Assembly (NCBI GenBank): GCA_031291725.1
Contig: JARLIM010000034.1
Coordinates: 124,001 to 188,000, forward strand
Source of the DNA: Acetobacteraceae bacterium
GTDB lineage: Bacteria; Pseudomonadota; Alphaproteobacteria; Acetobacterales; Acetobacteraceae
DNA: 64,000 bases
Reading direction: 5' to 3'
The translations under genes and the position numbers were made by a program. Position 1 is the stretch's first letter. Each line of letters starts with the position of its first letter. The notes beneath the pieces are model-generated. The model was not told where the DNA came from, did no database searches, and saw nothing but the letters and a program-made list of their open reading frames with translations. Below, in pieces: positions 1 to 64,000 of this stretch.

Positions 1-1422
1 GCGCGCAGCGGCATCGGTTGGCGGGCGGCGCTGGAGGCGCATACGGCGGCCTGGGCGCAACGCTGGCGGTGCGGAGATGTGCAGATCGCCGGCGATGCGG
101 AGGCTCAACGCGCGGTGCGCTTCGCCGCCCATCATCTGATCGCCTCGGCCAATCCGGACGATCCAACCGTCTCCATCGGTGCGCGCGGGCTGAGTGGCGA
201 TGGCTATCTGGGGCATGTGTTCTGGGACACGGAAATCTACATGCTGCCCTTTTTCAGCCTGACTTGGCCGCAGGCGGCGCAGGCATTGCTGCGCTATCGG
301 CATCGCACTCTGCCCGGCGCCAAGGCGAAGGCTGCTTCACATGGCTATAGCGGTGCGATGTATGCCTGGGAATCGGCCGATACCGGGGCGGAGGAGACGC
401 CGGATTTCGTCGTGGGCGCCGACGGTCTGCCCGCCCCGGTGCTGTGCGGCAAGCAGGAACAGCACATCACCGCCGATGTCGCCCATGCGGTGTGGAACCA
501 TTTCCTGGCCACCGGCGATGGCGATTTCCTGCGGGAATGTGGCGCGGAGATTCTGATCGAAACCGCCCGCTTCTGGGCCAGTCGCGCCATTTTGGAGCCT
601 GATGGACGACACCATATCCGCGGCGTGATCGGGCCGGACGAATATCACGAGAACATCGACGACAACGCCTTCACCAACACGATGGCGCGCTGGAATTTGC
701 AGCGTGCGGCGGAGGCGGTGGCGGTGTTGCGCGCGGATTGGCCACAGGATGCAGCACGGCTGGCGGTGCAGGATGCCGAGTTGGCGCTCTGGCATCATGT
801 CGCCGACACGCTCGCCACCGGCTATGATCCCGATACCGGCCTGCTGGAACAGTTCGACGGCTTCTTCGCCCGCAAGCCCGACCCGAAGCGCGGGCGGCAG
901 GACATCAAACAGGCCGATGTCGTTGCCCTGTTGGCGCTGCTGCCCGATCTGCTGGATGAAGATGACGTGGCGACGAATTTTGCCACATATGCGCCGATGG
1001 CCAGCCATGAAAGCTCCCTCAGCCTGCCGATGCACGCTTTGGTCGCGGCCCGGTTGGGGGAGGTGGGGGTGGCGTTGGAATATGTCCGCAGGGCCTATGC
1101 CACCGATCTGGCCGGACCTGCGGGCAGCGATGCCGCCGGCTTGCATATGGCGGCGCTGGGCGGGATTTGGCAGGTGGCGGTACTGGGCTTTGGCGGCGTG
1201 TCGTGGCGTGGCGAGCGGCTGCATCTCAATCCCCGTCTGCCGCCGGGATGGACGCAATTGGCGTTCAACCTGCACTGGCGTGGGCGGCTGATTGCGGTGC
1301 GGGTGACAGAGCAGATTGAAGCTGAGCTGCTGTCCGGCCCAGCTATGGCGCTGGTGGTTGGCGGCACGCCGCAGATGCTCATGCCGGGTCGGCGTTTGGT
1401 TGCGTCGCTGCCGTTGCGATGA
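1..1422 (+). CDS. Glycoside hydrolase family 65 (maltose/trehalose/kojibiose phosphorylase-like), 5' end truncated
   Basis: The reading frame is open from the first base, so only the last 473 residues are present; GH65 enzymes are usually 750-1000 residues long. These enzymes cleave alpha-glucosidic disaccharides by phosphorolysis (or hydrolysis) in an (alpha/alpha)6 barrel. Visible family marks are GYLGHVFWDTEIYMLP near the start of the fragment, the phosphate-side KQEQHITADVAHAVW segment, and GPDEYHENIDDNAFTN near residue 214, where the Glu is the catalytic acid. A short beta-rich C-terminal domain follows. It lies next to an MFS transporter and a GH15 enzyme, which suggests import and breakdown of a glucose disaccharide. 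Family assignment is firm; phosphorylase versus hydrolase and the disaccharide cannot be decided. Confidence 0.9.
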   Translation, partial: ARSGIGWRAALEAHTAAWAQRWRCGDVQIAGDAEAQRAVRFAAHHLIASANPDDPTVSIGARGLSGDGYLGHVFWDTEIYMLPFFSLTWPQAAQALLRYRHRTLPGAKAKAASHGYSGAMYAWESADTGAEETPDFVVGADGLPAPVLCGKQEQHITADVAHAVWNHFLATGDGDFLRECGAEILIETARFWASRAILEPDGRHHIRGVIGPDEYHENIDDNAFTNTMARWNLQRAAEAVAVLRADWPQDAARLAVQDAELALWHHVADTLATGYDPDTGLLEQFDGFFARKPDPKRGRQDIKQADVVALLALLPDLLDEDDVATNFATYAPMASHESSLSLPMHALVAARLGEVGVALEYVRRAYATDLAGPAGSDAAGLHMAALGGIWQVAVLGFGGVSWRGERLHLNPRLPPGWTQLAFNLHWRGRLIAVRVTEQIEAELLSGPAMALVVGGTPQMLMPGRRLVASLPLR

Positions 1423-1472
1423 CAGGTTGGCAGTCTTCGGTGTCGCGAAAAGGCGCTGGATGGGAGATGTTT

Positions 1473-2732
1473 ATGCGGGTTGCCGCTGTGAGACAGGGTG
1501 CAGAACCTGGTCAACGTTCAGCCAAGTACTTGCCAGAACGCTCAAGTCTGGTTGGGCTGTCATGGGTGAATTTCCTGGTCGCGATGATGCAGACCGGGTT
1601 CGGCACCTTTATCGCCGTCAACCTCACCTCGGCACATTGGAGCCGCACGGATGTCGGCCTTGCCCTGAGTGTGGCCAGCATCGCCGGGATTGTCGCACAG
1701 GTGCCGGGCGGGCTGCTGGTCGATATCACGCAGCGCAAACGCCGGGCGGCCGGTGGGGCGATTTTGAGTATCGCGCTGGCGGCGGTGGTGCTGGCGGTGT
1801 GGCAGGAACATGCGGTGGTCTATGCCGCGATGGCCTTGCAAGGCTCGGCCAGTGCGGTGCTGACGCCGGCGATTGCGGCCATCTCGCTGGGGCTGGTGGC
1901 GAAGACCAAATTGGCGCAGCGCCTGGGCCTGAACACCCGCTATGCCGCCCTCGGCACCGCGCTCGCCGCCGGGGCGATGGGGGTGGTGGGGGCGTTCACG
2001 TCAAGCCATATGGCGTTGTTATTGGCGGGTCTGTTCGGCTTTGCCGCGATTTTCGCGTTGCATCGTATCCGAGGTGTGGATTTGGCGCGTGCCGCGCAGA
2101 TCACCGACCATGTGGCGGTGATTCCGCTGGCGGCAGGCGGTCAATGGGGCACGCGGCGCAACATTGCCTGGAACCGCGACCTGTTGTTCTTCGCCGCGTG
2201 TATTGCGCTGTTTCAACTGGGCAATGCGGGGGTGTTGCCGTTGGCGGTAAGCTCGGTGTTGCAGCACGAAGGCAGCCGAGGCGATCTGGTGGTGGCGGCG
2301 GCGGTGATTGTGTCGCAGGTATTGGCCGCGATCCTGTCATCGCCGATGGGCAAGATGGCCGAGCAATGGGGGCGCAGGCCGGTGCTGATGCTGGGGTTGG
2401 GGGCGCTGGTGATCAAAGCGATGCTCTTCGCCTTCGACGGCTCCAGCCTGTTGGTGGTGATCTATCAATCCTTCGACGCCATCAGTGCCGCCGCTTTGGG
2501 CGTGATCCTGCCCCTGATGGTGGCCGATATCACGCATAAGGGCGGGCATTTCAATCTGGCGATGGGGCTGGTCGGCCTTGCCTCCAGCCTGGGCGCTGCA
2601 ATGGGCACGGCGATGGCCGGGGCGGTGGCCGATCGCCTGGGTGTCACGCTGGCGTACGGGCTGCTGGCGGCAATCGGGGCGGCCTCGGTGCTGCTGGCGC
2701 GCTGGAAGGTGTGCGAAACCGGGCGTTGCTGA
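1473..2732 (+). CDS. MFS transporter
   Basis: A 419-residue major facilitator protein with about 12 hydrophobic segments and a basic loop after TM2 (DITQRKRRAAGG) typical of the MFS cytoplasmic A-motif position. The ATG at 1473 has a GGGAG Shine-Dalgarno 6 bases upstream. An in-frame ATG at 1419 would overlap the GH65 stop as ATGA and add 18 residues; it has no visible ribosome site, so I prefer 1473. The gene follows the GH65 gene directly and its stop codon abuts the stop of the convergent GH15 gene with no spacing. The substrate is unknown; a sugar or disaccharide would fit its neighbours, but the sequence does not show it. Confidence 0.8.
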   Translation: MRVAAVRQGAEPGQRSAKYLPERSSLVGLSWVNFLVAMMQTGFGTFIAVNLTSAHWSRTDVGLALSVASIAGIVAQVPGGLLVDITQRKRRAAGGAILSIALAAVVLAVWQEHAVVYAAMALQGSASAVLTPAIAAISLGLVAKTKLAQRLGLNTRYAALGTALAAGAMGVVGAFTSSHMALLLAGLFGFAAIFALHRIRGVDLARAAQITDHVAVIPLAAGGQWGTRRNIAWNRDLLFFAACIALFQLGNAGVLPLAVSSVLQHEGSRGDLVVAAAVIVSQVLAAILSSPMGKMAEQWGRRPVLMLGLGALVIKAMLFAFDGSSLLVVIYQSFDAISAAALGVILPLMVADITHKGGHFNLAMGLVGLASSLGAAMGTAMAGAVADRLGVTLAYGLLAAIGAASVLLARWKVCETGRC

Positions 2733-4511
2733 TCAGCCTTGCGGCCCGGTGGCCAGGAACAGGGCGGCGTTGATGAACGCCAGATGCGTCATCGCCTGCG
2801 GAAAATTGCCCAACGGCCTGCCATCCTCCGCCGCTTCCTCGGCAAACAGGCCGAGAGGGTTGGCCAGATGCAAACCGGCTTGCATCACCGCTTCCGCTGC
2901 CTGCCACCGTCCGGCGCGGGCGAGGCATTCGGCATACCAGAAGGTGCAGGGCGCGAAACTGCCCTCGTCCCCCTCCAGCCCATCGGCGGTGCGATAGCGA
3001 TAGACCCGGCCATCGCGCACCAATGCGCTGCCGATGGCGTCCAGCGTTGCCAGCCAAACCGGATCGCCATCCGCCACGAAGCCCATCAGCGGCAGCATCA
3101 GCAAGGCCGCATCCAGATCCGTCCCGCCCATCGCCTGGACGAAATAGCCTTCCGTCGGGTGGCGGAAATTGTGCCAGATATCGGTGTGGATCAGCGCGCG
3201 TGTGCGCCGCCACAGCCCCACGGGCAGCGGGAGGGCGTGGTCCTGCGCCAAGGCGATGGCGCGGTCGAGGGCGACCCAGCACATCAGACGCGAATGCAGA
3301 TGCGCCCGATTGCCGCTGCGTGGCTCCCAGATGCCGCAATCGGCTTCCTGCCAATGGGCGCAGACATGGCCGATCTGAGTGACAATCTCCGGCCAATCCT
3401 CCGCCTGCAACGTCACGCCGCGCGCATCGGCGGTGGCGATGCAGTCGAGCCATTCGCCGGTGATGTCGAGCTGAAACTGATCGCGCGCGCCATTGCCGAT
3501 GCGCACCGGGCGCGAATGGGCGTATCCGGCCAGATGATCCAGCGCGCGTTCCTCGCCGACCTGCTGCCCATCCAACGCCGCCATCACCGGCAGGCTGCCA
3601 TCGTGGCGTCGGTGCATGCGACGCACCCAGGCGAGGAAGGCGGCGGCCTCCTCGGTGTGACCCAGGCGCAGCAAGGCGGCGGCGGACCATGCGCCGTCGC
3701 GAATCCAGCAGGCGCGATAATCCCAGTTCCGCCCGCCGCCCGGCTGTTCCGGCAGCCCGAAGGTGACAGCAGCGGCAATGGCGCCGTGGTCGTGCGAGGT
3801 GAGCAGTTTCAGCACCAAGGCCGAGCGCATCAACTCCGCCCGCCAACGCTGCGGCAAGGTGCCGCGCCCGGTCCAGGCGCGCCAGCGTTCGATGTTGACT
3901 TTCAGACTGCGCGCAATCTCGGCATCGCCGAGCAGCGGATCGGCGGCGTTGTGCAGCACGAAGCTCGCCGATTTGCCCTCGCCGAGCGCCCACTCCGCCG
4001 AGGCTTCGGCATCGCCATGCACAATCTTGACACTGCCGCTCAACCGCAAGGCCAGGCCCGCATGGTCTTCGAACACCACGCCGCGCCCGGACGGACGACA
4101 GACGGGCCGGGTGCGGGCGTAATCGAAGCGCGGGCGGCAGTGCAGGCGGAATCTGACCGTGCCATCGATCACGTGCACCCGTCGCATCACAACCGGCGCT
4201 GCATGATTGTCCGTCTCCGCCAGCGGCAGGAAATCGGTCAACTCGGCAATGCCGGTTGCGGTGTACCAGCGCGTGACGAGGATGTTGGTGCCGGGGTGAT
4301 AAGCCTGCTCGGCATGCGCATCAGGCGCCATGGGGGCGAGTTCGAACACACCGCCTTGCTCCGGGTCGAGCAGGCTGGCGAAGATGGTGGGACTGTCAAA
4401 ATGCGGCCAGCAGAGAAAATCGATGGCACCATCCAGCGCCACCAGGGCGGCGGTGGAGAGGTTGCCGATTACCCCGTGTTCGCCGATGCTTCGCTGAGGT
4501 CGCGGATTCAT
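2733..4511 (-). CDS. GH15 glycoside hydrolase (glucoamylase/trehalase-like)
   Basis: A 592-residue cytoplasmic (no signal peptide) GH15 protein with the usual layout: an N-terminal beta domain starting IGEHGVIGNLSTAALVALDG, then an (alpha/alpha)6 catalytic barrel with NWDYRACWIRDGAW near residue 260, FQLDITGEWLD, and GIWEPRSG near residue 390. The last two carry the paired acidic catalytic positions of the family. It should release glucose from alpha-glucans or trehalose. The ATG at 4511 is chosen because an AGGGGA ribosome site lies 6 bases upstream; the ATG at 4517 is too close to it. The gene is divergent from the proton ATPase and convergent with the MFS gene. Distinguishing trehalase from glucoamylase would need an assay. 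Confidence 0.85.
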   Translation of the reverse strand: MNPRPQRSIGEHGVIGNLSTAALVALDGAIDFLCWPHFDSPTIFASLLDPEQGGVFELAPMAPDAHAEQAYHPGTNILVTRWYTATGIAELTDFLPLAETDNHAAPVVMRRVHVIDGTVRFRLHCRPRFDYARTRPVCRPSGRGVVFEDHAGLALRLSGSVKIVHGDAEASAEWALGEGKSASFVLHNAADPLLGDAEIARSLKVNIERWRAWTGRGTLPQRWRAELMRSALVLKLLTSHDHGAIAAAVTFGLPEQPGGGRNWDYRACWIRDGAWSAAALLRLGHTEEAAAFLAWVRRMHRRHDGSLPVMAALDGQQVGEERALDHLAGYAHSRPVRIGNGARDQFQLDITGEWLDCIATADARGVTLQAEDWPEIVTQIGHVCAHWQEADCGIWEPRSGNRAHLHSRLMCWVALDRAIALAQDHALPLPVGLWRRTRALIHTDIWHNFRHPTEGYFVQAMGGTDLDAALLMLPLMGFVADGDPVWLATLDAIGSALVRDGRVYRYRTADGLEGDEGSFAPCTFWYAECLARAGRWQAAEAVMQAGLHLANPLGLFAEEAAEDGRPLGNFPQAMTHLAFINAALFLATGPQG

Positions 4512-4514
4512 CAA

Positions 4515-4537
4515 CATTCCCCTGTGTCGGGGGAATG
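4515..4537. promoter_or_regulatory. Hairpin covering the ribosome site of the GH15 gene
   Basis: Arms CATTCCCC (4515-4522) and GGGGAATG (4530-4537) form a perfect 8-bp stem with a 7-base loop. In the minus-strand mRNA the second arm contains the AGGGGA Shine-Dalgarno of the GH15 gene, so the structure would hide it. The same DNA could instead be a protein operator in the 78-bp divergent region shared with the ATPase gene. Confidence 0.4.
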
Positions 4538-4589
4538 ATGTGATAAGAAGCAGTTCTGGTCACTATCTTGATAAGGCGTAGGTCGGCAG

Positions 4590-6890
4590 ATGAATGAGCA
4601 TGCCGCCATTGGGTTGTCGTCGGCTGAGGCCGCGCGTCGCTGTATCGCGTTCGGACCGAATGCGGTGGCGGAGGAGACAATCCACCCGATCCGCCGCGTG
4701 TTGCGCCATTTCTGGTCGCCGGTGCCGTGGATGCTCGAAGCCACCATCGTCTTGCAATTGATGGTGGGCGAGCGGGTGGAGGCAGCGATGATTCTGACGC
4801 TGCTGCTGCTCAATGTGGCGCTTGGCGCGGTGCAGGAGAGCCGGGCGAATGCCACGCTGGCGCTGCTCAAACAGGGACTCGCCCCACGTGTGCGGGTGCT
4901 GCGCGACGGCGATTGGTGCGATCTTCCGGCGGGCGATCTGGTGCCGGGCGATCTGGTGCAACTCTCGCTTGGCGGCATTGTGCCGGCCGATGTGCGGATC
5001 GTGTCGGGCTCGGTGTTGCTCGACCAATCGATGCTCACCGGCGAATCGGTGGCCGTGGAGGCGGGCGCGGAGGGAAGCGGCTATGCCGGGGCGTTGGTCC
5101 GGCGCGGTGAGGCGCGGGCAGAGGTGACGGCGACGGGGGCGCGCACCTATTTCGGTCGCACGGCCGAACTTGTCCGCGTGGCGCATGTGGAGAGCAGCGA
5201 GCAGAAGGCGGTGATGGGCGTCGTCAAGGCGCTGTCGGTGGTCAATTTCGTCATTGTCGGCCTGATGGTGCTCTATGCGGCGTTGATCGGCATGACGCTG
5301 ACGCAGATTGTGCCGTTGGTGCTGACCGCGTTGCTCTCCGCCGTGCCGGTGGCGTTGCCGGCGACGTTCACCCTGGCCTCGGCGCTCGGCGCGCGCCGAT
5401 TGGCGATGCAGGGCGTGCTGCTGACGCGGCTGGCGGCGTTGCATGAATCGGCGATGATCGATGTGCTCTGCGTCGATAAAACCGGCACGCTGACGGAAAA
5501 CAGCCTCGCGGTGAGCGGTGTGGCCGGACTTGGGCACAGTGAGGCCGAAGTGCTGGCCTTCGCGGCCGCCGCCAGTTCGCCCGACGGGCAAGACCCCATC
5601 GACACCGCCATCCGCCATGCCGCCAAGGCTGTGCATGTGGTGCAGCGTTTTGTTCCCTTCGATCCGGCGGCGAAGATGGCCGAGGCCTGGGCGATCGACG
5701 CGGCGGGGCAAAGCCTGCGCATCGTCAAGGGCGCACCGGCGGCCATTGCCGCGGTGGCAGCACTCACGCCCGAGGCGCAGGCGGCGTTGGACCGCTTCAC
5801 CACCCAGGGCTTGCGCACCCTGGCGATTGCCGCCGGGTTGCCGGAGGCGATGGCGGTGGTGGGCCTGATTGCCTTCAGCGACCCGCCACGCCGCGACTGC
5901 GCCGCTCTGTTGGCCGAATTGACGTCATTGGGCGTGGCGACGGTGATGGTGACGGGCGATGCGTCGGCCACGGCGGCCTCTGTCGCGCAGGCCATTGGGT
6001 TGAAGGGCAAGATCTGCCCGCCCGGCCATATCCCCGACACCGCCGATCCGCGCGATTTCGCGGTTTATGCCGGGGTGTTCCCTGAGGACAAATATCGCCT
6101 TGTACAGGCGTTTCAGGGGCAGAACCACATTGTGGGCATGTGCGGCGACGGGGCCAATGATGCGCCAGCACTGCGACAGGCGCAGATGGGCATCGCCGTC
6201 TCCACGGCCACAGACGTTGCGAAATCAGCCGCGGGTATTGTGCTCACCACGCCGGGATTGGGTGGCATTGTCGCGTGTATTTCAGAGGGGCGGGCGTCGT
6301 TTCAACGGGTGTTGACCTACACCTTGTCCATCCTGGTGAACAAATGCGCCACCCTGATCGTGATGGGGGCCGGGCTGGTGATGACCGGGCATGCGGTGCT
6401 GACGCCCATGTTGCAGGCTCTGTCGATGCTCACCGCCGATTTGGTGACGATGTCGCGTGCGGCGGATCGTGCCACACCGTCGCCCTATCCCAATCGTTGG
6501 CGCATTCGCAACATGACGCTGGCAGCGGTGCCGTTGGGAGTGTTCAAACTCAGCTATGCGGTGGGGATTCTCGCCATCGGCTGGTTCGCGGTTGGATTGG
6601 ATTCCAACCAGATGCGCACGCTGACCTTCCTGACGCTGATGATGGCGGCGCAGGCGAACACCTATGTGCTGCGCGAGCGCGGCCATTTCTGGCACGCCAA
6701 TCCAGCGCGGGTGATGTTGCTGGCCTCGTTCTGCGCGCTGCTGATCGTCAATGGTCTGGCGGGATTTGGCGTGCTGATGGCACGGTTGCCGCTGCCGGTG
6801 ATGGGGGGATTGTTCTTCAGCACGGCATTGTTCGCCGTCACGCTCGATGCTCTCAAAGTGCAGGTGTTCCAGCATCTGCGGATCGATTGA
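4590..6890 (+). CDS. P-type (P3A) plasma-membrane proton ATPase
   Basis: A 766-residue P-type ATPase that should pump protons out of the cell at the cost of ATP. Sequence marks: N-terminal HFWSPVPWMLEA near residue 41 (typical of H+-ATPases of plants, fungi and acidophilic prokaryotes), TGES actuator motif at 150-153, phosphorylated Asp296 in DKTGT, GDGANDAP near 519-526, and about ten membrane segments. No heavy-metal-binding N-terminal domain and no CPC motif are present, which argues against P1B metal pumps. It stands alone on the plus strand, divergent from the GH15 gene, with only a weak ribosome site. Such pumps are frequent in acid-tolerant bacteria, consistent with the organism inferred. 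Proton specificity rests on family resemblance. Confidence 0.87.
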   Translation: MNEHAAIGLSSAEAARRCIAFGPNAVAEETIHPIRRVLRHFWSPVPWMLEATIVLQLMVGERVEAAMILTLLLLNVALGAVQESRANATLALLKQGLAPRVRVLRDGDWCDLPAGDLVPGDLVQLSLGGIVPADVRIVSGSVLLDQSMLTGESVAVEAGAEGSGYAGALVRRGEARAEVTATGARTYFGRTAELVRVAHVESSEQKAVMGVVKALSVVNFVIVGLMVLYAALIGMTLTQIVPLVLTALLSAVPVALPATFTLASALGARRLAMQGVLLTRLAALHESAMIDVLCVDKTGTLTENSLAVSGVAGLGHSEAEVLAFAAAASSPDGQDPIDTAIRHAAKAVHVVQRFVPFDPAAKMAEAWAIDAAGQSLRIVKGAPAAIAAVAALTPEAQAALDRFTTQGLRTLAIAAGLPEAMAVVGLIAFSDPPRRDCAALLAELTSLGVATVMVTGDASATAASVAQAIGLKGKICPPGHIPDTADPRDFAVYAGVFPEDKYRLVQAFQGQNHIVGMCGDGANDAPALRQAQMGIAVSTATDVAKSAAGIVLTTPGLGGIVACISEGRASFQRVLTYTLSILVNKCATLIVMGAGLVMTGHAVLTPMLQALSMLTADLVTMSRAADRATPSPYPNRWRIRNMTLAAVPLGVFKLSYAVGILAIGWFAVGLDSNQMRTLTFLTLMMAAQANTYVLRERGHFWHANPARVMLLASFCALLIVNGLAGFGVLMARLPLPVMGGLFFSTALFAVTLDALKVQVFQHLRID

Positions 6891-6953
6891 GATGGCTCAA
6901 AGCCATGAGCTGAGGATTGTTGGAAGTCTGATAGCCGTTGGAGAATGCATGCC

Positions 6954-8096
6954 ATGTCGGGTCGTTGGACAAAATGGATTGGCGCGCTGGTGGTGCTGGC
7001 CGGTGGTGCGGCGGGCGCCTATGTCTGGCAGGCGCGACGCGGCGCTGAGGTTCACCTGATCACCGCCGCCGTCACGCGCGGTGCCGTCACCCGCACGGTG
7101 ACGGCCACCGGTACGGTCAATCCGGTGCTGTCGATAATCATCGGCACCTATGTCTCGGGCGTCATTCAAGAATTGTATTGCGACTACAACACCCAGGTGA
7201 AAAAGGGCCAAGTCTGCGCCAAGATCGATCCGCGTCCTTATCAATCCTTGGTCGATCAGGCGAAAGCCAATCTGGATGTTGCCCGCGCTCAGTTGGACAA
7301 AGACCGCGCCAATCTTGCTTATGCCGATGTCAGCAACCAGCGCAACGCCAAGCTGGCGGCCAAGGATTATACCTCGCAGGACACCGCCGACCTCGCCCGC
7401 AGCGCCTTCGAGCAGGCAAAGGCCAGCGTTGCATTGGATGAGGCCAGCATCGCCCAGCGGCAGGCGGAATTGGCGGCAGCTCAGGTCAATCTCGATTACA
7501 CCGACATCACCTCTCCGGTGGACGGCACGGTGGTCTCACGCAATGTGACGATGGGCCAGACCGTCGCCGCCACCTTCACCACGCCCACCTTGTTCCTGAT
7601 TGCCACCGACCTCACCCGGATGGAGGTGGACACCAATGTCAGCGAGAGCGATATCGGGGCCGTCAAGCAGGGCGACGCGGCGAATTTCACCGTCGATGCC
7701 TATGCCAATCGGGTGTTTCAGGGGGCGGTGGTCCAGGTGCGGCAATCGCCGCAGAGTGTGCAGAATGTGGTGACCTATGATGTGGTGGTCGGCGTCAAGA
7801 ACACCGATCTGGCGCTGATGCCGGGCATGACGTCTTCCACCCAGATCGTCACCGAGACCCGCGCAGATGTGCTGCGCGTGCCGGATCAGGCCTTGCGCTA
7901 TACGCCCGGCGGCGCTGTGCGGTCGTCATCGCCTCGGCTGTATGTCTTGCGGGATGGCACGCCGGTGCAGGTTGCGGTCCAAACCGGGCTGGACGATGAC
8001 AGCTTTACCGAAATCCTGGCAGGCGACGTCAAGGTTGGCGACGTGGTGGTGATAGCCGAGCAGGGTCCGAGCAGTTCGGCACTCTCACGCCCATGA
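6954..8096 (+). CDS. MacA-like periplasmic adaptor (HlyD family)
   Basis: A 380-residue membrane-fusion protein: an N-terminal membrane anchor (WIGALVVLAGGAAGAYVW), a first biotinyl-lipoyl half with TATGTVNPVLSIIIGTYVSG, a coiled-coil hairpin at about residues 95-165, the second lipoyl half with ITSPVDGTVVSRNVTMGQTV, then beta-barrel and membrane-proximal domains. It would link the MacB-like ABC transporter to an outer-membrane channel. The ATG at 6954 has GGAG 10 bases upstream; the ATG at 6945 lies only one base from it. Its stop overlaps the next start as ATGA, so the two genes are translationally coupled. No TolC-type channel is encoded nearby. Confidence 0.85.
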   Translation: MSGRWTKWIGALVVLAGGAAGAYVWQARRGAEVHLITAAVTRGAVTRTVTATGTVNPVLSIIIGTYVSGVIQELYCDYNTQVKKGQVCAKIDPRPYQSLVDQAKANLDVARAQLDKDRANLAYADVSNQRNAKLAAKDYTSQDTADLARSAFEQAKASVALDEASIAQRQAELAAAQVNLDYTDITSPVDGTVVSRNVTMGQTVAATFTTPTLFLIATDLTRMEVDTNVSESDIGAVKQGDAANFTVDAYANRVFQGAVVQVRQSPQSVQNVVTYDVVVGVKNTDLALMPGMTSSTQIVTETRADVLRVPDQALRYTPGGAVRSSSPRLYVLRDGTPVQVAVQTGLDDDSFTEILAGDVKVGDVVVIAEQGPSSSALSRP

Positions 8097-10165
8097 GCGA
8101 GCCGGTCATCCGGGTGCAGGACATCACCCGTGTCTACACCACCGGCGATGTGGAGATGCGCGCGCTCAATGGCGTGTCGCTCACTGTGGAGCGGGGCGAG
8201 TTCGTGGCGATCATGGGGTCGTCTGGCTCGGGAAAATCGACGTTGATGTCCATTCTCGGCTGCCTCGATCAACCAAGTTCCGGGCAATATTTCTTCGAAG
8301 GCACCGATGTGGCGCGGCTGGATGAGCCGACATTGGCGGGCATTCGCAGCGATCGGCTGGGCTTTGTGTTCCAAAGCTTCAATCTGCTCGCCCGCACGAG
8401 TGCGATTGAGAACGTGGCCCTGCCACTCTTTTATGCCAGTGCCGGGCCGGTTGGGCAGCGTGCGCGCGAGGATGCCGCCCGCAAGGCGTTGGCCTTGGTG
8501 GGGCTTGCGGCGCGCGAGGCAAATACGCCGGGCCAACTCTCCGGCGGCCAACAGCAACGTGTGGCGATAGCGCGCGCGTTGATCAATGCGCCCGGCCTGC
8601 TGCTCGCCGATGAGCCGACCGGCAATCTGGACACGCCCACCTCGCATGGCATCATGGAAACGCTGGTCGCTCTCAACCGCGATCATGGCGTGACGATTAT
8701 CGTTGTCACCCATGAACCCGATATTGCCGGCTATGCCGACCGGGTGATCACCATGCGCGACGGCAAGGTCATTTCGGATGAACGCAAACCGCGTGAGGCG
8801 GCAAGGGCGGCAATGCCGATTCCGATTCCGCAAACTGCACGTCACGACCGCAGTTTTTGGCCTTTCTTGATGATGGTGGCGGCAGCGGCGGTGCAGGCGA
8901 TACTGCGCAATCGGATGCGCTCGGCCTTGACGATGCTGGGGGTGTTCATCGGCGTTGCCGCCCTGATTGCGATGGTCGCCATCGGGCAGGGGGCGAATGA
9001 TGAGGTGAAGCGGCAGATTGAAAGCTTGGGCACCAATCTGCTGGTGGTGGTGCCGGGTGCGGTGAACAGCGGCGGCATCCGGGCAGGCTCCGGCTCGGCC
9101 TCCACCATCACGCTCACCGACGCGCAGGCGATAAAGCGGGAAGATCCGGCGGTGGGCAGTGTGAGCTATCTCATCCGTCAACAAGGGCAGGTTCAGTTCA
9201 GCAACCAGAACTGGACGACGAATGTGCAGGGCGTCAGCCCGAATTATCCGCCGGTGACAAACTGGAGCATCGCCGCAGGCCGTGCGATTTCGGCCGAAGA
9301 TGACGCCAATGCCGCCCTGGTGGTTCTGTTGGGCGAGACCGTCTATCACCAGCTTTTCGGCCCGACCGATAACCCGGTTGGTGCGATTGTGCAGGTCAAG
9401 GGCGTGCCGTTGCGGGTGATCGGTCTGCTTGCTGCCAAGGGGCAGACGGCGTATGGCACCGATCAGGATGATGTGGCCATGGTGCCCTTCCGCACGGCGG
9501 AGCGCAAAGTTTTGGGGGTGGCAGCCCCCAGTCTGGCGCAGACGCCGATGAACTGGGTCTATCCGCCGCCGCCCAATCCCTACCTTCTGCAATCCCGGCT
9601 GACGGGGTTCGTGAATCAAATTTATATCCAGGCGGTGACGGCCCAGGCGGTGCCGGAGGCGTTGCGGCAGGTGACGGAGACACTGAACCGCCGCCATCGC
9701 ATCAAGCCGGGCGACATCGCGGATTTCGCCGTGCGCAATCTCAGCCAGATAGCCCAGGCCGCCGAGGGCAGCAGCCGGGTGATGTCGATCCTGCTGGCGG
9801 CGGTGGCGTCGATCTCGCTGCTGGTGGGCGGTATCGGGATTATGAACATCCTGCTGGTCTCGGTGACAGAGCGAACGCGGGAGATTGGGTTGCGCATGGC
9901 CATCGGCGCGCAGCGGCTGCATGTGCTGCTGCAATTCCTCGCCGAGGCGGTGTTCATCAGCGTCAGCGGTGGGATAGCCGGGATTGTGATGGGGATTGTG
10001 TCGTCGGAGGTGATCACGCTCGGCTTCGGCCTGCCCGCGCCGATTTCGCTGGCTGCCATTGCCGGGGGGTTTGTGTTCTCTGCGGCGGTGGGGATTTTCT
10101 TCGGCTATTACCCGGCCCGCAAGGCGGCGAGCCTTAATCCGATTGAGGCGCTGCGCTACGAGTAA
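8093..10165 (+). CDS. macB: MacB-like ABC transporter, ATPase-permease fusion
   Basis: 690 residues with an N-terminal ABC ATPase and a C-terminal FtsX-type permease, the MacB layout. Walker A is GSSGSGKST at residues 42-50, the signature LSGGQ at 149-153 and Walker B LLLADE at about 169-174. The first membrane segment of the permease starts near residue 275, followed by a large periplasmic domain (about 300-540) and three C-terminal membrane segments, with the conserved [17 protein letters not shown] between TM2 and TM3. With the adaptor upstream it should form a MacAB-TolC-like pump for macrolides, peptides or lipids. The last 32 bp overlap the 3' end of the convergent flavoprotein gene. 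The substrate is not deducible. Confidence 0.87.
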
Positions 10166-11498
10166 GGCTGGCCATCTCACCCAGGGCGATCGGCTTGACC
10201 GGGTTGCGCACGCGCATATGCCCCGTTGTCTGCGGGGATTGCCCGCGTTCGGCGGCGATGAGTTCGCACACCGTCAGCGCGCAGCCGCGTCCCTGGCAGG
10301 GCCCCATGCCGGCGCGGGTGAAGACCTTGGCCTGATTGGGGCCGGTGGTGCCGCGATGGGCGAGGGCGCGGATGTCGCCTGCGGTGACCTCCTCACAGCG
10401 GCAGACGATCACATCGTCGGCGGGCAGGCGGAATTGCAGGGCGGGGCGATAGAGCGCGTCGAGAAAGGCGCGGCCACGCAACGCCGCCTTCAGCGCCGCG
10501 CGGGGTTCCTCGGCATTGGCCCCCAGCATGGCCAGGGCGGCAATCTGGCCCTGCCGGGCGGCGGCGGCGGCTCCGCCAATGCCGCCGGTGTCGCCTGCGA
10601 TGAACAGATCGGCGATATTGCTGCGCCCATCGGCATCCAGCACCGGCTCGAAGGCGAGGCGGCGGGCGTTCCAGCGATGCTCCACCCCGGCGGCCATCGC
10701 CAGATTGACCTGTGGCACCACACCCTGATGCAGCAGCAATGTCGCGGCGGGCAGGCGGTGGGTCTGGCCATCTGCGGTGTAGTCCACCGCATTGAGTGTC
10801 TCGTTGCCGATGGCGGCCAGCGCGGTGACGCCGCGCATGATCTTCACCGAACCGGCCAGTTCGCGCAGCAAAGCCAGCCCCTTGCCGAAATAGGCGGAGG
10901 CGAGGAAGCCCGGCAGATGCGGCAGGGCCGCGCGCCACTGGCCGCCGGGTGTGGTGTCGAGCAGGGCTGCGATCGGCACGCCCAGGCGCCTGTATTGCGC
11001 GGCGAGCAGCAGCAGCAACGGGCCGCTGCCCGCCAGGATGGTCGGGCCGTGCGGCACGATGGCGCTGGATTTCAACAGCGTCTGCGCCGCCCCCGCCGTC
11101 ATCACGCCGGGCAGCGTCCAGCCCGGAATCGGGAAGGGGCGTTCGAGGGCGCCGGTGGCGATCAGCACGCGGGCGGACTGCCACAGCGTGGCCTGACCCT
11201 GGCAGGAGACACCGATGTCAAAGCCGCCAGTGTGTTGGCTTTCGATCATGAACACCGCACTGCGCGGCAGATAGCGCGCAGAACTTGCAATGAAGGCATC
11301 GGCGAGGGCGCGGCCTTCGTGGTAATCGGCCCCGAGGGCTGCCAGCGTGCCGCCTTGCACGCCCCGATAAATCTGCCCACCCGGTGCGCCGCCCTCATCG
11401 GCCACCACCACAGACAATCCGGCGCGGGCGGCGATGATGGCCGCCGACATCCCGGCAGGACCTGCACCGACGATGAACAGGTCGCAGGAGTGGCTCAT
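10134..11498 (-). CDS. FAD/NAD-binding subunit of a multi-subunit oxidase (HcnB / opine oxidase subunit A type)
   Basis: A 454-residue flavoprotein with a Rossmann dinucleotide site at the N-terminus (DLFIVGAGPAGMSAA), a second one in the middle (ILAGSGPLLLLLA), GDTGGIGG near residue 300 for FAD, and a C-terminal BFD-like [2Fe-2S] domain (CRCEEVTAGDIR then GPCQGRGC). This arrangement matches the alpha subunit of octopine/nopaline oxidase, D-hydroxyproline dehydrogenase and hydrogen cyanide synthase HcnB. The start at 11498 overlaps the upstream 2Fe-2S gene as ATGA. The frame is open further upstream, but that stretch is antisense-like and overlaps the neighbour. Substrate unknown; an imino or opine-like amino acid is the best guess. 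Confidence 0.82.
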   Translation of the reverse strand: MSHSCDLFIVGAGPAGMSAAIIAARAGLSVVVADEGGAPGGQIYRGVQGGTLAALGADYHEGRALADAFIASSARYLPRSAVFMIESQHTGGFDIGVSCQGQATLWQSARVLIATGALERPFPIPGWTLPGVMTAGAAQTLLKSSAIVPHGPTILAGSGPLLLLLAAQYRRLGVPIAALLDTTPGGQWRAALPHLPGFLASAYFGKGLALLRELAGSVKIMRGVTALAAIGNETLNAVDYTADGQTHRLPAATLLLHQGVVPQVNLAMAAGVEHRWNARRLAFEPVLDADGRSNIADLFIAGDTGGIGGAAAAARQGQIAALAMLGANAEEPRAALKAALRGRAFLDALYRPALQFRLPADDVIVCRCEEVTAGDIRALAHRGTTGPNQAKVFTRAGMGPCQGRGCALTVCELIAAERGQSPQTTGHMRVRNPVKPIALGEMASLTRSAAPQSD

Positions 11499-11800
11499 AT
11501 GGATGCCGTTTCGCTCAATTGCGGCAGGCGCGTGCCGGTGTCGATGGTCATGCCGGGGGCGATGGGGGTGAGGCAGGCTTGGCGGTTGGGTTCGCCATCG
11601 ATGGTCACCAGACAGTCGAAACACACGCCCATCCCGCAATAGGCCGCACGCGGGCTGCCGGTTTTCGGGGTGTGGCGAAACGTCGCAATGCCCAGCACCA
11701 GCAACGCCGCCGCCACGCTGTCACCGTCGCTGGCCTGCACATTCTGGCCGTTGACGCAAATCTCCACCGGCACCCGCACGCCCTCAAGCCGCCTGAACAT
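11495..11800 (-). CDS. Small [2Fe-2S] ferredoxin subunit of the oxidase (HcnA / OoxC type)
   Basis: 101 residues with a plant-type ferredoxin fold. Cluster ligands are visible in YCGMGVCFDCLV followed by a fourth Cys in RQACLTP. It is the electron-transfer subunit between the two flavin subunits in heterotrimeric amino-acid or opine dehydrogenases. The ATG at 11800 has GGAGG 8 bases upstream. It overlaps the preceding DAO-like gene by 17 bp and the following flavoprotein gene by 4 bp, so all three are one tightly coupled operon. Confidence 0.82.
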   Translation of the reverse strand: MFRRLEGVRVPVEICVNGQNVQASDGDSVAAALLVLGIATFRHTPKTGSPRAAYCGMGVCFDCLVTIDGEPNRQACLTPIAPGMTIDTGTRLPQLSETASI

Positions 11801-12908
11801 CGGTGAACCTCCGCGCGCTGAAGGGGGACAGCGTGTCGGGCCAACTGTCGGCGGCGATGTGCGCGGCCAGGATGCGGGCATGGGCGGCGGCGAGGGTGAT
11901 GCCGCTGTGACAGGTGACGACATAGGCACCGGGGCAGGTGGCGGAGCGATCATAGATCGGATGTCCGTCCGGGCTCATCACCCGCAACGCGCCCCAGGAC
12001 CGCAGCAATTGCGCGCGGGCGAGCAGCGGGAAATAGCGCACCGCCTGTGCTGCCAGATCGCCCAGCACGGCAAGGCTGGTGCCGGCATCCAGCCCCACTT
12101 CTTCCTGCGAGTTGCCGATCATCACACCGCCCTCATCGGTCTGGCGCAGATTGACCAGCGGATGATGCAGAAACGGCGCGAGCTTTTCCGTCACCATCAC
12201 CTGACCGCGCTGCGGGCGCACCGGGGCGTGCAGGCCGAGCATCGGCGCGAGGCGGGCATTGCCCAGACCGGCGGCGAGCACGATCTTGCCCGCCTGCACA
12301 TCGCCCGCCGCCGAGACAATGCGAAACCCGTCTGTTGTGGGCGTGATGGCGCGCACGCGGGCATTGGGCAGATAGGCCACGCCACGCAGGCGGGCCGATT
12401 CGTGCAGGGCGTTGAACAGGCGCAGCGAATTCACATGGCCATCCGCCGGGCAATAGGTGCCGCCGACAACTTCGGGGCCGATATCGGGCAGGATCGCTTT
12501 CACCGCCTTGTGGTCGAGCACCTCCAGCCGCACATGGCCGGGCAGGTGATTGTGCAGCCGCCCAAGATCGCGGGCACGCTGCTCCAATTCATCCTCGCTC
12601 AGACACAGCGCGAAGCCGCCCGGACGGCGATGAGCGATGTCGATGCCGGTCTCGGCGGTGAGGTCGGCGGCGAAATCGGCCCAGAGATCGGAGGATCGCA
12701 GCGTCCAGCGCGCATATTCCGGCATGGCAAGGCCTTTGCCCTGCACCCAGACCAGCGCGAAATTGCCGCGTGAGGCGCGAAAGGCGACATCGCCCTCATC
12801 CAGAACGGTCACGCGCAATCCGGCCGCACTCAGCCCGTGCGCGATGGACATGCCCACCACGCCTCCGCCGATCACCGCCACATCGCAGGCATCGCCCTGG
12901 AATCGCAT
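11784..12908 (-). CDS. DAO-family FAD oxidoreductase subunit (HcnC / opine oxidase subunit B type)
   Basis: A 374-residue D-amino-acid-oxidase-fold flavoprotein with the N-terminal FAD motif VAVIGGGVVGMSIAHGLSAA and a C-terminal GVMIGNSQEE/CHSGITLAAAHA segment typical of glycine oxidase and HcnC-like proteins. It is probably the substrate-oxidising subunit of the three-gene complex. It is the first gene of the operon, with a TRAP transporter and a Gfo/Idh/MocA gene upstream on the same strand. The start ATG at 12908 lacks a strong ribosome site but the FAD motif follows it within ten residues. A true hydrogen cyanide synthase cannot be excluded, though the catabolic setting favours an amino-acid or opine substrate. 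Confidence 0.82.
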   Translation of the reverse strand: MRFQGDACDVAVIGGGVVGMSIAHGLSAAGLRVTVLDEGDVAFRASRGNFALVWVQGKGLAMPEYARWTLRSSDLWADFAADLTAETGIDIAHRRPGGFALCLSEDELEQRARDLGRLHNHLPGHVRLEVLDHKAVKAILPDIGPEVVGGTYCPADGHVNSLRLFNALHESARLRGVAYLPNARVRAITPTTDGFRIVSAAGDVQAGKIVLAAGLGNARLAPMLGLHAPVRPQRGQVMVTEKLAPFLHHPLVNLRQTDEGGVMIGNSQEEVGLDAGTSLAVLGDLAAQAVRYFPLLARAQLLRSWGALRVMSPDGHPIYDRSATCPGAYVVTCHSGITLAAAHARILAAHIAADSWPDTLSPFSARRFTDVQAA

Positions 12909-12947
12909 ATGTCTACTGCATGATCATTGAAGGGTGGTCCAACATCG

Positions 12948-13022
12948 CCCCGTCATGGCGCGCGGAGCGCAGCCATCCTTCGCGATGCAACCAATGCAGC
13001 GATGGATCGCCACCATGACGGA
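12948..13022. repeat. Palindromic intergenic repeat, copy 1
   Basis: Begins CCCGTCATGGCGCGCGGAGC and ends CACCATGACGG, with an inner GCAGCCATCC / GCGATGGAT pair. The same outer and inner arms recur at six other places in the window. It lies in the 151-bp gap between the oxidase operon and the MocA-type gene. Confidence 0.7.
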
Positions 13023-13059
13023 GTGATGCGGTCAAGTTCCAACCTTCAACCATCATATC

Positions 13060-14094
13060 CTAGAGACGCACCAACGCCCCACTGCTCGCCGCCTGCTTGA
13101 CGGCCTCGATCACCTTCAAGGTGTTCAACCCCTCACGCCCAGTGACAAGCGGGGCCGCAATGCCGCGAATGACGCCGCAGAAATTGGCAATTTGCAAGCC
13201 GAGCGGGTCTTCCAACGTCACCTCCAGGCGCTCCCGCTCCAGCGGCGACCACCAGCTTGGTTGGTGCGGGTGGCTCCAGACATCCAGCTGCGGAATGGCC
13301 AGCGAGCCGCGCGTGCCGCCGATCATGTAGCAAGTCTCTTGCGTATGGGTGTAGGCCGGGTTCTCGCCCGAGGTGAATTCCCAGCTCCACGGCGACTGAA
13401 TGGCGTCCGACACCGTCACGGTGCCGAGCGCGCCGGAGGCGAAATGCAGGATGATCACCGCGGTCTCCTCCACCGCATGGCCGCGCAGGGCATTGGACTG
13501 CGCCGCCTGCACCGCCACCACCTCACCGCAGAGATAGCGCAGCAGATCCACATCATGGATCAGATTGGTCAGGATCGGGCCCGCTCCCTTTTCGCGCCGC
13601 CAAGGCAGGTCGAAATAGTCATCCGGCTTGTAGAGCCAGAACGTGCCATGCACCGCCAGCACGCGCCCCAGACGACCGGCGTCGATTTCGGCCTTGGCGC
13701 GCTGCATCAGCGGGTTGTGGCGGCGGTGATGGCCGGTGAGCAGCGGAATGCCGTCGCGCTCGGCGGCATCGACAAGGGCTTCGGCGGCCACCACGTCATC
13801 GGCGAGCGGCTTTTCCACCAGCGTGGGCAGACCGGCGGCGATGCAGTCCAGCCCGTTGGCGACATGCATCTGATTGGGCGTGGCGACGATCACCCCATCC
13901 GGCAGCCCGGCCGCCCGCATCTCGGCGAAGGAGGCATACCACGGCGTGTCGAGGCTTGCCGCCAGGGCGCGCGCGGCCTCGGTGGGATCGACGATGGCGG
14001 CCAGCGTCGATTCCGGGCGGGCGCGAATATGCTCGATATGGCGCTTGCCGATCAGGCCGGCACCCATCACGGCAAGGCGGACGGGAGTGTTCAT
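13060..14094 (-). CDS. Gfo/Idh/MocA family NAD(P)-dependent oxidoreductase
   Basis: 344 residues: an N-terminal Rossmann domain (LAVMGAGLIGKRHIEHI), the family EKPL motif with its catalytic-region Lys near residue 95, then GHHRRHNP and NLIHDVDLLRYLCGE in the sugar/cyclitol-binding domain. Members oxidise or reduce hydroxyls of sugars, inositols and related compounds with NAD(P). Its closest relative in this window is the gene at 35669-36730, with which it shares GHHRRHNP, WRRE and the NLIH-DL block. It lies between the TRAP transporter and the trimeric oxidase on one strand, so it may act on the compound the TRAP system imports. A GAGGG ribosome site is 10 bases upstream. Confidence 0.85.
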   Translation of the reverse strand: MNTPVRLAVMGAGLIGKRHIEHIRARPESTLAAIVDPTEAARALAASLDTPWYASFAEMRAAGLPDGVIVATPNQMHVANGLDCIAAGLPTLVEKPLADDVVAAEALVDAAERDGIPLLTGHHRRHNPLMQRAKAEIDAGRLGRVLAVHGTFWLYKPDDYFDLPWRREKGAGPILTNLIHDVDLLRYLCGEVVAVQAAQSNALRGHAVEETAVIILHFASGALGTVTVSDAIQSPWSWEFTSGENPAYTHTQETCYMIGGTRGSLAIPQLDVWSHPHQPSWWSPLERERLEVTLEDPLGLQIANFCGVIRGIAAPLVTGREGLNTLKVIEAVKQAASSGALVRL

Positions 14095-14178
14095 CGGATC
14101 ATGCCCTCATCTGTTAACCGGATGGTGAGCGTGGGCACCCTTGGCGTGCAAACGCGTTTCCGGGCGGCGAGCCCTGCA

Positions 14179-15450
14179 TCAATCGAACACCAAGCCGGGC
14201 AGCCACGTCGTCAGCGGCGGCCACAGGGTGATGCCCGCCAGCACGATCAGCAACGGCACCAGCCAGGGCAGCACGGCGCGGGACATGCGTTCATAGGAAA
14301 TCTCGGCAATGCGCGAGGTGACGAACAGCACCACCCCAACCGGCGGGTGAATGGTGCCGAGGATGAGGTTGAAGATCATGACGATGCCGAACTGCACCGG
14401 ATCCACCCCAAATCCCTTGGCGGCAGGCAGCAGGATGGGGATCAGGATCAGCAGAGCGGCCAGTGTCTCCATGAAGCAGCCCACCACCAGGAGCAGCGCG
14501 TTGCACACCAGCAAAAACAACAGCTTGCCGTGAATGGCCGACACCATCCAGGGCGCGACGGTTTGCGGGATGCGCGAGATCGACATGCACCAGCCCAACG
14601 CTCCCGCCGCCATCACCAGCACGGTGACAATCCCTGCCGTCTCCACCGTCTCGACCAGCACGCGGCCGATATCGGCCACATGCAGCGTGCGGTAGATCAC
14701 CAGCCCGAGGAACAGCGCATACAGGCTGGCGACGGCGGCGGCCTCGGTGGGGGTGAACAAGCCGCTGAACATGCCGCCGAGCAGGATCACCGGGGCCATG
14801 AGGGCAAAGAACCCGTCGCGCAATGCCCCCCACAATTCGCCCCAGCCGGGGAAGCGCTGGCTGGGGAAGCCCTGGGCCTTGCCGATCACGGCCACCATCG
14901 TCATCAGCGAGGCCGCCATCAGCAGGCCGGGAATGCATCCGGCCAGGAACAGACGGCCGACCGAGACATCGGAGGTGACGCCGAATATCACAATCGGCAG
15001 GCTGGGCGGCACGATGGCCCCGATGGTGGCGGCGGAGGCGTTGATGGCGGCGGCGGTTTCGGCCCGATAGCCCGCGCGTTTCATCGCCCGGATTTCCACC
15101 GCCCCGGTGCCCGCCGCATCCGCCACGGCAGAGCCCGCCATGCCGGCGAAGATCAGGCTGGCCAGAATGCTCGCCTGGGCATAGCCGCCGCGCAGCGAGC
15201 CCATCACGGCGGTGGCGAAGCGCACGATGCGGTCGGTGATCTTGGCCGCACTCAGCAGATTGCCCATCAGGATGAACAAAGGCGCCGCCACTATGGGGAA
15301 GGCATTCATCGCCTGCGCCATCTTTTGCGGCACGATGGAGGGCGACAGGCCGGAGAGGCTGACAAAGCCCAACGCCGCCAACGCCATCGCGGCAAACAGC
15401 GGCAATCCGGTCAGGATGGCGAACAGCCAGCACAGCGCGATTTCGGCCAT
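14179..15450 (-). CDS. dctM: TRAP transporter large permease
   Basis: 423 residues, very hydrophobic, about 12 membrane segments, the usual size for DctM. Recognisable features are the FAGMAGSAVADAAGTGAVEI segment and the ATIGAIVPPSLPIVIFG segment, both conserved in TRAP large permeases. It uses a cation gradient to import the acid delivered by the DctP protein. The ATG at 15450 is 8 bp after the DctQ stop. A TTG overlapping that stop is an alternative start. Confidence 0.9.
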   Translation of the reverse strand: MAEIALCWLFAILTGLPLFAAMALAALGFVSLSGLSPSIVPQKMAQAMNAFPIVAAPLFILMGNLLSAAKITDRIVRFATAVMGSLRGGYAQASILASLIFAGMAGSAVADAAGTGAVEIRAMKRAGYRAETAAAINASAATIGAIVPPSLPIVIFGVTSDVSVGRLFLAGCIPGLLMAASLMTMVAVIGKAQGFPSQRFPGWGELWGALRDGFFALMAPVILLGGMFSGLFTPTEAAAVASLYALFLGLVIYRTLHVADIGRVLVETVETAGIVTVLVMAAGALGWCMSISRIPQTVAPWMVSAIHGKLLFLLVCNALLLVVGCFMETLAALLILIPILLPAAKGFGVDPVQFGIVMIFNLILGTIHPPVGVVLFVTSRIAEISYERMSRAVLPWLVPLLIVLAGITLWPPLTTWLPGLVFD

Positions 15451-15458
15451 CAATTGGG

Positions 15459-15920
15459 TCAAGCGTCCTTCCCCCCAGGCCGCACCAACTGCCCCATCGC
15501 CTGCACCGCCATCAGCAACCCGGCCGGGATCATCGGCACATAAAGCCAGGCCATCGAGATCGGCAGCGATGTGGCGTCCAGATCGGCGTTGCGCTGCACC
15601 AGGGTGATGGCGAACCAGGCGATCGCCAGACCGAGCAGCACCAGGGCCGTCTGAATCACCCGCTCCACGCCGCGCCACACCGCATTGGGCAGCAGATTCT
15701 GGAAGAAGCGGATGCGCACATGCGCGCGTTTGCGGCTGGCGAGCATCCAGCCGGTGGCGGCGAGCCAGACCATCAGGAAGCGCGCGCCTTCATCGGTCCA
15801 ACCCCAAGGATCGTCCATCGCCCGCGTCACCACGCCTGCCAGCACGGTGGCCATCAGGCAGGTGAGCAGGGCGGCCCCGAACAGGGCCAATGCACGGTCG
15901 AACGCGGCAAGCATCGGCAT
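15459..15920 (-). CDS. dctQ: TRAP transporter small permease
   Basis: 153 residues with four membrane segments and the DctQ-typical WTDEGARFLMVWLAATGWML stretch between TM1 and TM2. It partners DctM in the membrane. Its ATG at 15920 overlaps the TGA of dctP by one base (TGATG), which indicates translational coupling; a second in-frame ATG follows two codons later. Confidence 0.88.
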   Translation of the reverse strand: MPMLAAFDRALALFGAALLTCLMATVLAGVVTRAMDDPWGWTDEGARFLMVWLAATGWMLASRKRAHVRIRFFQNLLPNAVWRGVERVIQTALVLLGLAIAWFAITLVQRNADLDATSLPISMAWLYVPMIPAGLLMAVQAMGQLVRPGGKDA

Positions 15921-16906
15921 CAGGCCGATGCAACCTTCTCCCACAGGCCTTTGCCCCATTTCGCCTCGAACTTGCCCGGCACGCTGGCCAGGACCGGCTT
16001 GCGGAAACTCTCCACATCGATGGGCGTGACGATCATGCCGGCCTGCTTGAAGGTATCGACCAGCGAATTCTCCTGGCGGACGATCTCGTCATCCTGTTCT
16101 TTGCCAAAGGCGGCGAGCGAGGCGCGCAGAATGTCTTGCTGGCTGGCGGACAGGCTTTTCCATGCCGTCTCATTCACCACGATCAGACGCGGCGTCATGA
16201 TATGGGCGGTGAGCAGCAGATGTTTCTGCACCTCGAAGAATTTGCCGCTTTGTATCGTCGGCAGCGGGTTTTCCTGGCCATCGACGGCACCCTGGCTGAG
16301 GGCGAGATAGAGTTCGCCGAAATTCAGCGGTGTGGCTTTCGCCCCCCAGGCTTCGGCCATGGCGCGATAGGTGTCCACTTCCGGGATGCGCAGCTTGAAG
16401 CCCTTCATGTCCTCCACGCTCTTGACGTCGCGCGACCCGGTGGTGACGTGGCGCGTGCCGTAATAGGTGGAGCCGATCACCCGCATCTGGCGCTTGGCGA
16501 CCAGATCGGCGTTCATCGCATCGACGATCGGCGAGGCGAGGGCGCGGCGCATATGGGTGGCACTCTGCCAGATATAGGGCGCTTCGAGGATGGAGAACGC
16601 CGCGCTGAACTGGCCGAACTGCGCCGCTCCTTCATCGACCATCTGGATTGCCCCGGTGGAGGTGGCCTCGATGACATCGCGCGAGGTGCCGAGCTGGCCG
16701 GAGGGGAAGGTTTGGATGGCCACCGCACCGCCGGTTTTATCCGACACATCGCGGGCCACCTTGTCCATCATCGCAACCGACGGATGGCTGGTCGGCAACA
16801 CCGTGCCCCAGCGCAGGGTGACGGCAGCGGCCGCGCGGCGGGTGAGCAGGGCAGGGGCTGCGAGCAGGCTGGCACCGGCAAGCAGGGTGCGGCGTCGAAT
16901 GGTCAT
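15920..16906 (-). CDS. dctP: TRAP transporter solute-binding protein
   Basis: 328 residues with a twin-arginine-type signal (MTIRRRTLLAGASLLAAPAL) and a DctP fold. The Arg in the YYGTRHVTTGSRDVKSVEDM/KGFKLRIPE region corresponds to the ligand-carboxylate-binding segment of the family, and FGELYLALSQGAVDGQENP is a strong TRAP signature. It would capture a carboxylate-bearing solute in the periplasm. First gene of the dctPQM set on the minus strand, divergent from the ugp operon across 272 bp. The ligand could be a sugar acid, given the dehydrogenases downstream, but this is inference. Confidence 0.88.
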   Translation of the reverse strand: MTIRRRTLLAGASLLAAPALLTRRAAAAVTLRWGTVLPTSHPSVAMMDKVARDVSDKTGGAVAIQTFPSGQLGTSRDVIEATSTGAIQMVDEGAAQFGQFSAAFSILEAPYIWQSATHMRRALASPIVDAMNADLVAKRQMRVIGSTYYGTRHVTTGSRDVKSVEDMKGFKLRIPEVDTYRAMAEAWGAKATPLNFGELYLALSQGAVDGQENPLPTIQSGKFFEVQKHLLLTAHIMTPRLIVVNETAWKSLSASQQDILRASLAAFGKEQDDEIVRQENSLVDTFKQAGMIVTPIDVESFRKPVLASVPGKFEAKWGKGLWEKVASA

Positions 16907-16960
16907 TGCGGCTGTCCTCCGGATTTATGGTCTGCACGGTCATGCAATGCCGGGCGATGA

Positions 16961-16978
16961 TGGCGATACGATACGCCA
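16961..16978. promoter_or_regulatory. Weak palindrome upstream of dctP
   Basis: TGGCGATACGATACGCCA has TGGCG/CGCCA arms and a central CG step; 12 of 18 positions are symmetric. It is about 55 bp upstream of dctP, in the 272-bp divergent region with ugpB. It could be an operator. No regulator gene is adjacent, so support is slight. Confidence 0.22.
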
Positions 16979-17178
16979 GATGGACAAACTGCCAACCGCC
17001 ATAAAATGCAATTCGTCACGAGAGCTTCATTGGCGGCGGAATCCAAGGGCGATTAAGCAGCAAGACCATCGACCTGTTGCATGTGTCGGGCTAGCATCGT
17101 TCGGCGTAATATCCTGGGCCACCAGGATCGGTCGATCAGGGGCAAACCCGGACGGCAGGAACCAAGGGAGACAGCTTG

Positions 17179-18552
17179 ATGCAACGCCGCACACTTCTGA
17201 CCGGGGCCGCTGCCCTGGCCGCCGCTCCGATTGCAGCCCCGATCTCCGCCCAGGCGCAGGCGGCGAAGACCAAGATCGTGCTCTGGCACGCCTTGACGGG
17301 TGCCAATGGCGAGGAAATCAATCGTCTTGCGCGCGAGTTCAACGCCAGCCAAGGCGATTACGCGTTGGAAGCGGTGTTCAAGGGCAGCTACCCCGAGACG
17401 CTGACGGCCACCATCGCCGCCTGGCGTGCCGGGCAGGCTCCGCATTTGGCGCAGATCTATGAAGTGGGCACCGGCTCGATGCTCGCTGCCGGCAAGGCGG
17501 TCAAGCAGGTGTGGGAACTGGCCAAGGAAACCGGGCTGAAGATCGATCCGGCCTCCTATCTGCCCGCCGTGCGCGGCTATTACTCGCTCTCCGATGGTCG
17601 GATGGCGTCGATGCCGCTGAATTCCTCCACCGGCGTGATGTGGTACAACAAGGACGCCTTCGAGGCGGCCGGTTTGGACCCGGAGAAGCCGCCCACCACC
17701 TGGGCCGAATTCCACGCCGCCACCGTCACGCTGCGCGACAAATGGGCCAAGCCGACGATGGCCAAATCGGGTGGCCCGGATCTGGTGGCGGCAACCTCGT
17801 CCTGGTTCGCCTGGATTCAGATCGAGCAATTCGGCGCGATCCACAATCTGCCTTTCGCCAGCAAGTCCAACGGCTTCGATGGGCTGGATGCGGAGCTGAA
17901 ATTCAACTCGCCCGCCCATGCCAAGCAGTTGCAGATGCTGATCGACCTGTCCAAGGAAGGGGCGTTCAAATATGGCGGCCGCGATGCGCAGCCCGATCCG
18001 CTGTTCTACAGCGGACAGGCCGCCATCGGCTTCGGCTCATCGGCCGGGCGGGGCGACATCGTGCGCAATGCGAAGTTCAAATGGGCCGCCTCGGTGATTC
18101 CGTACGATCCGGCGCTGACCAGCACACCGAACAACACCATCATCGGCGGCGCCAGCCTGTGGACGATGACCTCGCCCAAGCGCATGCCGGCCGAATACAA
18201 GGGCGTTGCGGCGTTCCTGCAATTCATCGGCCACCCCGATCAGGACATGCAGTTCCATGAACACACCGGCTACGTGCCGGTGACGCTGGCGGGCTTCGAA
18301 TTGGCCAAGAAGCAGGGCTATTACGAGCAGGCTCCGGGGGCGGACATCGCCATCAAATCGCTCACCCGTGGCACGGTGACGGCCAATTCCAAGGGGCTGC
18401 GTCTGGGCCGCCTGCCGGAAATCCGCAACATCGTCTATGAGGAGGTCGAGAAGGCGTTGCAGGGCCAGCAGAGCGCGCAGGCCGCACTCGATTCCGCTGT
18501 CACACGCGGCAACAAGGTGCTGCGCGAATTCGAAAAATCGGTTCGCACCTGA
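17179..18552 (+). CDS. ugpB: ABC importer solute-binding protein, UgpB type
   Basis: 457 residues with a Tat-like signal (MQRRTLLTGAAALAAAPIAA, cleavage likely after ISAQAQA) and a family 1 extracellular binding domain. WHALTGANGEEINRLAREFN, SYPETLTATIAAWRAGQAP and PLNSSTGVMWYNKDAFE are characteristic of sn-glycerol-3-phosphate-binding UgpB proteins. The ATG at 17179 has AAGGGAG about 8 bases upstream and is preferred over the TTG just before it. With the three genes downstream it forms a complete importer in ugpBAEC order. Transport of glycerol-3-phosphate or its diesters is likely from family similarity; no ugpQ phosphodiesterase is present. Confidence 0.87.
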   Translation: MQRRTLLTGAAALAAAPIAAPISAQAQAAKTKIVLWHALTGANGEEINRLAREFNASQGDYALEAVFKGSYPETLTATIAAWRAGQAPHLAQIYEVGTGSMLAAGKAVKQVWELAKETGLKIDPASYLPAVRGYYSLSDGRMASMPLNSSTGVMWYNKDAFEAAGLDPEKPPTTWAEFHAATVTLRDKWAKPTMAKSGGPDLVAATSSWFAWIQIEQFGAIHNLPFASKSNGFDGLDAELKFNSPAHAKQLQMLIDLSKEGAFKYGGRDAQPDPLFYSGQAAIGFGSSAGRGDIVRNAKFKWAASVIPYDPALTSTPNNTIIGGASLWTMTSPKRMPAEYKGVAAFLQFIGHPDQDMQFHEHTGYVPVTLAGFELAKKQGYYEQAPGADIAIKSLTRGTVTANSKGLRLGRLPEIRNIVYEEVEKALQGQQSAQAALDSAVTRGNKVLREFEKSVRT

Positions 18553-18558
18553 GGTTGC

Positions 18559-18586
18559 GGCGCGGCCCTCCTGTGAGGGTCGCGCC
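18559..18586 (+). promoter_or_regulatory. Intercistronic hairpin between ugpB and ugpA
   Basis: Arms GGCGCGGCCCTC and GAGGGTCGCGCC around a CTGT loop give a 12-bp stem with one G-U pair. There is no U-run, so it is not a classical terminator. A stem in this place can protect the 3' end of the binding-protein message and lower expression of the permease genes. Confidence 0.5.
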
Positions 18587-18594
18587 ATGTCCGC

Positions 18595-19476
18595 ATGGAG
18601 CGTCGCACAATCTTTCCGGGAACGTGGTTTCCGATCCTGCTGGTGCTGCCGCAGCTTGCGCTGACGGCGGTGTTCTTTCTGTGGCCGGCCGGTCAGGCGA
18701 TCTGGTCGAGCACCACGCGCGCCGATCCGTTCGGCGAGAACTCCTTCTTCGTCGGGTTGGAGAATTTCTCCGACCTGTTCGGCGACCCGCTCTATATCGA
18801 CTCGATCACCCGCACGCTGGTCTTCTGTGCGGCGGTGGCGATGCTGTCGATGAGTGTGGCGCTGCTGCTGGCGGTGTGTGCGGATCGCGAGATTCGCGGG
18901 CGCGGCTGGTATCGGGTGATGCTGATCTGGCCCTATGCCGTGGCACCGGCCATGGCCGCCGTGCTGTGGATTTTGCTGATGCATCCGCAGGTTGGCCTTG
19001 TCGGCGCGTGGTTGAACCACATCGGCATTGCCTGGGATTACAAGCTCAATGACGATCAGGCGATGGGCATGGTGATTGTGGCCAGCGCCTGGAAACAGGT
19101 GAGCTATAATTTCATCTTCTTCCTCGCCGGCCTGCAATCGATCCCAAAGGCGGTGATCGAGGCCGCACGGATGGATGGGGCAAAGGGCTGGTTGCGCTTT
19201 CGCACCGTGGTGCTGCCATTGCTGATGCCGACGGTGTTTTTCCTCATCGTCGTCAACCTCGTCTACGCCGCCTTCGACACCTTCGGCACCATTCAGGCGC
19301 TGACCCAGGGCGGGCCGGGCAAGGCGACGGAGACGTTGGTGGTCAAGGTGTATCGCGATGGCGTGGTCAATCTGGATATCGGTGCCTCCTCGGCGGAATC
19401 GGTGGTGCTGATGATCGGGGTGATCGTGCTGACGGCGATGCAGTTCCGCTTTCTCGGCAAGCGGGGTGAAAAATGA
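18595..19476 (+). CDS. ugpA: ABC importer permease, UgpA type
   Basis: 293 residues, six membrane segments, with the EAA loop EAARMDGAKGWLRFRTVVLP near residue 187 that docks to the ATPase. FTxPQ-like extra periplasmic segment and length agree with UgpA. The start lies after the intercistronic hairpin, whose right arm contains the only GAGGG sequence nearby; spacing is long, so translation may depend on coupling or the hairpin. It ends in an ATGA overlap with ugpE. Confidence 0.87.
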   Translation: MERRTIFPGTWFPILLVLPQLALTAVFFLWPAGQAIWSSTTRADPFGENSFFVGLENFSDLFGDPLYIDSITRTLVFCAAVAMLSMSVALLLAVCADREIRGRGWYRVMLIWPYAVAPAMAAVLWILLMHPQVGLVGAWLNHIGIAWDYKLNDDQAMGMVIVASAWKQVSYNFIFFLAGLQSIPKAVIEAARMDGAKGWLRFRTVVLPLLMPTVFFLIVVNLVYAAFDTFGTIQALTQGGPGKATETLVVKVYRDGVVNLDIGASSAESVVLMIGVIVLTAMQFRFLGKRGEK

Positions 19477-20303
19477 CCCGCCGGATCGATTGGCCGGCGC
19501 ATATCATCCTCTCGCTCGGGGTGGCGCTGTTCGTGGTGCCGATCTGGCTGGTGCTGTCCGGCTCGACGTTGACGGCGGCTGAAATCTCACGCGGCGAATT
19601 ATCGCTCATCCCGCGCCTGTCGGGGCTGGGGGTTTATGCCTCGGTGCTGATGGACGGCTCGCCGGGGGCTGGGCCGGTGTGGCGCATGCTGCTGGTGTCG
19701 GGGGCGATGGCGCTGGCGATCGCGGTGGGCAAGATCGCGATCTCGATCCTGTCGGCCTATGCGATCACCTTCTTTCGCTTCCCCTTCCGCATGGCGGCGT
19801 TCTGGACGATTTTCATCACGCTGATGCTGCCGGTGGAGGTGCGGATTATTCCGACCTATTCGGTGATGTCCGATCTTGGCCTGATCAACACCTTCCCCGG
19901 CATGACCATCCCGCTGATTGCCAGCGCGACGGCGACGTTGCTGTTCCGGCAGACCTTTCTGGTGGTGCCGGATGAGTTGGTGGAGGCCGCCCGGATGGAT
20001 GGGGCAGGGCCGTGGCGGTTTCTGAAGGACATTCTGATCCCGGTCTCGTCCTCCAACCTCGCGGCATTGTTCGTGATTTTGTTCGTCTATGGCTGGAACC
20101 AATATCTCTGGCCGCTGTTGGTGGCCACAACGCCCGAGCTGGACACCATCGTGATCGGCATCGTCAAGATGATCGGCACCGAGACGGCGACGGAGTGGAA
20201 CCGGGTGATGGCCACCGCCGTGCTGGCCTTGCTGCCGCCGGTGGCGGTGGTGGTTTCGATGCAACGCTGGTTCGTTCGCGGCCTGACCGATGGTGAAAAA
20301 TAA
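19473..20303 (+). CDS. ugpE: ABC importer permease, UgpE type
   Basis: 276 residues, six membrane segments, EAA loop EAARMDGAGPWRFLKDILIP near residue 170, and the WNQYLWPLLV segment typical of the MalG/UgpE group. Pairs with UgpA to form the channel. The start overlaps the ugpA stop by 4 bp and the stop TAA overlaps the ugpC ATG by one base (TAATG). Confidence 0.88.
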   Translation: MTRRIDWPAHIILSLGVALFVVPIWLVLSGSTLTAAEISRGELSLIPRLSGLGVYASVLMDGSPGAGPVWRMLLVSGAMALAIAVGKIAISILSAYAITFFRFPFRMAAFWTIFITLMLPVEVRIIPTYSVMSDLGLINTFPGMTIPLIASATATLLFRQTFLVVPDELVEAARMDGAGPWRFLKDILIPVSSSNLAALFVILFVYGWNQYLWPLLVATTPELDTIVIGIVKMIGTETATEWNRVMATAVLALLPPVAVVVSMQRWFVRGLTDGEK

Positions 20304-21373
20304 TGGCCACGCTTGTTCTTGATGATATTCGCAAAAGCTTCGGCAAAACCGCCGTGTTGCATGGCGTTGATCTCTCGCTGCATTCCGGTGAGATGCTGGT
20401 CATCGTCGGTGCCTCCGGCTGTGGCAAATCCACCTTGCTGCGTCTGGTGGCCGGGCTGGAGGAGCCGACATCGGGGCGGATTCTGATCGACGACGCCGAT
20501 GTGACCAACCGCGACCCGTCGCAGCGCGACATTGCGATGGTGTTCCAGAATTACGCGCTCTATCCGCATATGAGCGTGTTCGACAACATGGCGTATGGGC
20601 TGCGCATCCGGAAATTATCCGATGCCGAGATCAGGCGCCGGGTGGATGAGGCGGCGGGGCTGCTGGAACTCAGCCATCTGCTCGACCGCAAACCCGCCCA
20701 GTTGTCCGGCGGTCAGCGTCAGCGTGTGGCGATGGGGCGGGCGATTGTGCGCGAGCCGAAGCTGTTCCTGTTCGACGAACCGCTGTCGAACCTCGACGCC
20801 ACGCTGCGGGTGACGATGCGCGCCGAAATTCGCCGCCTGCAACGCCGCATGGGGGTGACGAGCCTGTATGTGACGCATGATCAGGTGGAGGCGATGACGC
20901 TGGGCGACCGGTTGCTGGTGTTGCACAAGGGGGTTCCGGTGCAACTGGCCACCCCGATGGAGGTGTTTCACCGCCCGGCCAACACCTATGTGGCGGGCTT
21001 CATCGGGGCACCCGCGATGAATTTGCTGGCGGGCAAGTTGGTGCAGGGTGGCCGCGCGGTGGCGTTGGAGATTGGCGAGACCATCCCCTTCGCCGATGGT
21101 CCGCGCGCGGGGGCGGATGGGATGGCGTTGACGATCGGCATCAGGCCCGAACATCTGCGGCTGGCCGATGACGGCTTCGCGCTGCCGGTGGATCTGGTGG
21201 AGCCGCTGGGCTCGGAGACGGTGGTGATCGGCAAGCTGGAAAGCGGCACGCTGCTGACGATCAAGCTGGCGCATGCGCATGTGACGGAGCGCGTTTTGCG
21301 CGTGCGGATTCCACCCGAGCATCTGCATGTCTTCGACGCGGCGAGTGGGTTAAGGTTGGAGCCGGGTACGTAG
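20303..21373 (+). CDS. ugpC: ABC importer ATPase, UgpC/MalK type
   Basis: 356 residues. N-terminal ATPase with Walker A GASGCGKST (36-44), Q-loop, signature LSGGQRQRV (134-142), Walker B LFLFDEPLSNLD and the switch His in VTHDQVEAM; then a C-terminal TOBE/MalK regulatory domain from about residue 235 (TIGIRPEHLRL). It powers UgpAE. Last gene of the operon; two palindromic repeats follow in the 302-bp gap before xdhB. Confidence 0.9.
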   Translation: MATLVLDDIRKSFGKTAVLHGVDLSLHSGEMLVIVGASGCGKSTLLRLVAGLEEPTSGRILIDDADVTNRDPSQRDIAMVFQNYALYPHMSVFDNMAYGLRIRKLSDAEIRRRVDEAAGLLELSHLLDRKPAQLSGGQRQRVAMGRAIVREPKLFLFDEPLSNLDATLRVTMRAEIRRLQRRMGVTSLYVTHDQVEAMTLGDRLLVLHKGVPVQLATPMEVFHRPANTYVAGFIGAPAMNLLAGKLVQGGRAVALEIGETIPFADGPRAGADGMALTIGIRPEHLRLADDGFALPVDLVEPLGSETVVIGKLESGTLLTIKLAHAHVTERVLRVRIPPEHLHVFDAASGLRLEPGT

Positions 21374-21388
21374 GCTGGAACATCGCCG

Positions 21389-21450
21389 CCATCCACCGCG
21401 ATGCCGCCAATCCCCGCGATGGATTGCGGCACTGCGTGCCACAATGACGG
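21389..21450. repeat. Palindromic intergenic repeat, copy 2 (partial)
   Basis: Contains the core starting CCATCCACCGCGATGCCGCC and ends ACAATGACGG. The 44 bp at 21389-21432 are identical to 21497-21540 in the next copy. The left outer arm (CCGTCATGGCGCGC) is missing, so this looks like a truncated or recently duplicated unit. Confidence 0.75.
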
Positions 21451-21472
21451 ATGGAGGTTGTCAGGATCGCCC

Positions 21473-21561
21473 CCCGTCATGGCGCGCGCAGCGCAGCCAT
21501 CCACCGCGATGCCGCCAATCCCCGCGATGGATTGCGGCACGTCGTGCCGCAATGACGGATG
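21473..21561. repeat. Palindromic intergenic repeat, copy 3
   Basis: Complete unit: CCCGTCATGGCGCGCGCAGC at the left, the 44-bp core shared exactly with copy 2, and GTGCCGCAATGACGGAT at the right. It follows copy 2 in direct orientation 108 bp on. Confidence 0.78.
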
Positions 21562-21579
21562 AAGTCGTCAGCGCGTAGG

Positions 21580-21603
21580 GTGCAATTCCGCTTGGAATTG
21601 CAC
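21580..21603. promoter_or_regulatory. Perfect 10-bp inverted repeat downstream of the ugp operon
   Basis: GTGCAATTCC and GGAATTGCAC surround a GCTT tetraloop. It lies in the convergent gap between ugpC and xdhB. It may act as a bidirectional transcription stop, but no T-run follows on either strand, so an operator is also possible. Confidence 0.4.
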
Positions 21604-21675
21604 CGAACCGCCATCGAACATCACCGAATTTCCGGCGCGACCGGTGGCGCAATGACAATAAAATGGCACATGCGG

Positions 21676-23958
21676 TTATTTTGAATTCATCGCCATCAAC
21701 AACCGCTCCGGCGTGACGGGCATATCCAGGCTCTCCACCCCTGCCGCGTCGATCAGCGCGTTCCAGACACAGGTGGCCAGCATCAATGGCGGCTCGCCGA
21801 CGGCTTTGGAGCGGAAGATGGTGTCCGCCCGTGCCGGGGCATCGGAGAGCAGGCGCACCTCGAACACCTCCGGCACATCACGCGAGCCGGGGATTTTGTA
21901 GGTGGAGGGGCCGAGGGTGCGCAGGCGGCCTTGGGTGTCCCAGAACAATTCCTCGCTGGTCAGCCAGCCCATGCCCTGCACGAAGGCGCCCTCGATCTGG
22001 CCGAGATCGACCGCCGGGTTGAGGCTGCGTCCGCAATCTTCCACCAGCCATGCACCGAGGCAGCGATGCTCGCCGGTCAGGGTATCCACCTCCATTTCGG
22101 CCACGGCGGCGGCATAGGTGAAGTAGAAGAAAGGCTCACCACGCATCGTCGCCGGGTCCCAACTCAGGCCGGGGGTTTTGTAATGGCCGGTGGCGGAGAG
22201 CGAGACGCGTTTGGCGTGGCAGAGTTTGGCCAGTTCGCCGAAGCTCATGCGGTGATTGCCCGCGCGCACCTCGTCATCGACCATCTCAATCTCGGCCTCC
22301 TCCACCGCCCAGTGTTCGGCGGCCACCTTCACCATCCGCTCCCGCAGCGCCCCGGCGGCAATCCGGGCCGCCCAGCCGTTGAGGTCGGTGCCGGTGGAGG
22401 CGGCGGTGGGGGAGGTGTTGGGCACCTCGGCGGTGGAGGTGGCGGTGATGCGCACGCGGGAGAGCGGCACGCCGAAGGTCTCGGCCACCACCTGGGCGAT
22501 CTTGATGAACAGGCCCTGGCCCATCTCGGTGCCGCCATGGTTCAACCGGATCGAGCCATCGGCATAGACATGCACCAGGGCACCGGCCTGGTTCATCGCC
22601 TGCACGCCGAAGGAGATGCCGAAGGAGAGCACGAACGAGCCGAGGCCGCGGCGTTTATAGGGATGGCTGGCGTTGAAGGCGTCCACCGCCGCCCGGCGGG
22701 CATCCCAGCCGGAGAGATCCTGGGTTTCCGCCCAGACACGGCTGATCAGATCGCCTTCGAGTTTCTGGCCATAAGGGGTGAAGCTGCCATTGGCCTCACC
22801 GGCAAAATTCCGCTCGCGCACCGCTTCGGGGGTGGAGCCGAGGGCGCGGGCGATGCGGCGGATGATCTCTTCGCTGAGCACCACGCCCTGCGGCCCGCCA
22901 AAGCCGCGAAAGGCGGTGTTGCTGACGGTGTTGGTGCGCAGCACGCGGCCATCGATGCGGATATCGGGCACCGCCATCACATTGAGCGCGTGGGTGACGG
23001 CGCGGAAGATCACGCCGGTGGACAGATCGAGCGTGTGGCCCCCATCGGCGGCCATCAGCGCATCCAGGCCCAGGATGCGGCCAGTGTCGTCGAAGCCCAC
23101 ATCCCAGCGGAACAGGAAGGGATGGCGCTTGCCTGTCACCGCCATGTCGGTCTTGCGCGGCAGGCGGAGCTTGACCGGGCGGCCGGTTTTCACCGCAGCC
23201 AGGGCGGCGGCCGCACCGATCCAGGAGGCATTGCTCTCCTTGCCACCAAAGCCGCCACCGAGACGGCGGACATGGACGGAAATCCGGTTGAAATCGCAGC
23301 CGAGGATGCCGGCGGCGATGTGCTGCACCTCGGTTGGGTGCTGGGTGGAGGAATGCAGCGCCAGATCGCCATCCTCGCCGGGAATGGCGAGGCAGATTTG
23401 CCCTTCGAGGTAGAAATGCTCCTGCCCACCGCAGCGGAACTCACCAGATAGACGATGCGGCGAGGCGGCCAGGGCTTTTGCGTAATCGCCGGTTGTCATC
23501 ACCATCGGCGCCATCAGCAGATCATTGGCTGCCAACGCCTCATCGACGGACAGCACCGGGCGCAGCACCTCCACTTCCGCCGTCACCGCGCGGGCGGCGA
23601 GCAGGGCGGCGTCGCGGCTGGTGGCGACGACCATGGCCAGCGCCTGACCCCAATGCAGAATCTCGGTATCGGCAAAGAGCGGCTCGCCGCCGCGATGGGT
23701 GGGGGAGACGTCGTTATGGCCGGGAATGTCCTGCGGGCCGATGATGGCAACCACGCCGGGCATGCTGGCGGCTGTTGCGGTGTTCAGGCCGTGCAGCCTG
23801 GCATGTGCGATGTCGGACAGCACCAGGGCGGCGTGCAGGGTGCCGGGCAGTTCGGGAATGTCATCGGTAAACCGGGCCTCGCCGGTGCAATGGGCCAGCG
23901 CGCTGTCATGGCGGGTGGATTGGCCGATAACGGCCAGCTTGTCGTTCATGCCGTCCAT
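21676..23958 (-). CDS. xdhB: Xanthine dehydrogenase molybdopterin-binding (large) subunit
   Basis: 760 residues, the usual length for bacterial XdhB. It binds the molybdenum cofactor and oxidises hypoxanthine/xanthine to urate. Motifs in order: GGQEHFYLEGQ, LGGGFGGKE, AFRGFGGPQG, and near the C-terminus KAVGEPPLMLA, whose Glu is the catalytic base. The ATG at 23958 overlaps the xdhA TGA by one base; another ATG three codons later is possible. The frame remains open upstream inside xdhA but that part is an antisense-like artefact of high GC. No XdhC chaperone gene is found within the window, so cofactor insertion must be encoded elsewhere. Confidence 0.9.
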   Translation of the reverse strand: MDGMNDKLAVIGQSTRHDSALAHCTGEARFTDDIPELPGTLHAALVLSDIAHARLHGLNTATAASMPGVVAIIGPQDIPGHNDVSPTHRGGEPLFADTEILHWGQALAMVVATSRDAALLAARAVTAEVEVLRPVLSVDEALAANDLLMAPMVMTTGDYAKALAASPHRLSGEFRCGGQEHFYLEGQICLAIPGEDGDLALHSSTQHPTEVQHIAAGILGCDFNRISVHVRRLGGGFGGKESNASWIGAAAALAAVKTGRPVKLRLPRKTDMAVTGKRHPFLFRWDVGFDDTGRILGLDALMAADGGHTLDLSTGVIFRAVTHALNVMAVPDIRIDGRVLRTNTVSNTAFRGFGGPQGVVLSEEIIRRIARALGSTPEAVRERNFAGEANGSFTPYGQKLEGDLISRVWAETQDLSGWDARRAAVDAFNASHPYKRRGLGSFVLSFGISFGVQAMNQAGALVHVYADGSIRLNHGGTEMGQGLFIKIAQVVAETFGVPLSRVRITATSTAEVPNTSPTAASTGTDLNGWAARIAAGALRERMVKVAAEHWAVEEAEIEMVDDEVRAGNHRMSFGELAKLCHAKRVSLSATGHYKTPGLSWDPATMRGEPFFYFTYAAAVAEMEVDTLTGEHRCLGAWLVEDCGRSLNPAVDLGQIEGAFVQGMGWLTSEELFWDTQGRLRTLGPSTYKIPGSRDVPEVFEVRLLSDAPARADTIFRSKAVGEPPLMLATCVWNALIDAAGVESLDMPVTPERLLMAMNSK

Positions 23959-25358
23959 CACACCACCTCCTGCGCCGACCAGCGGAACCATAATCGGCGC
24001 ATCAGATTGCCACAGGCGAGGCGGCGATATTCGGCCGAGGCGCGCAGATCGCCCATAGGGGTGATGTCGCCCTGCAGGGCTTCGGCTGCGGCATCGAAGC
24101 TGGCCTGGGTGAACGCGGCACCTTCCAGCGCCGCCTCGGCGGCCACAGCGCGCGCGGCTTTCGGCCCCACGCCGCCATGTGCCACGCGGGCGGAGGCGAT
24201 GCGGCCATCGGCGACGCCGATCAGCACCGACAGACCGGCGGCGGTGATGTCCTGATCGTGGCGGCGGGAGAGTTTGTCGCAGGAGAACAGCGCGCCGGGA
24301 GCCGGGCGGGGCAGCCAGAGGTCGCGGATGACCTCCCCCATTTGCAGCGCGTTCTTGCGGTAATCGATCAGGAAATCCTCCACCAGCATCTCGCGCTCGC
24401 CCTCTGGCCCGGCGATGCGCACCGAGGCGCCCAAGGCGAGCAGTGGCGGCAGAGCGTCGCCAATCGGTGAGGCGGTGCCGAGATTGCCGCCCAGCGTGCC
24501 CATGGTGCGAATCTGGCGGGAGCCGAGACGACGCAGCAGATCGGCAAACCCGCCAAAGCCCGTTTCGGCCTCGCACAGCGAGAGCAGCGTGCGGTACGGC
24601 ACGGCGGCCCCGATCTGCATGCCCTCGGGCAGCACCTCCACAACGCCGAGTTCAGCGACATCCAACGTGCAAATCACCTTGGCCGGGCGCTCGCGGTGTT
24701 CGGAAAAGCGCAGGCCCAGATCGGTGCCGCCAGCGAGCAGCATCGCATTCGGATGTTCGGCGCGCAGATGCACCAATTGCGCGAGGCTGACGGGGCGGAA
24801 GAATTTCTGCCCTGGTGCCTCGAACGTCACGGCCAAGGGAGGCGCGGTCTCCACCGGGGCGGCGGGCTCGGGCTGCAATTTGCTGACCGCTTCCAGAATT
24901 GGCCGATAGCCGGTGCAGCGGCACAGATTGCCGGCCAGCGCCTCATGCACCTCGCCGCCTTCCACCTGATGCGCCCAGACCGACATCACGATGCCCGGCG
25001 TGCAGAAGCCGCATTGCGTGCCGTTGCAGGCGGCCATGGTTTCCTGCACCACATGCGCGCAGCCATCCTCGCCGCGCAGACCCTCTACACTGCGCACCCG
25101 TCGCCCGTGCAACTGACCAAGGGTGAGCAGGCAGGCATTCACCGCCGCCCGCCCGCCATCTGGCTGTTCCAGCACCACGGTGCAGGCCCCGCAATCCCCC
25201 TCGGCGCAGCCTTCCTTCGTCCCGGTCAGCCGAGGCGTGCCGCGCAGCCAATCGAGCAGCGTGGTGGTGGGCGAAACATCGGGCGGCAGCGCGGTGGGCG
25301 TGCCGTTGAGGGTAAAGGTGATTGCAGCGGACAAAACCATCGGTGACATCGACCCCAT
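23958..25358 (-). CDS. xdhA: Xanthine dehydrogenase FAD / [2Fe-2S] (small) subunit
   Basis: 466 residues combining two iron-sulfur domains and an FAD domain. The first cluster ligands are in GCAEGDCGACTVV, the second in CGFCTPGIVMS and CRCTGYRP; the FAD site is LLAGGTDLGL near residue 215. Electrons pass from the molybdenum subunit to FAD and then to NAD+. Three in-frame ATGs (25358, 25349, 25340) precede the ferredoxin domain; none has a clear ribosome site, so the start is uncertain by six residues. Together with xdhB it forms a two-gene operon. Confidence 0.9.
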   Translation of the reverse strand: MGSMSPMVLSAAITFTLNGTPTALPPDVSPTTTLLDWLRGTPRLTGTKEGCAEGDCGACTVVLEQPDGGRAAVNACLLTLGQLHGRRVRSVEGLRGEDGCAHVVQETMAACNGTQCGFCTPGIVMSVWAHQVEGGEVHEALAGNLCRCTGYRPILEAVSKLQPEPAAPVETAPPLAVTFEAPGQKFFRPVSLAQLVHLRAEHPNAMLLAGGTDLGLRFSEHRERPAKVICTLDVAELGVVEVLPEGMQIGAAVPYRTLLSLCEAETGFGGFADLLRRLGSRQIRTMGTLGGNLGTASPIGDALPPLLALGASVRIAGPEGEREMLVEDFLIDYRKNALQMGEVIRDLWLPRPAPGALFSCDKLSRRHDQDITAAGLSVLIGVADGRIASARVAHGGVGPKAARAVAAEAALEGAAFTQASFDAAAEALQGDITPMGDLRASAEYRRLACGNLMRRLWFRWSAQEVV

Positions 25359-25518
25359 TGCAGAACGCGCACGACATGCGGCGGATCGTGGATGCGTTCC
25401 CTGAACATGAACCCATCGCCATGGGACTCATAGATGGGACCGTCATTGGGTCATGTGAATGGCTTCGGTATCACACCCTACAAACTTACAGAGCGCAACG
25501 ACGAAACGTCCTGTCGCC

Positions 25519-26319
25519 TCACCCCAAGCGACGCGCTGACTCGACGCATAGGCGGCACCATTCCATCACGCCCAGCACCGGCTTGCGCGGCTCGGATGGG
25601 ATTTCGATGCTCAGCGGCAGGTCGGGCGGCAGGGCGGCGAGCATGCCGGCGATGTCGATATTGCCTTCACCCGGCAGGAAACGCTCCACGCGGGCGTTGT
25701 AGATCAACTCTTCCAATGTGAAATTCAGCCCGGCCGTGGCGTCGCACACCTGGGCGTAATGCAGCCATTCGCGCGGGATGGCGCGGATGTCGTCATTCGT
25801 CGTCTCGGAGCGGCCCACATGCAGCGAGTCGACCAGAATGCCCGCATTCGGCTGCTGGGCGGCTTCAAGCACGCGGATGGCGGCCTTGGCGTTCTTGACC
25901 TCCGTCCAGGGCATGAACTCCAGATCGGCGGTCATGTTATACGGGCGGGCGGCTTCGCAGAATGTGGCGTAATTGGCGATGAAGCGGGATTGGTCCGGGT
26001 CGTCACCGGCGACCAGAATGGCCTTGGCGCCCAGTTCCGCGCCGGTTTCCAGGAAGGCGGTGTAATCGTTGACGTTGAATTCCGGCTTGATGCGCACGAT
26101 TTCGATGTCGAAAATCTCCACCCCGGTCTGCGCCATCGCCGATTTCGTCTCGCGCAGCAGCGCCTTGTTGGCGATCAGATCATCGAACGGCCCACCCGGC
26201 GCTGCCGGCAGCAGCCGCACGCCGATCGCCCCCGCGCCATACAGTGCTGCGATGCGGATGGCATCCGGGGCCACCAGCGGGGTGAAGGCGAGATAGGCGA
26301 GGGAATAGGTGCGTGACAT
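25519..26319 (-). CDS. Sugar-phosphate isomerase/epimerase-like TIM-barrel enzyme (AP_endonuc_2 family)
   Basis: 266 residues with the TIM-barrel pattern of xylose-isomerase-like enzymes. Probable metal ligands lie in LEFMPW (Glu), GILVDSLHVGR (Asp/His), VCDATAG and IEIPSE (Glu). This superfamily includes sugar epimerases, inosose dehydratases and 3-dehydroshikimate dehydratases. It is the last gene of the minus-strand catabolic operon, 12 bp after a KstD-like flavoprotein gene and with a shikimate-dehydrogenase-like gene upstream, so a dehydratase or isomerase on a cyclic hydroxy-acid is a reasonable inference. An AGAGG ribosome site is 9 bases before the ATG. Exact reaction unknown. Confidence 0.75.
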   Translation of the reverse strand: MSRTYSLAYLAFTPLVAPDAIRIAALYGAGAIGVRLLPAAPGGPFDDLIANKALLRETKSAMAQTGVEIFDIEIVRIKPEFNVNDYTAFLETGAELGAKAILVAGDDPDQSRFIANYATFCEAARPYNMTADLEFMPWTEVKNAKAAIRVLEAAQQPNAGILVDSLHVGRSETTNDDIRAIPREWLHYAQVCDATAGLNFTLEELIYNARVERFLPGEGNIDIAGMLAALPPDLPLSIEIPSEPRKPVLGVMEWCRLCVESARRLG

Positions 26320-26331
26320 GAAAAATGCCTC

Positions 26332-28017
26332 TTAACTGCGATTATTGTCCAGCGGCACACCGGCCGCGTCATGTGCTGCGACGAAGCCGAACGTCATGCC
26401 CGGCCCCAGCGTGATGCCACCCGCCGGATAGCGACCGGCCATCATGCTCGACATGTCATTGCCCACCGCCCACAGCCCGCCCACCGGCGCACCGTCCTGG
26501 CGCAGCACGCGGGCATGTTTGTCCGTCTTGAGGGCGGCGAAGGTGCCAAGGCTGCCGGAGACGATCTTGACGGCATAGAACGGGCCGCGCCGGATCGGGG
26601 CGATGCAGGGATTGGGCTTATGGCGCGCCTCGCCCTGAATGCGGTTATAGGGCGTGTCGCCGCGACCGAATTCCGGGTCTTCCCCGCGTTGGGCGTGGCG
26701 GTTGTAATTGGCCATCGTGCGTTCGAACGTCGCCGCATCGATGCCGCATTGGCTGGCCAGCTCGGCATAGGTGCTGCCGCGCTTGAGATAGCCGTTCTTC
26801 AGCCACGGCGCGATGCGGAACGGGAAGGGGCGGCTGCGGCCGAGGCCGTAGCGGTTGTGGAACACCTGATCGCAGATCAACCACGCCTGCGGCTGCGCGC
26901 CGGGCGGGGTTGCGGCGAACAGCGCCTGCATCACGTCGTGATAGGAATTGGCCTCGTTGGCAAAGCGCCTGCCGGAGGGTGTCACCATGATCAGCCCAGG
27001 CTTGGCGCGCTCGAACAGATGCGGGTAGCGACCGATCGAGCCATCGTCCTGCGGCACCAGAGAGACAGGCGCCCAGGCGGTGGAATTGCTCAGATCGGTG
27101 CTCACCACACCGCCCGCAGCCTCGCCCAGCCGCATGCCGTCGCCGGTGTTGGTCGGCGGCGCTGCCGAGTGGTGTTCGGTGTAGGGCGAGAGTTCGGTAT
27201 GCCGCGCCGGGTCATGCGGGAAGCCACCGGCGGCCAGCACCACGCCGCGCTCGGCGGTGATGTGTTCATCGCCCGCGATCACCCCGGTGACGCGGCCGTC
27301 TTCCGTCAAAATCTGCCGCGCCGGGCAATCGGTCAGGATGGTCACACCCAGATCATTGGCCGATTTGAACAGCCGGGCGACCAGCGCATTGCCATTGACC
27401 AGATGCAGGCCGCGCCGATGCAGCAGCATATCGCGGAAATGCCGTAGGAAGCGTTTAGCTACGTGCCATGTGGCGGCTGGTTTGGTGGAGGCATCCAGAA
27501 ATGCCTGGAAATCCGCCCCCGAGGCGATGCCCATGCCGAAGGGGGAGATCAGGTCGAGCGGCGTGCGCAGGCGCTTGATGCTCTCGCCCAGCTCCCGCCC
27601 ATCGAACGGCGCCGCGCAGATCGAGCGCCCGCCGAGGCCGGCATGCGGGGTTTTGCCGTGGAAATCGGGGATGACGTTGCCCGCGACGAACTCCACCGAC
27701 GTCTCGCTGCGGAAGAAATGCACCATGCGCGGCGCCTGTTCGAGAAACATTTCGACCAGCGCCGGGTTATAGCCTTCGCCCAACTCATGCTTCAGATATT
27801 GGCGCGGTGCGTCGATGTCTTCCACAATCCCGGCAGCCACCGCCAGTTCGTTGCGCGGAACCCACATCCAGCCGCCCGACCATGCCGATGTGCCGCCGAC
27901 ATGGCTGTCCTTTTCGATGACGATCACCGAAAGCCCGAGCGAGGCCGCCGTGACCGCCGCCGCCAGCCCGGACGCACCGGAGCCGACGACGACAAGATCA
28001 CAGCGCCGGGTGTTCAC
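26332..28017 (-). CDS. KstD-like FAD-dependent dehydrogenase (flavoprotein 1)
   Basis: 561 residues of the fumarate-reductase/3-ketosteroid 1-dehydrogenase flavoprotein family. FAD motif DLVVVGSGASGLAAAVTAA at the N-terminus, GGTSAWSGGWMWVP after it, a cap domain in the middle, and the C-terminal pair GPFYAVK (the Tyr matches the catalytic Tyr487 region of Rhodococcus KstD1) and AGGITLGPGMTFGF. Such enzymes remove hydrogen next to a ring ketone. No Cys/haem motifs, so it is not a flavocytochrome. The start is GTG at 28017, overlapping the stop of flavoprotein 2 (GTGA). One of three paralogues in the cluster. Confidence 0.82.
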   Translation of the reverse strand: MNTRRCDLVVVGSGASGLAAAVTAASLGLSVIVIEKDSHVGGTSAWSGGWMWVPRNELAVAAGIVEDIDAPRQYLKHELGEGYNPALVEMFLEQAPRMVHFFRSETSVEFVAGNVIPDFHGKTPHAGLGGRSICAAPFDGRELGESIKRLRTPLDLISPFGMGIASGADFQAFLDASTKPAATWHVAKRFLRHFRDMLLHRRGLHLVNGNALVARLFKSANDLGVTILTDCPARQILTEDGRVTGVIAGDEHITAERGVVLAAGGFPHDPARHTELSPYTEHHSAAPPTNTGDGMRLGEAAGGVVSTDLSNSTAWAPVSLVPQDDGSIGRYPHLFERAKPGLIMVTPSGRRFANEANSYHDVMQALFAATPPGAQPQAWLICDQVFHNRYGLGRSRPFPFRIAPWLKNGYLKRGSTYAELASQCGIDAATFERTMANYNRHAQRGEDPEFGRGDTPYNRIQGEARHKPNPCIAPIRRGPFYAVKIVSGSLGTFAALKTDKHARVLRQDGAPVGGLWAVGNDMSSMMAGRYPAGGITLGPGMTFGFVAAHDAAGVPLDNNRS

Positions 28018-29744
28018 GCGGCCATCCCCAAAGCATGCTGCACCGCGCGATAGGCGAAGGTGATCGCAGGCCCAACGGTGATGCCGGGGCCGGGATAGGT
28101 GCCGCCCATGATCGAATTCGCCTCATTGCCACAGGCATACAGCCCCGCAATCGGCTGATCGCCCTCGCCCAGCACCTGTGCGTCGGCGTTGATCACCAAA
28201 CCGGACGACGCCCCGATATCGCCCACGATCAGCTTGACCGCGTAGAACGGTGCGGTGGCGATCGGGCCGAGGGTGGGGTTGGGGCCGGTGAAGCCGGCAT
28301 CGCCGTTCACACGGTGATAGGCGGTGCGGCCACGCCCGAATTCGGGATCGGTGCCGGTTTTGGCGTAGGCGTTCATGTTGGCAACCGTCTGTTCCAGATT
28401 GGCCGCCGGAACCCCGATCTTGCCCGCCAGTTCGGCCACCGTCTTGCCTTCCAGCAAATAGCCGTCAGCCAGGAAGGGCTGAATGTTCTTGGTGCCCATC
28501 CGCACCATGCCCAGCCCATATTTCCGCAAGCCCGCCGCATCGGTGACGATCCAGCAGGGAATGCAGGGCGAGATTTGATTCTGCTCGAACATCGCGCGGC
28601 CGAACAGGTGATAGGAACTGCTTTCGTTGACAAAACGCAGACCGGCCTGATTGACGCAGACCGTGCCGGGTTTGGAGCGGTCGAGCACGAAATGCGGGAA
28701 GACCGCCGTGGTGCCGTCCTTGCGCGTGCGGGTGGAGCAGGGCGCCCAGAAGGCGGGTTGCGCGTCGGCGGTGGAGAAGCGCGCGCCGAGGCCCAGCGCC
28801 AGATCCTGCATCTCGCCGGTATGACCCGGAGCGGATGGCGAGAAGGCCGGCGTCGGCTGTGGCAACATCTCCGCGCGACGGGTTTTGTGGCGGTTGAACC
28901 CACCGGCGGCGAGCACCACGCCATGGGTGGCCAGCACGGTGCGACGCACCCCATTGGAGACCAGCACCACGCCTTCCACGCCCTTCGGCCCGGTGACGAA
29001 GCGTTCCACCGAGGTGCGGGTGACGAGTTGGCCGCCCTTGTCGCGGAAGCTGAGCAGCAGGCGGCCGATCAGCGCGTTGCCCATCACCAGACGGGTGCCC
29101 CGGCGACCATGCAGCTTGTCGATGCCGTAATGCGCCAGGATTTTCACCGCGTGTTTGAACGAGGCGAATTTTTTGGTCAGCGCCAGCAGATGGTTGATGT
29201 CGGTGCGGTCGATCATCATGCCGTCAAACAGGCAGAATTCCGGGATCGGCTTGCGGATCAGGTTGATGTCCTCGCCCAGTGCGCGGGCATCGAACGGCAC
29301 CGGCTCCAGCGCACGACCACGCATGGTCGCCCCTTCGGGGTCCTGTTCGTAATCCGGATGCGTCGCGTATGGACGGAAATGCGCCGCCGTTTTGCGCTCC
29401 AACTCGGCGATTGCCTTCGGTGCGCTGTCGATAAACGCATCGCGCACATCGGCGGGCGAGCGATTGCCCACCACCGCGTTCAGGAAGCCACGCACTTTCT
29501 CCGGGCTGTCGGCATCCGCACTGCCCGGCGGCGCCACTTTATGGGCGTGCAGAGAATTCGGCACCCAGGTTGTCGCCGCCGACAAAGCGGAGGTGCCGCC
29601 GACATATTCGGTGCGTTCGACGACAAGGACGCTCTTGCCGGAAATGGCAGCGAAGACCGCCGCCGCCAAGCCGCCCGAGCCCGCGCCGACGACCACGAGG
29701 TCGAAGACGGGGTTTTCAGCCAAAGCCGAGAGTTCGGTTTTCAT
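28014..29744 (-). CDS. KstD-like FAD-dependent dehydrogenase (flavoprotein 2)
   Basis: 576 residues, same family and domain order as its neighbour: DLVVVGAGSGGLAAAVFAAI for FAD, YVGGTSALSAATTWVP, central cap domain, then APFYAVKLIVGDIG with the presumed catalytic Tyr and a C-terminal FAD segment GGTYPGPGITVGPAITFAY. It is clearly paralogous to flavoproteins 1 and 3 but divergent in the cap, which suggests a different substrate or position of desaturation. It lies 7 bp downstream of the AroE-like gene and overlaps flavoprotein 1 by 4 bp, so the two oxidations are probably consecutive steps. Urocanate-reductase-like activity is an alternative within the same superfamily. Confidence 0.82.
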   Translation of the reverse strand: MKTELSALAENPVFDLVVVGAGSGGLAAAVFAAISGKSVLVVERTEYVGGTSALSAATTWVPNSLHAHKVAPPGSADADSPEKVRGFLNAVVGNRSPADVRDAFIDSAPKAIAELERKTAAHFRPYATHPDYEQDPEGATMRGRALEPVPFDARALGEDINLIRKPIPEFCLFDGMMIDRTDINHLLALTKKFASFKHAVKILAHYGIDKLHGRRGTRLVMGNALIGRLLLSFRDKGGQLVTRTSVERFVTGPKGVEGVVLVSNGVRRTVLATHGVVLAAGGFNRHKTRRAEMLPQPTPAFSPSAPGHTGEMQDLALGLGARFSTADAQPAFWAPCSTRTRKDGTTAVFPHFVLDRSKPGTVCVNQAGLRFVNESSSYHLFGRAMFEQNQISPCIPCWIVTDAAGLRKYGLGMVRMGTKNIQPFLADGYLLEGKTVAELAGKIGVPAANLEQTVANMNAYAKTGTDPEFGRGRTAYHRVNGDAGFTGPNPTLGPIATAPFYAVKLIVGDIGASSGLVINADAQVLGEGDQPIAGLYACGNEANSIMGGTYPGPGITVGPAITFAYRAVQHALGMAA

Positions 29745-29751
29745 GATCGCC

Positions 29752-30558
29752 TCAACGCTGTGCCATGGGCGTCAGCAGGAAATCCACCATCAGGCCTTGC
29801 AGCGCGTTGTACATCTCGCTGCCCGTGCCGGTCACACAGCCCAAAGCGCGGGCGGCGGCGATGAACGGGGTGATGACGGGGACGGTGATCACACAGCCGC
29901 AATATTGGCTGGCGATCAGCTTGCTCACATCCACCGGCAACGAATCCCCTTCGCGCATTCCGGCCGGTGAGGCGTTGCAGACCAGATCGAAGCCGGTGGG
30001 ATCGGCCGAACCAGCATAGACCCGCGCCTTGCCGAGCTTGTTCAGACGCGCGATCAACGCATCGCGCCGGGTGATGTCCAGATCATGCAGCGCCAACTCA
30101 CTCACGCCGTTCTCGATCAGCGCGAAGGCAATCGCCGAGCCTGCACCGCCGGTGCCGACCTGCAACGCCTTCTTGCCGGACGGATCGACGCCCTGGTTCT
30201 TCATCGCCTGCACGAAGCCTTCGCCGTCAAACTGGTCGCCATGCCAGCCGCCTTCCGGGCGACGTCGCATGATCGAGACGGCGTTGATGAAGTCCGACCG
30301 CGTAGAACCCGAACTGCAAAAGCGGTAGCAGTCGAATTTATGCGGCACGGTGACGATGATGCCGTCCAGGTTCTTCAGCTTGTCGCCAATGACCAGGAAA
30401 TCCGGCAGGTCAGCAGTGGAAACCTGCACGGGAACACAGATCGCATCCACGTCGCGCTTGCCGAACGCGGTGGTCATGCCGCCGGGAGATTTCACCTGGG
30501 CAATCGGATCGCCCACGATGATGTGCATCCGGGTGGCGCCTGACAGGGGGATGGGCAT
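29752..30558 (-). CDS. Shikimate dehydrogenase-like NAD(P) oxidoreductase
   Basis: 268 residues with the AroE two-domain layout. The catalytic Lys is present in VTVPHK, and the Asp of the NTDG motif is kept as QFDGEGF. The NAD(P) site is QVGTGGAGSAIAFAL. The N-terminal carboxylate-binding motif, normally HS-x-SP, reads QVKSP, so the first Ser is replaced. This points to a substrate related to, but different from, shikimate. The ATG at 30558 has GAGGAG about 10 bases upstream; the longer open frame runs into a palindromic repeat and is rejected. It heads the enzyme part of the operon after the Liv transporter, which is typical of a catabolic and not a biosynthetic AroE. Confidence 0.8.
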   Translation of the reverse strand: MPIPLSGATRMHIIVGDPIAQVKSPGGMTTAFGKRDVDAICVPVQVSTADLPDFLVIGDKLKNLDGIIVTVPHKFDCYRFCSSGSTRSDFINAVSIMRRRPEGGWHGDQFDGEGFVQAMKNQGVDPSGKKALQVGTGGAGSAIAFALIENGVSELALHDLDITRRDALIARLNKLGKARVYAGSADPTGFDLVCNASPAGMREGDSLPVDVSKLIASQYCGCVITVPVITPFIAAARALGCVTGTGSEMYNALQGLMVDFLLTPMAQR

Positions 30559-30602
30559 GGAACTCAAGCTCCTCAGATTATTCTCAGTATACTTATTATT
30601 TT

Positions 30603-30690
30603 CATCGCGAGCGCAGTGCGGCAATCCATCGAGACATTTTGCAGTCTTTCGATGGATTGCTTCGCAGCCTTTTGCTCCCCGCAATGACGG
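30603..30690. repeat. Palindromic intergenic repeat, copy 4
   Basis: TCATCGCGAGCGCAGTGCGG at the left and CCCGCAATGACGG at the right, with perfect inner arms GCAATCCATCGA (30621-30632) and TCGATGGATTGC (30649-30660). It fills the 132-bp gap between the Liv fusion gene and the AroE-like gene in the same operon, where it could act as an mRNA stem. Confidence 0.72.
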
Positions 30691-33204
30691 TTAGTGCGCG
30701 TCTTCCGTGTGAACGATGCCGAGCAAGCGGGCCTGCAAGGCGTGGTCGTTTTCCAGCGTCACCGCATCGCCTTCGAAGGCCACCTTGCCGTTGTTGAGCA
30801 CGGTGGCACGGTCGGCGATGGGCAGCACTTTCTCGGCATGATGTTCGACGATGACCATCGCCACCTTGCCGCGCAGCTTCAGCAGCGCCTCCATCACCTC
30901 GGAGACCACGGCAGGCGCCAGGCCTTCGAAGGGCTCGTCGAGCAGGATCAGCTTGCTCGGCACCACCAGCGAGCGGGCGATGGCCACCATCTGACGCTCG
31001 CCGCCCGACAGGTTTTCGGCCTTGGCCTTCTGACGGGTGCGCAGACGCGGGAAGAGTTCGAAGACCTCCTCGATGGAAATCCCGCCCGGACGCAGCGCCA
31101 GTTGCAGGTTTTCCGTCACCGTCAGGTTTGGGAACAGGCGACGGCCTTCCGGCACCAGCGACAGGCCGAGACGATTGATCTCGAACGGACGCAGGCTTGC
31201 GGTGTCGTGGCCGCCAAACGTCACGCTGCCGGAGGTGAGCGGAATGCTGCCGGTGAGGGCGCGCAGCAACGTGGTCTTGCCCACGCCGTTGCGGCCCAGC
31301 AATGCCACCGCTTCACCTTCATGCACCGTCAGGCTGACGCCATTGAGCACGGTGGAGCCGCCATAGCCGGCGAAGATGTTGTCCGCCTTGAGCAACACCT
31401 TGGACGTGTGATGCGCGGTGCGCTCCGCCACCGACGGTGCCACGCGGCTGCCGTCATCGGCGGCCCCCAGATAGGCAGCGATCACTTCCGGATCGTTGGC
31501 CACTTCCATCGGCTTGCCGTCGGCAACGATGCGGCCCTGATGCAGCACCGAGATACGGTCCGAGATGGCCAGCACGCGGTCGATGTCATGCTCGATGAGC
31601 AGCACCGCATGCTTTTCGGACAGCTTCTTGATCAGGGCCGCCACCACCACGCGATCCGCTTCCGCCAGACCTGCCAAGGGCTCGTCGAGCAGCAGCAGCT
31701 TGCTGTCGATGGACAATGTGACCGCGATTTCCAGCAGGCGCTTGGCCCCGTGCGGCAGATTGGTGCAGGCCTCGGCCGCCTTGTCGGCCAGACCGACGGC
31801 ATCCAGGATGCTCCAGGTGCGATCATTGATCGCCTCCAGCCCATGCGCATCGGCAAACAGGCCGCCAGTGCCGATCTTCTGCCCCTGCACCGCCACGCGG
31901 ACATTCTCGAACACCGTCAGGTTCGGGAACACCGAGAGGATCTGGAATGAGCGCGAGATGCCAAGACGGGCGCGGGCATGCACCGAGAAATTGGTGATGT
32001 CCTTGCCATCGAAGAAAATCTTACCGCTCGTCGGTGGCAACACGCCGGTGAGCATGTTGAACATCGTCGTCTTGCCGGCACCGTTCGGCCCCAGCACGGA
32101 ATGCAGCACGAAGGGGCGAACTTCGAGGTTGATCTCCTTGGCCGTGACCAGGCTGCCGAATTGCTTGGACAGATTCTGCGTGTAGAGGATCGGCTTGCCC
32201 GGGTCCATCTGGGCACCGGACGGTTCATAGGGCTTGATCACCGCCGGACGGGCCGGGATGGTCTGCCGGGTCAGGCTCCAAAACGCCCGACGACGCAGGC
32301 GTTGAACCAGACCCTGAATGCCCTCCGGGGAGAACAATGCGAAGGCGATCAGCACCGGCGCGAAGATCAGCCACCAATCCTCGGTGATCGCCGACAGACG
32401 GTCTTCCATCACGATGAAGGTGATCGCACCCCAGAGCGGGCCAAGGAAGTGGTGAATACCGCCCACCACCGTCATCAGCAGCGAATCGCCTGCATGTTGC
32501 CAGCCGAGATTGTCGGCATACACACCTTGCAGCAGCAGTGTCAGCAGCGCGCCCGACAGGCCCACCACCATCGCCATCAGGATGAAGCCCTTCAGACGGA
32601 TGGCGAAGATGTCGTAGCCGAGCGATTGCGCACGTTGGTCGTTGTCGCGCACTGCCTGCAATACGCGCCCGAACGGCGCATGTCCCAGACGCCACAGGAA
32701 CTGCATGGCCAGCAGCACACAGGTGATGGCGAAGATATGGAACGCCCAAGGGTTGGTGAACATCGGGCGCGGCACGCCCTGCATGCCGTTCTCACCGCCG
32801 GTGACGTCTGTCCAACGGAACGCGATTTCCCAGGCGATCTGCGAGAAGGCGAGCGTCAGCAGCGAGAAATATAGGCCTTTGCGGCGCAGAATGATCAGAC
32901 CGATCACCAGGGCCAGCACGCCGGCGAACAACATCGAGGCAATCAGCGCCAAGATTTCATTGCCCACGGCCTTCTCAATGAAGAAGGCGGCGAAATAGCT
33001 GGCGGTGCCGAAGAACACCGAGGCACCGAATGGCACCAGTCCGGTATAGGCCACCAGCAGATTCACGCCCGCGCCATACAACGTATAGATCGCAATGCGT
33101 GTCACCAGTTCGACCGGCGAACCCAGTGCCGCCCAGATCACACTCAGCAGGGCCAGAACCAGACCTGCTTGAACGACAGGATGCTTCAGGATGGAGGTAT
33201 TCAT
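30691..33204 (-). CDS. LivM-LivG-LivF triple fusion: ABC permease plus two ATPases in one chain
   Basis: 837 residues with three complete modules. Residues 1 to about 325 are a LivM-type permease with multiple membrane segments (GLVPFGASVFFGTASYFAAF). A LivG-type ATPase follows from about 345, Walker A GPNGAGKTT near 370, signature-like LPHGAKRLLEIA and Walker B LLLLDEPLAG. A LivF-type ATPase starts near 605, Walker A GRNGVGKTT near 636, signature LSGGERQM near 731. No stop or frameshift interrupts the chain. In most bacteria these are three proteins; LivM-LivG fusions are known, the three-part form is unusual. The ATG at 33204 overlaps the livH stop as ATGA. It imports the ligand of the LivK-type protein, probably the substrate of the adjoining pathway. 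Confidence 0.9.
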   Translation of the reverse strand: MNTSILKHPVVQAGLVLALLSVIWAALGSPVELVTRIAIYTLYGAGVNLLVAYTGLVPFGASVFFGTASYFAAFFIEKAVGNEILALIASMLFAGVLALVIGLIILRRKGLYFSLLTLAFSQIAWEIAFRWTDVTGGENGMQGVPRPMFTNPWAFHIFAITCVLLAMQFLWRLGHAPFGRVLQAVRDNDQRAQSLGYDIFAIRLKGFILMAMVVGLSGALLTLLLQGVYADNLGWQHAGDSLLMTVVGGIHHFLGPLWGAITFIVMEDRLSAITEDWWLIFAPVLIAFALFSPEGIQGLVQRLRRRAFWSLTRQTIPARPAVIKPYEPSGAQMDPGKPILYTQNLSKQFGSLVTAKEINLEVRPFVLHSVLGPNGAGKTTMFNMLTGVLPPTSGKIFFDGKDITNFSVHARARLGISRSFQILSVFPNLTVFENVRVAVQGQKIGTGGLFADAHGLEAINDRTWSILDAVGLADKAAEACTNLPHGAKRLLEIAVTLSIDSKLLLLDEPLAGLAEADRVVVAALIKKLSEKHAVLLIEHDIDRVLAISDRISVLHQGRIVADGKPMEVANDPEVIAAYLGAADDGSRVAPSVAERTAHHTSKVLLKADNIFAGYGGSTVLNGVSLTVHEGEAVALLGRNGVGKTTLLRALTGSIPLTSGSVTFGGHDTASLRPFEINRLGLSLVPEGRRLFPNLTVTENLQLALRPGGISIEEVFELFPRLRTRQKAKAENLSGGERQMVAIARSLVVPSKLILLDEPFEGLAPAVVSEVMEALLKLRGKVAMVIVEHHAEKVLPIADRATVLNNGKVAFEGDAVTLENDHALQARLLGIVHTEDAH

Positions 33205-34070
33205 TCGAAGCGCTCCCACTTTTCACCAAACAGGCCGCGCGGACGCAGCACCAGGACCGCCGCCATCAGCGCATACATCGCCACACCGGCCCAATCCGGT
33301 GCGAACTGAACAGACATCGCGTTGACCATGCCAACGGCCAGACCGGCCACGATGGCGCCAGGGTAGGAGCCCAGGCCGCCAATGGCCACGATCACGAAAG
33401 CAGGCATCACCCAGGGGCCACCCATCGTGGGCGTCACCGTCTGCAACGGACCGGCCAGCATACCCGCAAGCCCCGCCAGCAGACAGCCGACGCCGAAGAC
33501 GAAATTCAGCACCACCGGCAGATTGATGCCAAGCAGGCCCACCATCTCCGGATCGCGTGAGCCGGCGCGGATGATGCGGCCAAATGGGGTGAAGGAGATA
33601 AAGGCCCAGAATGTGACCATCGCCACCACCGTCACGCACAGCACGATGATGCGGAACTTGGTGGTCAGGATCGGGCCATATTCGAAGAAGCCGCTCAGCA
33701 CCTTCGGCGTTGAGAACGGCACCGCCGCCCCACCGAAAAACCGCCGCAACAGCGTCTCGATCAACAGGGCGAGCGCGAAGGTGAGGATCAGGCCGAGCAA
33801 AGGTTCCTTGCCATATAGTCGTCGTATCAGCACTTTTTCGACCAGCATGCCGAGCAAGCCGGTGCCGATGGGGGCCAGCAAGGCGGCTCCCCAGCCGAAT
33901 TGATTGCTCAACATCAGGGCCAGATAGGCACCGAGGGCAAAGAAAGCACCGTGCGCCATATTGACGATGCCCAGCATGCCGAAAATGATCGACAGCCCGA
34001 TGGCAATCAGGACGTAGAGAAAGCCCAGAACCAGACCGTTGACGGCCTGTGAGGCGAGCATTTCCAGCAT
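33201..34070 (-). CDS. livH: Branched-chain-type ABC permease LivH
   Basis: 289 residues, about eight membrane segments, with GLSIIFGMLGIVNMAHGAFF at the N-terminus, the hallmark of LivH permeases of the HAAT family. It pairs with the permease module of the fusion protein. AGGAAA lies 6-7 bases before the ATG. A palindromic repeat separates it from the binding-protein gene upstream. HAAT systems also carry aromatic acids, amides and urea, so amino-acid transport is not implied. Confidence 0.9.
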   Translation of the reverse strand: MLEMLASQAVNGLVLGFLYVLIAIGLSIIFGMLGIVNMAHGAFFALGAYLALMLSNQFGWGAALLAPIGTGLLGMLVEKVLIRRLYGKEPLLGLILTFALALLIETLLRRFFGGAAVPFSTPKVLSGFFEYGPILTTKFRIIVLCVTVVAMVTFWAFISFTPFGRIIRAGSRDPEMVGLLGINLPVVLNFVFGVGCLLAGLAGMLAGPLQTVTPTMGGPWVMPAFVIVAIGGLGSYPGAIVAGLAVGMVNAMSVQFAPDWAGVAMYALMAAVLVLRPRGLFGEKWERFE

Positions 34071-34088
34071 AAACCGTTTCCTAATTCA

Positions 34089-34193
34089 TCGTCATTGCGA
34101 GACGCGCAAGCGACGAAACACTCCATCGAGCCACAAGCTCAGCCGATGTCTCGATGGAGTGCCGCGTCGCCAAAAGCTGCCCGCAATGACGAC
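34089..34193. repeat. Palindromic intergenic repeat, copy 5
   Basis: Outer arms TCGTCATTGCGAG and CCGCAATGACGA, inner arms ACTCCATCGAG (34120-34130) and CTCGATGGAGT (34150-34160). It occupies the 143-bp gap between the binding-protein gene and livH, where a stem could favour expression of the binding protein. Confidence 0.72.
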
Positions 34194-34213
34194 AAGTGGT
34201 TAGTGGCGAAGGA

Positions 34214-35488
34214 TCACAGCGCGCCCATCTTGCAGCCGATTGCGGCTTCGGTGCCGAACGCGGCATCGATATCGGCGGCAGATTTCGGCAGTTCGGCCTT
34301 CACGTCGAAGTAATCCCACTTGTCGGTGATCTTCTCGTGAATGCCGGCCACCAGCAGGCGGTTTTCCATCTGATGGTCGAAGGTGCGGTATTTCGCGGTG
34401 ATGTCGCCGCGCTGCATCTTCCAGGATTCCAGCGCCTGCACGATTTTCGCGCTGTCGGTGCTGCCCGCCATCTCGATGGAGTCGAGCATCGACTTCATGC
34501 CCATCCAGCCCATCCACGCCTTATCGGCGGCCGGACGGTTATGCTTCTTCATGTAGGCGGCGGCAAATTCCTTGTCTTCGGGCGTGTTGTTCGGGTTCTT
34601 GTACCACCAGGTGATGGTGTACAGACCGTCTGCCGCTTCCGGGCCCACGCCCCACAGATCCGTGTTGCCGACGGCGATTTCCGCGAACGGAATCTTGCCG
34701 CGCATGCCCATCTCGTTCCACTGCTTGAGGAAGGTGGTCAGATCGCCTGCCGAGACGCCGCCGATCACCACGTCCGGCTTGGCCGCGCGGATCTTGAGGA
34801 TGTAGGACGAATAGTCAGGCGCGCCCACCGGCACTTCGTCCGAACCCACCACGGTGCCGCCATGGGCGGTGATGTAGTCGGTGAAGGACTTCTTGATGTC
34901 CTGACCGAACGCATAGGCGGCGGTCATGATGTACCATTTCTTGCCCATCGCAGCGCAATACGGGGCGAGCACGTTGGTGTGCACCGGCACTGGCGGGTTC
35001 AGGCGGAAGGTGTAGCGGTTGCAGGCCGAGCCGGTGATTTCCGACGCCGCGGCGTTCGGGGCCACATACGGGGTCTTGGTCTTCAGCGCGACCGAGGAGA
35101 TTGCCAGCGCGAAGGAGGACAGCGCGCCACCGACAATGCCGGCCACTTTGTGCTCGGAGACCAGACGCTCGGCGTTCTGCTGCGCGGTCTGCGGGTTCGG
35201 CTCGTCCAGCCAGACGATTTCCACCGGGCGGCCGTTGATCATGTTGTTGCGCTGTTCGAGCGCGATATAGCCGCCCTGGGCGAGATATTCGGCCTGAGCG
35301 ACGATCTGGCCGGTCTTGGCCCAGATCATGCCGATCTTGATCGGCTCACCGGCAGCGGCGTTGGCGATATACGGCTTGGCGAGCACGCCGGCGGCCAGGC
35401 CCGAGGCCCCGAGCAGGACGGAGCGGCGACGCAGGCTGAAACCCGGCTTGATCAGGCCGGTCGATGCGGTGGTGGAGTCGTCAGACAT
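34214..35488 (-). CDS. Branched-chain-type ABC solute-binding protein (LivK family)
   Basis: 424 residues with a twin-arginine-type signal (FSLRRRSVLLGASGLAAGVL, cleavage near ANAAAGEP) and a Peripla_BP_6 domain beginning IKIGMIWAKTGQIVAQAEYL. It delivers the ligand to LivH and the fused transporter. An AGGGGA ribosome site is 7 bases before the ATG at 35488. First gene of the minus-strand operon; its promoter region is shared with the Gfo/IclR operon and contains the palindromes described separately. The frame stays open upstream across the neighbouring gene; this extension is antisense and rejected. The ligand is unknown, probably a carboxylated ring compound given the enzymes. Confidence 0.88.
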   Translation of the reverse strand: MSDDSTTASTGLIKPGFSLRRRSVLLGASGLAAGVLAKPYIANAAAGEPIKIGMIWAKTGQIVAQAEYLAQGGYIALEQRNNMINGRPVEIVWLDEPNPQTAQQNAERLVSEHKVAGIVGGALSSFALAISSVALKTKTPYVAPNAAASEITGSACNRYTFRLNPPVPVHTNVLAPYCAAMGKKWYIMTAAYAFGQDIKKSFTDYITAHGGTVVGSDEVPVGAPDYSSYILKIRAAKPDVVIGGVSAGDLTTFLKQWNEMGMRGKIPFAEIAVGNTDLWGVGPEAADGLYTITWWYKNPNNTPEDKEFAAAYMKKHNRPAADKAWMGWMGMKSMLDSIEMAGSTDSAKIVQALESWKMQRGDITAKYRTFDHQMENRLLVAGIHEKITDKWDYFDVKAELPKSAADIDAAFGTEAAIGCKMGAL

Positions 35489-35547
35489 GAAGTTTCCCCT
35501 GTTGATTGTTGCCGCACAGCGAGCCTTCCCGCTGCGAGTTCGGATAT

Positions 35548-35562
35548 CAGAACGCAATTCCA
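35548..35562. promoter_or_regulatory. Candidate IclR-family operator, site 1
   Basis: CAGAACGCAATTCCA fits a GAA-N5-TTCC half-symmetric box, close to the TGGAA-N5-TTCCA form known for IclR-type operators. It starts 32 bp (three helical turns) before the matching site 2, in the divergent region between the LivK gene and the Gfo/IclR operon. Confidence 0.5.
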
Positions 35563-35572
35563 AATACAGACT

Positions 35573-35601
35573 CGAAAACTGGAACGCAATTCCGATTTTC
35601 G
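35573..35601. promoter_or_regulatory. Candidate IclR-family operator, site 2 (extended palindrome)
   Basis: CGAAAA-N2-GGAA-N5-TTCC-N2-TTTTCG, symmetric about 35587. The inner TGGAACGCAATTCC repeats site 1. It lies about 68 bp upstream of the Gfo gene start and 85 bp upstream of the livK-type start, a good position for joint control by the IclR protein encoded at 36755. Confidence 0.55.
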
Positions 35602-35668
35602 GTTGATTGACGAATTTTATCGTGTCAGATTTTCGCCAAGAAATCGCAATGGATGTGGAGGAACGTGC

Positions 35669-36730
35669 ATGCCGCAGATGCGGATCGGCTTGGTTGGCGC
35701 CGGTGTGATCGGCCGCACACACGCGGCAACGATTGCCGCCAATCAAGACTGCACGCTGGCTGCCATCGCAGACCCGTCGGAGGCTGGACGTGCGCTGGCG
35801 GGAGAGTTGGGCGCGGCGTGGTATCCCGATCTGCCCGCAATGCTCGATGGTGAGACAGTGCATGGCGTGATCGTGGCCACACCCAACGATCTGCACCTGC
35901 CCAACGCGCTGGCAGCGATGGCGCGCGGGATTGCGGTGCTGGTGGAAAAGCCCGTCACAACGACCGTCGCGCAGGGTGAGGCGCTGGCGGCGGCGTCGCT
36001 GAGTTATGGCGTGCCCGTGCTGGTCGGCCATCATCGCCGACACAACCCGATCGTTTCCACGGCCAAACGGATCGTCGCCGAGGGCGCACTTGGAGAGCTC
36101 GCAACCGCGAGTGTGCTGTATGCGCATGCCAAGCCGCCGGAGTATTTCACCCTCGCCTGGCGACGTGAGCCGGGCGGCGGTGGGCCGGTGCTGATCAATC
36201 TGATCCATGAGATTGACCTTGTTCGTTTCCTCTGTGGGGAGATTGCCAGTGTGCAGGCGATCACGTCCAGTGCGCGTCGCGGTTTTGCCGTCGAAGATTG
36301 CGCGGCTGTGGCACTTCGGCTGGAATCCGGGGCGTTGGTGACGATTTCGCTCTCCGATTGCGCGGCCTCGCCGTGGAGTTGGGATCTGGCGGTGCAGGAA
36401 AGCCCGAGCTATCCGCCGCAGCCTGTGCCGGTGCAGACGCATTTCCTGTGCGGCACCAAAGCGAGTCTGGCGCTGCCGACGCTCGATTTTTGGAGCTATG
36501 ACGGGCGGCCCGATTGGTTCGCACCGATTCGTCAGCAAAGCCTGGCAGTGGCGCGGGGCAACCCATATCAGCACCAGCTTCGTCACTTCCTTGACGTGAT
36601 CCGGGGCAGTGCCCAGCCATTGGTCAGCGCCGCAGACGCCACGCGTACCTTGCGCGCCACGCTGGCCGTGCATCAGGCGGCGGCGAGCGGGCAGGCGGTG
36701 GATGTGGCTTCATCATTCGGGGGCGCGTGA
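35669..36730 (+). CDS. Gfo/Idh/MocA family NAD(P)-dependent oxidoreductase
   Basis: 353 residues: Rossmann motif RIGLVGAGVIGRTHA, EKPV near residue 95, GHHRRHNP and NLIHEIDLVRFLCGE in the substrate domain. It is a paralogue of the protein at 13060-14094. It should oxidise a ring or chain hydroxyl with NAD(P)+. GGAGGAAC lies just upstream of the ATG at 35669, which decides the start; the open frame continues upstream through the LivK gene in antisense and is not coding. First gene of the plus-strand catabolic operon, with iclR 24 bp behind it. Confidence 0.86.
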   Translation: MPQMRIGLVGAGVIGRTHAATIAANQDCTLAAIADPSEAGRALAGELGAAWYPDLPAMLDGETVHGVIVATPNDLHLPNALAAMARGIAVLVEKPVTTTVAQGEALAAASLSYGVPVLVGHHRRHNPIVSTAKRIVAEGALGELATASVLYAHAKPPEYFTLAWRREPGGGGPVLINLIHEIDLVRFLCGEIASVQAITSSARRGFAVEDCAAVALRLESGALVTISLSDCAASPWSWDLAVQESPSYPPQPVPVQTHFLCGTKASLALPTLDFWSYDGRPDWFAPIRQQSLAVARGNPYQHQLRHFLDVIRGSAQPLVSAADATRTLRATLAVHQAAASGQAVDVASSFGGA

Positions 36731-36754
36731 ACCATTTTGTTGGACAAGACGTCG

Positions 36755-37624
36755 ATGCAGAACTCCAAAGATGAACAGGCGACGGGTGCTGAGTCTGATT
36801 CCAGCCCGCATGGCCTGCTCGAACGCACCCTGGGTGTGCTGGAACTGCTCTCTACCCATGCGCGCGGGCTGCAGCTGTTTGAAATTGCCGATCAGCTGCA
36901 CATCCCGCGCAGCGCCACGCATCGCGTGCTGACGGCGTTGGTGGAGCGCAACTATGTGCGGCAGGATCGGGTGGGGGGATCTTACCAGCTCACCGCCCGT
37001 CTGGCCTCGCTCGCCTTCACCTTCCTGGCCGGCAGCGGGGTGACGGATTTCGCGCAGCCGATCCTGGACCGCATCGCGCGCGAGACCGGCGAGTTGGTGC
37101 GTCTGGCCACCGTCGATGGTCGCGAATTGGTGTGGGTGGCGAAGTCGCAGGGTTCCACTTTCGGCCTGCGCTATGACCCGGATATGGGGCAGGTGGCGCG
37201 GCTGTCCTGTTCGGCGTCGGGGCATGCCTGGCTGTCCTGCCTGCCGGAGGAGGAGGCGATTGCCCTGTTGGAAAAGCAGGGTTATGGCAAGCGTCGCGAT
37301 TACGGCCCACGGGCGCCGGAAAGCCGCACGGCGGTGTTGAAATACCTCCGCCTTGCCCGCAAGCGCGGTTACGCCGTCACCGAACAGACCTATACGCCCT
37401 GGATGAACACCATCGCCGTGCCGATCCGTCAGCAAATGGTGGGCGAGGTGATCGGTGCCCTGGTGATCACCGGCCCGCATGTGCGGCTGACCGAGGAGCG
37501 CATGGAGGAATTGGCCCCGATGGCGATGGAGGCGGCGCGTGAACTTTCACTCGCCCTTGCCGCCACGCCGCATCATGCCGCCAATGCGGGGCGCGGCAAT
37601 ATTTTCGCAGGAAATGGAGTCTGA
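36755..37624 (+). CDS. IclR family transcriptional regulator
   Basis: 289 residues: N-terminal winged helix (LQLFEIADQLHIPRSATHRV at about residues 42-61) and a C-terminal GAF-like effector domain (LSCSASGHAWLSCLPEEEA, MNTIAVPIR). IclR proteins respond to small aromatic or sugar-acid effectors. It lies inside the plus-strand operon between the Gfo gene and the epimerase gene and probably binds the two palindromes at 35548-35601. ATG 36755 is chosen; two TTG codons just upstream are alternatives. No strong ribosome site is visible, so coupling to the upstream gene is likely. Confidence 0.87.
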   Translation: MQNSKDEQATGAESDSSPHGLLERTLGVLELLSTHARGLQLFEIADQLHIPRSATHRVLTALVERNYVRQDRVGGSYQLTARLASLAFTFLAGSGVTDFAQPILDRIARETGELVRLATVDGRELVWVAKSQGSTFGLRYDPDMGQVARLSCSASGHAWLSCLPEEEAIALLEKQGYGKRRDYGPRAPESRTAVLKYLRLARKRGYAVTEQTYTPWMNTIAVPIRQQMVGEVIGALVITGPHVRLTEERMEELAPMAMEAARELSLALAATPHHAANAGRGNIFAGNGV

Positions 37625-37628
37625 TCGC

Positions 37629-38507
37629 ATGCGGGTTCTCGTCACCGGCGGCCAAGGCTTTCTGGGTGCCTGGATCATCCGTCGTCTGCACGCGGGCGGC
37701 CATCGGGTGCGGGTGTTCGATCTGGGGCGGAACACCGAGCTGGTGGAGCGCATCGCGGGCACGCTGCCGGAATGGGTGACGGGCGATGTGGCCGACCCCG
37801 CCCAGGTGCTGGACGCCGCGCGCGGTTGCGATGCGATCATCCATCTGGCGGGTATTCTCACCCCCGCCTGTGCCGCCGATCCGAAGCGCGGGGCGGAGAT
37901 CAATCTGATCGGCACGATCAACGTGTTCGAAGCCGCCCGCGCGCTTGGGATTTCGCAGGTGGTCTACACTTCGTCGGCCGCAGCCTTCGGCCCCGAACCC
38001 GGTGCACCGCCCTTTCCGGTGACGCATTATGGCGCGTTCAAACTGGCCTGTGAGGGCTGCGCGCGCGCCTATTGGGAGGAACAGAAGATCGCCTCGATCG
38101 GCTTCCGCCCCTACATCGTCTATGGCCCTGGCCGGGAGACCGGGCTGACGGCTGGCCCGTCGCTGGCCTGCAAGGCGGCGGCGCGTGGGGAGGATTACAC
38201 CATCGGCTACACCGGCGAATCCGGCCTGATCTATGTCGATGACGTCGCTGCCGCCTATGAGGCCGCCGTGCTGGGCACGATCACCGGCGCGCATGTGTTC
38301 AATCTGGAGGGCGTGACGATCAGCACCGCCGATTTCGCCGCTGAAATTCAACGTCAGGTGCAGGGCGCGGCCATCGCCGTCACCGGCCCGAACCTGCCGC
38401 TGCCTGCCAAGATGCTGAAGGACAATCTGAGCGAGGTTCTGCCCGGCCTGCCCACCACCTCGGTTGCCGACGGCATCGCCGCCACCGTCACCTTCTATCG
38501 GGACTGA
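37629..38507 (+). CDS. NAD-dependent epimerase/dehydratase (extended SDR)
   Basis: 292 residues with the nucleotide site VLVTGGQGFLGAWI at the N-terminus, DVADPAQV, HLAGILTPAC, and the catalytic pair in HYGAFK (Tyr-x3-Lys). Related proteins epimerise or dehydrate nucleotide sugars or act as uronate dehydrogenases. GGAG 9 bases upstream of ATG 37629 lies within the end of iclR. Followed after 4 bp by a TIM-barrel gene. The substrate is unknown; membership of the operon suggests a ring-hydroxyl oxidation. Confidence 0.78.
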   Translation: MRVLVTGGQGFLGAWIIRRLHAGGHRVRVFDLGRNTELVERIAGTLPEWVTGDVADPAQVLDAARGCDAIIHLAGILTPACAADPKRGAEINLIGTINVFEAARALGISQVVYTSSAAAFGPEPGAPPFPVTHYGAFKLACEGCARAYWEEQKIASIGFRPYIVYGPGRETGLTAGPSLACKAAARGEDYTIGYTGESGLIYVDDVAAAYEAAVLGTITGAHVFNLEGVTISTADFAAEIQRQVQGAAIAVTGPNLPLPAKMLKDNLSEVLPGLPTTSVADGIAATVTFYRD

Positions 38508-38511
38508 TCCT

Positions 38512-39321
38512 GTGATCCTCGGCGCACATACCTTCGGCTATGTCTGGCACAGCACGCCGGAGGCGGCGTTTGATGCCATCGCCGCGCTTGGCATCCGTCA
38601 TGTGCAATTAATGGCCACCGCGCCGCATTTCGACCCGTGGGTGGTGGATATGCCGCGCACCCGACGTTTGCGTGCGTGTCTGGCGCGCAACGGTCAGACC
38701 GCCCTCGCGCTCGATCTGGCCAGCAGCGACATGAACCTGGCAAGCCCGGCACCGGATGTGGTGGCGTTTGCGCGCGATGCCTATGCGCGGGCGATTGCGC
38801 GGGCGGCGGAATTGGGCATGCCGTGGGTGTGCATCGGCTCCGGGCGCAGGCATGGGCTGTTGCCGCATGTCAATGTGCAATTGATGGAGCCATTCCGCCG
38901 CGCCTTCGCCTATCTGCACCGCGAAGCCGACCGCCAGGACGTGAAGCTGATCCTGGAGAACCACCCGCATGGTCTGCTCTACACCGCCGACCAGATGGCG
39001 TCGTTCCTCGATGCGGAAGGCTATGATGATGTGCCGATCATTTATGACGTCGCCAATGCGGCATTCGTTGATGAAGATCCGGTGGAGGGTCTTGCACGGC
39101 TGAAGGGCAAGATTGGAATTGTCCATCTCTCGGATGCGCCCAAGGGCCGTTGGGGGCATGATCCGATCGGCAGCGGCGACATCGATTTCGGCCGGATTTG
39201 CGCGGCTTTGGTCGGGCAGGGCTATGACGGTCACGTGGTGCTGGAGATTTTGTGTAGCACACCAAGCGAAGGTTTGCGTGATGGTGCGGCCCGTCTGCGC
39301 GCGATGGGGTTTGCGTTCTGA
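38512..39321 (+). CDS. Sugar-phosphate isomerase/epimerase-like TIM-barrel enzyme, second copy
   Basis: 269 residues starting at a GTG 4 bp after the epimerase stop. TIM-barrel AP_endonuc_2 pattern with metal-ligand-type segments LILENHPHG (Glu), IIYDVANAAF (Asp), IVHLSDAPKGRWGHDP (His) and VVLEILCS (Glu). Within the superfamily, dehydroshikimate dehydratases, inosose isomerases and tagatose epimerases share this layout. It differs strongly from the enzyme at 25519-26319, so the two probably catalyse separate steps. A 112-bp gap with its own ribosome site separates it from the next flavoprotein gene. Confidence 0.77.
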   Translation: MILGAHTFGYVWHSTPEAAFDAIAALGIRHVQLMATAPHFDPWVVDMPRTRRLRACLARNGQTALALDLASSDMNLASPAPDVVAFARDAYARAIARAAELGMPWVCIGSGRRHGLLPHVNVQLMEPFRRAFAYLHREADRQDVKLILENHPHGLLYTADQMASFLDAEGYDDVPIIYDVANAAFVDEDPVEGLARLKGKIGIVHLSDAPKGRWGHDPIGSGDIDFGRICAALVGQGYDGHVVLEILCSTPSEGLRDGAARLRAMGFAF

Positions 39322-39433
39322 ATCTGCGAATTGTCCAACTCTCTCTCGCCTCTATCCATTCCCTCCGCTGCGCCGTGCCGTAGACTGGCCGGCATGAACA
39401 AGACGCCTGCGGGCAGTCGGGGAGGAATGATCC

Positions 39434-41134
39434 ATGTCCCAGAATCGGGTGCGGGAATGTGACGTGCTGGTGATTGGCGCGGGGGCCGGCGGTCTTTCCA
39501 CCGCCATCGTCGCCGCCAAGCACGGCTTGAAGGTGATCGTGGTGGAAAAGGCCCCGGTCTTTGGCGGCACCACGGCGTTCTCCGGTGGCGTGCTGTGGAT
39601 TCCGGGCAACAAGACCTGCCCGGCGGCGGCGCAGGATACGCGGGCGGCGGCGGTTGAATATCTGAAGAACGAGACCGGCAATTTCTACAACGAGGAAGCC
39701 GTCAACGCCTTCCTGGATAACGGTCCGAAGATGCTCGACTGGTTCGAGCGCGAGACCGAGGTGAAATTCGTCCCCACGCTTTACCCGGATTATCATCCCA
39801 CTGTTGGCGGTGGCGTGGATGTGGGCCGCTCGGTGCTGGCCAAGCCGTTCAATCTGACGGCGTTGGGCCGCGACATGAAGCGTCTGCGCCCACCGCTGGC
39901 CACGATCACCTTCATCGGCATGATGTTCAATTCGTCCAATGCCGATCTGAAGCATTTCTTCAACGCGACCAAATCGCTGACATCGGCGATCTACGTGGCC
40001 AAGCGGCTCGGTTCGCACGTGATGGATCTGGTGAAATACGGCCAGGGCGTGGAAGTGACCAGCGGCAACGCACTCGCCGCCCGGCTGGCGAAATCGGCGT
40101 TGGATCTGGGCATTCCGATCCTGACATCCGCGCCCGCCAAGCAATTGCTGATCGAGGGCAACGCGGTCAAAGGCGCTGTGATCGCCACGCCGGAAGGTGA
40201 GATCACCATCCATGCCAGCCGGGGCACTGTGCTGGCCGCCGGTGGGTTTCCGCATGATCTGAAGCGTCTGGCCAAGGCGTATGCGCATGTCGCCCGTGGC
40301 GGCGAACATGTCTCGCCCACGCCCACCGACAACACCGGCGATGGCGTGGCGTTGGCCGAGCAGGCGGGTGGGCGGTGTGAGATCCGGCTGGCGGCACCCG
40401 CGGCGTGGATGCCGGTCTCCCTGGTGCCGCGCGGCGCGGGTAAGTTCGGCGTCTTTCCGCATCTGCTCGACCGCTATAAGCCGGGCGTGATCGCGGTCAA
40501 CCGCAAGGGCCGTCGCTTCTGCAATGAGAGCGAATCCTATCACGATGTGGGCGCCGCGATGATCGCCACCTGTGAGGGTGAGACAGAGACGGCGGCGTGG
40601 CTGATCTGCGATCACCCGACGATGCGCAAATACGGTCTGGGTTATGCCAAACCGGCTCCGGTGCCGATCCAGCCCTTCATCGCCAATGGCTATGTCACGC
40701 GCGGTAAGACTTTGCGGGATCTGGCGCGGCAATTGGGGATGGATGCCGATGGTCTGGAAGGGACGGTCGCCCGTTTCAACACCGATGCGGTGAATGGCGA
40801 AGACCCGGAATTCGGGCGCGGCTCCACGGCGTTCAATCGCTATCTGGCCGACCCGGAGAACAAGCCCAACCCCTGTGTGGCGCCGATCCGGCAGGGGCCG
40901 TTCTACGCGGTCAAGATGGTGATGGGCGATCTGGGCAGCTTCGACGGGCTGACCACCGACCCGATCGGCCGCGTGCTCAACCAGCAGGATCAGCCGATTG
41001 CCGGGCTGTATGCGGTGGGCAATGACCGCGCGAGCATGATGGGCGGCAATTATCCGGGGGCGGGCATCACGCTCGGCCCGATCATGACCTTCGGCTACAT
41101 CGCAGGCCGCCATCTGGCGGGCGTTGCGGAATAA
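39434..41134 (+). CDS. KstD-like FAD-dependent dehydrogenase (flavoprotein 3)
   Basis: 566 residues, third member of the paralogous set: CDVLVIGAGAGGLSTAIVAA for FAD, VFGGTTAFSGGVLWIPGN, central cap domain, QGPFYAVKMVMGDLG with the presumed catalytic Tyr, and GGNYPGAGITLGPIMTFGY. GGAGGA is 7 bases before the ATG at 39434. It starts a second plus-strand group (flavoprotein, NIPSNAP, two SDRs, AraC). By eye it is closer to flavoprotein 1 than to flavoprotein 2. The presence of three such enzymes on both arms of the divergent cluster suggests repeated ring desaturation. Confidence 0.82.
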   Translation: MSQNRVRECDVLVIGAGAGGLSTAIVAAKHGLKVIVVEKAPVFGGTTAFSGGVLWIPGNKTCPAAAQDTRAAAVEYLKNETGNFYNEEAVNAFLDNGPKMLDWFERETEVKFVPTLYPDYHPTVGGGVDVGRSVLAKPFNLTALGRDMKRLRPPLATITFIGMMFNSSNADLKHFFNATKSLTSAIYVAKRLGSHVMDLVKYGQGVEVTSGNALAARLAKSALDLGIPILTSAPAKQLLIEGNAVKGAVIATPEGEITIHASRGTVLAAGGFPHDLKRLAKAYAHVARGGEHVSPTPTDNTGDGVALAEQAGGRCEIRLAAPAAWMPVSLVPRGAGKFGVFPHLLDRYKPGVIAVNRKGRRFCNESESYHDVGAAMIATCEGETETAAWLICDHPTMRKYGLGYAKPAPVPIQPFIANGYVTRGKTLRDLARQLGMDADGLEGTVARFNTDAVNGEDPEFGRGSTAFNRYLADPENKPNPCVAPIRQGPFYAVKMVMGDLGSFDGLTTDPIGRVLNQQDQPIAGLYAVGNDRASMMGGNYPGAGITLGPIMTFGYIAGRHLAGVAE

Positions 41135-41148
41135 AGGGGAGAGCGACG

Positions 41149-41490
41149 ATGTATCCAGCCAAAGCCATTGTGGACCTGCGCGTCTACACCATTCGGCTGC
41201 GCAAGATGGGCGCGTTTCTGGAGGTGTTCGACCGCCTCGCTATGCCAGTGCAGCTGAAATATCTCGGCGCGCCGTTGGGCATCTACACCTCCGCCGTCGG
41301 CCCGCTCAATCAGGTGACGCATCTGTGGGGCTTCGACGATATGGGCCAGTTCGAAGCCGCCCACGCCGCGCGGGATAAGGACCCGGATTGGCCAGCCTAT
41401 CTCCAGGCGAGCGCCGATCTGATCCTGGCGCAGGAAACCCGGCTGATCCGGCGCGCACCGATGGCGTCGATGGAAGGGCTGAAGGCATGA
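41149..41490 (+). CDS. NIPSNAP family protein
   Basis: 113 residues with the NIPSNAP pattern: DLRVYTIRLRKMGAFLEVF, a central LGIYTSAVGPLNQVTHLWGF, and the DPDWPAYLQAS tail. These are small dimeric alpha/beta-barrel proteins that recur in catabolic operons for aromatic and alicyclic compounds; their biochemical role is mostly unknown. Its stop overlaps the following SDR start (ATGA). Confidence 0.82.
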   Translation: MYPAKAIVDLRVYTIRLRKMGAFLEVFDRLAMPVQLKYLGAPLGIYTSAVGPLNQVTHLWGFDDMGQFEAAHAARDKDPDWPAYLQASADLILAQETRLIRRAPMASMEGLKA

Positions 41491-42299
41491 AAAGCGGTCC
41501 CAGCCATTGGCTTGAACTTGAGGCCAAGACCTGTGTCGTCACCGGCGCGGGTGGTGGGCTTGGCATTGCGCTGGCGGTGAATTTCGCCGGCGCCGGTGCC
41601 CGTGTGGTGATGCTCGACCGCAGCCCGACGCAACTGGCGATGGCCGCCGGTGAGGTGCTGCGCCTGACCGGCACCGAGGCGCACACTGTCACCTGCGACG
41701 TCTCCGATCCCGGCAGTGTGGCCGAGGCGGCGCAGACGAGCGAGCGTGTGGCGGGGGCTGCCGATATTCTGATCAACAACGCCGCCCTGCTGCGCCCCGG
41801 TGCGTTGGACACGTTGACGCTGGAAGATTGGAACACGCTGCTTTCGGTCAATCTCGGCGGCTATTTCCTGTGTGCGCAGGCGTTCGGCAAACAGATGAAG
41901 GGTCGGGGTGGGGCGATGGTGCATGTGGCCTCGATTTCGGGCAGCCATCCGCAGGGGGTGAGCGGCGCCTATTCGGTGAGCAAGGCGGGCATCATCATGC
42001 TCTCGCGCCAGATTGCCACCGAATGGGGGGGCGACGGCATTCGCTCCAACGTCGTCTCGCCCGGCATGGTCGAGACGCCGATGAGCGCGCCGTTTTATGC
42101 CACACCCGGCGTGCGCGAGAAGCGCTCGGCGGTGATCCCGGTGGGCCGCATCGGTCAGCCGCAGGACATTGCCGACGCGGCGCTGTTCCTGGCCTCGGCG
42201 CGCGCGTCCTATATCAATGGCGATGAGATCGTCGTCGATGGCGGCTATACCCGCCAGTTGATGAACCTGATCCCGCGCCCTGGCTTTGAGAAGAGTTGA
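41487..42299 (+). CDS. Short-chain dehydrogenase/reductase
   Basis: 270 residues, classical SDR: TGAGGGLGIA cofactor motif, NNAALL, and the YSVSK catalytic Tyr/Lys, ending with NGDEIVVDGGYTRQ. The ATG at 41487 overlaps the NIPSNAP stop. A longer frame upstream lies within the NIPSNAP gene and is rejected. Acts on an alcohol/ketone of the pathway; followed by a second SDR 2 bp on. Confidence 0.83.
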   Translation: MKSGPSHWLELEAKTCVVTGAGGGLGIALAVNFAGAGARVVMLDRSPTQLAMAAGEVLRLTGTEAHTVTCDVSDPGSVAEAAQTSERVAGAADILINNAALLRPGALDTLTLEDWNTLLSVNLGGYFLCAQAFGKQMKGRGGAMVHVASISGSHPQGVSGAYSVSKAGIIMLSRQIATEWGGDGIRSNVVSPGMVETPMSAPFYATPGVREKRSAVIPVGRIGQPQDIADAALFLASARASYINGDEIVVDGGYTRQLMNLIPRPGFEKS

Positions 42300-42301
42300 G
42301 C

Positions 42302-43069
42302 ATGACCGATGCCCCCGTCGCCCTGATCACCGGCGCTGCCGACGGCATCGGTTTCGCCATCGCCAGCCGGATGGCGCAGGCCGGGTGTCGGGTGGTGATC
42401 GCCGATCTGGATGCAGCGACTGCCGCCACGAAAGCGGCATCGCTCGGCCCGGAGCATCTGGGGCTGGCGATGGATGTGACCAGCGAGACGGCGGTGGAAG
42501 ACGGCATTGCCGCCGCCATCGCCCGGTTCGGGCGGCTGGATATCGCGGTGTGCAATGCGGGCATCGGCGATACCCATCTGCCCAGCCTGGAGCAGGATAT
42601 TGCCAGCTTTGATCAGGTGTTGCGCGTGCATCTCAATGGCACCTTCCTGGTGGCGCGGGCGGCGGCGCGGCAGATGATCGGGCAGGGCCGTGGGGCCATT
42701 CTCACTGTCAGTTCGATTGCGGGCATCACCGGCCTGCCGCGTCGCAACGCCTATGGGGCGGCGAAGGCGGGGATTGCGGCGATGACCAAGGCGATGGCGT
42801 GCGAATGGGGGCCGCAGCATGTGCGGGTGAACGCCATCGCGCCCGGCTACACACGCACCGCCCTGGTGGCCAAATTGATCGATGCCGGGCGGATCGACGA
42901 GGCGAAACTGCGTCGTCGCACACCGATGGGGCGTTTGGCCGATCCGGCAGAGATTGCCGAAGCGGCGTGGTTCCTGTGCTCGCCAGCAGCGTCGTTCATC
43001 ACCGGCGCGGTGTTGTCGGTCGATGGCGGGTGGGCGGCGTTCGGGGATGCGGGAGATGCCCATATCTGA
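42302..43069 (+). CDS. Short-chain dehydrogenase/reductase, second copy
   Basis: 255 residues, classical SDR: TGAADGIGFAIA, CNAGIG (the NNAG motif reads CNAG), YGAAK catalytic pair, and the end TGAVLSVDGGWAAFG. The ATG at 42302 is 2 bp after the previous stop. It resembles its neighbour only at the fold level, so it is not a fresh duplication. Substrate not deducible. Confidence 0.82.
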   Translation: MTDAPVALITGAADGIGFAIASRMAQAGCRVVIADLDAATAATKAASLGPEHLGLAMDVTSETAVEDGIAAAIARFGRLDIAVCNAGIGDTHLPSLEQDIASFDQVLRVHLNGTFLVARAAARQMIGQGRGAILTVSSIAGITGLPRRNAYGAAKAGIAAMTKAMACEWGPQHVRVNAIAPGYTRTALVAKLIDAGRIDEAKLRRRTPMGRLADPAEIAEAAWFLCSPAASFITGAVLSVDGGWAAFGDAGDAHI

Positions 43070-43112
43070 CGGAATTGTTGCGCGACATGGCGGGCAGGGG
43101 CAGCATGAAGAC

Positions 43113-44015
43113 ATGTCCAAGGCACCGGCCATTCCGCGCTTCTTCCTCTACGGCGAGCCGCCCGTGGATGTGGAATTGGATTTCCTCCATGTCGAGCGCA
43201 TTCATGCGCGCTCCGGCAAGCATGATTGGCTGATCCCGCCGCATGCGCACCCCGAACACACGCAGATTCTGCTCGTGCAGCAGAATGGCGGATCATTTCG
43301 GGTGGATGGTCAGGATTTCCCCGCTCTGGCACCCAGTCTGATGCTGATTCCGGTGGGGATGGTGCACGCGATCAGCTTCTCCCCCGGCACGGACGGCGTG
43401 GTGGCAACGATTGCCAACGCCTATCTGCGCGAGGTGGCGCGGCTGGAGCCTGCCGTGTTGAATGCGATCCGCACACCGGCCAGCCACGCACTCCCCCCCG
43501 GATCGGCCGCGCTGCTGGAATTATCCAGCGCCTTCGAGGCCATGCTGCGCGAATTCATCTGGCACGCACCGGGGCGCCGGGCGGCGATTGCAGCGCATCT
43601 GCAACGGGTTTTGGTGGAATTGCTGCGTCTGGCCGTGCCGGAGGAGCCGGACGCGGCCGGGGTGGTGCGACGCAATCTCGATCTGGTGCATCGCTATCGC
43701 GAGTTGATCGAGCGGCATTTCCGCGAGCGGCATCTGATCGCCTTTTACGCCGATCGTCTGCGGGTGACATCGGCGCGGTTGAACGTGGCGTGCCGGGATG
43801 CGGCGGGGAAATCGGCGACCAATGTGTTGTTCGACCGGGTGGTGATCGAGGCCAAGCGGCATCTGCACTACACCAATCTTGGGGTGGCGGAGATTGCGCA
43901 CGCGCTGGGATTTGCCGATGCCGCCTATTTCTGCCGGTTCTTCACCCGGCGGTCTGGGGTTGCCCCCAGCCGCTTCCGCAGCGAGCGGGTGATTTCACGC
44001 AAGGCGGCGGAGTAG
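43113..44015 (+). CDS. AraC family transcriptional regulator (PobR-like)
   Basis: 300 residues: an N-terminal cupin (HAHPEHTQILLVQQNGG with metal-ligand-like His) and a C-terminal AraC double helix-turn-helix (LIAFYADRLRVTSARLNVAC ... VAEIAHALGFADAAYFCRFF). This layout is that of PobR-type activators that sense aromatic or cyclic acids. It ends the plus-strand cluster 43 bp after the second SDR and finishes one base before the convergent eda stop. Start ATG 43113 is uncertain because the ribosome site is weak; an earlier in-frame ATG at 43047 would overlap the SDR gene. Confidence 0.82.
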   Translation: MSKAPAIPRFFLYGEPPVDVELDFLHVERIHARSGKHDWLIPPHAHPEHTQILLVQQNGGSFRVDGQDFPALAPSLMLIPVGMVHAISFSPGTDGVVATIANAYLREVARLEPAVLNAIRTPASHALPPGSAALLELSSAFEAMLREFIWHAPGRRAAIAAHLQRVLVELLRLAVPEEPDAAGVVRRNLDLVHRYRELIERHFRERHLIAFYADRLRVTSARLNVACRDAAGKSATNVLFDRVVIEAKRHLHYTNLGVAEIAHALGFADAAYFCRFFTRRSGVAPSRFRSERVISRKAAE

Positions 44016-44016
44016 A

Positions 44017-44652
44017 TCACACCGCCAGTGTGGCCATTGCGCGGCGGGCGCGGTCTTCGATGCCGGCCCAGTTGCCCGCGCGCATATCGGCCAAGGGGGC
44101 TATCCACGAACCGCCAACGGCGACCACGTTGGGCAGGTTGAGATAGTCGCGCATATTGGCTTCCGTCACGCCGCCGGTGGGGTTGAAGCGCATCGCCGGG
44201 AACGGGCCGCCAAACGCCTTCAACGCGCCGACGCCGCCGACCTGTTCGGCGGGGAACAGCTTGACCACGCCATAGCCACGGATCATCGCCTGAATCAGTT
44301 CTGAGGCGGTGGCGATGCCCGGCACGAACGGCACGCCGAGCGCCATTGCCGCATCGAGCAATTCCACCGTCGCGCCTGGGCTGAAAGCGAAGGGCAGTTC
44401 CAGATCGCGCGCCAATTCCAGATCGCGACGTTGGGTGACGGTGCCCAGGCCGACAATGGCTTGCGGCACCTTCTCGCGGATCAACTTCGCAGCAGGCGCA
44501 CCGGCGGCGGTGCGCAGGGTGATTTCCAGCGTGCGCACGCCACCGGCCACCAAGGCGCGGGCGAGCGGGATGGCGTGATCGACGCTTTCGATGGTCAGCA
44601 CCGCGACCAGTCTGGCATCCGACAGCAGATCGGCGAGGGGGGTGGCGGTCAT
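44017..44652 (-). CDS. eda: 2-dehydro-3-deoxy-phosphogluconate (KDPG) aldolase
   Basis: 211 residues, the normal size. KDPG aldolase splits KDPG to pyruvate and glyceraldehyde-3-phosphate. The Schiff-base Lys is in VVKLFPAEQVGG, the general-acid/base Glu in LEITLRT, and GLGTVTQRRDLELA and FNPTGGV bind phosphate and carboxylate. The ATG at 44652 overlaps the kdgK stop by 4 bp. Last gene of gntR-kdgK-eda. Confidence 0.93.
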   Translation of the reverse strand: MTATPLADLLSDARLVAVLTIESVDHAIPLARALVAGGVRTLEITLRTAAGAPAAKLIREKVPQAIVGLGTVTQRRDLELARDLELPFAFSPGATVELLDAAMALGVPFVPGIATASELIQAMIRGYGVVKLFPAEQVGGVGALKAFGGPFPAMRFNPTGGVTEANMRDYLNLPNVVAVGGSWIAPLADMRAGNWAGIEDRARRAMATLAV

Positions 44653-45599
44653 ACGGATTCTCCTGGAAATGACATCGCGGGCATGGCGGCTTGCGGGATG
44701 ATCGCCCCGCGATGTTGCACCACGGTGCCAGCCAGACGGTGCCCGGCGCGAGCGGAATCTTCCGGCGAACAGCCCGACCGGCGGGCGGCCATATAGGCGG
44801 CGGCGAAACTGTCGCCGGCGGCGGTGGTGTCGAGCACATGCTCCACCGGGGCGGCCTGGACGAAGCAGCGTGCGCCGGGGGTGATGACGTGACAGGCGGG
44901 CGAGGCGAGTTTGATCACGCACTCCGCCACATTGGCCGCTTGCAGCCGGGCGGCGACGATGTCTGCGTCGTCGCTGCCGAACACGCCTGCATGGTCTTCC
45001 ACACTCGCCAGCACCAGATCGCTGGCTTCGAAGGCGGCGGTGTAGATTTCGCGCGCCAAGGCCAGGTCCGGCCAGCCGCGTGCACGGAAATTGGTGTCAA
45101 AGACGATCTTCACCCCACAGTCGCGCGCGGTCGCCAGCCCGGCGAACAGGCGCGCACGGCTGGATGGGTCGAACAGCGAGAGCGTGATGCCGGAGACATA
45201 GATCATCCCGGCCTTGACGAACGCCGCCTCGATCTCGCCGATCTCCGGCAGGGTGAACAGCCGCCGCACCGGGGCGGAATCGCGCCAATGGTGAAAGCTG
45301 CGTTCGCCCTGCGCGTCGGTGCGGATCAGATACAGGCCGGGCAGGGCCGCCTTCACACGCGGCACCAGCGAGATGCCGATGCCCTCCGCCTGCCACGCCG
45401 CCAGCATCTCATCGCTGAAGGCGTCATGGCCGAGCGCTGTGACGTAGTCCGTCGGTACGCCGAGCCGGGCGAGATAGAGGGCGGTGTTGAGGGTGTCGCC
45501 ACCGAATGCGCGGGTGATCATGCCGTCCGGGCGTTCGGACAATTCGATCATGCATTCGCCGATGCACAGCACCGGACCCAAAGGTGTTTCAGCTGGCAA
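44649..45599 (-). CDS. kdgK: 2-keto-3-deoxygluconate kinase (PfkB family)
   Basis: 316 residues of the ribokinase/PfkB family: CIGECMIELSER at the N-terminus, FGGDTLNTALYLARLG, and the anion-hole motif DTTAAGDSFAAAYMA with the catalytic Asp. It phosphorylates KDG to KDPG for the aldolase encoded next. The start is TTG at 45599, supported by GGAG 7 bases upstream and by an 11-bp overlap with the end of gntR. A later ATG would remove the substrate-binding strand. Confidence 0.9.
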   Translation of the reverse strand: MPAETPLGPVLCIGECMIELSERPDGMITRAFGGDTLNTALYLARLGVPTDYVTALGHDAFSDEMLAAWQAEGIGISLVPRVKAALPGLYLIRTDAQGERSFHHWRDSAPVRRLFTLPEIGEIEAAFVKAGMIYVSGITLSLFDPSSRARLFAGLATARDCGVKIVFDTNFRARGWPDLALAREIYTAAFEASDLVLASVEDHAGVFGSDDADIVAARLQAANVAECVIKLASPACHVITPGARCFVQAAPVEHVLDTTAAGDSFAAAYMAARRSGCSPEDSARAGHRLAGTVVQHRGAIIPQAAMPAMSFPGESV

Positions 45600-46353
45600 G
45601 TTGAGTCTCCAGGGTGCAGTCGAGCAAAGCGGGATCGATTTCGCGTTCGATGATGGAGAACATGCTGTCCATGAAGCCCATCAACTGATCCGATGCCGCC
45701 ACCGCACGCTCGGCATCGCGGTCGGCGACGGCCTGGATCATCGCCAGATGACTGTCCACCGTCTGGCTTAAGCCACCGCTTGGGGCGGCCCAGTTGTGAT
45801 AGACCCAGCCGATGCGACGAAAGATGGTGTGCAGCGGGCGCAGGGTGTTTTCCAGAAACGCCTCGCCGGTGGCAGCGGCCAGCAATTGGTCGATGCGGCG
45901 ATCAAGGCGGTTGAAGGTGGCAATGTCCATCGCCGCGCCGCGCTCGCTCAGCAGGCGGGCGATGTGCAGCAATTGGTTGCGATGGGTGGGGCCGGAGCGT
46001 TCCGCCGCCAGGCGCACGACGAATCGTTCCATGTCGCGCCGCAGCAACAACAGCGTCTTCTCGCGCGTCAGATCAATCGGCGCGATGCGCAGGCCGTGGC
46101 GCGGGCGGATGATGATCAGCGTGTCGGCGGCAAGGCGGCTGACGGCTTGATGAATGGGCGTGCGACCCAGTTGAACGACATTCTGTAAATCATTGATTGA
46201 TAGAGATTGTCCCGGCTTCAGCGCGCAGGTGATGATCAATTCTTCAATGCGGTCATAGGCCTGTTCAGCCAGCGGCAATGGACGACCCGGCGCGCGTTTT
46301 TCCGGTGATTTCCCGCGTGTGAGGCGTTCGGGCTGCGGGGTGTTGGAAGCCAT
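45589..46353 (-). CDS. GntR family regulator (FadR/FCD subfamily)
   Basis: 254 residues: an N-terminal basic tail, a winged helix (LIITCALKPGQSLSINDLQN, GRTPIHQAVSRLAADTLI) and an all-helical FCD effector domain (NRLDRRIDQLLAAATGE, SHLAMIQAVADRD) which usually binds a sugar acid with a metal. First gene of the gntR-kdgK-eda operon, divergent from the idn operon. A 24-bp palindrome starts 29 bp upstream of its ATG and is its probable operator, so it likely controls both directions in response to a sugar acid such as gluconate, idonate or KDG. Confidence 0.88.
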   Translation of the reverse strand: MASNTPQPERLTRGKSPEKRAPGRPLPLAEQAYDRIEELIITCALKPGQSLSINDLQNVVQLGRTPIHQAVSRLAADTLIIIRPRHGLRIAPIDLTREKTLLLLRRDMERFVVRLAAERSGPTHRNQLLHIARLLSERGAAMDIATFNRLDRRIDQLLAAATGEAFLENTLRPLHTIFRRIGWVYHNWAAPSGGLSQTVDSHLAMIQAVADRDAERAVAASDQLMGFMDSMFSIIEREIDPALLDCTLETQLAS

Positions 46354-46381
46354 CTTCTGTGTCCTGTTCCACCCGAATCTA

Positions 46382-46405
46382 CATATTGTGATATTTCACA
46401 GTATG
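46382..46405. promoter_or_regulatory. 24-bp palindromic operator between gntR and the idn operon
   Basis: CATATTGTGATA and TTTCACAGTATG are inverted copies matching at 10 of 12 positions, with an inner TGTGA-N4-TCACA. It is the only strong palindrome in the gntR/idn divergent region. The N4 spacing differs from the N6 of CRP sites, favouring the local GntR-type regulator. Confidence 0.55.
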
Positions 46406-46479
46406 CATTACGGTTAACGTCATCGCAATCATCGTGACACATAGCGTGTTACCGTGGGTGGGGGCGAGGGGAGGCGCGG

Positions 46480-46599
46480 TTGAAAATCACCAAGATCGAG
46501 ACTTTGCGCGCCGAGATGGCCGCAATTCTCCTCCGCCTTCCTGTGCGCTCTGAGCCTGTCAGCTGTTCTGATCTCATTGTCCGCCGGAGTGAAATCTGA
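46480..46599 (+). CDS. 39-codon ORF, probable remnant of an enolase-superfamily sugar-acid dehydratase
   Basis: Starts TTG with a strong GGGGAGG ribosome site 6 bases upstream and ends in a TGATG overlap with idnO. The product begins LKITKIETLRAEM, which resembles the first strand of mandelate-racemase/dehydratase-family proteins (often MKIT-IET-R), then diverges and ends IVRRSEI. It is far too short to be an enzyme. A gluconate dehydratase is the step missing between IdnO and KdgK, so an internal deletion leaving the two ends of such a gene is my favoured reading. A leader peptide that couples translation to idnO is the alternative. The homology claim rests on about ten residues. Confidence 0.45.
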   Translation: MKITKIETLRAEMAAILLRLPVRSEPVSCSDLIVRRSEI

Positions 46600-47366
46600 T
46601 GTCCACGAAGCTTTTCGATCTGTCGGGCAAGACCGCCCTGATCACCGGCTCCTCGCGCGGTTTGGGCCGGGCGATGGCGGAAGGATTGGCGGCGGCGGGT
46701 GCGGCGGTGGTGCTCAATGGCGTCGATGCGCAGCGCCTGTCCGACGCTGCCGCGCAGATGCGCGCGCAGGGTTACACCGTGCATGAGTCGGCGTTCGATG
46801 TGGTCGATGAAGCCGCCGTGCTGGCGGCCTTCGAAGCGTTGGATGCCCAGGGCATCGAGATCGACATTCTCATCAACAATGCGGGCATTCAGTTCCGCAA
46901 GCCGCTGGCCGAGCTGGAGACAGCCGATTGGCGGCGTGTGGTGGACACCAATTTGACGGCGGCCTTCGTGATCGGGCGTGAGGCGGGGCGGCGCATGCTG
47001 ACGCGCAAGCGCGGCAAGATCATCAATATCGGCTCGCTGATGAGCGGCCTCGGCCGCGTCACCGTCGGCCCCTACACGGCGGCGAAGGCGGGCATCAAGG
47101 CGCTGACGCAGACGATGACCGCCGAATGGGCCGAGCATGGCATTCAGGCCAATGCCATCGGGCCGGGCTATATGCTGACGGATATGAACAAGCCGTTGAT
47201 CGAGAACGAGACCTTCAACGCCTGGGTGGTAGGCCGCACGCCCGCGCGGCGCTGGGGCAACCCCGACGAGTTGGTCGGCACGGCGATTTTCCTTGCTTCC
47301 TCTGCGTCGGACTACGTGTCCGGCCAGATCATCTATGTCGATGGCGGCATGACCGCGATCCTTTGA
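46599..47366 (+). CDS. idnO: Gluconate 5-dehydrogenase / 5-ketogluconate reductase (SDR)
   Basis: 255 residues, classical SDR: FDLSGKTALITGSSRGLGRA, NNAGIQFRKPLAEL, and catalytic YTAAK, ending QIIYVDGGMTAIL. NNAGIQ-RKP is characteristic of gluconate 5-dehydrogenases. It reduces 5-keto-D-gluconate to D-gluconate (or the reverse). The ATG overlaps the stop of the 39-codon ORF by one base. idnD follows after 13 bp, which supports the assignment. Confidence 0.87.
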   Translation: MSTKLFDLSGKTALITGSSRGLGRAMAEGLAAAGAAVVLNGVDAQRLSDAAAQMRAQGYTVHESAFDVVDEAAVLAAFEALDAQGIEIDILINNAGIQFRKPLAELETADWRRVVDTNLTAAFVIGREAGRRMLTRKRGKIINIGSLMSGLGRVTVGPYTAAKAGIKALTQTMTAEWAEHGIQANAIGPGYMLTDMNKPLIENETFNAWVVGRTPARRWGNPDELVGTAIFLASSASDYVSGQIIYVDGGMTAIL

Positions 47367-47379
47367 AGGAATTGCCACG

Positions 47380-48411
47380 ATGAAAGCCGTTGTCATTCAC
47401 GCCGCCCATGATTTGCGCGTCGAGGATTTCGTCAATCCGCCGATGGGTCCGAATGATGTGGAGGTCCGCATCAGCAATGGCGGCATTTGTGGGTCGGATT
47501 TGCATTATTACCACGATGGCGGCTTCGGCACCGTGCGGGTGCGCGAGAAGATGGCGCTGGGCCATGAGATCGCGGGCGTTGTGGCCGCAATCGGTGCGAA
47601 GGTGACCGCCGTTCAGGTGGGCGACAAGGTGGCGGTCAATCCGAGCCTGCCGTGCAATGTGTGCAAATACTGCCTTGAGGGCAAACCGCGCCATTGTCTG
47701 GATATGCGCTTCTTCGGCAGTGCGATGCGCTTTCCGCATGTGCAGGGCGGGTTCCGCGAAATGCTGGTGTGTTCGGAAGTGCAGGCGGTGAAGCTGCCTG
47801 CCGGTATGGCGCTGGAACGTGCCGCCTTTGCCGAGCCGCTGTCGGTGTGTCTGCACGCCGCCAATCAGGCCGGGCAATTGCAAGGCCGCCGCGTGTTGGT
47901 CACCGGCACCGGGCCGATTGGCGCGCTGTGCATCATGGTCGCCCGGCAGGCGGGGGCGCGGGAGATTGTCACGACCGATCTGTCGGACGCCCCCTTGGCC
48001 ATCGCCCGCAAGGTGGGGGCCGATCTGGCGATCAATGTGCGCAACGATGCCGATCGGTTGAGCAAATTCAGCGCCGATAAGGGCTATTTCGACGTGGTGT
48101 TCGAATGCTCGGGCAGTGGCCCGGCCTTGGCCTCGGCAATTGCGGTGGCGCGTCCGGGCGCGGTGGTGGTGCAGGTGGGCATTGGCGGCGACATCGCCGT
48201 GCCGCTCAACGTGTTGGTGGCCAAGGAAATTCAGCTGCGCGGCACGTTCCGCTTCGATGCGGAATTCGATTGGGCGGTGGATTTCCTGGCCTCCGGTGCC
48301 ATCGACGTCGCACCCCTGCTGACGGAAATCGTGCCGATGGGCGATGCGGTGCGTGCGTTCGATCTGGCGTCTGACCGGTCGCGGGCGATGAAGGTTCAAT
48401 TGGCGTTCTAA
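47380..48411 (+). CDS. idnD: L-idonate 5-dehydrogenase (zinc alcohol dehydrogenase family)
   Basis: 343 residues. Catalytic zinc ligands sit in GGICGSDLHYYHDGG and LGHE, structural zinc ligands in CNVCKYCLEGKPRHC, and the NAD(P) site is VTGTGPIGALCIMVARQAGA. DMRFFGSAMRFPHVQGGF closely matches the equivalent stretch of E. coli IdnD. It oxidises L-idonate to 5-keto-D-gluconate. AAGGAA precedes the ATG by about 9 bases. The reactions of IdnD and IdnO feed gluconate towards KdgK and Eda encoded on the other arm. Confidence 0.92.
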   Translation: MKAVVIHAAHDLRVEDFVNPPMGPNDVEVRISNGGICGSDLHYYHDGGFGTVRVREKMALGHEIAGVVAAIGAKVTAVQVGDKVAVNPSLPCNVCKYCLEGKPRHCLDMRFFGSAMRFPHVQGGFREMLVCSEVQAVKLPAGMALERAAFAEPLSVCLHAANQAGQLQGRRVLVTGTGPIGALCIMVARQAGAREIVTTDLSDAPLAIARKVGADLAINVRNDADRLSKFSADKGYFDVVFECSGSGPALASAIAVARPGAVVVQVGIGGDIAVPLNVLVAKEIQLRGTFRFDAEFDWAVDFLASGAIDVAPLLTEIVPMGDAVRAFDLASDRSRAMKVQLAF

Positions 48412-48437
48412 CAAATTCAACAGGGGGAAACTCAAAC

Positions 48438-49799
48438 ATGTCGTCACCAACTATCCCACAGGCGGCCATGAATGACGCGGTGCGTCATCTGGTCACGAAC
48501 TATAATCCGAAAGGCAACAAGATCGGCTGGCTGATGATGTCGTCGATCCTGGTGGAAGCCTGGGATCTGTACTCCATCGCCTTCGTGCTGGTGTTCATCA
48601 AGGCCCAGTACAATCCCGATCCGTTGCTGCTCGGCCTTGCCGCCGCCGCCACCCAGGGCGGCGCGTTGTTCGGGGCGATTGCCGGCGGCTGGTTGGCCGA
48701 CAAGATCGGCCGCCGCGTGATGTTCCTGGCCACGATGATCATGTTCATCATCGTCGCCTTGGCACAGGCTTTCGTGCAGAGCGTTGAAGTGCTGGTGGTT
48801 GTGCGCTTCATCCTCGGCGTGCCGCTCGGCTCGGACATCTCCAACGGCTACACCTACATCATGGACAGCATGGCCAAGGGTGAGCGCGAGGTGATGGGCA
48901 ATCGCTGGCAGTTCATGTTCGCGGTGGGCGAAGTGCTGACGCTTGCGGTGATTGCGGTGTTCCTGCTGATGAATCTTGACCACGAACTGGTCTGGCGCAT
49001 CACGCTCGGCCTGGGCGCTGTGCCCGCCCTGATCATTCTGCTGATGCGGCACGATCTGCCGGAAACCGCCGTGTGGCTGGTGCGTCGCGGTAAGTTCCGT
49101 GAGGCGAAGAAAGTGGCGATGGACATGTATAATGATCCGCTCGCCATGCTGCCGGATCACGACGTGGTGGTGCCGCAGCCGAAAGCCGGTGAGTTCCTGT
49201 CTGACCTCAAGAGCGACCCGATCCGCTGGCGCGCGACGATCTATGGCTGGATCGCCTGCTTCTGCCAGGGGTCTGAGTTCTCCACCTTCGGCTTCTATCT
49301 GCCGGTGCTGTTCGTGATGGTGGGCGTGTCCTCTGTGCTCGGCACCGATCTGGTGACGATGGTGCTGTTCACCTTTGCCGGTATCGCCGGTTGGGTTGGG
49401 CCGATGCTGACGCCGAAACTGGGCCAGCGCGGCATTGCACGCTGGGGCTTCGGCATTGTGTTCTTCTCGCTGCTGTTTGCGGCCTGGGCGATCTATGCCG
49501 GTCACACGATGCTGTTGCCGTTTGCGGCGGCCGCCATGCTGTGGGGCCATTATTGGGATGCGTCGAACTGCATGACCATCCCCTCAGTGGTCGCCAAGCC
49601 GCAATATCGCGGCACCGCCTCGGGCTTCAGCTATATGTTCGTCAAAGCGCCGTCATTCCTGGCGATCTTCCTGTTCCCGTCGCTGTTCGCAGCCATCGGG
49701 CAGGCTGGCGCGACGCTGTTCTGTGCGATTTTCCCGCTGGTGGGCTGGCTGGCCGCCACGTTCATTCTGCCGGAAATCTACGGCTATGAGCACGATTGA
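48438..49799 (+). CDS. MFS transporter, sugar-acid porter-like
   Basis: 453 residues with 12 predicted membrane segments. GGWLADKIGRRVMF is the sugar-porter-type motif between TM2 and TM3, and PETAVWLVRRGKFREAKK precedes the central loop as in sugar and metabolite:H+ symporters. The start has GGGGGAAA 9 bases upstream. Third gene after idnO-idnD, so uptake of L-idonate, 5-ketogluconate or gluconate is the likely job. Confidence 0.83.
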   Translation: MSSPTIPQAAMNDAVRHLVTNYNPKGNKIGWLMMSSILVEAWDLYSIAFVLVFIKAQYNPDPLLLGLAAAATQGGALFGAIAGGWLADKIGRRVMFLATMIMFIIVALAQAFVQSVEVLVVVRFILGVPLGSDISNGYTYIMDSMAKGEREVMGNRWQFMFAVGEVLTLAVIAVFLLMNLDHELVWRITLGLGAVPALIILLMRHDLPETAVWLVRRGKFREAKKVAMDMYNDPLAMLPDHDVVVPQPKAGEFLSDLKSDPIRWRATIYGWIACFCQGSEFSTFGFYLPVLFVMVGVSSVLGTDLVTMVLFTFAGIAGWVGPMLTPKLGQRGIARWGFGIVFFSLLFAAWAIYAGHTMLLPFAAAAMLWGHYWDASNCMTIPSVVAKPQYRGTASGFSYMFVKAPSFLAIFLFPSLFAAIGQAGATLFCAIFPLVGWLAATFILPEIYGYEHD

Positions 49800-49876
49800 T
49801 CTGGGCTGAGGGGTCAAGCAAAGCGGGCGTCAGGGGAGACCTTGGCGCCTGATTTGTTGATAGTGTTGCACGGCAC

Positions 49877-49906
49877 GTTCAGGTAAACGCAGTGAACGCA
49901 TGTTCA
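49877..49906. promoter_or_regulatory. Candidate TetR operator overlapping the tetR start
   Basis: GTTCA-N11-TGAAC-N4-GTTCA; the inner TGAACGCATGTTCA is a perfect palindrome that includes the ATG at 49900. Binding here would repress tetR itself. A TGAAC half-site also occurs at about 50557 upstream of the efflux genes. Confidence 0.38.
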
Positions 49907-50541
49907 ATTTGACCGCAAACTGTCCGATCCGACATCGCAAGCCCCGAGGCCAGGGGGCGTCGCGACGTGGCGAGATCATTGCGGCGGCCACGCGGATTTT
50001 TGTCGAAGAGGGCGTGGCCGCGGCGACGATGCGGCGGATTGCGGCGGCCGTTGGCGTGTCTCCGACGGCGTTGTATGTCTATTTCCCCGACAAGGAAGCC
50101 ATTCTGGCGGCCATTGCCAGCGGGTGGTTCGCGGAATTGCTGGCGGCATTGGAAGCCAGCCAGAATTCCAGCCATGACACCGTGACGCAGTTTCGCGCCG
50201 GTTTGCGCACCTATATCGAATTCGGCGCCGCCCGGCCGGACAGCTACCGCCTGACCTTCCTGGCCGCCCCGCCGCCGCAATCGGGCGGCGAGCCGTGCAG
50301 CAACATTCCCGAGGCCGATAGCTCGTTCGACATCCTGGTCAGCGGCGTGATGGCGATGATGCAGGAAGGCCGGTTCCGCCAGGATGACCCGGCGAAGGTG
50401 GCCGAGACGATCTGGGCGGCGCTGCATGGGCTGACGATTTTGCTGATCGATCAGACCTCTCATCTGACCACACCCAAGGATGTCCTGATCGAGGCGATGC
50501 TCGGCATGATCATCAGCGGATTTTCGACGGTGAATCCTTAA
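49900..50541 (+). CDS. TetR family transcriptional regulator
   Basis: 213 residues. The N-terminal helix-turn-helix is SRRGEIIAAATRIFVEEGVA followed by TMRRIAAAVGVSPTALYVYF; the C-terminal part (WHG-type TetR_C, about 90-200) would bind a hydrophobic effector. It is 58 bp upstream of the RND adaptor gene on the same strand and is the probable repressor of that efflux system. Confidence 0.87.
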   Translation: MFNLTANCPIRHRKPRGQGASRRGEIIAAATRIFVEEGVAAATMRRIAAAVGVSPTALYVYFPDKEAILAAIASGWFAELLAALEASQNSSHDTVTQFRAGLRTYIEFGAARPDSYRLTFLAAPPPQSGGEPCSNIPEADSSFDILVSGVMAMMQEGRFRQDDPAKVAETIWAALHGLTILLIDQTSHLTTPKDVLIEAMLGMIISGFSTVNP

Positions 50542-50599
50542 CTGCACGTTGTCAACTGAACATCGTTAATGTATCTCATGGACAGCCAGGAGTCTGTCG

Positions 50600-51670
50600 A
50601 TGTTGTGCAAGCGCATGTTTCTTCTCCCGCCCGTTCTGTTCGCCCTGACAGCGGCAGATGCGCCGCCGCCGCGTCCGGTGCGGGTGGCGGTGGTGGCGTA
50701 TGCGCAGGCGCAGGTGCCGTTGATCCTGTCGGGCAGTGTGCAGGCGCGCATTCAGGCCGATCTGGGCTTTCGGGTGGGTGGCAAGATCATTCGTCGCCCG
50801 GTGGATATTGGCCGCCACGTGCAGGCGGGCGATGTGCTGGCGGAACTCGACCCCGCCGATCTCAGCCGCGCCGCCGAATCGGCCGAGGCGGCGTGGCGCT
50901 CGGCGCAGGCCAATGCGGTGCAGGCCGATGCCGATCTGCGGCGCTACCAACAGCTTGGCAGCAACTCCGCCGCCTATCTGCCGTCGGAATATGATCGCCG
51001 CGTGGCCATGGCCCGCGTGGCGCAGGAGGCGGCGGTGCAGGCGCAACGTCAGCTCGATCTGGCGCGCAACCAACTCAGCTATGGCAGGCTGACGGCGGAT
51101 GCGGATGGCATCGTCGCCGCCGTTCCCGCACAGACCGGGCAGGTGGTTGCCGCCGGGCAGCCGGTGGTGACGCTGGCGCATGGCGATGAGATCGAGATTG
51201 TGGCCGATGTGCCGGAAAACCGGCTGGAGGATCTGCGCCATGCCGACTCCATCGATGTCCGGCTCTGGGCGTTGCCCGATCTGGTGCTGCCTGCACGTCT
51301 GCGTGAACTCGGCGGATTGGCCGATCCGGCCAGCCGCACCTTCGCCGTCAAGCTTGCCATCCCGGACGCCCCGCGCGACCGGTTGGCGCTTGGCATGACC
51401 GCCACCGTGACCGTCAACCGCCCCAGCCATCGCGTGGCGGCGCTGCCGTCCGGGGCGTTGACCGACGATGCGGGCAGCCCCGCCGTGTGGGTGCTCGACC
51501 CTGCCAGCCATCACGCCAGCAAGCATCGCGTGCAGGTTGGCTTCTATGATCGCGACGGCCACGTGTTCCTGGCCAGCGGGGTGCGGGAGGGCGAGAGCGT
51601 GATCACCGCGGGGGTTGGCGCGATCACACCGGATATGGCGCTCACCCCCTGGGCAGGGGCGGCACGATGA
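50600..51670 (+). CDS. RND efflux periplasmic adaptor subunit
   Basis: 356 residues of the membrane-fusion family: signal-like N-terminus (MFLLPPVLFALTAADAPPPR, no lipobox Cys), lipoyl half GFRVGGKIIRRPVDIGRHVQ, short coiled-coil at about 85-150, second lipoyl half GIVAAVPAQTGQVVAAGQPV, then barrel domains. CAGGAG is 8 bases before the ATG. Its stop overlaps the RND pump start (ATGA). No outer-membrane factor gene is present. Confidence 0.86.
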   Translation: MLCKRMFLLPPVLFALTAADAPPPRPVRVAVVAYAQAQVPLILSGSVQARIQADLGFRVGGKIIRRPVDIGRHVQAGDVLAELDPADLSRAAESAEAAWRSAQANAVQADADLRRYQQLGSNSAAYLPSEYDRRVAMARVAQEAAVQAQRQLDLARNQLSYGRLTADADGIVAAVPAQTGQVVAAGQPVVTLAHGDEIEIVADVPENRLEDLRHADSIDVRLWALPDLVLPARLRELGGLADPASRTFAVKLAIPDAPRDRLALGMTATVTVNRPSHRVAALPSGALTDDAGSPAVWVLDPASHHASKHRVQVGFYDRDGHVFLASGVREGESVITAGVGAITPDMALTPWAGAAR

Positions 51671-54600
51671 GCGGCTTTAACCTCTCTGCCTGGGCGCTGC
51701 GGCACAGATCGCTCACGCTGTTCGCCATGATCGCCATCGCGGCGGCGGGCGCGATGTCCTATTTTCAGCTTGGCCGCGCGGAAGATCCGATTTTCACCAT
51801 CAAGCAGATGGTCGTCGTCGTCGATTGGCCCGGTGCCGCGTCGGAGGAGATGGCGCGGCAGGTGGTCGATCCCATCGAGCGCAAGCTGGAGGAATTGGCG
51901 CATCTGGATAAGCTGGACAGCCAAACCCAGCCCGGACACGCCGTCATCACCGTCAGCTTGCGTGACGACACCCAACCCGCCGATGTGCAGAAGCTGTGGT
52001 ATCAGGTGCGCAAGAAGATCGCCGACCTTGCCCCAGCACTGCCGCCCGGCATTCAGGGGCCGTATTTCAACGACGAATTCGGCGACACGTTTTCCATTGT
52101 CTACGCGCTGACCGGCGACGGGTTTTCGCTGCCGGAGTTGAAGCATGTGGCCGAGGATATTCGCGAGCAACTGCTGAGCGTGCCGAAAATCGGCAAGATC
52201 GCGCTCTACGGCACGCAGGATGAGCGGATCGCCATTGAGGTTTCGGTGCGCAAGCTGGCCGAACTCGGGCTGTCGCTGTCCGATGTCTATGCGGTGATTC
52301 AGAAAGAGAACGCGATTGCCGATTCCGGCTTCGTCGATGCCGCACATGACCGTATTCGCGTGCGCACCCGCCCGGATGTGGACGGGGTGCGGGCGCTGGC
52401 GGCGTTGCCGATTCCGGTGCATGGTCATTTGCTGCGCCTGGGCGATTTCGCCACCATCCGCCGCACCACCATCGACCCGCCGGAATCGACGATGCGGGTG
52501 GATGGCAAGCCCGCGCTGGGGATCGGCGTTTCGATGGCCGATGGCGGCAATATTCTCGATCTTGGCCGCAATCTGGCGCAGCGCGTGGATGAGATTGCCC
52601 CCAGCCTGCCGGTGGGCGTGCAGATGATGCGGATCAACGATCAATCGGCCGTGGTGGCTGCCGACATCGATGATTTCCAGGAGAGCTTCCTGGAGGCGTT
52701 GGCCATTGTGCTGGCGGTCAGCTTCGTCTCGCTCGGCTGGCGCACCGGCATCGTGGTGGCGATCTCGGTGCCGCTGGTGCTGGCGGGGGTGTTCGTGGGT
52801 ATGAAAATCCTCGGCATCGATCTGCAACGCATCTCGCTGGGTGCCATGGTGGTGGCGCTTGGCCTGCTGGTCGATGACGCCATCATCGCGGTGGAGACGA
52901 TGACGGTGAAGCTTGAACAGGGCTGGGACCGCTTCCGCGCCGGCAGCTTCGCCTATACCTCCACCGCCTTCCCGATGCTCACCGGCACGCTGGTCACGGC
53001 GGCGGGCTATCTGCCGATCGGCCTCGCCCAATCCAGCACCGGCGAATACACGCGCGACATCTTCCGCGTCGTGGGCCTGGCATTGGTGCTGAGCTGGTGC
53101 GTGGCGGTGTTGTTCGTGCCCTATCTGGGGGCGGCGTTGCTGCCGGAGCCGACGCATCATGTGGGCGAGGCGGAGGCGGAGAGCGCTATGTATCGCACGC
53201 CGCTGTATCGCCGCTTCCGGGCGGTGGTGGTGTGGTGCGTGCAGCGTCGTTTCGTGGTGATCGGGGTGACGGTGGCCGTCTTCGCGTTGGCGGTGGTGGG
53301 GTTCACCCAGGTGCCCAACCAGTTCTTTCCGGCTTCGGACCGGCTGGAAATCCTGATCGATGTGCGCCTGCCGGAAGGGGCGAGCTTTGCCGGCACCAGC
53401 GAGGCGGTGGCGGGGTTGGAGGCGATGTTGCAGGGCGATCCGGGCATTGTCTCCTCGGTGGCCTATACCGGCACCGGCACGCCGCGCTTCTTCCTGGCCT
53501 TCGCGCCGGAATTGGATCAGCCGAATTACGCCCAGTTCGTGATCAATACGCGCAGCATCAAGGACCGCGAAAGGCTGCTGGCCACGTTGAATGCGGCGAT
53601 TGATCGAGGTGTCAGCGGTCCGTTCGCCGATGTGCGGCTGCGCGCCTCGCGGCTGGAGCTGGGGCCGCCGGTGGGCTATCCGGTGCAGTTCCGCCTGATG
53701 GGGCCGGACCCGATGGTGTTGCGCCAGATCGGGCTAGAGGTGCAGGCGGCGATGCGCACGGCGCCCGATCTGCGCAATGTCTCGGCGTCGTGGGGGGAGC
53801 TTGGCAAGCGGGTGACGGTGCAGGTGGATCAGGACAAGGCGCGATTGCTTGGCGTGGCGTCGTCTGACATCGCAACCGTGCTCGCCACCATCCAGCAAGG
53901 CAGCACCATCACCGCGTATCGCGAGGGCACGGATCTGATCCCGGTGATCGGTCGGGCGGTGGAGTCCGAGCGATCCGATATCGCCGCCTTGGCTGACGTG
54001 CCGGTGCCGGTGGCCAATGGCGGCACGGTGCCGTTGGGGCAGATCGCGCAATTCTCCTGGGGGCTGGAGCAGCCGGTGGTCTATCGCCGCAACCGCATGC
54101 CGGTGATCGTGCTGCGCGGCGACACCCGGCCCGGCATTCAGGCTCCCGTGGCCACCGCCGAAGTGCTGCCCAGGCTTGTACCGATCCGGGCACATCTGCC
54201 GCCTGGATATCGGCTCGAAGTGGCCGGCGCGGTGGAGGAGAGTGCGAAGGGGCAGGAGAGTGTGAACATGCAAATGCCGATCATGGTGTTCGTCATGCTC
54301 ACCTTATTGATGATTCAATTGCAGTCCTTCAGCCGGATGGCGATGGTGCTGCTGACCGCGCCCTTGGGGCTGATCGGGGTGAGTGCCGCCTTGCTGCTGA
54401 CCGGCGCACCGTTCGGCTTCGTGGCGATGCTGGGCTTCATCGCATTGGCGGGCATCATCATGCGCAACTCGGTGATCCTGGTCGATCAGATCGAGCAGGA
54501 TTTGGCGGCAGGGCATAGCCAGTTCGACTCCATCGTGGAGGCGACGGTGCGCCGGGCGCGGCCGATTGCGCTGACGGCGGCGGCGGCGATTCTGGCGTTG

Positions 54601-54744
54601 GTGCCGCTGACGTTCTCGGTGTTCTGGGGGCCGATGGCGATTGCCATCATGGGCGGACTTATTTCGGCGACACTTCTAACCCTGTGTTTCGTGCCCGCAC
54701 TCTATGCCGCCTGGTCACGTGTGCCGCGCCGGGCTGGGGCATGA
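51667..54744 (+). CDS. RND efflux transporter permease (AcrB/HAE family)
   Basis: 1025 residues, full length for an RND pump: TM1 at the N-terminus, large periplasmic loop, TM2-6 with the proton-relay pair in GLLVDDAIIAVE, second periplasmic loop, and TM8-12 with GIIMRNSVILVDQIEQD. Together with the adaptor it should export a hydrophobic compound using the proton gradient. The first periplasmic loop carries ALPPGIQGPYFNDEFGD, seen in a subgroup of RND pumps less studied than AcrB. Substrate unknown. Confidence 0.9.
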   Translation: MSGFNLSAWALRHRSLTLFAMIAIAAAGAMSYFQLGRAEDPIFTIKQMVVVVDWPGAASEEMARQVVDPIERKLEELAHLDKLDSQTQPGHAVITVSLRDDTQPADVQKLWYQVRKKIADLAPALPPGIQGPYFNDEFGDTFSIVYALTGDGFSLPELKHVAEDIREQLLSVPKIGKIALYGTQDERIAIEVSVRKLAELGLSLSDVYAVIQKENAIADSGFVDAAHDRIRVRTRPDVDGVRALAALPIPVHGHLLRLGDFATIRRTTIDPPESTMRVDGKPALGIGVSMADGGNILDLGRNLAQRVDEIAPSLPVGVQMMRINDQSAVVAADIDDFQESFLEALAIVLAVSFVSLGWRTGIVVAISVPLVLAGVFVGMKILGIDLQRISLGAMVVALGLLVDDAIIAVETMTVKLEQGWDRFRAGSFAYTSTAFPMLTGTLVTAAGYLPIGLAQSSTGEYTRDIFRVVGLALVLSWCVAVLFVPYLGAALLPEPTHHVGEAEAESAMYRTPLYRRFRAVVVWCVQRRFVVIGVTVAVFALAVVGFTQVPNQFFPASDRLEILIDVRLPEGASFAGTSEAVAGLEAMLQGDPGIVSSVAYTGTGTPRFFLAFAPELDQPNYAQFVINTRSIKDRERLLATLNAAIDRGVSGPFADVRLRASRLELGPPVGYPVQFRLMGPDPMVLRQIGLEVQAAMRTAPDLRNVSASWGELGKRVTVQVDQDKARLLGVASSDIATVLATIQQGSTITAYREGTDLIPVIGRAVESERSDIAALADVPVPVANGGTVPLGQIAQFSWGLEQPVVYRRNRMPVIVLRGDTRPGIQAPVATAEVLPRLVPIRAHLPPGYRLEVAGAVEESAKGQESVNMQMPIMVFVMLTLLMIQLQSFSRMAMVLLTAPLGLIGVSAALLLTGAPFGFVAMLGFIALAGIIMRNSVILVDQIEQDLAAGHSQFDSIVEATVRRARPIALTAAAAILALVPLTFSVFWGPMAIAIMGGLISATLLTLCFVPALYAAWSRVPRRAGA

Positions 54745-54806
54745 CGGGCGGGCCGTGCGGCTGTAAAGATGGGCGAAATTCCGGTGTCCAGGGGAGAGTC
54801 GAAACA

Positions 54807-55238
54807 ATGACCGAATCGCAGAATCGTCGCCCAGAATTTCAGGGCGATTTATTTGAAGCCGGACGCGCCGTGCGCAGTGCGGTGATGGGCGAATCCTATG
54901 TTGCGCGGGCGCTGGGCAATGCCGATGCGTTGGCCGCGCCGCTGCAAGCCCTGGTCACCGAAGCTGCCTGGGGCATGGTGTGGACGCGCGACGGGCTGGC
55001 ATTGCGGGAGCGTTCGATCGCAACGGTGGCCATGTTGGCAGCCCTGGGGCGTGAAGAAGAACTGCACGGACATCTGCGCGGCGCGCGTAACAATGGGCTG
55101 ACAGCAGAAGAACTGCGGGAAATTGTGCTGCAGGTCTGCATTTACGCTGGTTTTCCGGCGGGGCTGGCTGCGTTTCGGGTGCTTGGCAACGTCCTGTCGG
55201 CCGAAGATGCCATTGATTCTCATGCGGTTGAGAACTGA
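54807..55238 (+). CDS. Carboxymuconolactone decarboxylase family protein (PcaC-like)
   Basis: 143 residues of the CMD/AhpD superfamily: LRERSIATVAMLAALGREEE, a conserved His pair in LHGHLRGARNNGLT, and LREIVLQVCIYAGFPAGLAA. It lacks the CxxC of AhpD peroxidases, which favours a decarboxylase or lactonase-type member of protocatechuate-like pathways. AGGGGAGAG is 8 bases before the ATG at 54807. It follows the RND gene by 62 bp and may be cotranscribed. No other protocatechuate genes are nearby, so its substrate is open. Confidence 0.8.
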   Translation: MTESQNRRPEFQGDLFEAGRAVRSAVMGESYVARALGNADALAAPLQALVTEAAWGMVWTRDGLALRERSIATVAMLAALGREEELHGHLRGARNNGLTAEELREIVLQVCIYAGFPAGLAAFRVLGNVLSAEDAIDSHAVEN

Positions 55239-55316
55239 TTCTGATACGTGGACAAGAATTCTGTCCTCCGTTTGTACAAGGATGTCGTGAAAATTAACGA
55301 TATTGCTAACAAGCTC

Positions 55317-55345
55317 TTCCCAAACCCGTGCCAAACCGTTATACG
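55317..55345 (+). promoter_or_regulatory. Predicted sigma-70-type promoter of the PEP-CTERM gene
   Basis: TTCCCA (55317-55322) and TATACG (55340-55345) are separated by 17 bp, each matching 4 of 6 consensus bases. Start of transcription would fall near 55352, 27 bp before the ATG. Confidence 0.35.
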
Positions 55346-55378
55346 GTGGTGTAACAGATTTTTGTCGCGGAGAGAGTT

Positions 55379-56029
55379 ATGACTCGTATTTCCAAATTGC
55401 TCGGTGTGACGTCGCTTGTCGCGGCCGGCCTCGTTGGTTCGGCCAACGCCACCCCGATCAATTTCACGATCACGACCTATATGATCGGTGCGGTGAGCAC
55501 GAATGGTTCGGGTGGCAACATCGTCACCGGTGCTTCCTCCGTGACGTTGCCGGCCGCCTCGACGCCATTCGGCGTGTTTGTCTCGGCGGTGTCCGGCCCG
55601 AGCGCATCCGTGGCCACGACGGCTGGTGCGACGGTGACGGCGCCGGTGGTGTTCTCGAACTACACCTTGCCGATCGGTCCTTCGACCGGGCAGTCGATCA
55701 CGCCGTTCACCGTCACGATCGGCACGATGGTGTTCAGCTTCAGCCAGCAGGTGAGCAACAACTATCAGTTCATCAGCTATAACCCGCTGACCAGCACCAG
55801 CGGCGTGCTGAAGGAAGATTTCACCGGCACTGTGCAGAGCGGCGCTGGTATCGTTGGTTCCACGGACAGCTTGAGCCTGCAGTGCCAGGATCCGAGCGGT
55901 TCTTCGACCTGCACCGTGCAGATCTTCGTGCCGTCGGCTGACCCGGTTCCGGAGCCGATCACCATGTCCGTGCTTGGCGCTGGCATCGCCGGCCTCGTGG
56001 TCGCACGTCGCCGTCGTCGCGCTGCCTGA
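55379..56029 (+). CDS. PEP-CTERM sorting domain protein
   Basis: 216 residues: Sec signal (KLLGVTSLVAAGLVGSANAT), a low-complexity beta-rich Ser/Thr/Val/Gly middle with one Cys pair (LQCQDPSGSSTC), and the C-terminal exosortase signal VPEPITMSVLGAGIAGLVVA followed by an arginine run. Such proteins are exported, cleaved near PEP by an exosortase and placed on the surface or in exopolysaccharide. GGAGAGAG precedes the ATG, and a strong terminator follows, so it is a monocistronic, probably well-expressed gene. Function of the exposed domain is unknown. Confidence 0.85.
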   Translation: MTRISKLLGVTSLVAAGLVGSANATPINFTITTYMIGAVSTNGSGGNIVTGASSVTLPAASTPFGVFVSAVSGPSASVATTAGATVTAPVVFSNYTLPIGPSTGQSITPFTVTIGTMVFSFSQQVSNNYQFISYNPLTSTSGVLKEDFTGTVQSGAGIVGSTDSLSLQCQDPSGSSTCTVQIFVPSADPVPEPITMSVLGAGIAGLVVARRRRRAA

Positions 56030-56057
56030 TCTTTCGGGCAAAAAGATAACTCTCCAG

Positions 56058-56083
56058 AAAAGCGGCCTTCGGGCCGCTTTTTT
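56058..56083 (+). terminator. Rho-independent terminator
   Basis: A 10-bp stem AAAAGCGGCC / GGCCGCTTTT with a TTCG tetraloop and a run of T, 29 bp after the PEP-CTERM stop codon. Confidence 0.9.
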
Positions 56084-56120
56084 GTTGTCTGAGGCTGGGC
56101 AGGGTTGAGCCACCATCCCC

Positions 56121-56205
56121 CCGTCATGGCGCGCGGAGCGCAGCCATCCATTGCGATGCAGCCAGATCAGCGATGGATTGCGGCACTGCGTGCCGCAATG
56201 ACGGG
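56121..56205. repeat. Palindromic intergenic repeat, copy 6
   Basis: CCGTCATGGCGCGCGGAGCG at the left, GCGATGGATTGCGGCACTGC in the middle and GTGCCGCAATGACGG at the right. The right half matches copy 3 closely. It lies between the PEP-CTERM terminator and the end of the aldehyde dehydrogenase gene. Confidence 0.78.
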
Positions 56206-56219
56206 TTGGGGGTGGGTGA

Positions 56220-57725
56220 TCAGGCGTAGTTCATCATGATGGTTTTCTTGTGGGTGAAATGCTCCAGCATGCTCTCCAGGCTGGCTTCCTTGCCCAGCCC
56301 GGAGCTTTTCACGCCGCCATAGGACAGATTGGCCTGCACAACCAGGTTCTGGTTGATCTGCACCAGACCGGCTTCCAGGCGATGGGCGAATTCCAGACCG
56401 ATCTTGAGGTTGTTCGTCCAGACGCTGGCCGCCAGCCCGTATTCGCTGTCATTGGCCGCCGCCAGCACGGCATCGGCCGAATCGAACGGGAAGATGCAGG
56501 TGACGGGGCCAAAGATTTCTTCCGTCACCAGCCGCGACTCCGGCGGCAGGTTGGTGAAGATGTGCGGCTGGATGAACTTGCCCGCCGCCAAGGCCGGATC
56601 GCTCGGCATCGCGGAGCAGGCGCGCCCGGTGGCCCCAGCGGTGGCGAGTCCCTCGGCGATGAAGCCCTTCACACGCGCCATCTGATCGTCGGAAATGATG
56701 GTGCCGATGTCGGTGGCCTCATCCAGCGGATCGCCCATCACCATCGCATCCACCTTGTCGGCCATCGCGGCGACGAAGCGGTCGTAGATCGGACGTTCGA
56801 CATAGATGCGGCTGGCCGCCGTGCAGCTTTGGCCCTGACGGGTGAAGCGCATCGAGGTGAGGGCACCGGCGACGGTCTTGTCGAAATCGCAATCGGCAAA
56901 GACGATCATCGGCGATTTGCCGCCGAGTTCGAGCGTGACGGGGATCAATTTCTCCGCCGCCGCCTTGGCCACGATCCGGCCCACCGGAACCGAGCCGGTG
57001 AAGGTGAGCTTGCGCACCAGCGGATGTTCCACCAGCGGTGCGCCGCATTCCGGGCCGAAGCCGGAGAGGATGTTGAAACAGCCCGGCGGCAGCACACGGT
57101 TGATCAATTCGCAGATGCGCAGCACGGTCAGCGGGGCTTCTTCGGCCGATTTCACCACGACCGTGTTGCCCGCGACCAGAGCCGGAGCGATCTTGAGCGT
57201 CATCAGCAGCAGCGGCACGTTCCAGGGGATGATGGCACCCACCACGCCGAGCGGCTCACGCACGGTGACGGAGAGCACGTTGGGGGCGAAGGGGACGCTT
57301 TCGCCTTTGATCTCGCTGCCCAGGCCGCCGAAGAATTCCAGGATATCGGCCACCGAATTGGCTTCCACCCGGCTTTCGGTGCGCAGCGCCTTGCCGGTTT
57401 CCAGCGCGATCAGCCGGGCGATTTCCTCCACATGGGTGCGAATCAGGGCGGCGCATTGCGACACCATTTGACCGCGCTTGCGCGAGGACAGCTTGGCCCA
57501 TTCCTTCTGCGCCCTATTGGCGTCGCGCACGGCCACGTCCACATCGCTCGCATCGCCTTCCGCCGCGCGGGCGATCTCAATGCCGGTGGCGGGATTGACG
57601 ACGGCAAAGGTGCCGCCGGAGGTGGCCGGCACAAATTCGCCGCCGATCAGATGAACGCCGGACAGCGCACGGGCGAGCGTCTTTTCGTCAAGAGTGGGTT
57701 CCTGCGGGGTCAGGGTTTTCAGCAT
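56220..57725 (-). CDS. NAD(P)-dependent aldehyde dehydrogenase
   Basis: 501 residues, typical length. Catalytic Cys301 is in GQSCTA and Glu266 in LELGGK; IIPWNVPLLL near 165-174 and FTGSVPVGR near 242-250 line the cofactor site. It oxidises an aldehyde to a carboxylic acid. It is divergent from a class III CoA-transferase gene with an 81-bp shared promoter holding a short palindrome, so both may handle the same acid. Substrate not deducible; succinate-semialdehyde or betaine-aldehyde-type dehydrogenases are similar. Confidence 0.88.
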   Translation of the reverse strand: MLKTLTPQEPTLDEKTLARALSGVHLIGGEFVPATSGGTFAVVNPATGIEIARAAEGDASDVDVAVRDANRAQKEWAKLSSRKRGQMVSQCAALIRTHVEEIARLIALETGKALRTESRVEANSVADILEFFGGLGSEIKGESVPFAPNVLSVTVREPLGVVGAIIPWNVPLLLMTLKIAPALVAGNTVVVKSAEEAPLTVLRICELINRVLPPGCFNILSGFGPECGAPLVEHPLVRKLTFTGSVPVGRIVAKAAAEKLIPVTLELGGKSPMIVFADCDFDKTVAGALTSMRFTRQGQSCTAASRIYVERPIYDRFVAAMADKVDAMVMGDPLDEATDIGTIISDDQMARVKGFIAEGLATAGATGRACSAMPSDPALAAGKFIQPHIFTNLPPESRLVTEEIFGPVTCIFPFDSADAVLAAANDSEYGLAASVWTNNLKIGLEFAHRLEAGLVQINQNLVVQANLSYGGVKSSGLGKEASLESMLEHFTHKKTIMMNYA

Positions 57726-57748
57726 GGGGGGTTTCCTCTTTGGACTGC

Positions 57749-57761
57749 TGTCTTATAGACA
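57749..57761. promoter_or_regulatory. Candidate operator between ALDH and CoA-transferase genes
   Basis: TGTCTTATAGACA is a perfect palindrome (5-bp arms, TAT centre) 24 bp upstream of the ALDH start and 46 bp upstream of the CoA-transferase start. The TTGTC/GACAA form resembles sites of GntR-FCD regulators. No regulator gene is adjacent. Confidence 0.4.
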
Positions 57762-57806
57762 ATTCACCACGGAAGACGAACCCCACCAAGCAATAGGAAA
57801 CACCAA

Positions 57807-59024
57807 ATGGCTCAGCCCCGCCCGACCGGCCCGCTTGCAGGATTGCGCGTGCTCGATCTCACCCGTGTTCTTGCCGGGCCGACCTGCACGCAGATGTTGG
57901 GCGATCTGGGCGCGGAAGTGATCAAGATCGAAAAGCCCGGTGCCGGTGACGACACGCGCGGTTTCGCGCCGCCCTTCATGCCGGGCACGCGGGAGAGCGC
58001 CTATTTCACCGGGGCCAACCGCAACAAACGCTCGGTGACGGTGGATATCGCCCAGCCGGAAGGGCAGGCGTTGATCAAGCAGCTTCTCGCCTCCTGCGAC
58101 ATCCTGGCCGAAAATTTCAAGGTTGGCGCATTGGCCAAATACGGCCTGGGTTATGAGCAGGTACATGCCGAATTCCCCAATGTGATCTATTGCTCGATCA
58201 CCGGCTTCGGTCAAACCGGCCCCTATGCGCCGCGTCCGGGTTACGATTCGCTGGTGCAGGCAATGGGCGGTGTGATGAGCCTGACGGGTGAGCCGGACGG
58301 ATTGCCGCAGAAAGTGGGTATTCCGGTGGCCGATCTGTTCGCCGGCCTCTATGGCTGCATCGGCATTCTGGCGGCTTTGCGCCATCGCGATCTGACCGGC
58401 ATCGGCCAACAGGTCGATATCGGCATGCTCGATACGCATGTGGCGTGGCTGGGCAATCAGGGCATGAACTACCTCGCCACCGGCGAGAACCCGCCGCGCT
58501 TGGGCAATCAGCATCCCAATATCGTGCCGTATCAGGTCTTCCCGACCAAAGATGGCTATATGGTGCTCTCTGTTGGCAACGATCCCACCTTCGCCCGCTT
58601 CTGCCAGAACACCGGCCTGGAGCATCTGCTGACCGATGAGCGTTTCGCCACCAATGGCGCCCGCGTGGCCAATCGTCAGCTGGTCACCGACACGCTGACG
58701 CCGGTGATGAGGACGCGCACCACCACGGAATGGGTGGATATGCTCGAAGCGCTGAAAATCGGCTGTGGCCCGATCAACACGCTGGAACAGGTCTTCGCCG
58801 ACCCGCAAGTGCAGGCCCGCGGCGTGGTGGTGGAAATGCCGCGCGAGGGGGCAGAAGGCGGGATGGTCAAGGTGATCGCCAACCCGGTGCGCCTGTCGGA
58901 GACGCCCGCCAATTACCGCATTTCCCCGCCGACCTTGGGCGAGCACACCGATGAAGTGCTGGGTGATGTGCTCGGCCTGGACGCGGCAGCGATTGCCGGG
59001 CTGCGCGCGCGCGGGGTTGTGTAA
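57807..59024 (+). CDS. CaiB/BaiF class III CoA-transferase
   Basis: 405 residues of the family III CoA-transferases. LRVLDLTRVLAGPTCTQMLG at the N-terminus, EVIKIEKPGAGDDTR, NRNKRSVTVD, and Asp176 in IPVADLFAGLYG as the presumed catalytic residue that carries the CoA thioester intermediate. It moves CoA between carboxylic acids, for example from succinyl-CoA to another acid. AGGAAA precedes the ATG by about 8 bases. Adjacent to the divergent aldehyde dehydrogenase, suggesting aldehyde to acid to acyl-CoA conversion. Confidence 0.88.
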   Translation: MAQPRPTGPLAGLRVLDLTRVLAGPTCTQMLGDLGAEVIKIEKPGAGDDTRGFAPPFMPGTRESAYFTGANRNKRSVTVDIAQPEGQALIKQLLASCDILAENFKVGALAKYGLGYEQVHAEFPNVIYCSITGFGQTGPYAPRPGYDSLVQAMGGVMSLTGEPDGLPQKVGIPVADLFAGLYGCIGILAALRHRDLTGIGQQVDIGMLDTHVAWLGNQGMNYLATGENPPRLGNQHPNIVPYQVFPTKDGYMVLSVGNDPTFARFCQNTGLEHLLTDERFATNGARVANRQLVTDTLTPVMRTRTTTEWVDMLEALKIGCGPINTLEQVFADPQVQARGVVVEMPREGAEGGMVKVIANPVRLSETPANYRISPPTLGEHTDEVLGDVLGLDAAAIAGLRARGVV

Positions 59025-59054
59025 CCCCGACAGCCCGACGGCTTGATCCGTTCC

Positions 59055-59112
59055 CCGTCATGACAGGCGCGGCGCAGCCATCCACCGTGGATGGCCGCGC
59101 TGCGCCTGTCAT
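59055..59112. repeat. Palindromic intergenic repeat, copy 7 (short form)
   Basis: Outer arms ATGACAGGCGC (59060-59070) and GCGCCTGTCAT (59102-59112), inner arms CCATCCAC (59078-59085) and GTGGATGG (59087-59094). It is more compact and more symmetric than the other copies. Placed between the CoA-transferase stop and the convergent hypothetical gene, where it may terminate transcription. Confidence 0.68.
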
Positions 59113-59165
59113 GTCAGTATATTAACAAATCGGAACGAAATGGGCGCAATTCTACCGCGCGCCTG

Positions 59166-59747
59166 TCAGTTCCTGCAAAAACGCCGCTTGCGCACCGCAG
59201 TCAGCACACCCCGGGGCAGCGGAATCCGCCCCCAATCGATCTTCGGGCGAGGCTTGCGTATCCGAGGCTTCACCTCACGCGCAGGGCGCTCCGGCACCGG
59301 CTGCCCTGGCTGCAACACTGCGCGCTCAATCGCCAACATCCGGCACACCGGACGCAGAATACGTGCAGCCTGCGGTGTGGCTTTGAGCAACTCCACCATC
59401 TCGGGCTGTTCCAGAATATGCCGCAATTGGCAGCCATACCCCGCCGCCTGGTATGAGGCGGCCCGCACCAACCAGGCGAACCGCCCCGGCCAAATCCGCC
59501 GACCTGTCTTGCCAGCACGGCCGATGCCCGCATGCGCCCGAGGGCCGGGCACCTGCACGCGACCCGCCTGAAACCGTGCCACCAACCGCTCGAACGTCGC
59601 TGCGATGTCGCCCAGCCGCCGATACAGCAACAGCGCCAGAACATTGTTCAAAATCCCGCGCACCGTCCAACCGCCGATCTCACCGCGCAGCGCACGCAGC
59701 ACCACCGGCAGACTCAGAAACGGAGAGGAGGGGGCGGATGCGGTCAT
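59166..59747 (-). CDS. Conserved hypothetical protein, arginine-rich
   Basis: 193 residues, basic, with no signal peptide. A central LLLYRRLGDIAATFERLVAR and a C-terminal half rich in Arg/Pro with GYGCQLRHILEQPEMVELLK and QAARILRPVCRMLAI. I recall similar small proteins in Acetobacteraceae and related groups but know no function; DNA or nucleic-acid binding would suit the charge. The start ATG at 59747 has no clear ribosome site; a palindrome (59753-59769) sits where it would be. Convergent with the CoA-transferase gene. Confidence 0.65.
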   Translation of the reverse strand: MTASAPSSPFLSLPVVLRALRGEIGGWTVRGILNNVLALLLYRRLGDIAATFERLVARFQAGRVQVPGPRAHAGIGRAGKTGRRIWPGRFAWLVRAASYQAAGYGCQLRHILEQPEMVELLKATPQAARILRPVCRMLAIERAVLQPGQPVPERPAREVKPRIRKPRPKIDWGRIPLPRGVLTAVRKRRFCRN

Positions 59748-59752
59748 GCGAT

Positions 59753-59769
59753 ACTAACATCACGTTAGT
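59753..59769. promoter_or_regulatory. Palindrome next to the start of the hypothetical gene
   Basis: ACTAAC-ATCAC-GTTAGT, perfect 6-bp arms with a 5-base centre, beginning 6 bp upstream of the minus-strand ATG at 59747. It may be an operator or, in RNA, a stem over the translation start. Confidence 0.4.
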
Positions 59770-59982
59770 TGGAATAACTCAAGAAAAATCGTATTGGCGC
59801 GAAACCGCCGGGCTGGGTCCACATCCCGCCCGACGGCACGCATCTGCCGAGGGTTCACGCAGATCGCGCCTGCATAATTTTTAATATCGGAATATTTTGT
59901 AAAGAAAACGTTGTGCTGTGCGCGTCACGTTGCTACCCAGCATCGGAATGCAACCGGCCTGGGTCATCGAGGGGTTTGAGTC

Positions 59983-60552
59983 ATGAAGCGTCGCGGTGCA
60001 GCCTTTCTTTTAAGTGTCGTTGCTGCATCATCGCTGCTGTGCGTGCCAGCCAAGGCGGCCCTCGTGGATTTTTCATTGTCGGGCGTCACCGGCACGTTTG
60101 ACATCCCGTTCAATATCGGCGGCGGTGTTCCCACGACCTATAATGGTACGATGTCGATCAGCGGGTCGTTCGTCTTCAACACAACGACCGATCAGATATC
60201 GTCGATTTCACAGGATCTGTCTGTCTCCGAAAATACAACAAATCTCGGTTTGCAGCCCAATGCTTCCCGCGCATATGGCGCAAGTGCTGCAAACGGAAAC
60301 GCGCCCTATTCCTGGGTCATTCTCACGAATGCGCTTTTTGTCGGCATAAATTTTGCGGATGATCTCGCCCTGGGAACCACGGATGCCGTCACCGGCATGA
60401 CGATCTATGACGGTTACGGCGTGGGATATGCCAGTTCCGTCACCGGAGCGGCCGTCCCATCCGGCGGCTCAGCCGTGCCGGAGCCTGCAAGCCTGATCCT
60501 GCTGGCATCTGCGGCAGCGATCGCGGGATGTGTGCGTCGTCGGGCAGGCTAA
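59983..60552 (+). CDS. PEP-CTERM sorting domain protein, second copy
   Basis: 189 residues: Sec signal (AAFLLSVVAASSLLCVPAKA), a beta-rich middle with DFSLSGVTGTFDIPF, and a C-terminal VPEPASLILLASAAAIAGCV followed by RRR. It should be exported and processed by an exosortase. Its codon use is less GC-biased than the rest of the window (for example ATA and AAT codons) and it follows an AT-rich stretch at 59879-59915, hinting at recent acquisition. GAGGGG is 9 bases before the ATG. Unrelated in the middle to the protein at 55379. Confidence 0.83.
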   Translation: MKRRGAAFLLSVVAASSLLCVPAKAALVDFSLSGVTGTFDIPFNIGGGVPTTYNGTMSISGSFVFNTTTDQISSISQDLSVSENTTNLGLQPNASRAYGASAANGNAPYSWVILTNALFVGINFADDLALGTTDAVTGMTIYDGYGVGYASSVTGAAVPSGGSAVPEPASLILLASAAAIAGCVRRRAG

Positions 60553-60570
60553 GGTCGCACGGTGCATGGT

Positions 60571-60588
60571 GGGATGGCACGCCATCCC
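60571..60588. terminator. Probable bidirectional terminator hairpin
   Basis: GGGATGGC-AC-GCCATCCC, an 8-bp perfect stem that extends to ATG-TGGGATGGC on the flanks, between the convergent PEP-CTERM and EamA genes. No T-run, so function as terminator is tentative. Confidence 0.4.
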
Positions 60589-60591
60589 CCA

Positions 60592-61461
60592 TCATGCCTG
60601 CCGCATCCTGATCGCCCGCTCACGCTGCGCCAGCCATGTCGTGCCGCCCAGGATGATGGCGGCGCCGATCAGCGTCCCCTTGGTGGGCACTTCCTGAAAG
60701 GCGATCCAACCCGCCGCGGAACTCCAGGCGAGGTCCACAAAACGTGCCGGCTGGGTGGCGGAGATATCGGCGGCAACGAAGGCCCGCGTGAGGCAATAAT
60801 GTCCGGTGCTGCCCATCAGGCCACACAGCAGGAGTAGGATCCATTGCACCATGCTCGGCCATGTCCAGTCGAGGGCTGCGATCGGAAGTGACAGCATCGC
60901 CACCGTGATCGACTGCCAGGCCACGATCACGGAAGGCTTGTCGTGCCTGGTCAATGATTTGCTGATCAGATAGGAGGCGGCGATCAGCGGGGAGGAGGAC
61001 AGCATCAGCAGCGTATAGGCCCCGCCATGGCCGGATATACCGCCGCCGACCACCACCAATACGCCGGAGAAGCCGATCAGCGCGGCCACCCAACGCTCCC
61101 ATATCATCTTCTCCCCCAGGAAGATCACCGCACCGATCATGACGAAAATCGGCGTGGTGAAGCTGATCGCCGTGGTGTCGGCAATCGGGATATGCGGCAG
61201 GGCGGTGAACCAGAGCAGCAGGCTTGTGGTGTGCACAATGCCGCGCCGCACCTGTCCCCACCACCCCGATGCCGGACGCCATGCCTGCAATCCGGTGCGC
61301 GCGATCAACGGCAGCATGACGATGATGCCCGCCGAATAGCGCAACGCCTGCACCTCAATCGGGTTCATCGTCAGCGCGATGCCGCGCATGGTGGTGTTGA
61401 GCACAACAAAGAGCAGCCCGGACAGCATCATCCAGCCCAAGCCGCGCAGAGTGGGGTTCAT
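60592..61461 (-). CDS. EamA/RhaT family (DMT) transporter
   Basis: 289 residues with ten hydrophobic segments in two EamA repeats, for example FTTPIFVMIGAVIFLGEKMI and GLMGSTGHYCLTRAFVAADI. The PIF-x-GEK pattern is typical of drug/metabolite exporters of this superfamily. The ATG at 61461 (MNPTLRGLGWMML) is chosen because the preceding frame overlaps the regulator gene. It may share a transcript with the MntR-like gene 10 bp upstream. Substrate unknown. Confidence 0.83.
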   Translation of the reverse strand: MNPTLRGLGWMMLSGLLFVVLNTTMRGIALTMNPIEVQALRYSAGIIVMLPLIARTGLQAWRPASGWWGQVRRGIVHTTSLLLWFTALPHIPIADTTAISFTTPIFVMIGAVIFLGEKMIWERWVAALIGFSGVLVVVGGGISGHGGAYTLLMLSSSPLIAASYLISKSLTRHDKPSVIVAWQSITVAMLSLPIAALDWTWPSMVQWILLLLCGLMGSTGHYCLTRAFVAADISATQPARFVDLAWSSAAGWIAFQEVPTKGTLIGAAIILGGTTWLAQRERAIRMRQA

Positions 61462-61471
61462 CGGCCAGACA

Positions 61472-61939
61472 TCACCCTTGGCGCTGCAAGAAGGCGGCAA
61501 AGGCGGCCAGTGAGACTTCGGAGACGTGATGCTCAATGCCCTCGGCATCCTGCTCGGCGGCTTCCTGCGGCACCCCGACGGCGAGCAGCACATCGACCAC
61601 CAAACGATGCCGCGCCCGCACGCGGGCTGCCAGATGTTCGCCGGTCTCGGTCAGGAACACCCCGCGATAGGGGCGCGATGTGGCGAGGCCCTCGCGTTTG
61701 AGGCGGGCGATGGTCTTGATCACGGTGGCGTGGCTGACCCCGATACGCCGTGCAATATCGGTCGGCCGCGCCTCACCGCCGGCGGCCAGCAAATCGCCGA
61801 TCAACTCGGCATAATCCTCCAACAGGGCGGTGGATTGCGCGGTGCGGGTTTTGCCGAAGCGGCGTGCATGTGTCGGCTCCGCTGGCAGGGCATCCCGCTC
61901 CGGGGCAGGCGGGTGCGGGGCGGGCAGGCGAGGCGGCAC
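61472..61939 (-). CDS. mntR: MntR-like DtxR-family manganese-dependent regulator
   Basis: 155 residues: winged helix (EARPTDIARRIGVSHATVIK, RLKREGLATSRPYRGVFLTE) and a helical dimerisation/metal domain with RHRLVVDVLLAVGVPQEAAEQDAEGIEHHVSE. The Glu/His ligands of that last stretch bind Mn2+ in E. coli MntR. The start is GTG at 61939 with AAGGAG 8 bases upstream. It should repress manganese uptake when Mn is plentiful, but no mntH or other Mn transporter is in the window; the EamA gene downstream may be its partner. Confidence 0.86.
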   Translation of the reverse strand: MPPRLPAPHPPAPERDALPAEPTHARRFGKTRTAQSTALLEDYAELIGDLLAAGGEARPTDIARRIGVSHATVIKTIARLKREGLATSRPYRGVFLTETGEHLAARVRARHRLVVDVLLAVGVPQEAAEQDAEGIEHHVSEVSLAAFAAFLQRQG

Positions 61940-62332
61940 GCTGTGTACTCCTTACATTTATCAGACCATGACGAAGCATGGTCGGAAATTCAATGCGCAA
62001 CGGCGTGGGGGCAGCCACAAGATTGCACCGAAGCTGATTCGCGGTGGCCCAAATGGTGCGGTGGACCTCGCAATGTTTCGTCCTCGCTATGCGGCTGTTG
62101 CATGGATATGGTGGGTTTGCCGTGTTTGTGGGCGGCCTTGCGCATCATGCAGACGTCAATGCGCCCACTGACGGCAATTTTACGCGCGATGCCCATTTAA
62201 TCGACACAAATACCATGTCAGCATAGCGGAAGATGCTTGCCTAGCAGGCGCGATTTGCAGGAACATGCTGCACTGCAACATGACTCGCAACGCGCCTCTC
62301 CGTGTGGAGCGTCAAAGATAAGGATTCATTCC
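61940..62332. other. Divergent intergenic region between mntR and hfq
   Basis: 393 bp with no recognisable gene. Short open frames exist but show no family features or ribosome sites. It must hold the promoters for mntR (leftward) and hfq (rightward); I could not identify -35/-10 pairs with confidence, and no clear MntR box was seen. Confidence 0.5.
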
Positions 62333-62680
62333 GTGGCCACTGACAAGTCGCAGAACGTTCAGGAAGTCTTTCTGAACCACTTGCGCAAAAACAAAACAGC
62401 CGTAACCGTGTTTCTGGTGAACGGTGTGAAGCTCCAGGGTATCATCACCTGGTTCGACAATTTCTCGGTGCTGTTGCGCCGGGATGGTCACACGCAGCTG
62501 GTCTATAAGCACGCCATCAGCACCGTGATGCCGGGCGCGCCGATCCAGCTGTTCGATGGTGCCAAGGTCGATGCCGCGACGGCTGCTGCCGCCGTGGGTG
62601 GGGTTGCCAGTGGCGTGACGCCGGCCAATCCGCTTGGCAATACGCTCACCCTTGCACGTCGGGAGCCTGAGTCTGAGTGA
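62333..62680 (+). CDS. hfq: RNA chaperone Hfq
   Basis: 115 residues. The Sm core is complete: [40 protein letters not shown] and the diagnostic YKHAIST. Hfq hexamers pair small RNAs with target mRNAs. The start is GTG at 62333 with AAGGA 8 bases upstream. The C-terminal tail after the core ([18 protein letters not shown] and following) is longer than in most alphaproteobacterial Hfq proteins (about 80 residues) and Ala/Gly-rich. The end overlaps the hflX frame. Confidence 0.95.
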
Positions 62681-63992
62681 ACTTGATCTGACGTCGCGCC
62701 AGAAGGACAAGACTGGTGGCAGTGATCGTGGCGGGCCGACTTTGGCCGCCGTGATCCTGCCTTGGGAACGCCCCGATCGCGCTGACGCCCTGCGTGCCAG
62801 TGAAGCCCGTCTGGCGGAAGCCGTGGGACTTGCGGCGGCCATTGGCCTTGTGGTGGTGCACAGCGCCATCGTGCCCCTGCGCCTGAAACGCTCCGCCACG
62901 CTGCTCGGTCTGGGCCAGATGGACATACAGGGTGCGCAGCTGGCGGCCCAAAAAGTAGCCGTGGTGGTGATGGATTGCCAGCTCTCCCCCGTACAGCAGC
63001 GCAATCTTGAAAAGGCCTGGGGCTGCAAGGTGATCGACCGCACCGGGTTGATCCTGGATATTTTCGGCGAGCGTGCCACCACCTCCGAAGGTGCGTTGCA
63101 GGTGGAACTGGCCCATCTGAGCTATCAACGCTCACGCCTTGTGCGGTCCTGGACCCATCTGGAACGTCAGCGCGGCGGTTTCGGCTTTCTCGGCGGTCCG
63201 GGTGAGACGCAGATCGAAGCCGATAGACGCCTCATCGACGACCGCATGGTGCGCCTGAAGCGCGAGTTGGAGCAGGTGCGCCGAACACGGGGGTTGCATC
63301 GCGACGCCCGCAAGCGCACGCCGTTCCCGACGGTGGCCCTCGTCGGCTACACCAATGCGGGCAAATCCACCTTGTTCAATGCGCTCACCGGTGCTGAGGT
63401 GATGGCAAAGGATTTGCTGTTCGCCACATTGGACCCCACCATGCGCGGCCTGACGCTGCCCTCCGGGCGGCGGGCGATCTTGTCGGACACCGTGGGGTTC
63501 ATCTCCGAACTGCCCACCGAACTCGTCGCCGCCTTCCGTGCCACGTTGGAGGAAGTGTCGCAGGCCGACATCATCCTGCATGTCCGCGACGCCTCGCACC
63601 CCGATACGGTGGCGCAGCGTGAGGATGTGGAGGCGGTGCTGGATGGTCTGGTGCGCGATGGTGCGCTGGATGAGAACTGGCAGGATCGCTGCATCGAAGT
63701 GCTCAACAAGGCCGATCTGCTCGGCGGCGTGGCGGAGGTGCCGACCAAAACCGGCTGCATCGCCGTCTCCGCGATCTCGGGCGAGGGGCTGGATGTGCTG
63801 GCGGCGGCGATCGATGCACGGCTGCAGGCGGGCATGGTGCTGTGCAGCTACACGCTGTCCGTCACCGATGGTGCGCGTTTGGCGTGGCTGTACAAGCACG
63901 GTGAAGTCGTCAGCCGGATGGATGCAGAGGAGGGGATTGCGGTGACGGTGCGCCTCTCGCCCGCGGATCGTTCGCGGTTCGAACAACCATGA
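62634..63992 (+). CDS. hflX: GTPase HflX
   Basis: About 440-452 residues. N-terminal HflX domain with [17 protein letters not shown] and [20 protein letters not shown], then the GTPase domain: G1 [10 protein letters not shown]3 DTVGF, G4 NKAD. It splits stalled or heat-damaged ribosomes. The start is unclear: there is no ATG before the conserved part; TTG at 62634 and 62652 overlap hfq without ribosome sites, while CTG at 62673 has GGGAG 7 bases upstream and overlaps the hfq stop by 8 bp. The listed start is the most upstream option. Translation is probably coupled to hfq. Confidence 0.9.
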
Positions 63993-64000
63993 GCCTGTTC
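63989..64000 (+). CDS. Start of a further gene after hflX (partial)
   Basis: An ATG at 63989 overlaps the hflX TGA as ATGA and continues as Met-Ser-Leu-Phe to the window edge. In many alphaproteobacteria hflX is followed by mazG, but four codons cannot show that. Confidence 0.3.

Follow-up and report, generated by a model that had tools for sequence, protein, structure and literature searches.

Organization of the idnO locus

The stretch of DNA that was analysed (the window, 64 kb) derives from an Acetobacteraceae metagenome-assembled genome (G000), and contains the genes of a presumed sugar-acid catabolic module, in which a 39-codon open reading frame (ORF) directly precedes an idnO-like gene (Table 1). 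All features originally described for this short ORF, its length, the TTG start codon, the GGGGAGG motif and the TGATG overlap with idnO, were confirmed in the sequence; in the overlap, the TGA stop codon shares bases with the idnO ATG at position 46599. A GGAG motif at positions 46586-46589, which lies inside the last part of the short ORF and 9 nt before the ATG of idnO, is likely the ribosome site of idnO itself. The gene content resembles that of the L-idonate/gluconate catabolic modules with enolase-superfamily dehydratases, which were reportedly described by Wichelecki et al. in 2014, and in which a dehydratase is located beside idonate/gluconate dehydrogenases, a KDG kinase and a KDPG aldolase, but in the window the local dehydratase appears to have been deleted. 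The genes downstream of the short ORF are intact: in comparison with bin G004, which belongs to the same genus, idnO and the adjacent alcohol dehydrogenase (ADH) gene showed dN values of 0.08-0.10 and dS values of 0.63-0.80, and the resulting dN/dS of about 0.13, which is an average over both lineages since the G004 split and cannot date the loss of the dehydratase, indicates that both genes have on average been constrained since then.

Table 1. Features of the idnO locus in the window. The names idnO, ADH and KDG kinase are based on NCBIfam equivalog matches below the cut-off; the aldolase alone passes.
Feature	Position	Strand	Remark
KDPG/KHG aldolase	44017..44922	-	above TIGR01182 cut-off
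KDG kinase-like PfkB kinase	44649..45599	-	below NCBIfam equivalog cut-off
GntR/FCD-family regulator	45589..46353	-	divergent
GTGATATTTCAC, presumed GntR operator core	46388..46399	.	between GntR and the short ORF; conserved in relatives
SD-like GGGGAGG	46468..46474	+	5' of the TTG start; identical ahead of the intact G004 gene
39-codon ORF, putative relic	46480..46599	+	dehydratase codons 1-12, then 17 unrelated codons, then codons 390-399 and stop
N-terminal remnant (L/M)KITKIETLRAE	46480..46515	+	homology to dehydratase codons 1-12
Junction filler, 17 codons	46516..46566	+	source not convincing in intact gene, window or genome
C-terminal remnant SDLIVRRSEI and stop	46567..46599	+	codons 390-399 and stop
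idnO-like SDR, gluconate 5-dehydrogenase family	46599..47366	+	intact; below equivalog cut-off
Zinc alcohol dehydrogenase	47380..48411	+	closest NCBIfam model L-idonate 5-dehydrogenase, cut-off not reached
MFS transporter	48438..49799	+	

The short ORF combines the two ends of a dehydratase gene

A short ORF by itself is nothing remarkable; judged from profile and DNA comparisons, the two ends of this one exceed chance. When the window was searched in six frames, a profile of the 12-residue N-terminus of the dehydratase scored 31.8 bits at the short ORF against 1.2 bits for the next best site, and a C-terminal profile scored 13.2 bits against 9.0 bits. Also at the DNA level both ends were recognized, since positions 46468-46515 align with the start of the intact G004 gene (85%, E 1.3e-8), and positions 46565-46648 with the end of that gene and the start of idnO (77%, E 7.3e-12). 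The two matches are independent, collinear and in the correct order, with position and strand unchanged, which argues for an origin from an MR/MLE gene and bears out the proposed likeness of the N-terminus to enolase-superfamily dehydratases. Conserved between the short ORF and the G004 protein are KIT-IETLR-E in codons 1-12 and SDLxVRRSEI in codons 390-399. Relative to the 399-aa gene, the length went from 1200 nt to 120 nt, a net loss of 1080 nt with the frame kept, and this agrees with the in-frame internal deletion that had been postulated. In contrast to functional MR/MLE dehydratases, the window thus retains 22 of the 399 codons and lacks the active site; codons 13-389 are gone, the 39-aa ORF gave no Pfam match, and the MR_MLE_N and MR_MLE_C domains with their catalytic residues were not found in it. 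Since residues that are invariant in 68 orthologs (e.g., E13, F14, N16, V17, and W19) are missing, the homology ends sharply. As far as sequence can tell, the short ORF, taken alone, is almost certainly the relic of an MR-type dehydratase gene.

Local alignments of the middle 48-51 nt of the ORF with the intact gene (both strands), the window and the genome yielded weak matches only. The best of these was with the collinear gene tail (22 of 42 positions without gaps, p about 0.014 against the tail alone), where the top offset led by one. A global alignment with cheap gaps, in which the filler became scattered across the gene, was dropped. The retention of the reading frame is not evidence of selection, since one third of indels would keep the frame, and a stretch of 16-17 random codons would lack a stop in about 60% of cases.

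Intact and lost dehydratase genes in relatives

Relatives were retrieved by means of idnO. In bin G004, contig C26 of that bin carries an intact gene for a 399-aa MR/MLE (enolase superfamily) dehydratase directly upstream of idnO. This gene and the relic have the SD/TTG start GGGGAGGCGCGGTTGAAAATCAC, the end CGCCGGAGTGAAATCTGATG and the TGATG overlap with idnO in common. The G004 protein matched MR_MLE_N, MR_MLE_C and the structure 2POD over the full length, the latter being, together with 4DX3/4DXK and 3DIP, the nearest solved of the MR/MLE enolase-superfamily sugar-acid dehydratases. The original prediction was to be checked by looking in relatives for an intact gene of the mandelate-racemase type (or the IlvD/Edd type) at the same position. 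A mandelate-racemase-type gene is indeed present in G004, and among 80 GTDB loci that contain a close idnO, it directly precedes idnO in 54; another 3 have it at a different place in the locus, and 23 lack it. The canonical gene order in these relatives is a divergent GntR gene, the dehydratase gene, idnO and often an ADH gene. Relatives sharing the 39-codon ORF, which would have spoken against a relic, were not seen in the genus or in the 80 idnO loci, where either the full gene or other arrangements were found. Because no relative has the same short ORF, we consider it a relic rather than a conserved leader peptide. In the genome of the window (G000), an ortholog of the MR dehydratase was not found, and its paralogs are distant (best 29%).

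A second contig of the G004 bin, C168, provides a further example of the gene head within the genus: its Eda, KDG kinase and GntR genes, its operator and the initial 134 codons of another dehydratase allele follow the order of the window. The 134 dehydratase residues shared by G004 contigs C26 and C168 (loci L038 and L245) are 89% identical, so that this bin holds two diverged module variants, as a result of either contamination or duplication; with 5% contamination, the gene content of the bin is less certain.

Tail-only remnants of the dehydratase gene were detected directly before idnO in three more genomes. In G001 (loci L010/L039), which belongs to the same genus, the tail VQRSDPTVRRSAL with its stop codon precedes idnO and adjoins an unrelated gene. 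Two Rhodospirillales/Acetobacteraceae metagenome-assembled genomes contain the tail AFERSGLTVRRSIL with its stop codon (L088) and a degraded tail, PPAVFERPGP, which was read by eye and had no score in the profile scan (L133). In G007, a remnant of the dehydratase was not recognisable. Based on these tails, the dehydratase has probably been lost more than once.

A second copy of the presumed operator core precedes an IlvD/Edd dehydratase gene

Between the regulator gene and the operon lies a conserved near-palindrome, as is characteristic of GntR/FadR-type operators. Matches to at least 10 of the 12 nucleotides of this core were present upstream of 45 of the 57 intact dehydratase genes, whereas shuffled versions reached at most 9 of 12, and judging by this motif, we presume that it is bound by GntR. 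A search of the whole G000 genome found the core GTGATATTTCAC exactly twice, in the window and at positions 20897-20908 of contig C26 of G000, 20 nt ahead of the ATG of an IlvD/Edd gene, where GntR may bind as well. The second copy has the form CGTGATATTTCACGA, which is also found before idnO in G013. Together, this core and the gene, which encodes a sugar-acid dehydratase of about 597 aa, occupy C26:20897-22721 (L190:3898-5722), outside the window. The protein matched the family over its full length and ends in the conserved His of the IlvD/Edd sugar-acid dehydratases (CcXyDHT 5OYN, 7M3K, and RlArDHT 5J84), a conserved feature of such enzymes (PMC11316719). Among solved structures, 7M3K and 5OYN (Caulobacter D-xylonate dehydratase) are closest to it, and it aligns with both over its length; the latter enzyme is reported to favour D-xylonate and D-gluconate (PMC9795676). 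By homology, the C26 enzyme may act as a gluconate dehydratase, as the ancestral MR enzyme presumably did.

Unlike its orthologs, the C26 IlvD/Edd gene carries an exact copy of the operator core: among the 27 orthologs compared, none was preceded by one, with 10 of 12 matching positions as the best in G001 and 6-9 in the others. In the genus, the idnO-bearing genomes G000, G001 and G007 have the IlvD/Edd ortholog and lack the MR gene, whereas G004 has the MR gene and lacks the IlvD/Edd ortholog, so that no idnO-bearing genome of the genus combines the two dehydratases. Two relatives without a close idnO, G002 and G003, likewise have the IlvD/Edd gene, indicating another role there. Outside the genus, IlvD/Edd homologs (59-61%) are located at most 5 kb from idnO, on the opposite strand, in 8 rhizobial loci without the MR gene, although these loci, like the betaproteobacterial ones mentioned below, are phylogenetically clustered and do not represent independent events.

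The step from gluconate to KDG had been described as missing, which holds for the module but not necessarily for the cell, since other sugar-acid dehydratases are encoded elsewhere in the genome. Two bypasses had been suggested as well, and of these, supply from elsewhere gains support from the operator-bearing IlvD/Edd gene, while a gluconate kinase route found no support. Gluconokinase (TIGR01313 and TIGR01314) was not found in the 92%-complete G000 genome, in which the sole FGGY match is a glycerol kinase, and although Edd is present, a phosphorylated route from gluconate is therefore unsupported.

A model for the probable displacement of the dehydratase

In the model that we propose, a GntR-controlled dehydratase-idnO-idnD operon began with the gene of an ancestral MR-type dehydratase, which presumably converted D-gluconate into KDG. 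Of this gene, codons 13-389 were lost, and about 17 codons of other sequence remain at the junction. As the deletion spared the operator region, the start signal and the ribosome site of idnO, this gene and the later ones could still be expressed. A deletion reaching into the operator region or the first ribosome site at the 5' end, or into GGAG at the 3' end, would harm idnO, which accounts for the survival of both ends without the need for a function of the peptide. Most likely, the IlvD/Edd enzyme of contig C26, under presumed control of the same GntR regulator, would now provide the lost step in trans, which amounts to a non-orthologous displacement with operator gain. The relic, the loss and the second copy of the operator core are seen in the sequence itself, while the substrate, GntR binding at both sites and the flux through the replacement are inferred. 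We consider this complete account likely, and the missing step was probably replaced rather than abandoned. A more far-reaching version, in which an unrelated enzyme encoded at a distant locus joined the regulon via operator gain and displaced the MR enzyme, and in which ribosomes that translate the retained 39-codon ORF still pass on to the downstream gene, is doubtful.

The relic might also stand on its own, with a pathway step that is broken or decaying and a coincidental operator copy on contig C26. The tails in G001, L088 and L133 fit such repeated gene loss, and no exact operator precedes the IlvD/Edd genes in G001 or G007. Moreover, the 12-mer occurs outside the module at about 0.3 sites per genome in 60 relatives. 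However, the single non-module site in G000 happens to lie just ahead of a sugar-acid dehydratase gene, and for a stray 12-mer to fall within 100 nt of one of about nine such dehydratase genes, we estimate a chance on the order of 1e-4. Together with the intact state and low dN/dS of the other operon genes, this makes mere decay improbable.

It is equally improbable that the step is supplied not by the C26 enzyme but by ManD-type or DgoD-type enolase-superfamily enzymes encoded on contig C1 of G000. This contig contains, within 5 kb (C1:177849-182946, L185), a D-galactonate dehydratase gene that scored above the cut-off and a ManD-type gene. ManD-type genes that are 74-79% identical to the latter adjoin idnO, in place of the MR-type gene, in five betaproteobacterial loci (L092, L094, L102, L117, and L154), which favours such a supply. 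On the other hand, the ManD-type gene of C1 has its own divergent regulator gene, GntR-like in appearance as far as its sequence goes, and lacks an exact operator copy.

A functional leader peptide or translational coupler that drives idnO, which would be compatible with an origin as relic, seems unlikely to the same degree. Its strong SD sequence, open frame, TGATG overlap and the native signals kept at both ends are what a coupler would require, but no relative possesses the 39-codon ORF, idnO has its own GGAG, and an open, in-frame junction would be expected by chance in roughly 1 in 5 cases. Moreover, RNA folding at the relic was not unusual (z -0.41), and a terminator was not detected there. 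An assembly artefact, whereby a gene that is intact in the organism was collapsed, is very improbable, for although the deletion is known from a single assembly and the G004 bin suggests that close module variants co-occur in samples, the 48-51 nt of the junction are absent elsewhere in the genome and would not be created by k-mer collapse, the divergence of both remnants from G004 is similar to that of the neighbouring genes, and the rest of the gene is on no other contig.

Non-orthologous gene displacement in sugar pathways is known from other systems (e.g., PMC5507952). As in known cases, the step at the idnO locus has apparently been taken over by an unrelated enzyme family, but in the present case remains of the displaced gene can still be seen, and the replacement has apparently acquired the operator in trans. 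As a rule, gene loss and non-orthologous displacement are deduced from the lack of a gene, whereas at this locus a relic, an intact ancestor within the genus and a candidate replacement that shares the operator core can all be seen, so that it could be tested whether the operator was gained before or after the deletion. A literature search for the MR subgroup together with gluconate 5-dehydrogenase gave no match. Of note, at least three distinct dehydratase types fill the place next to idnO, which calls for caution in naming a substrate from one family.
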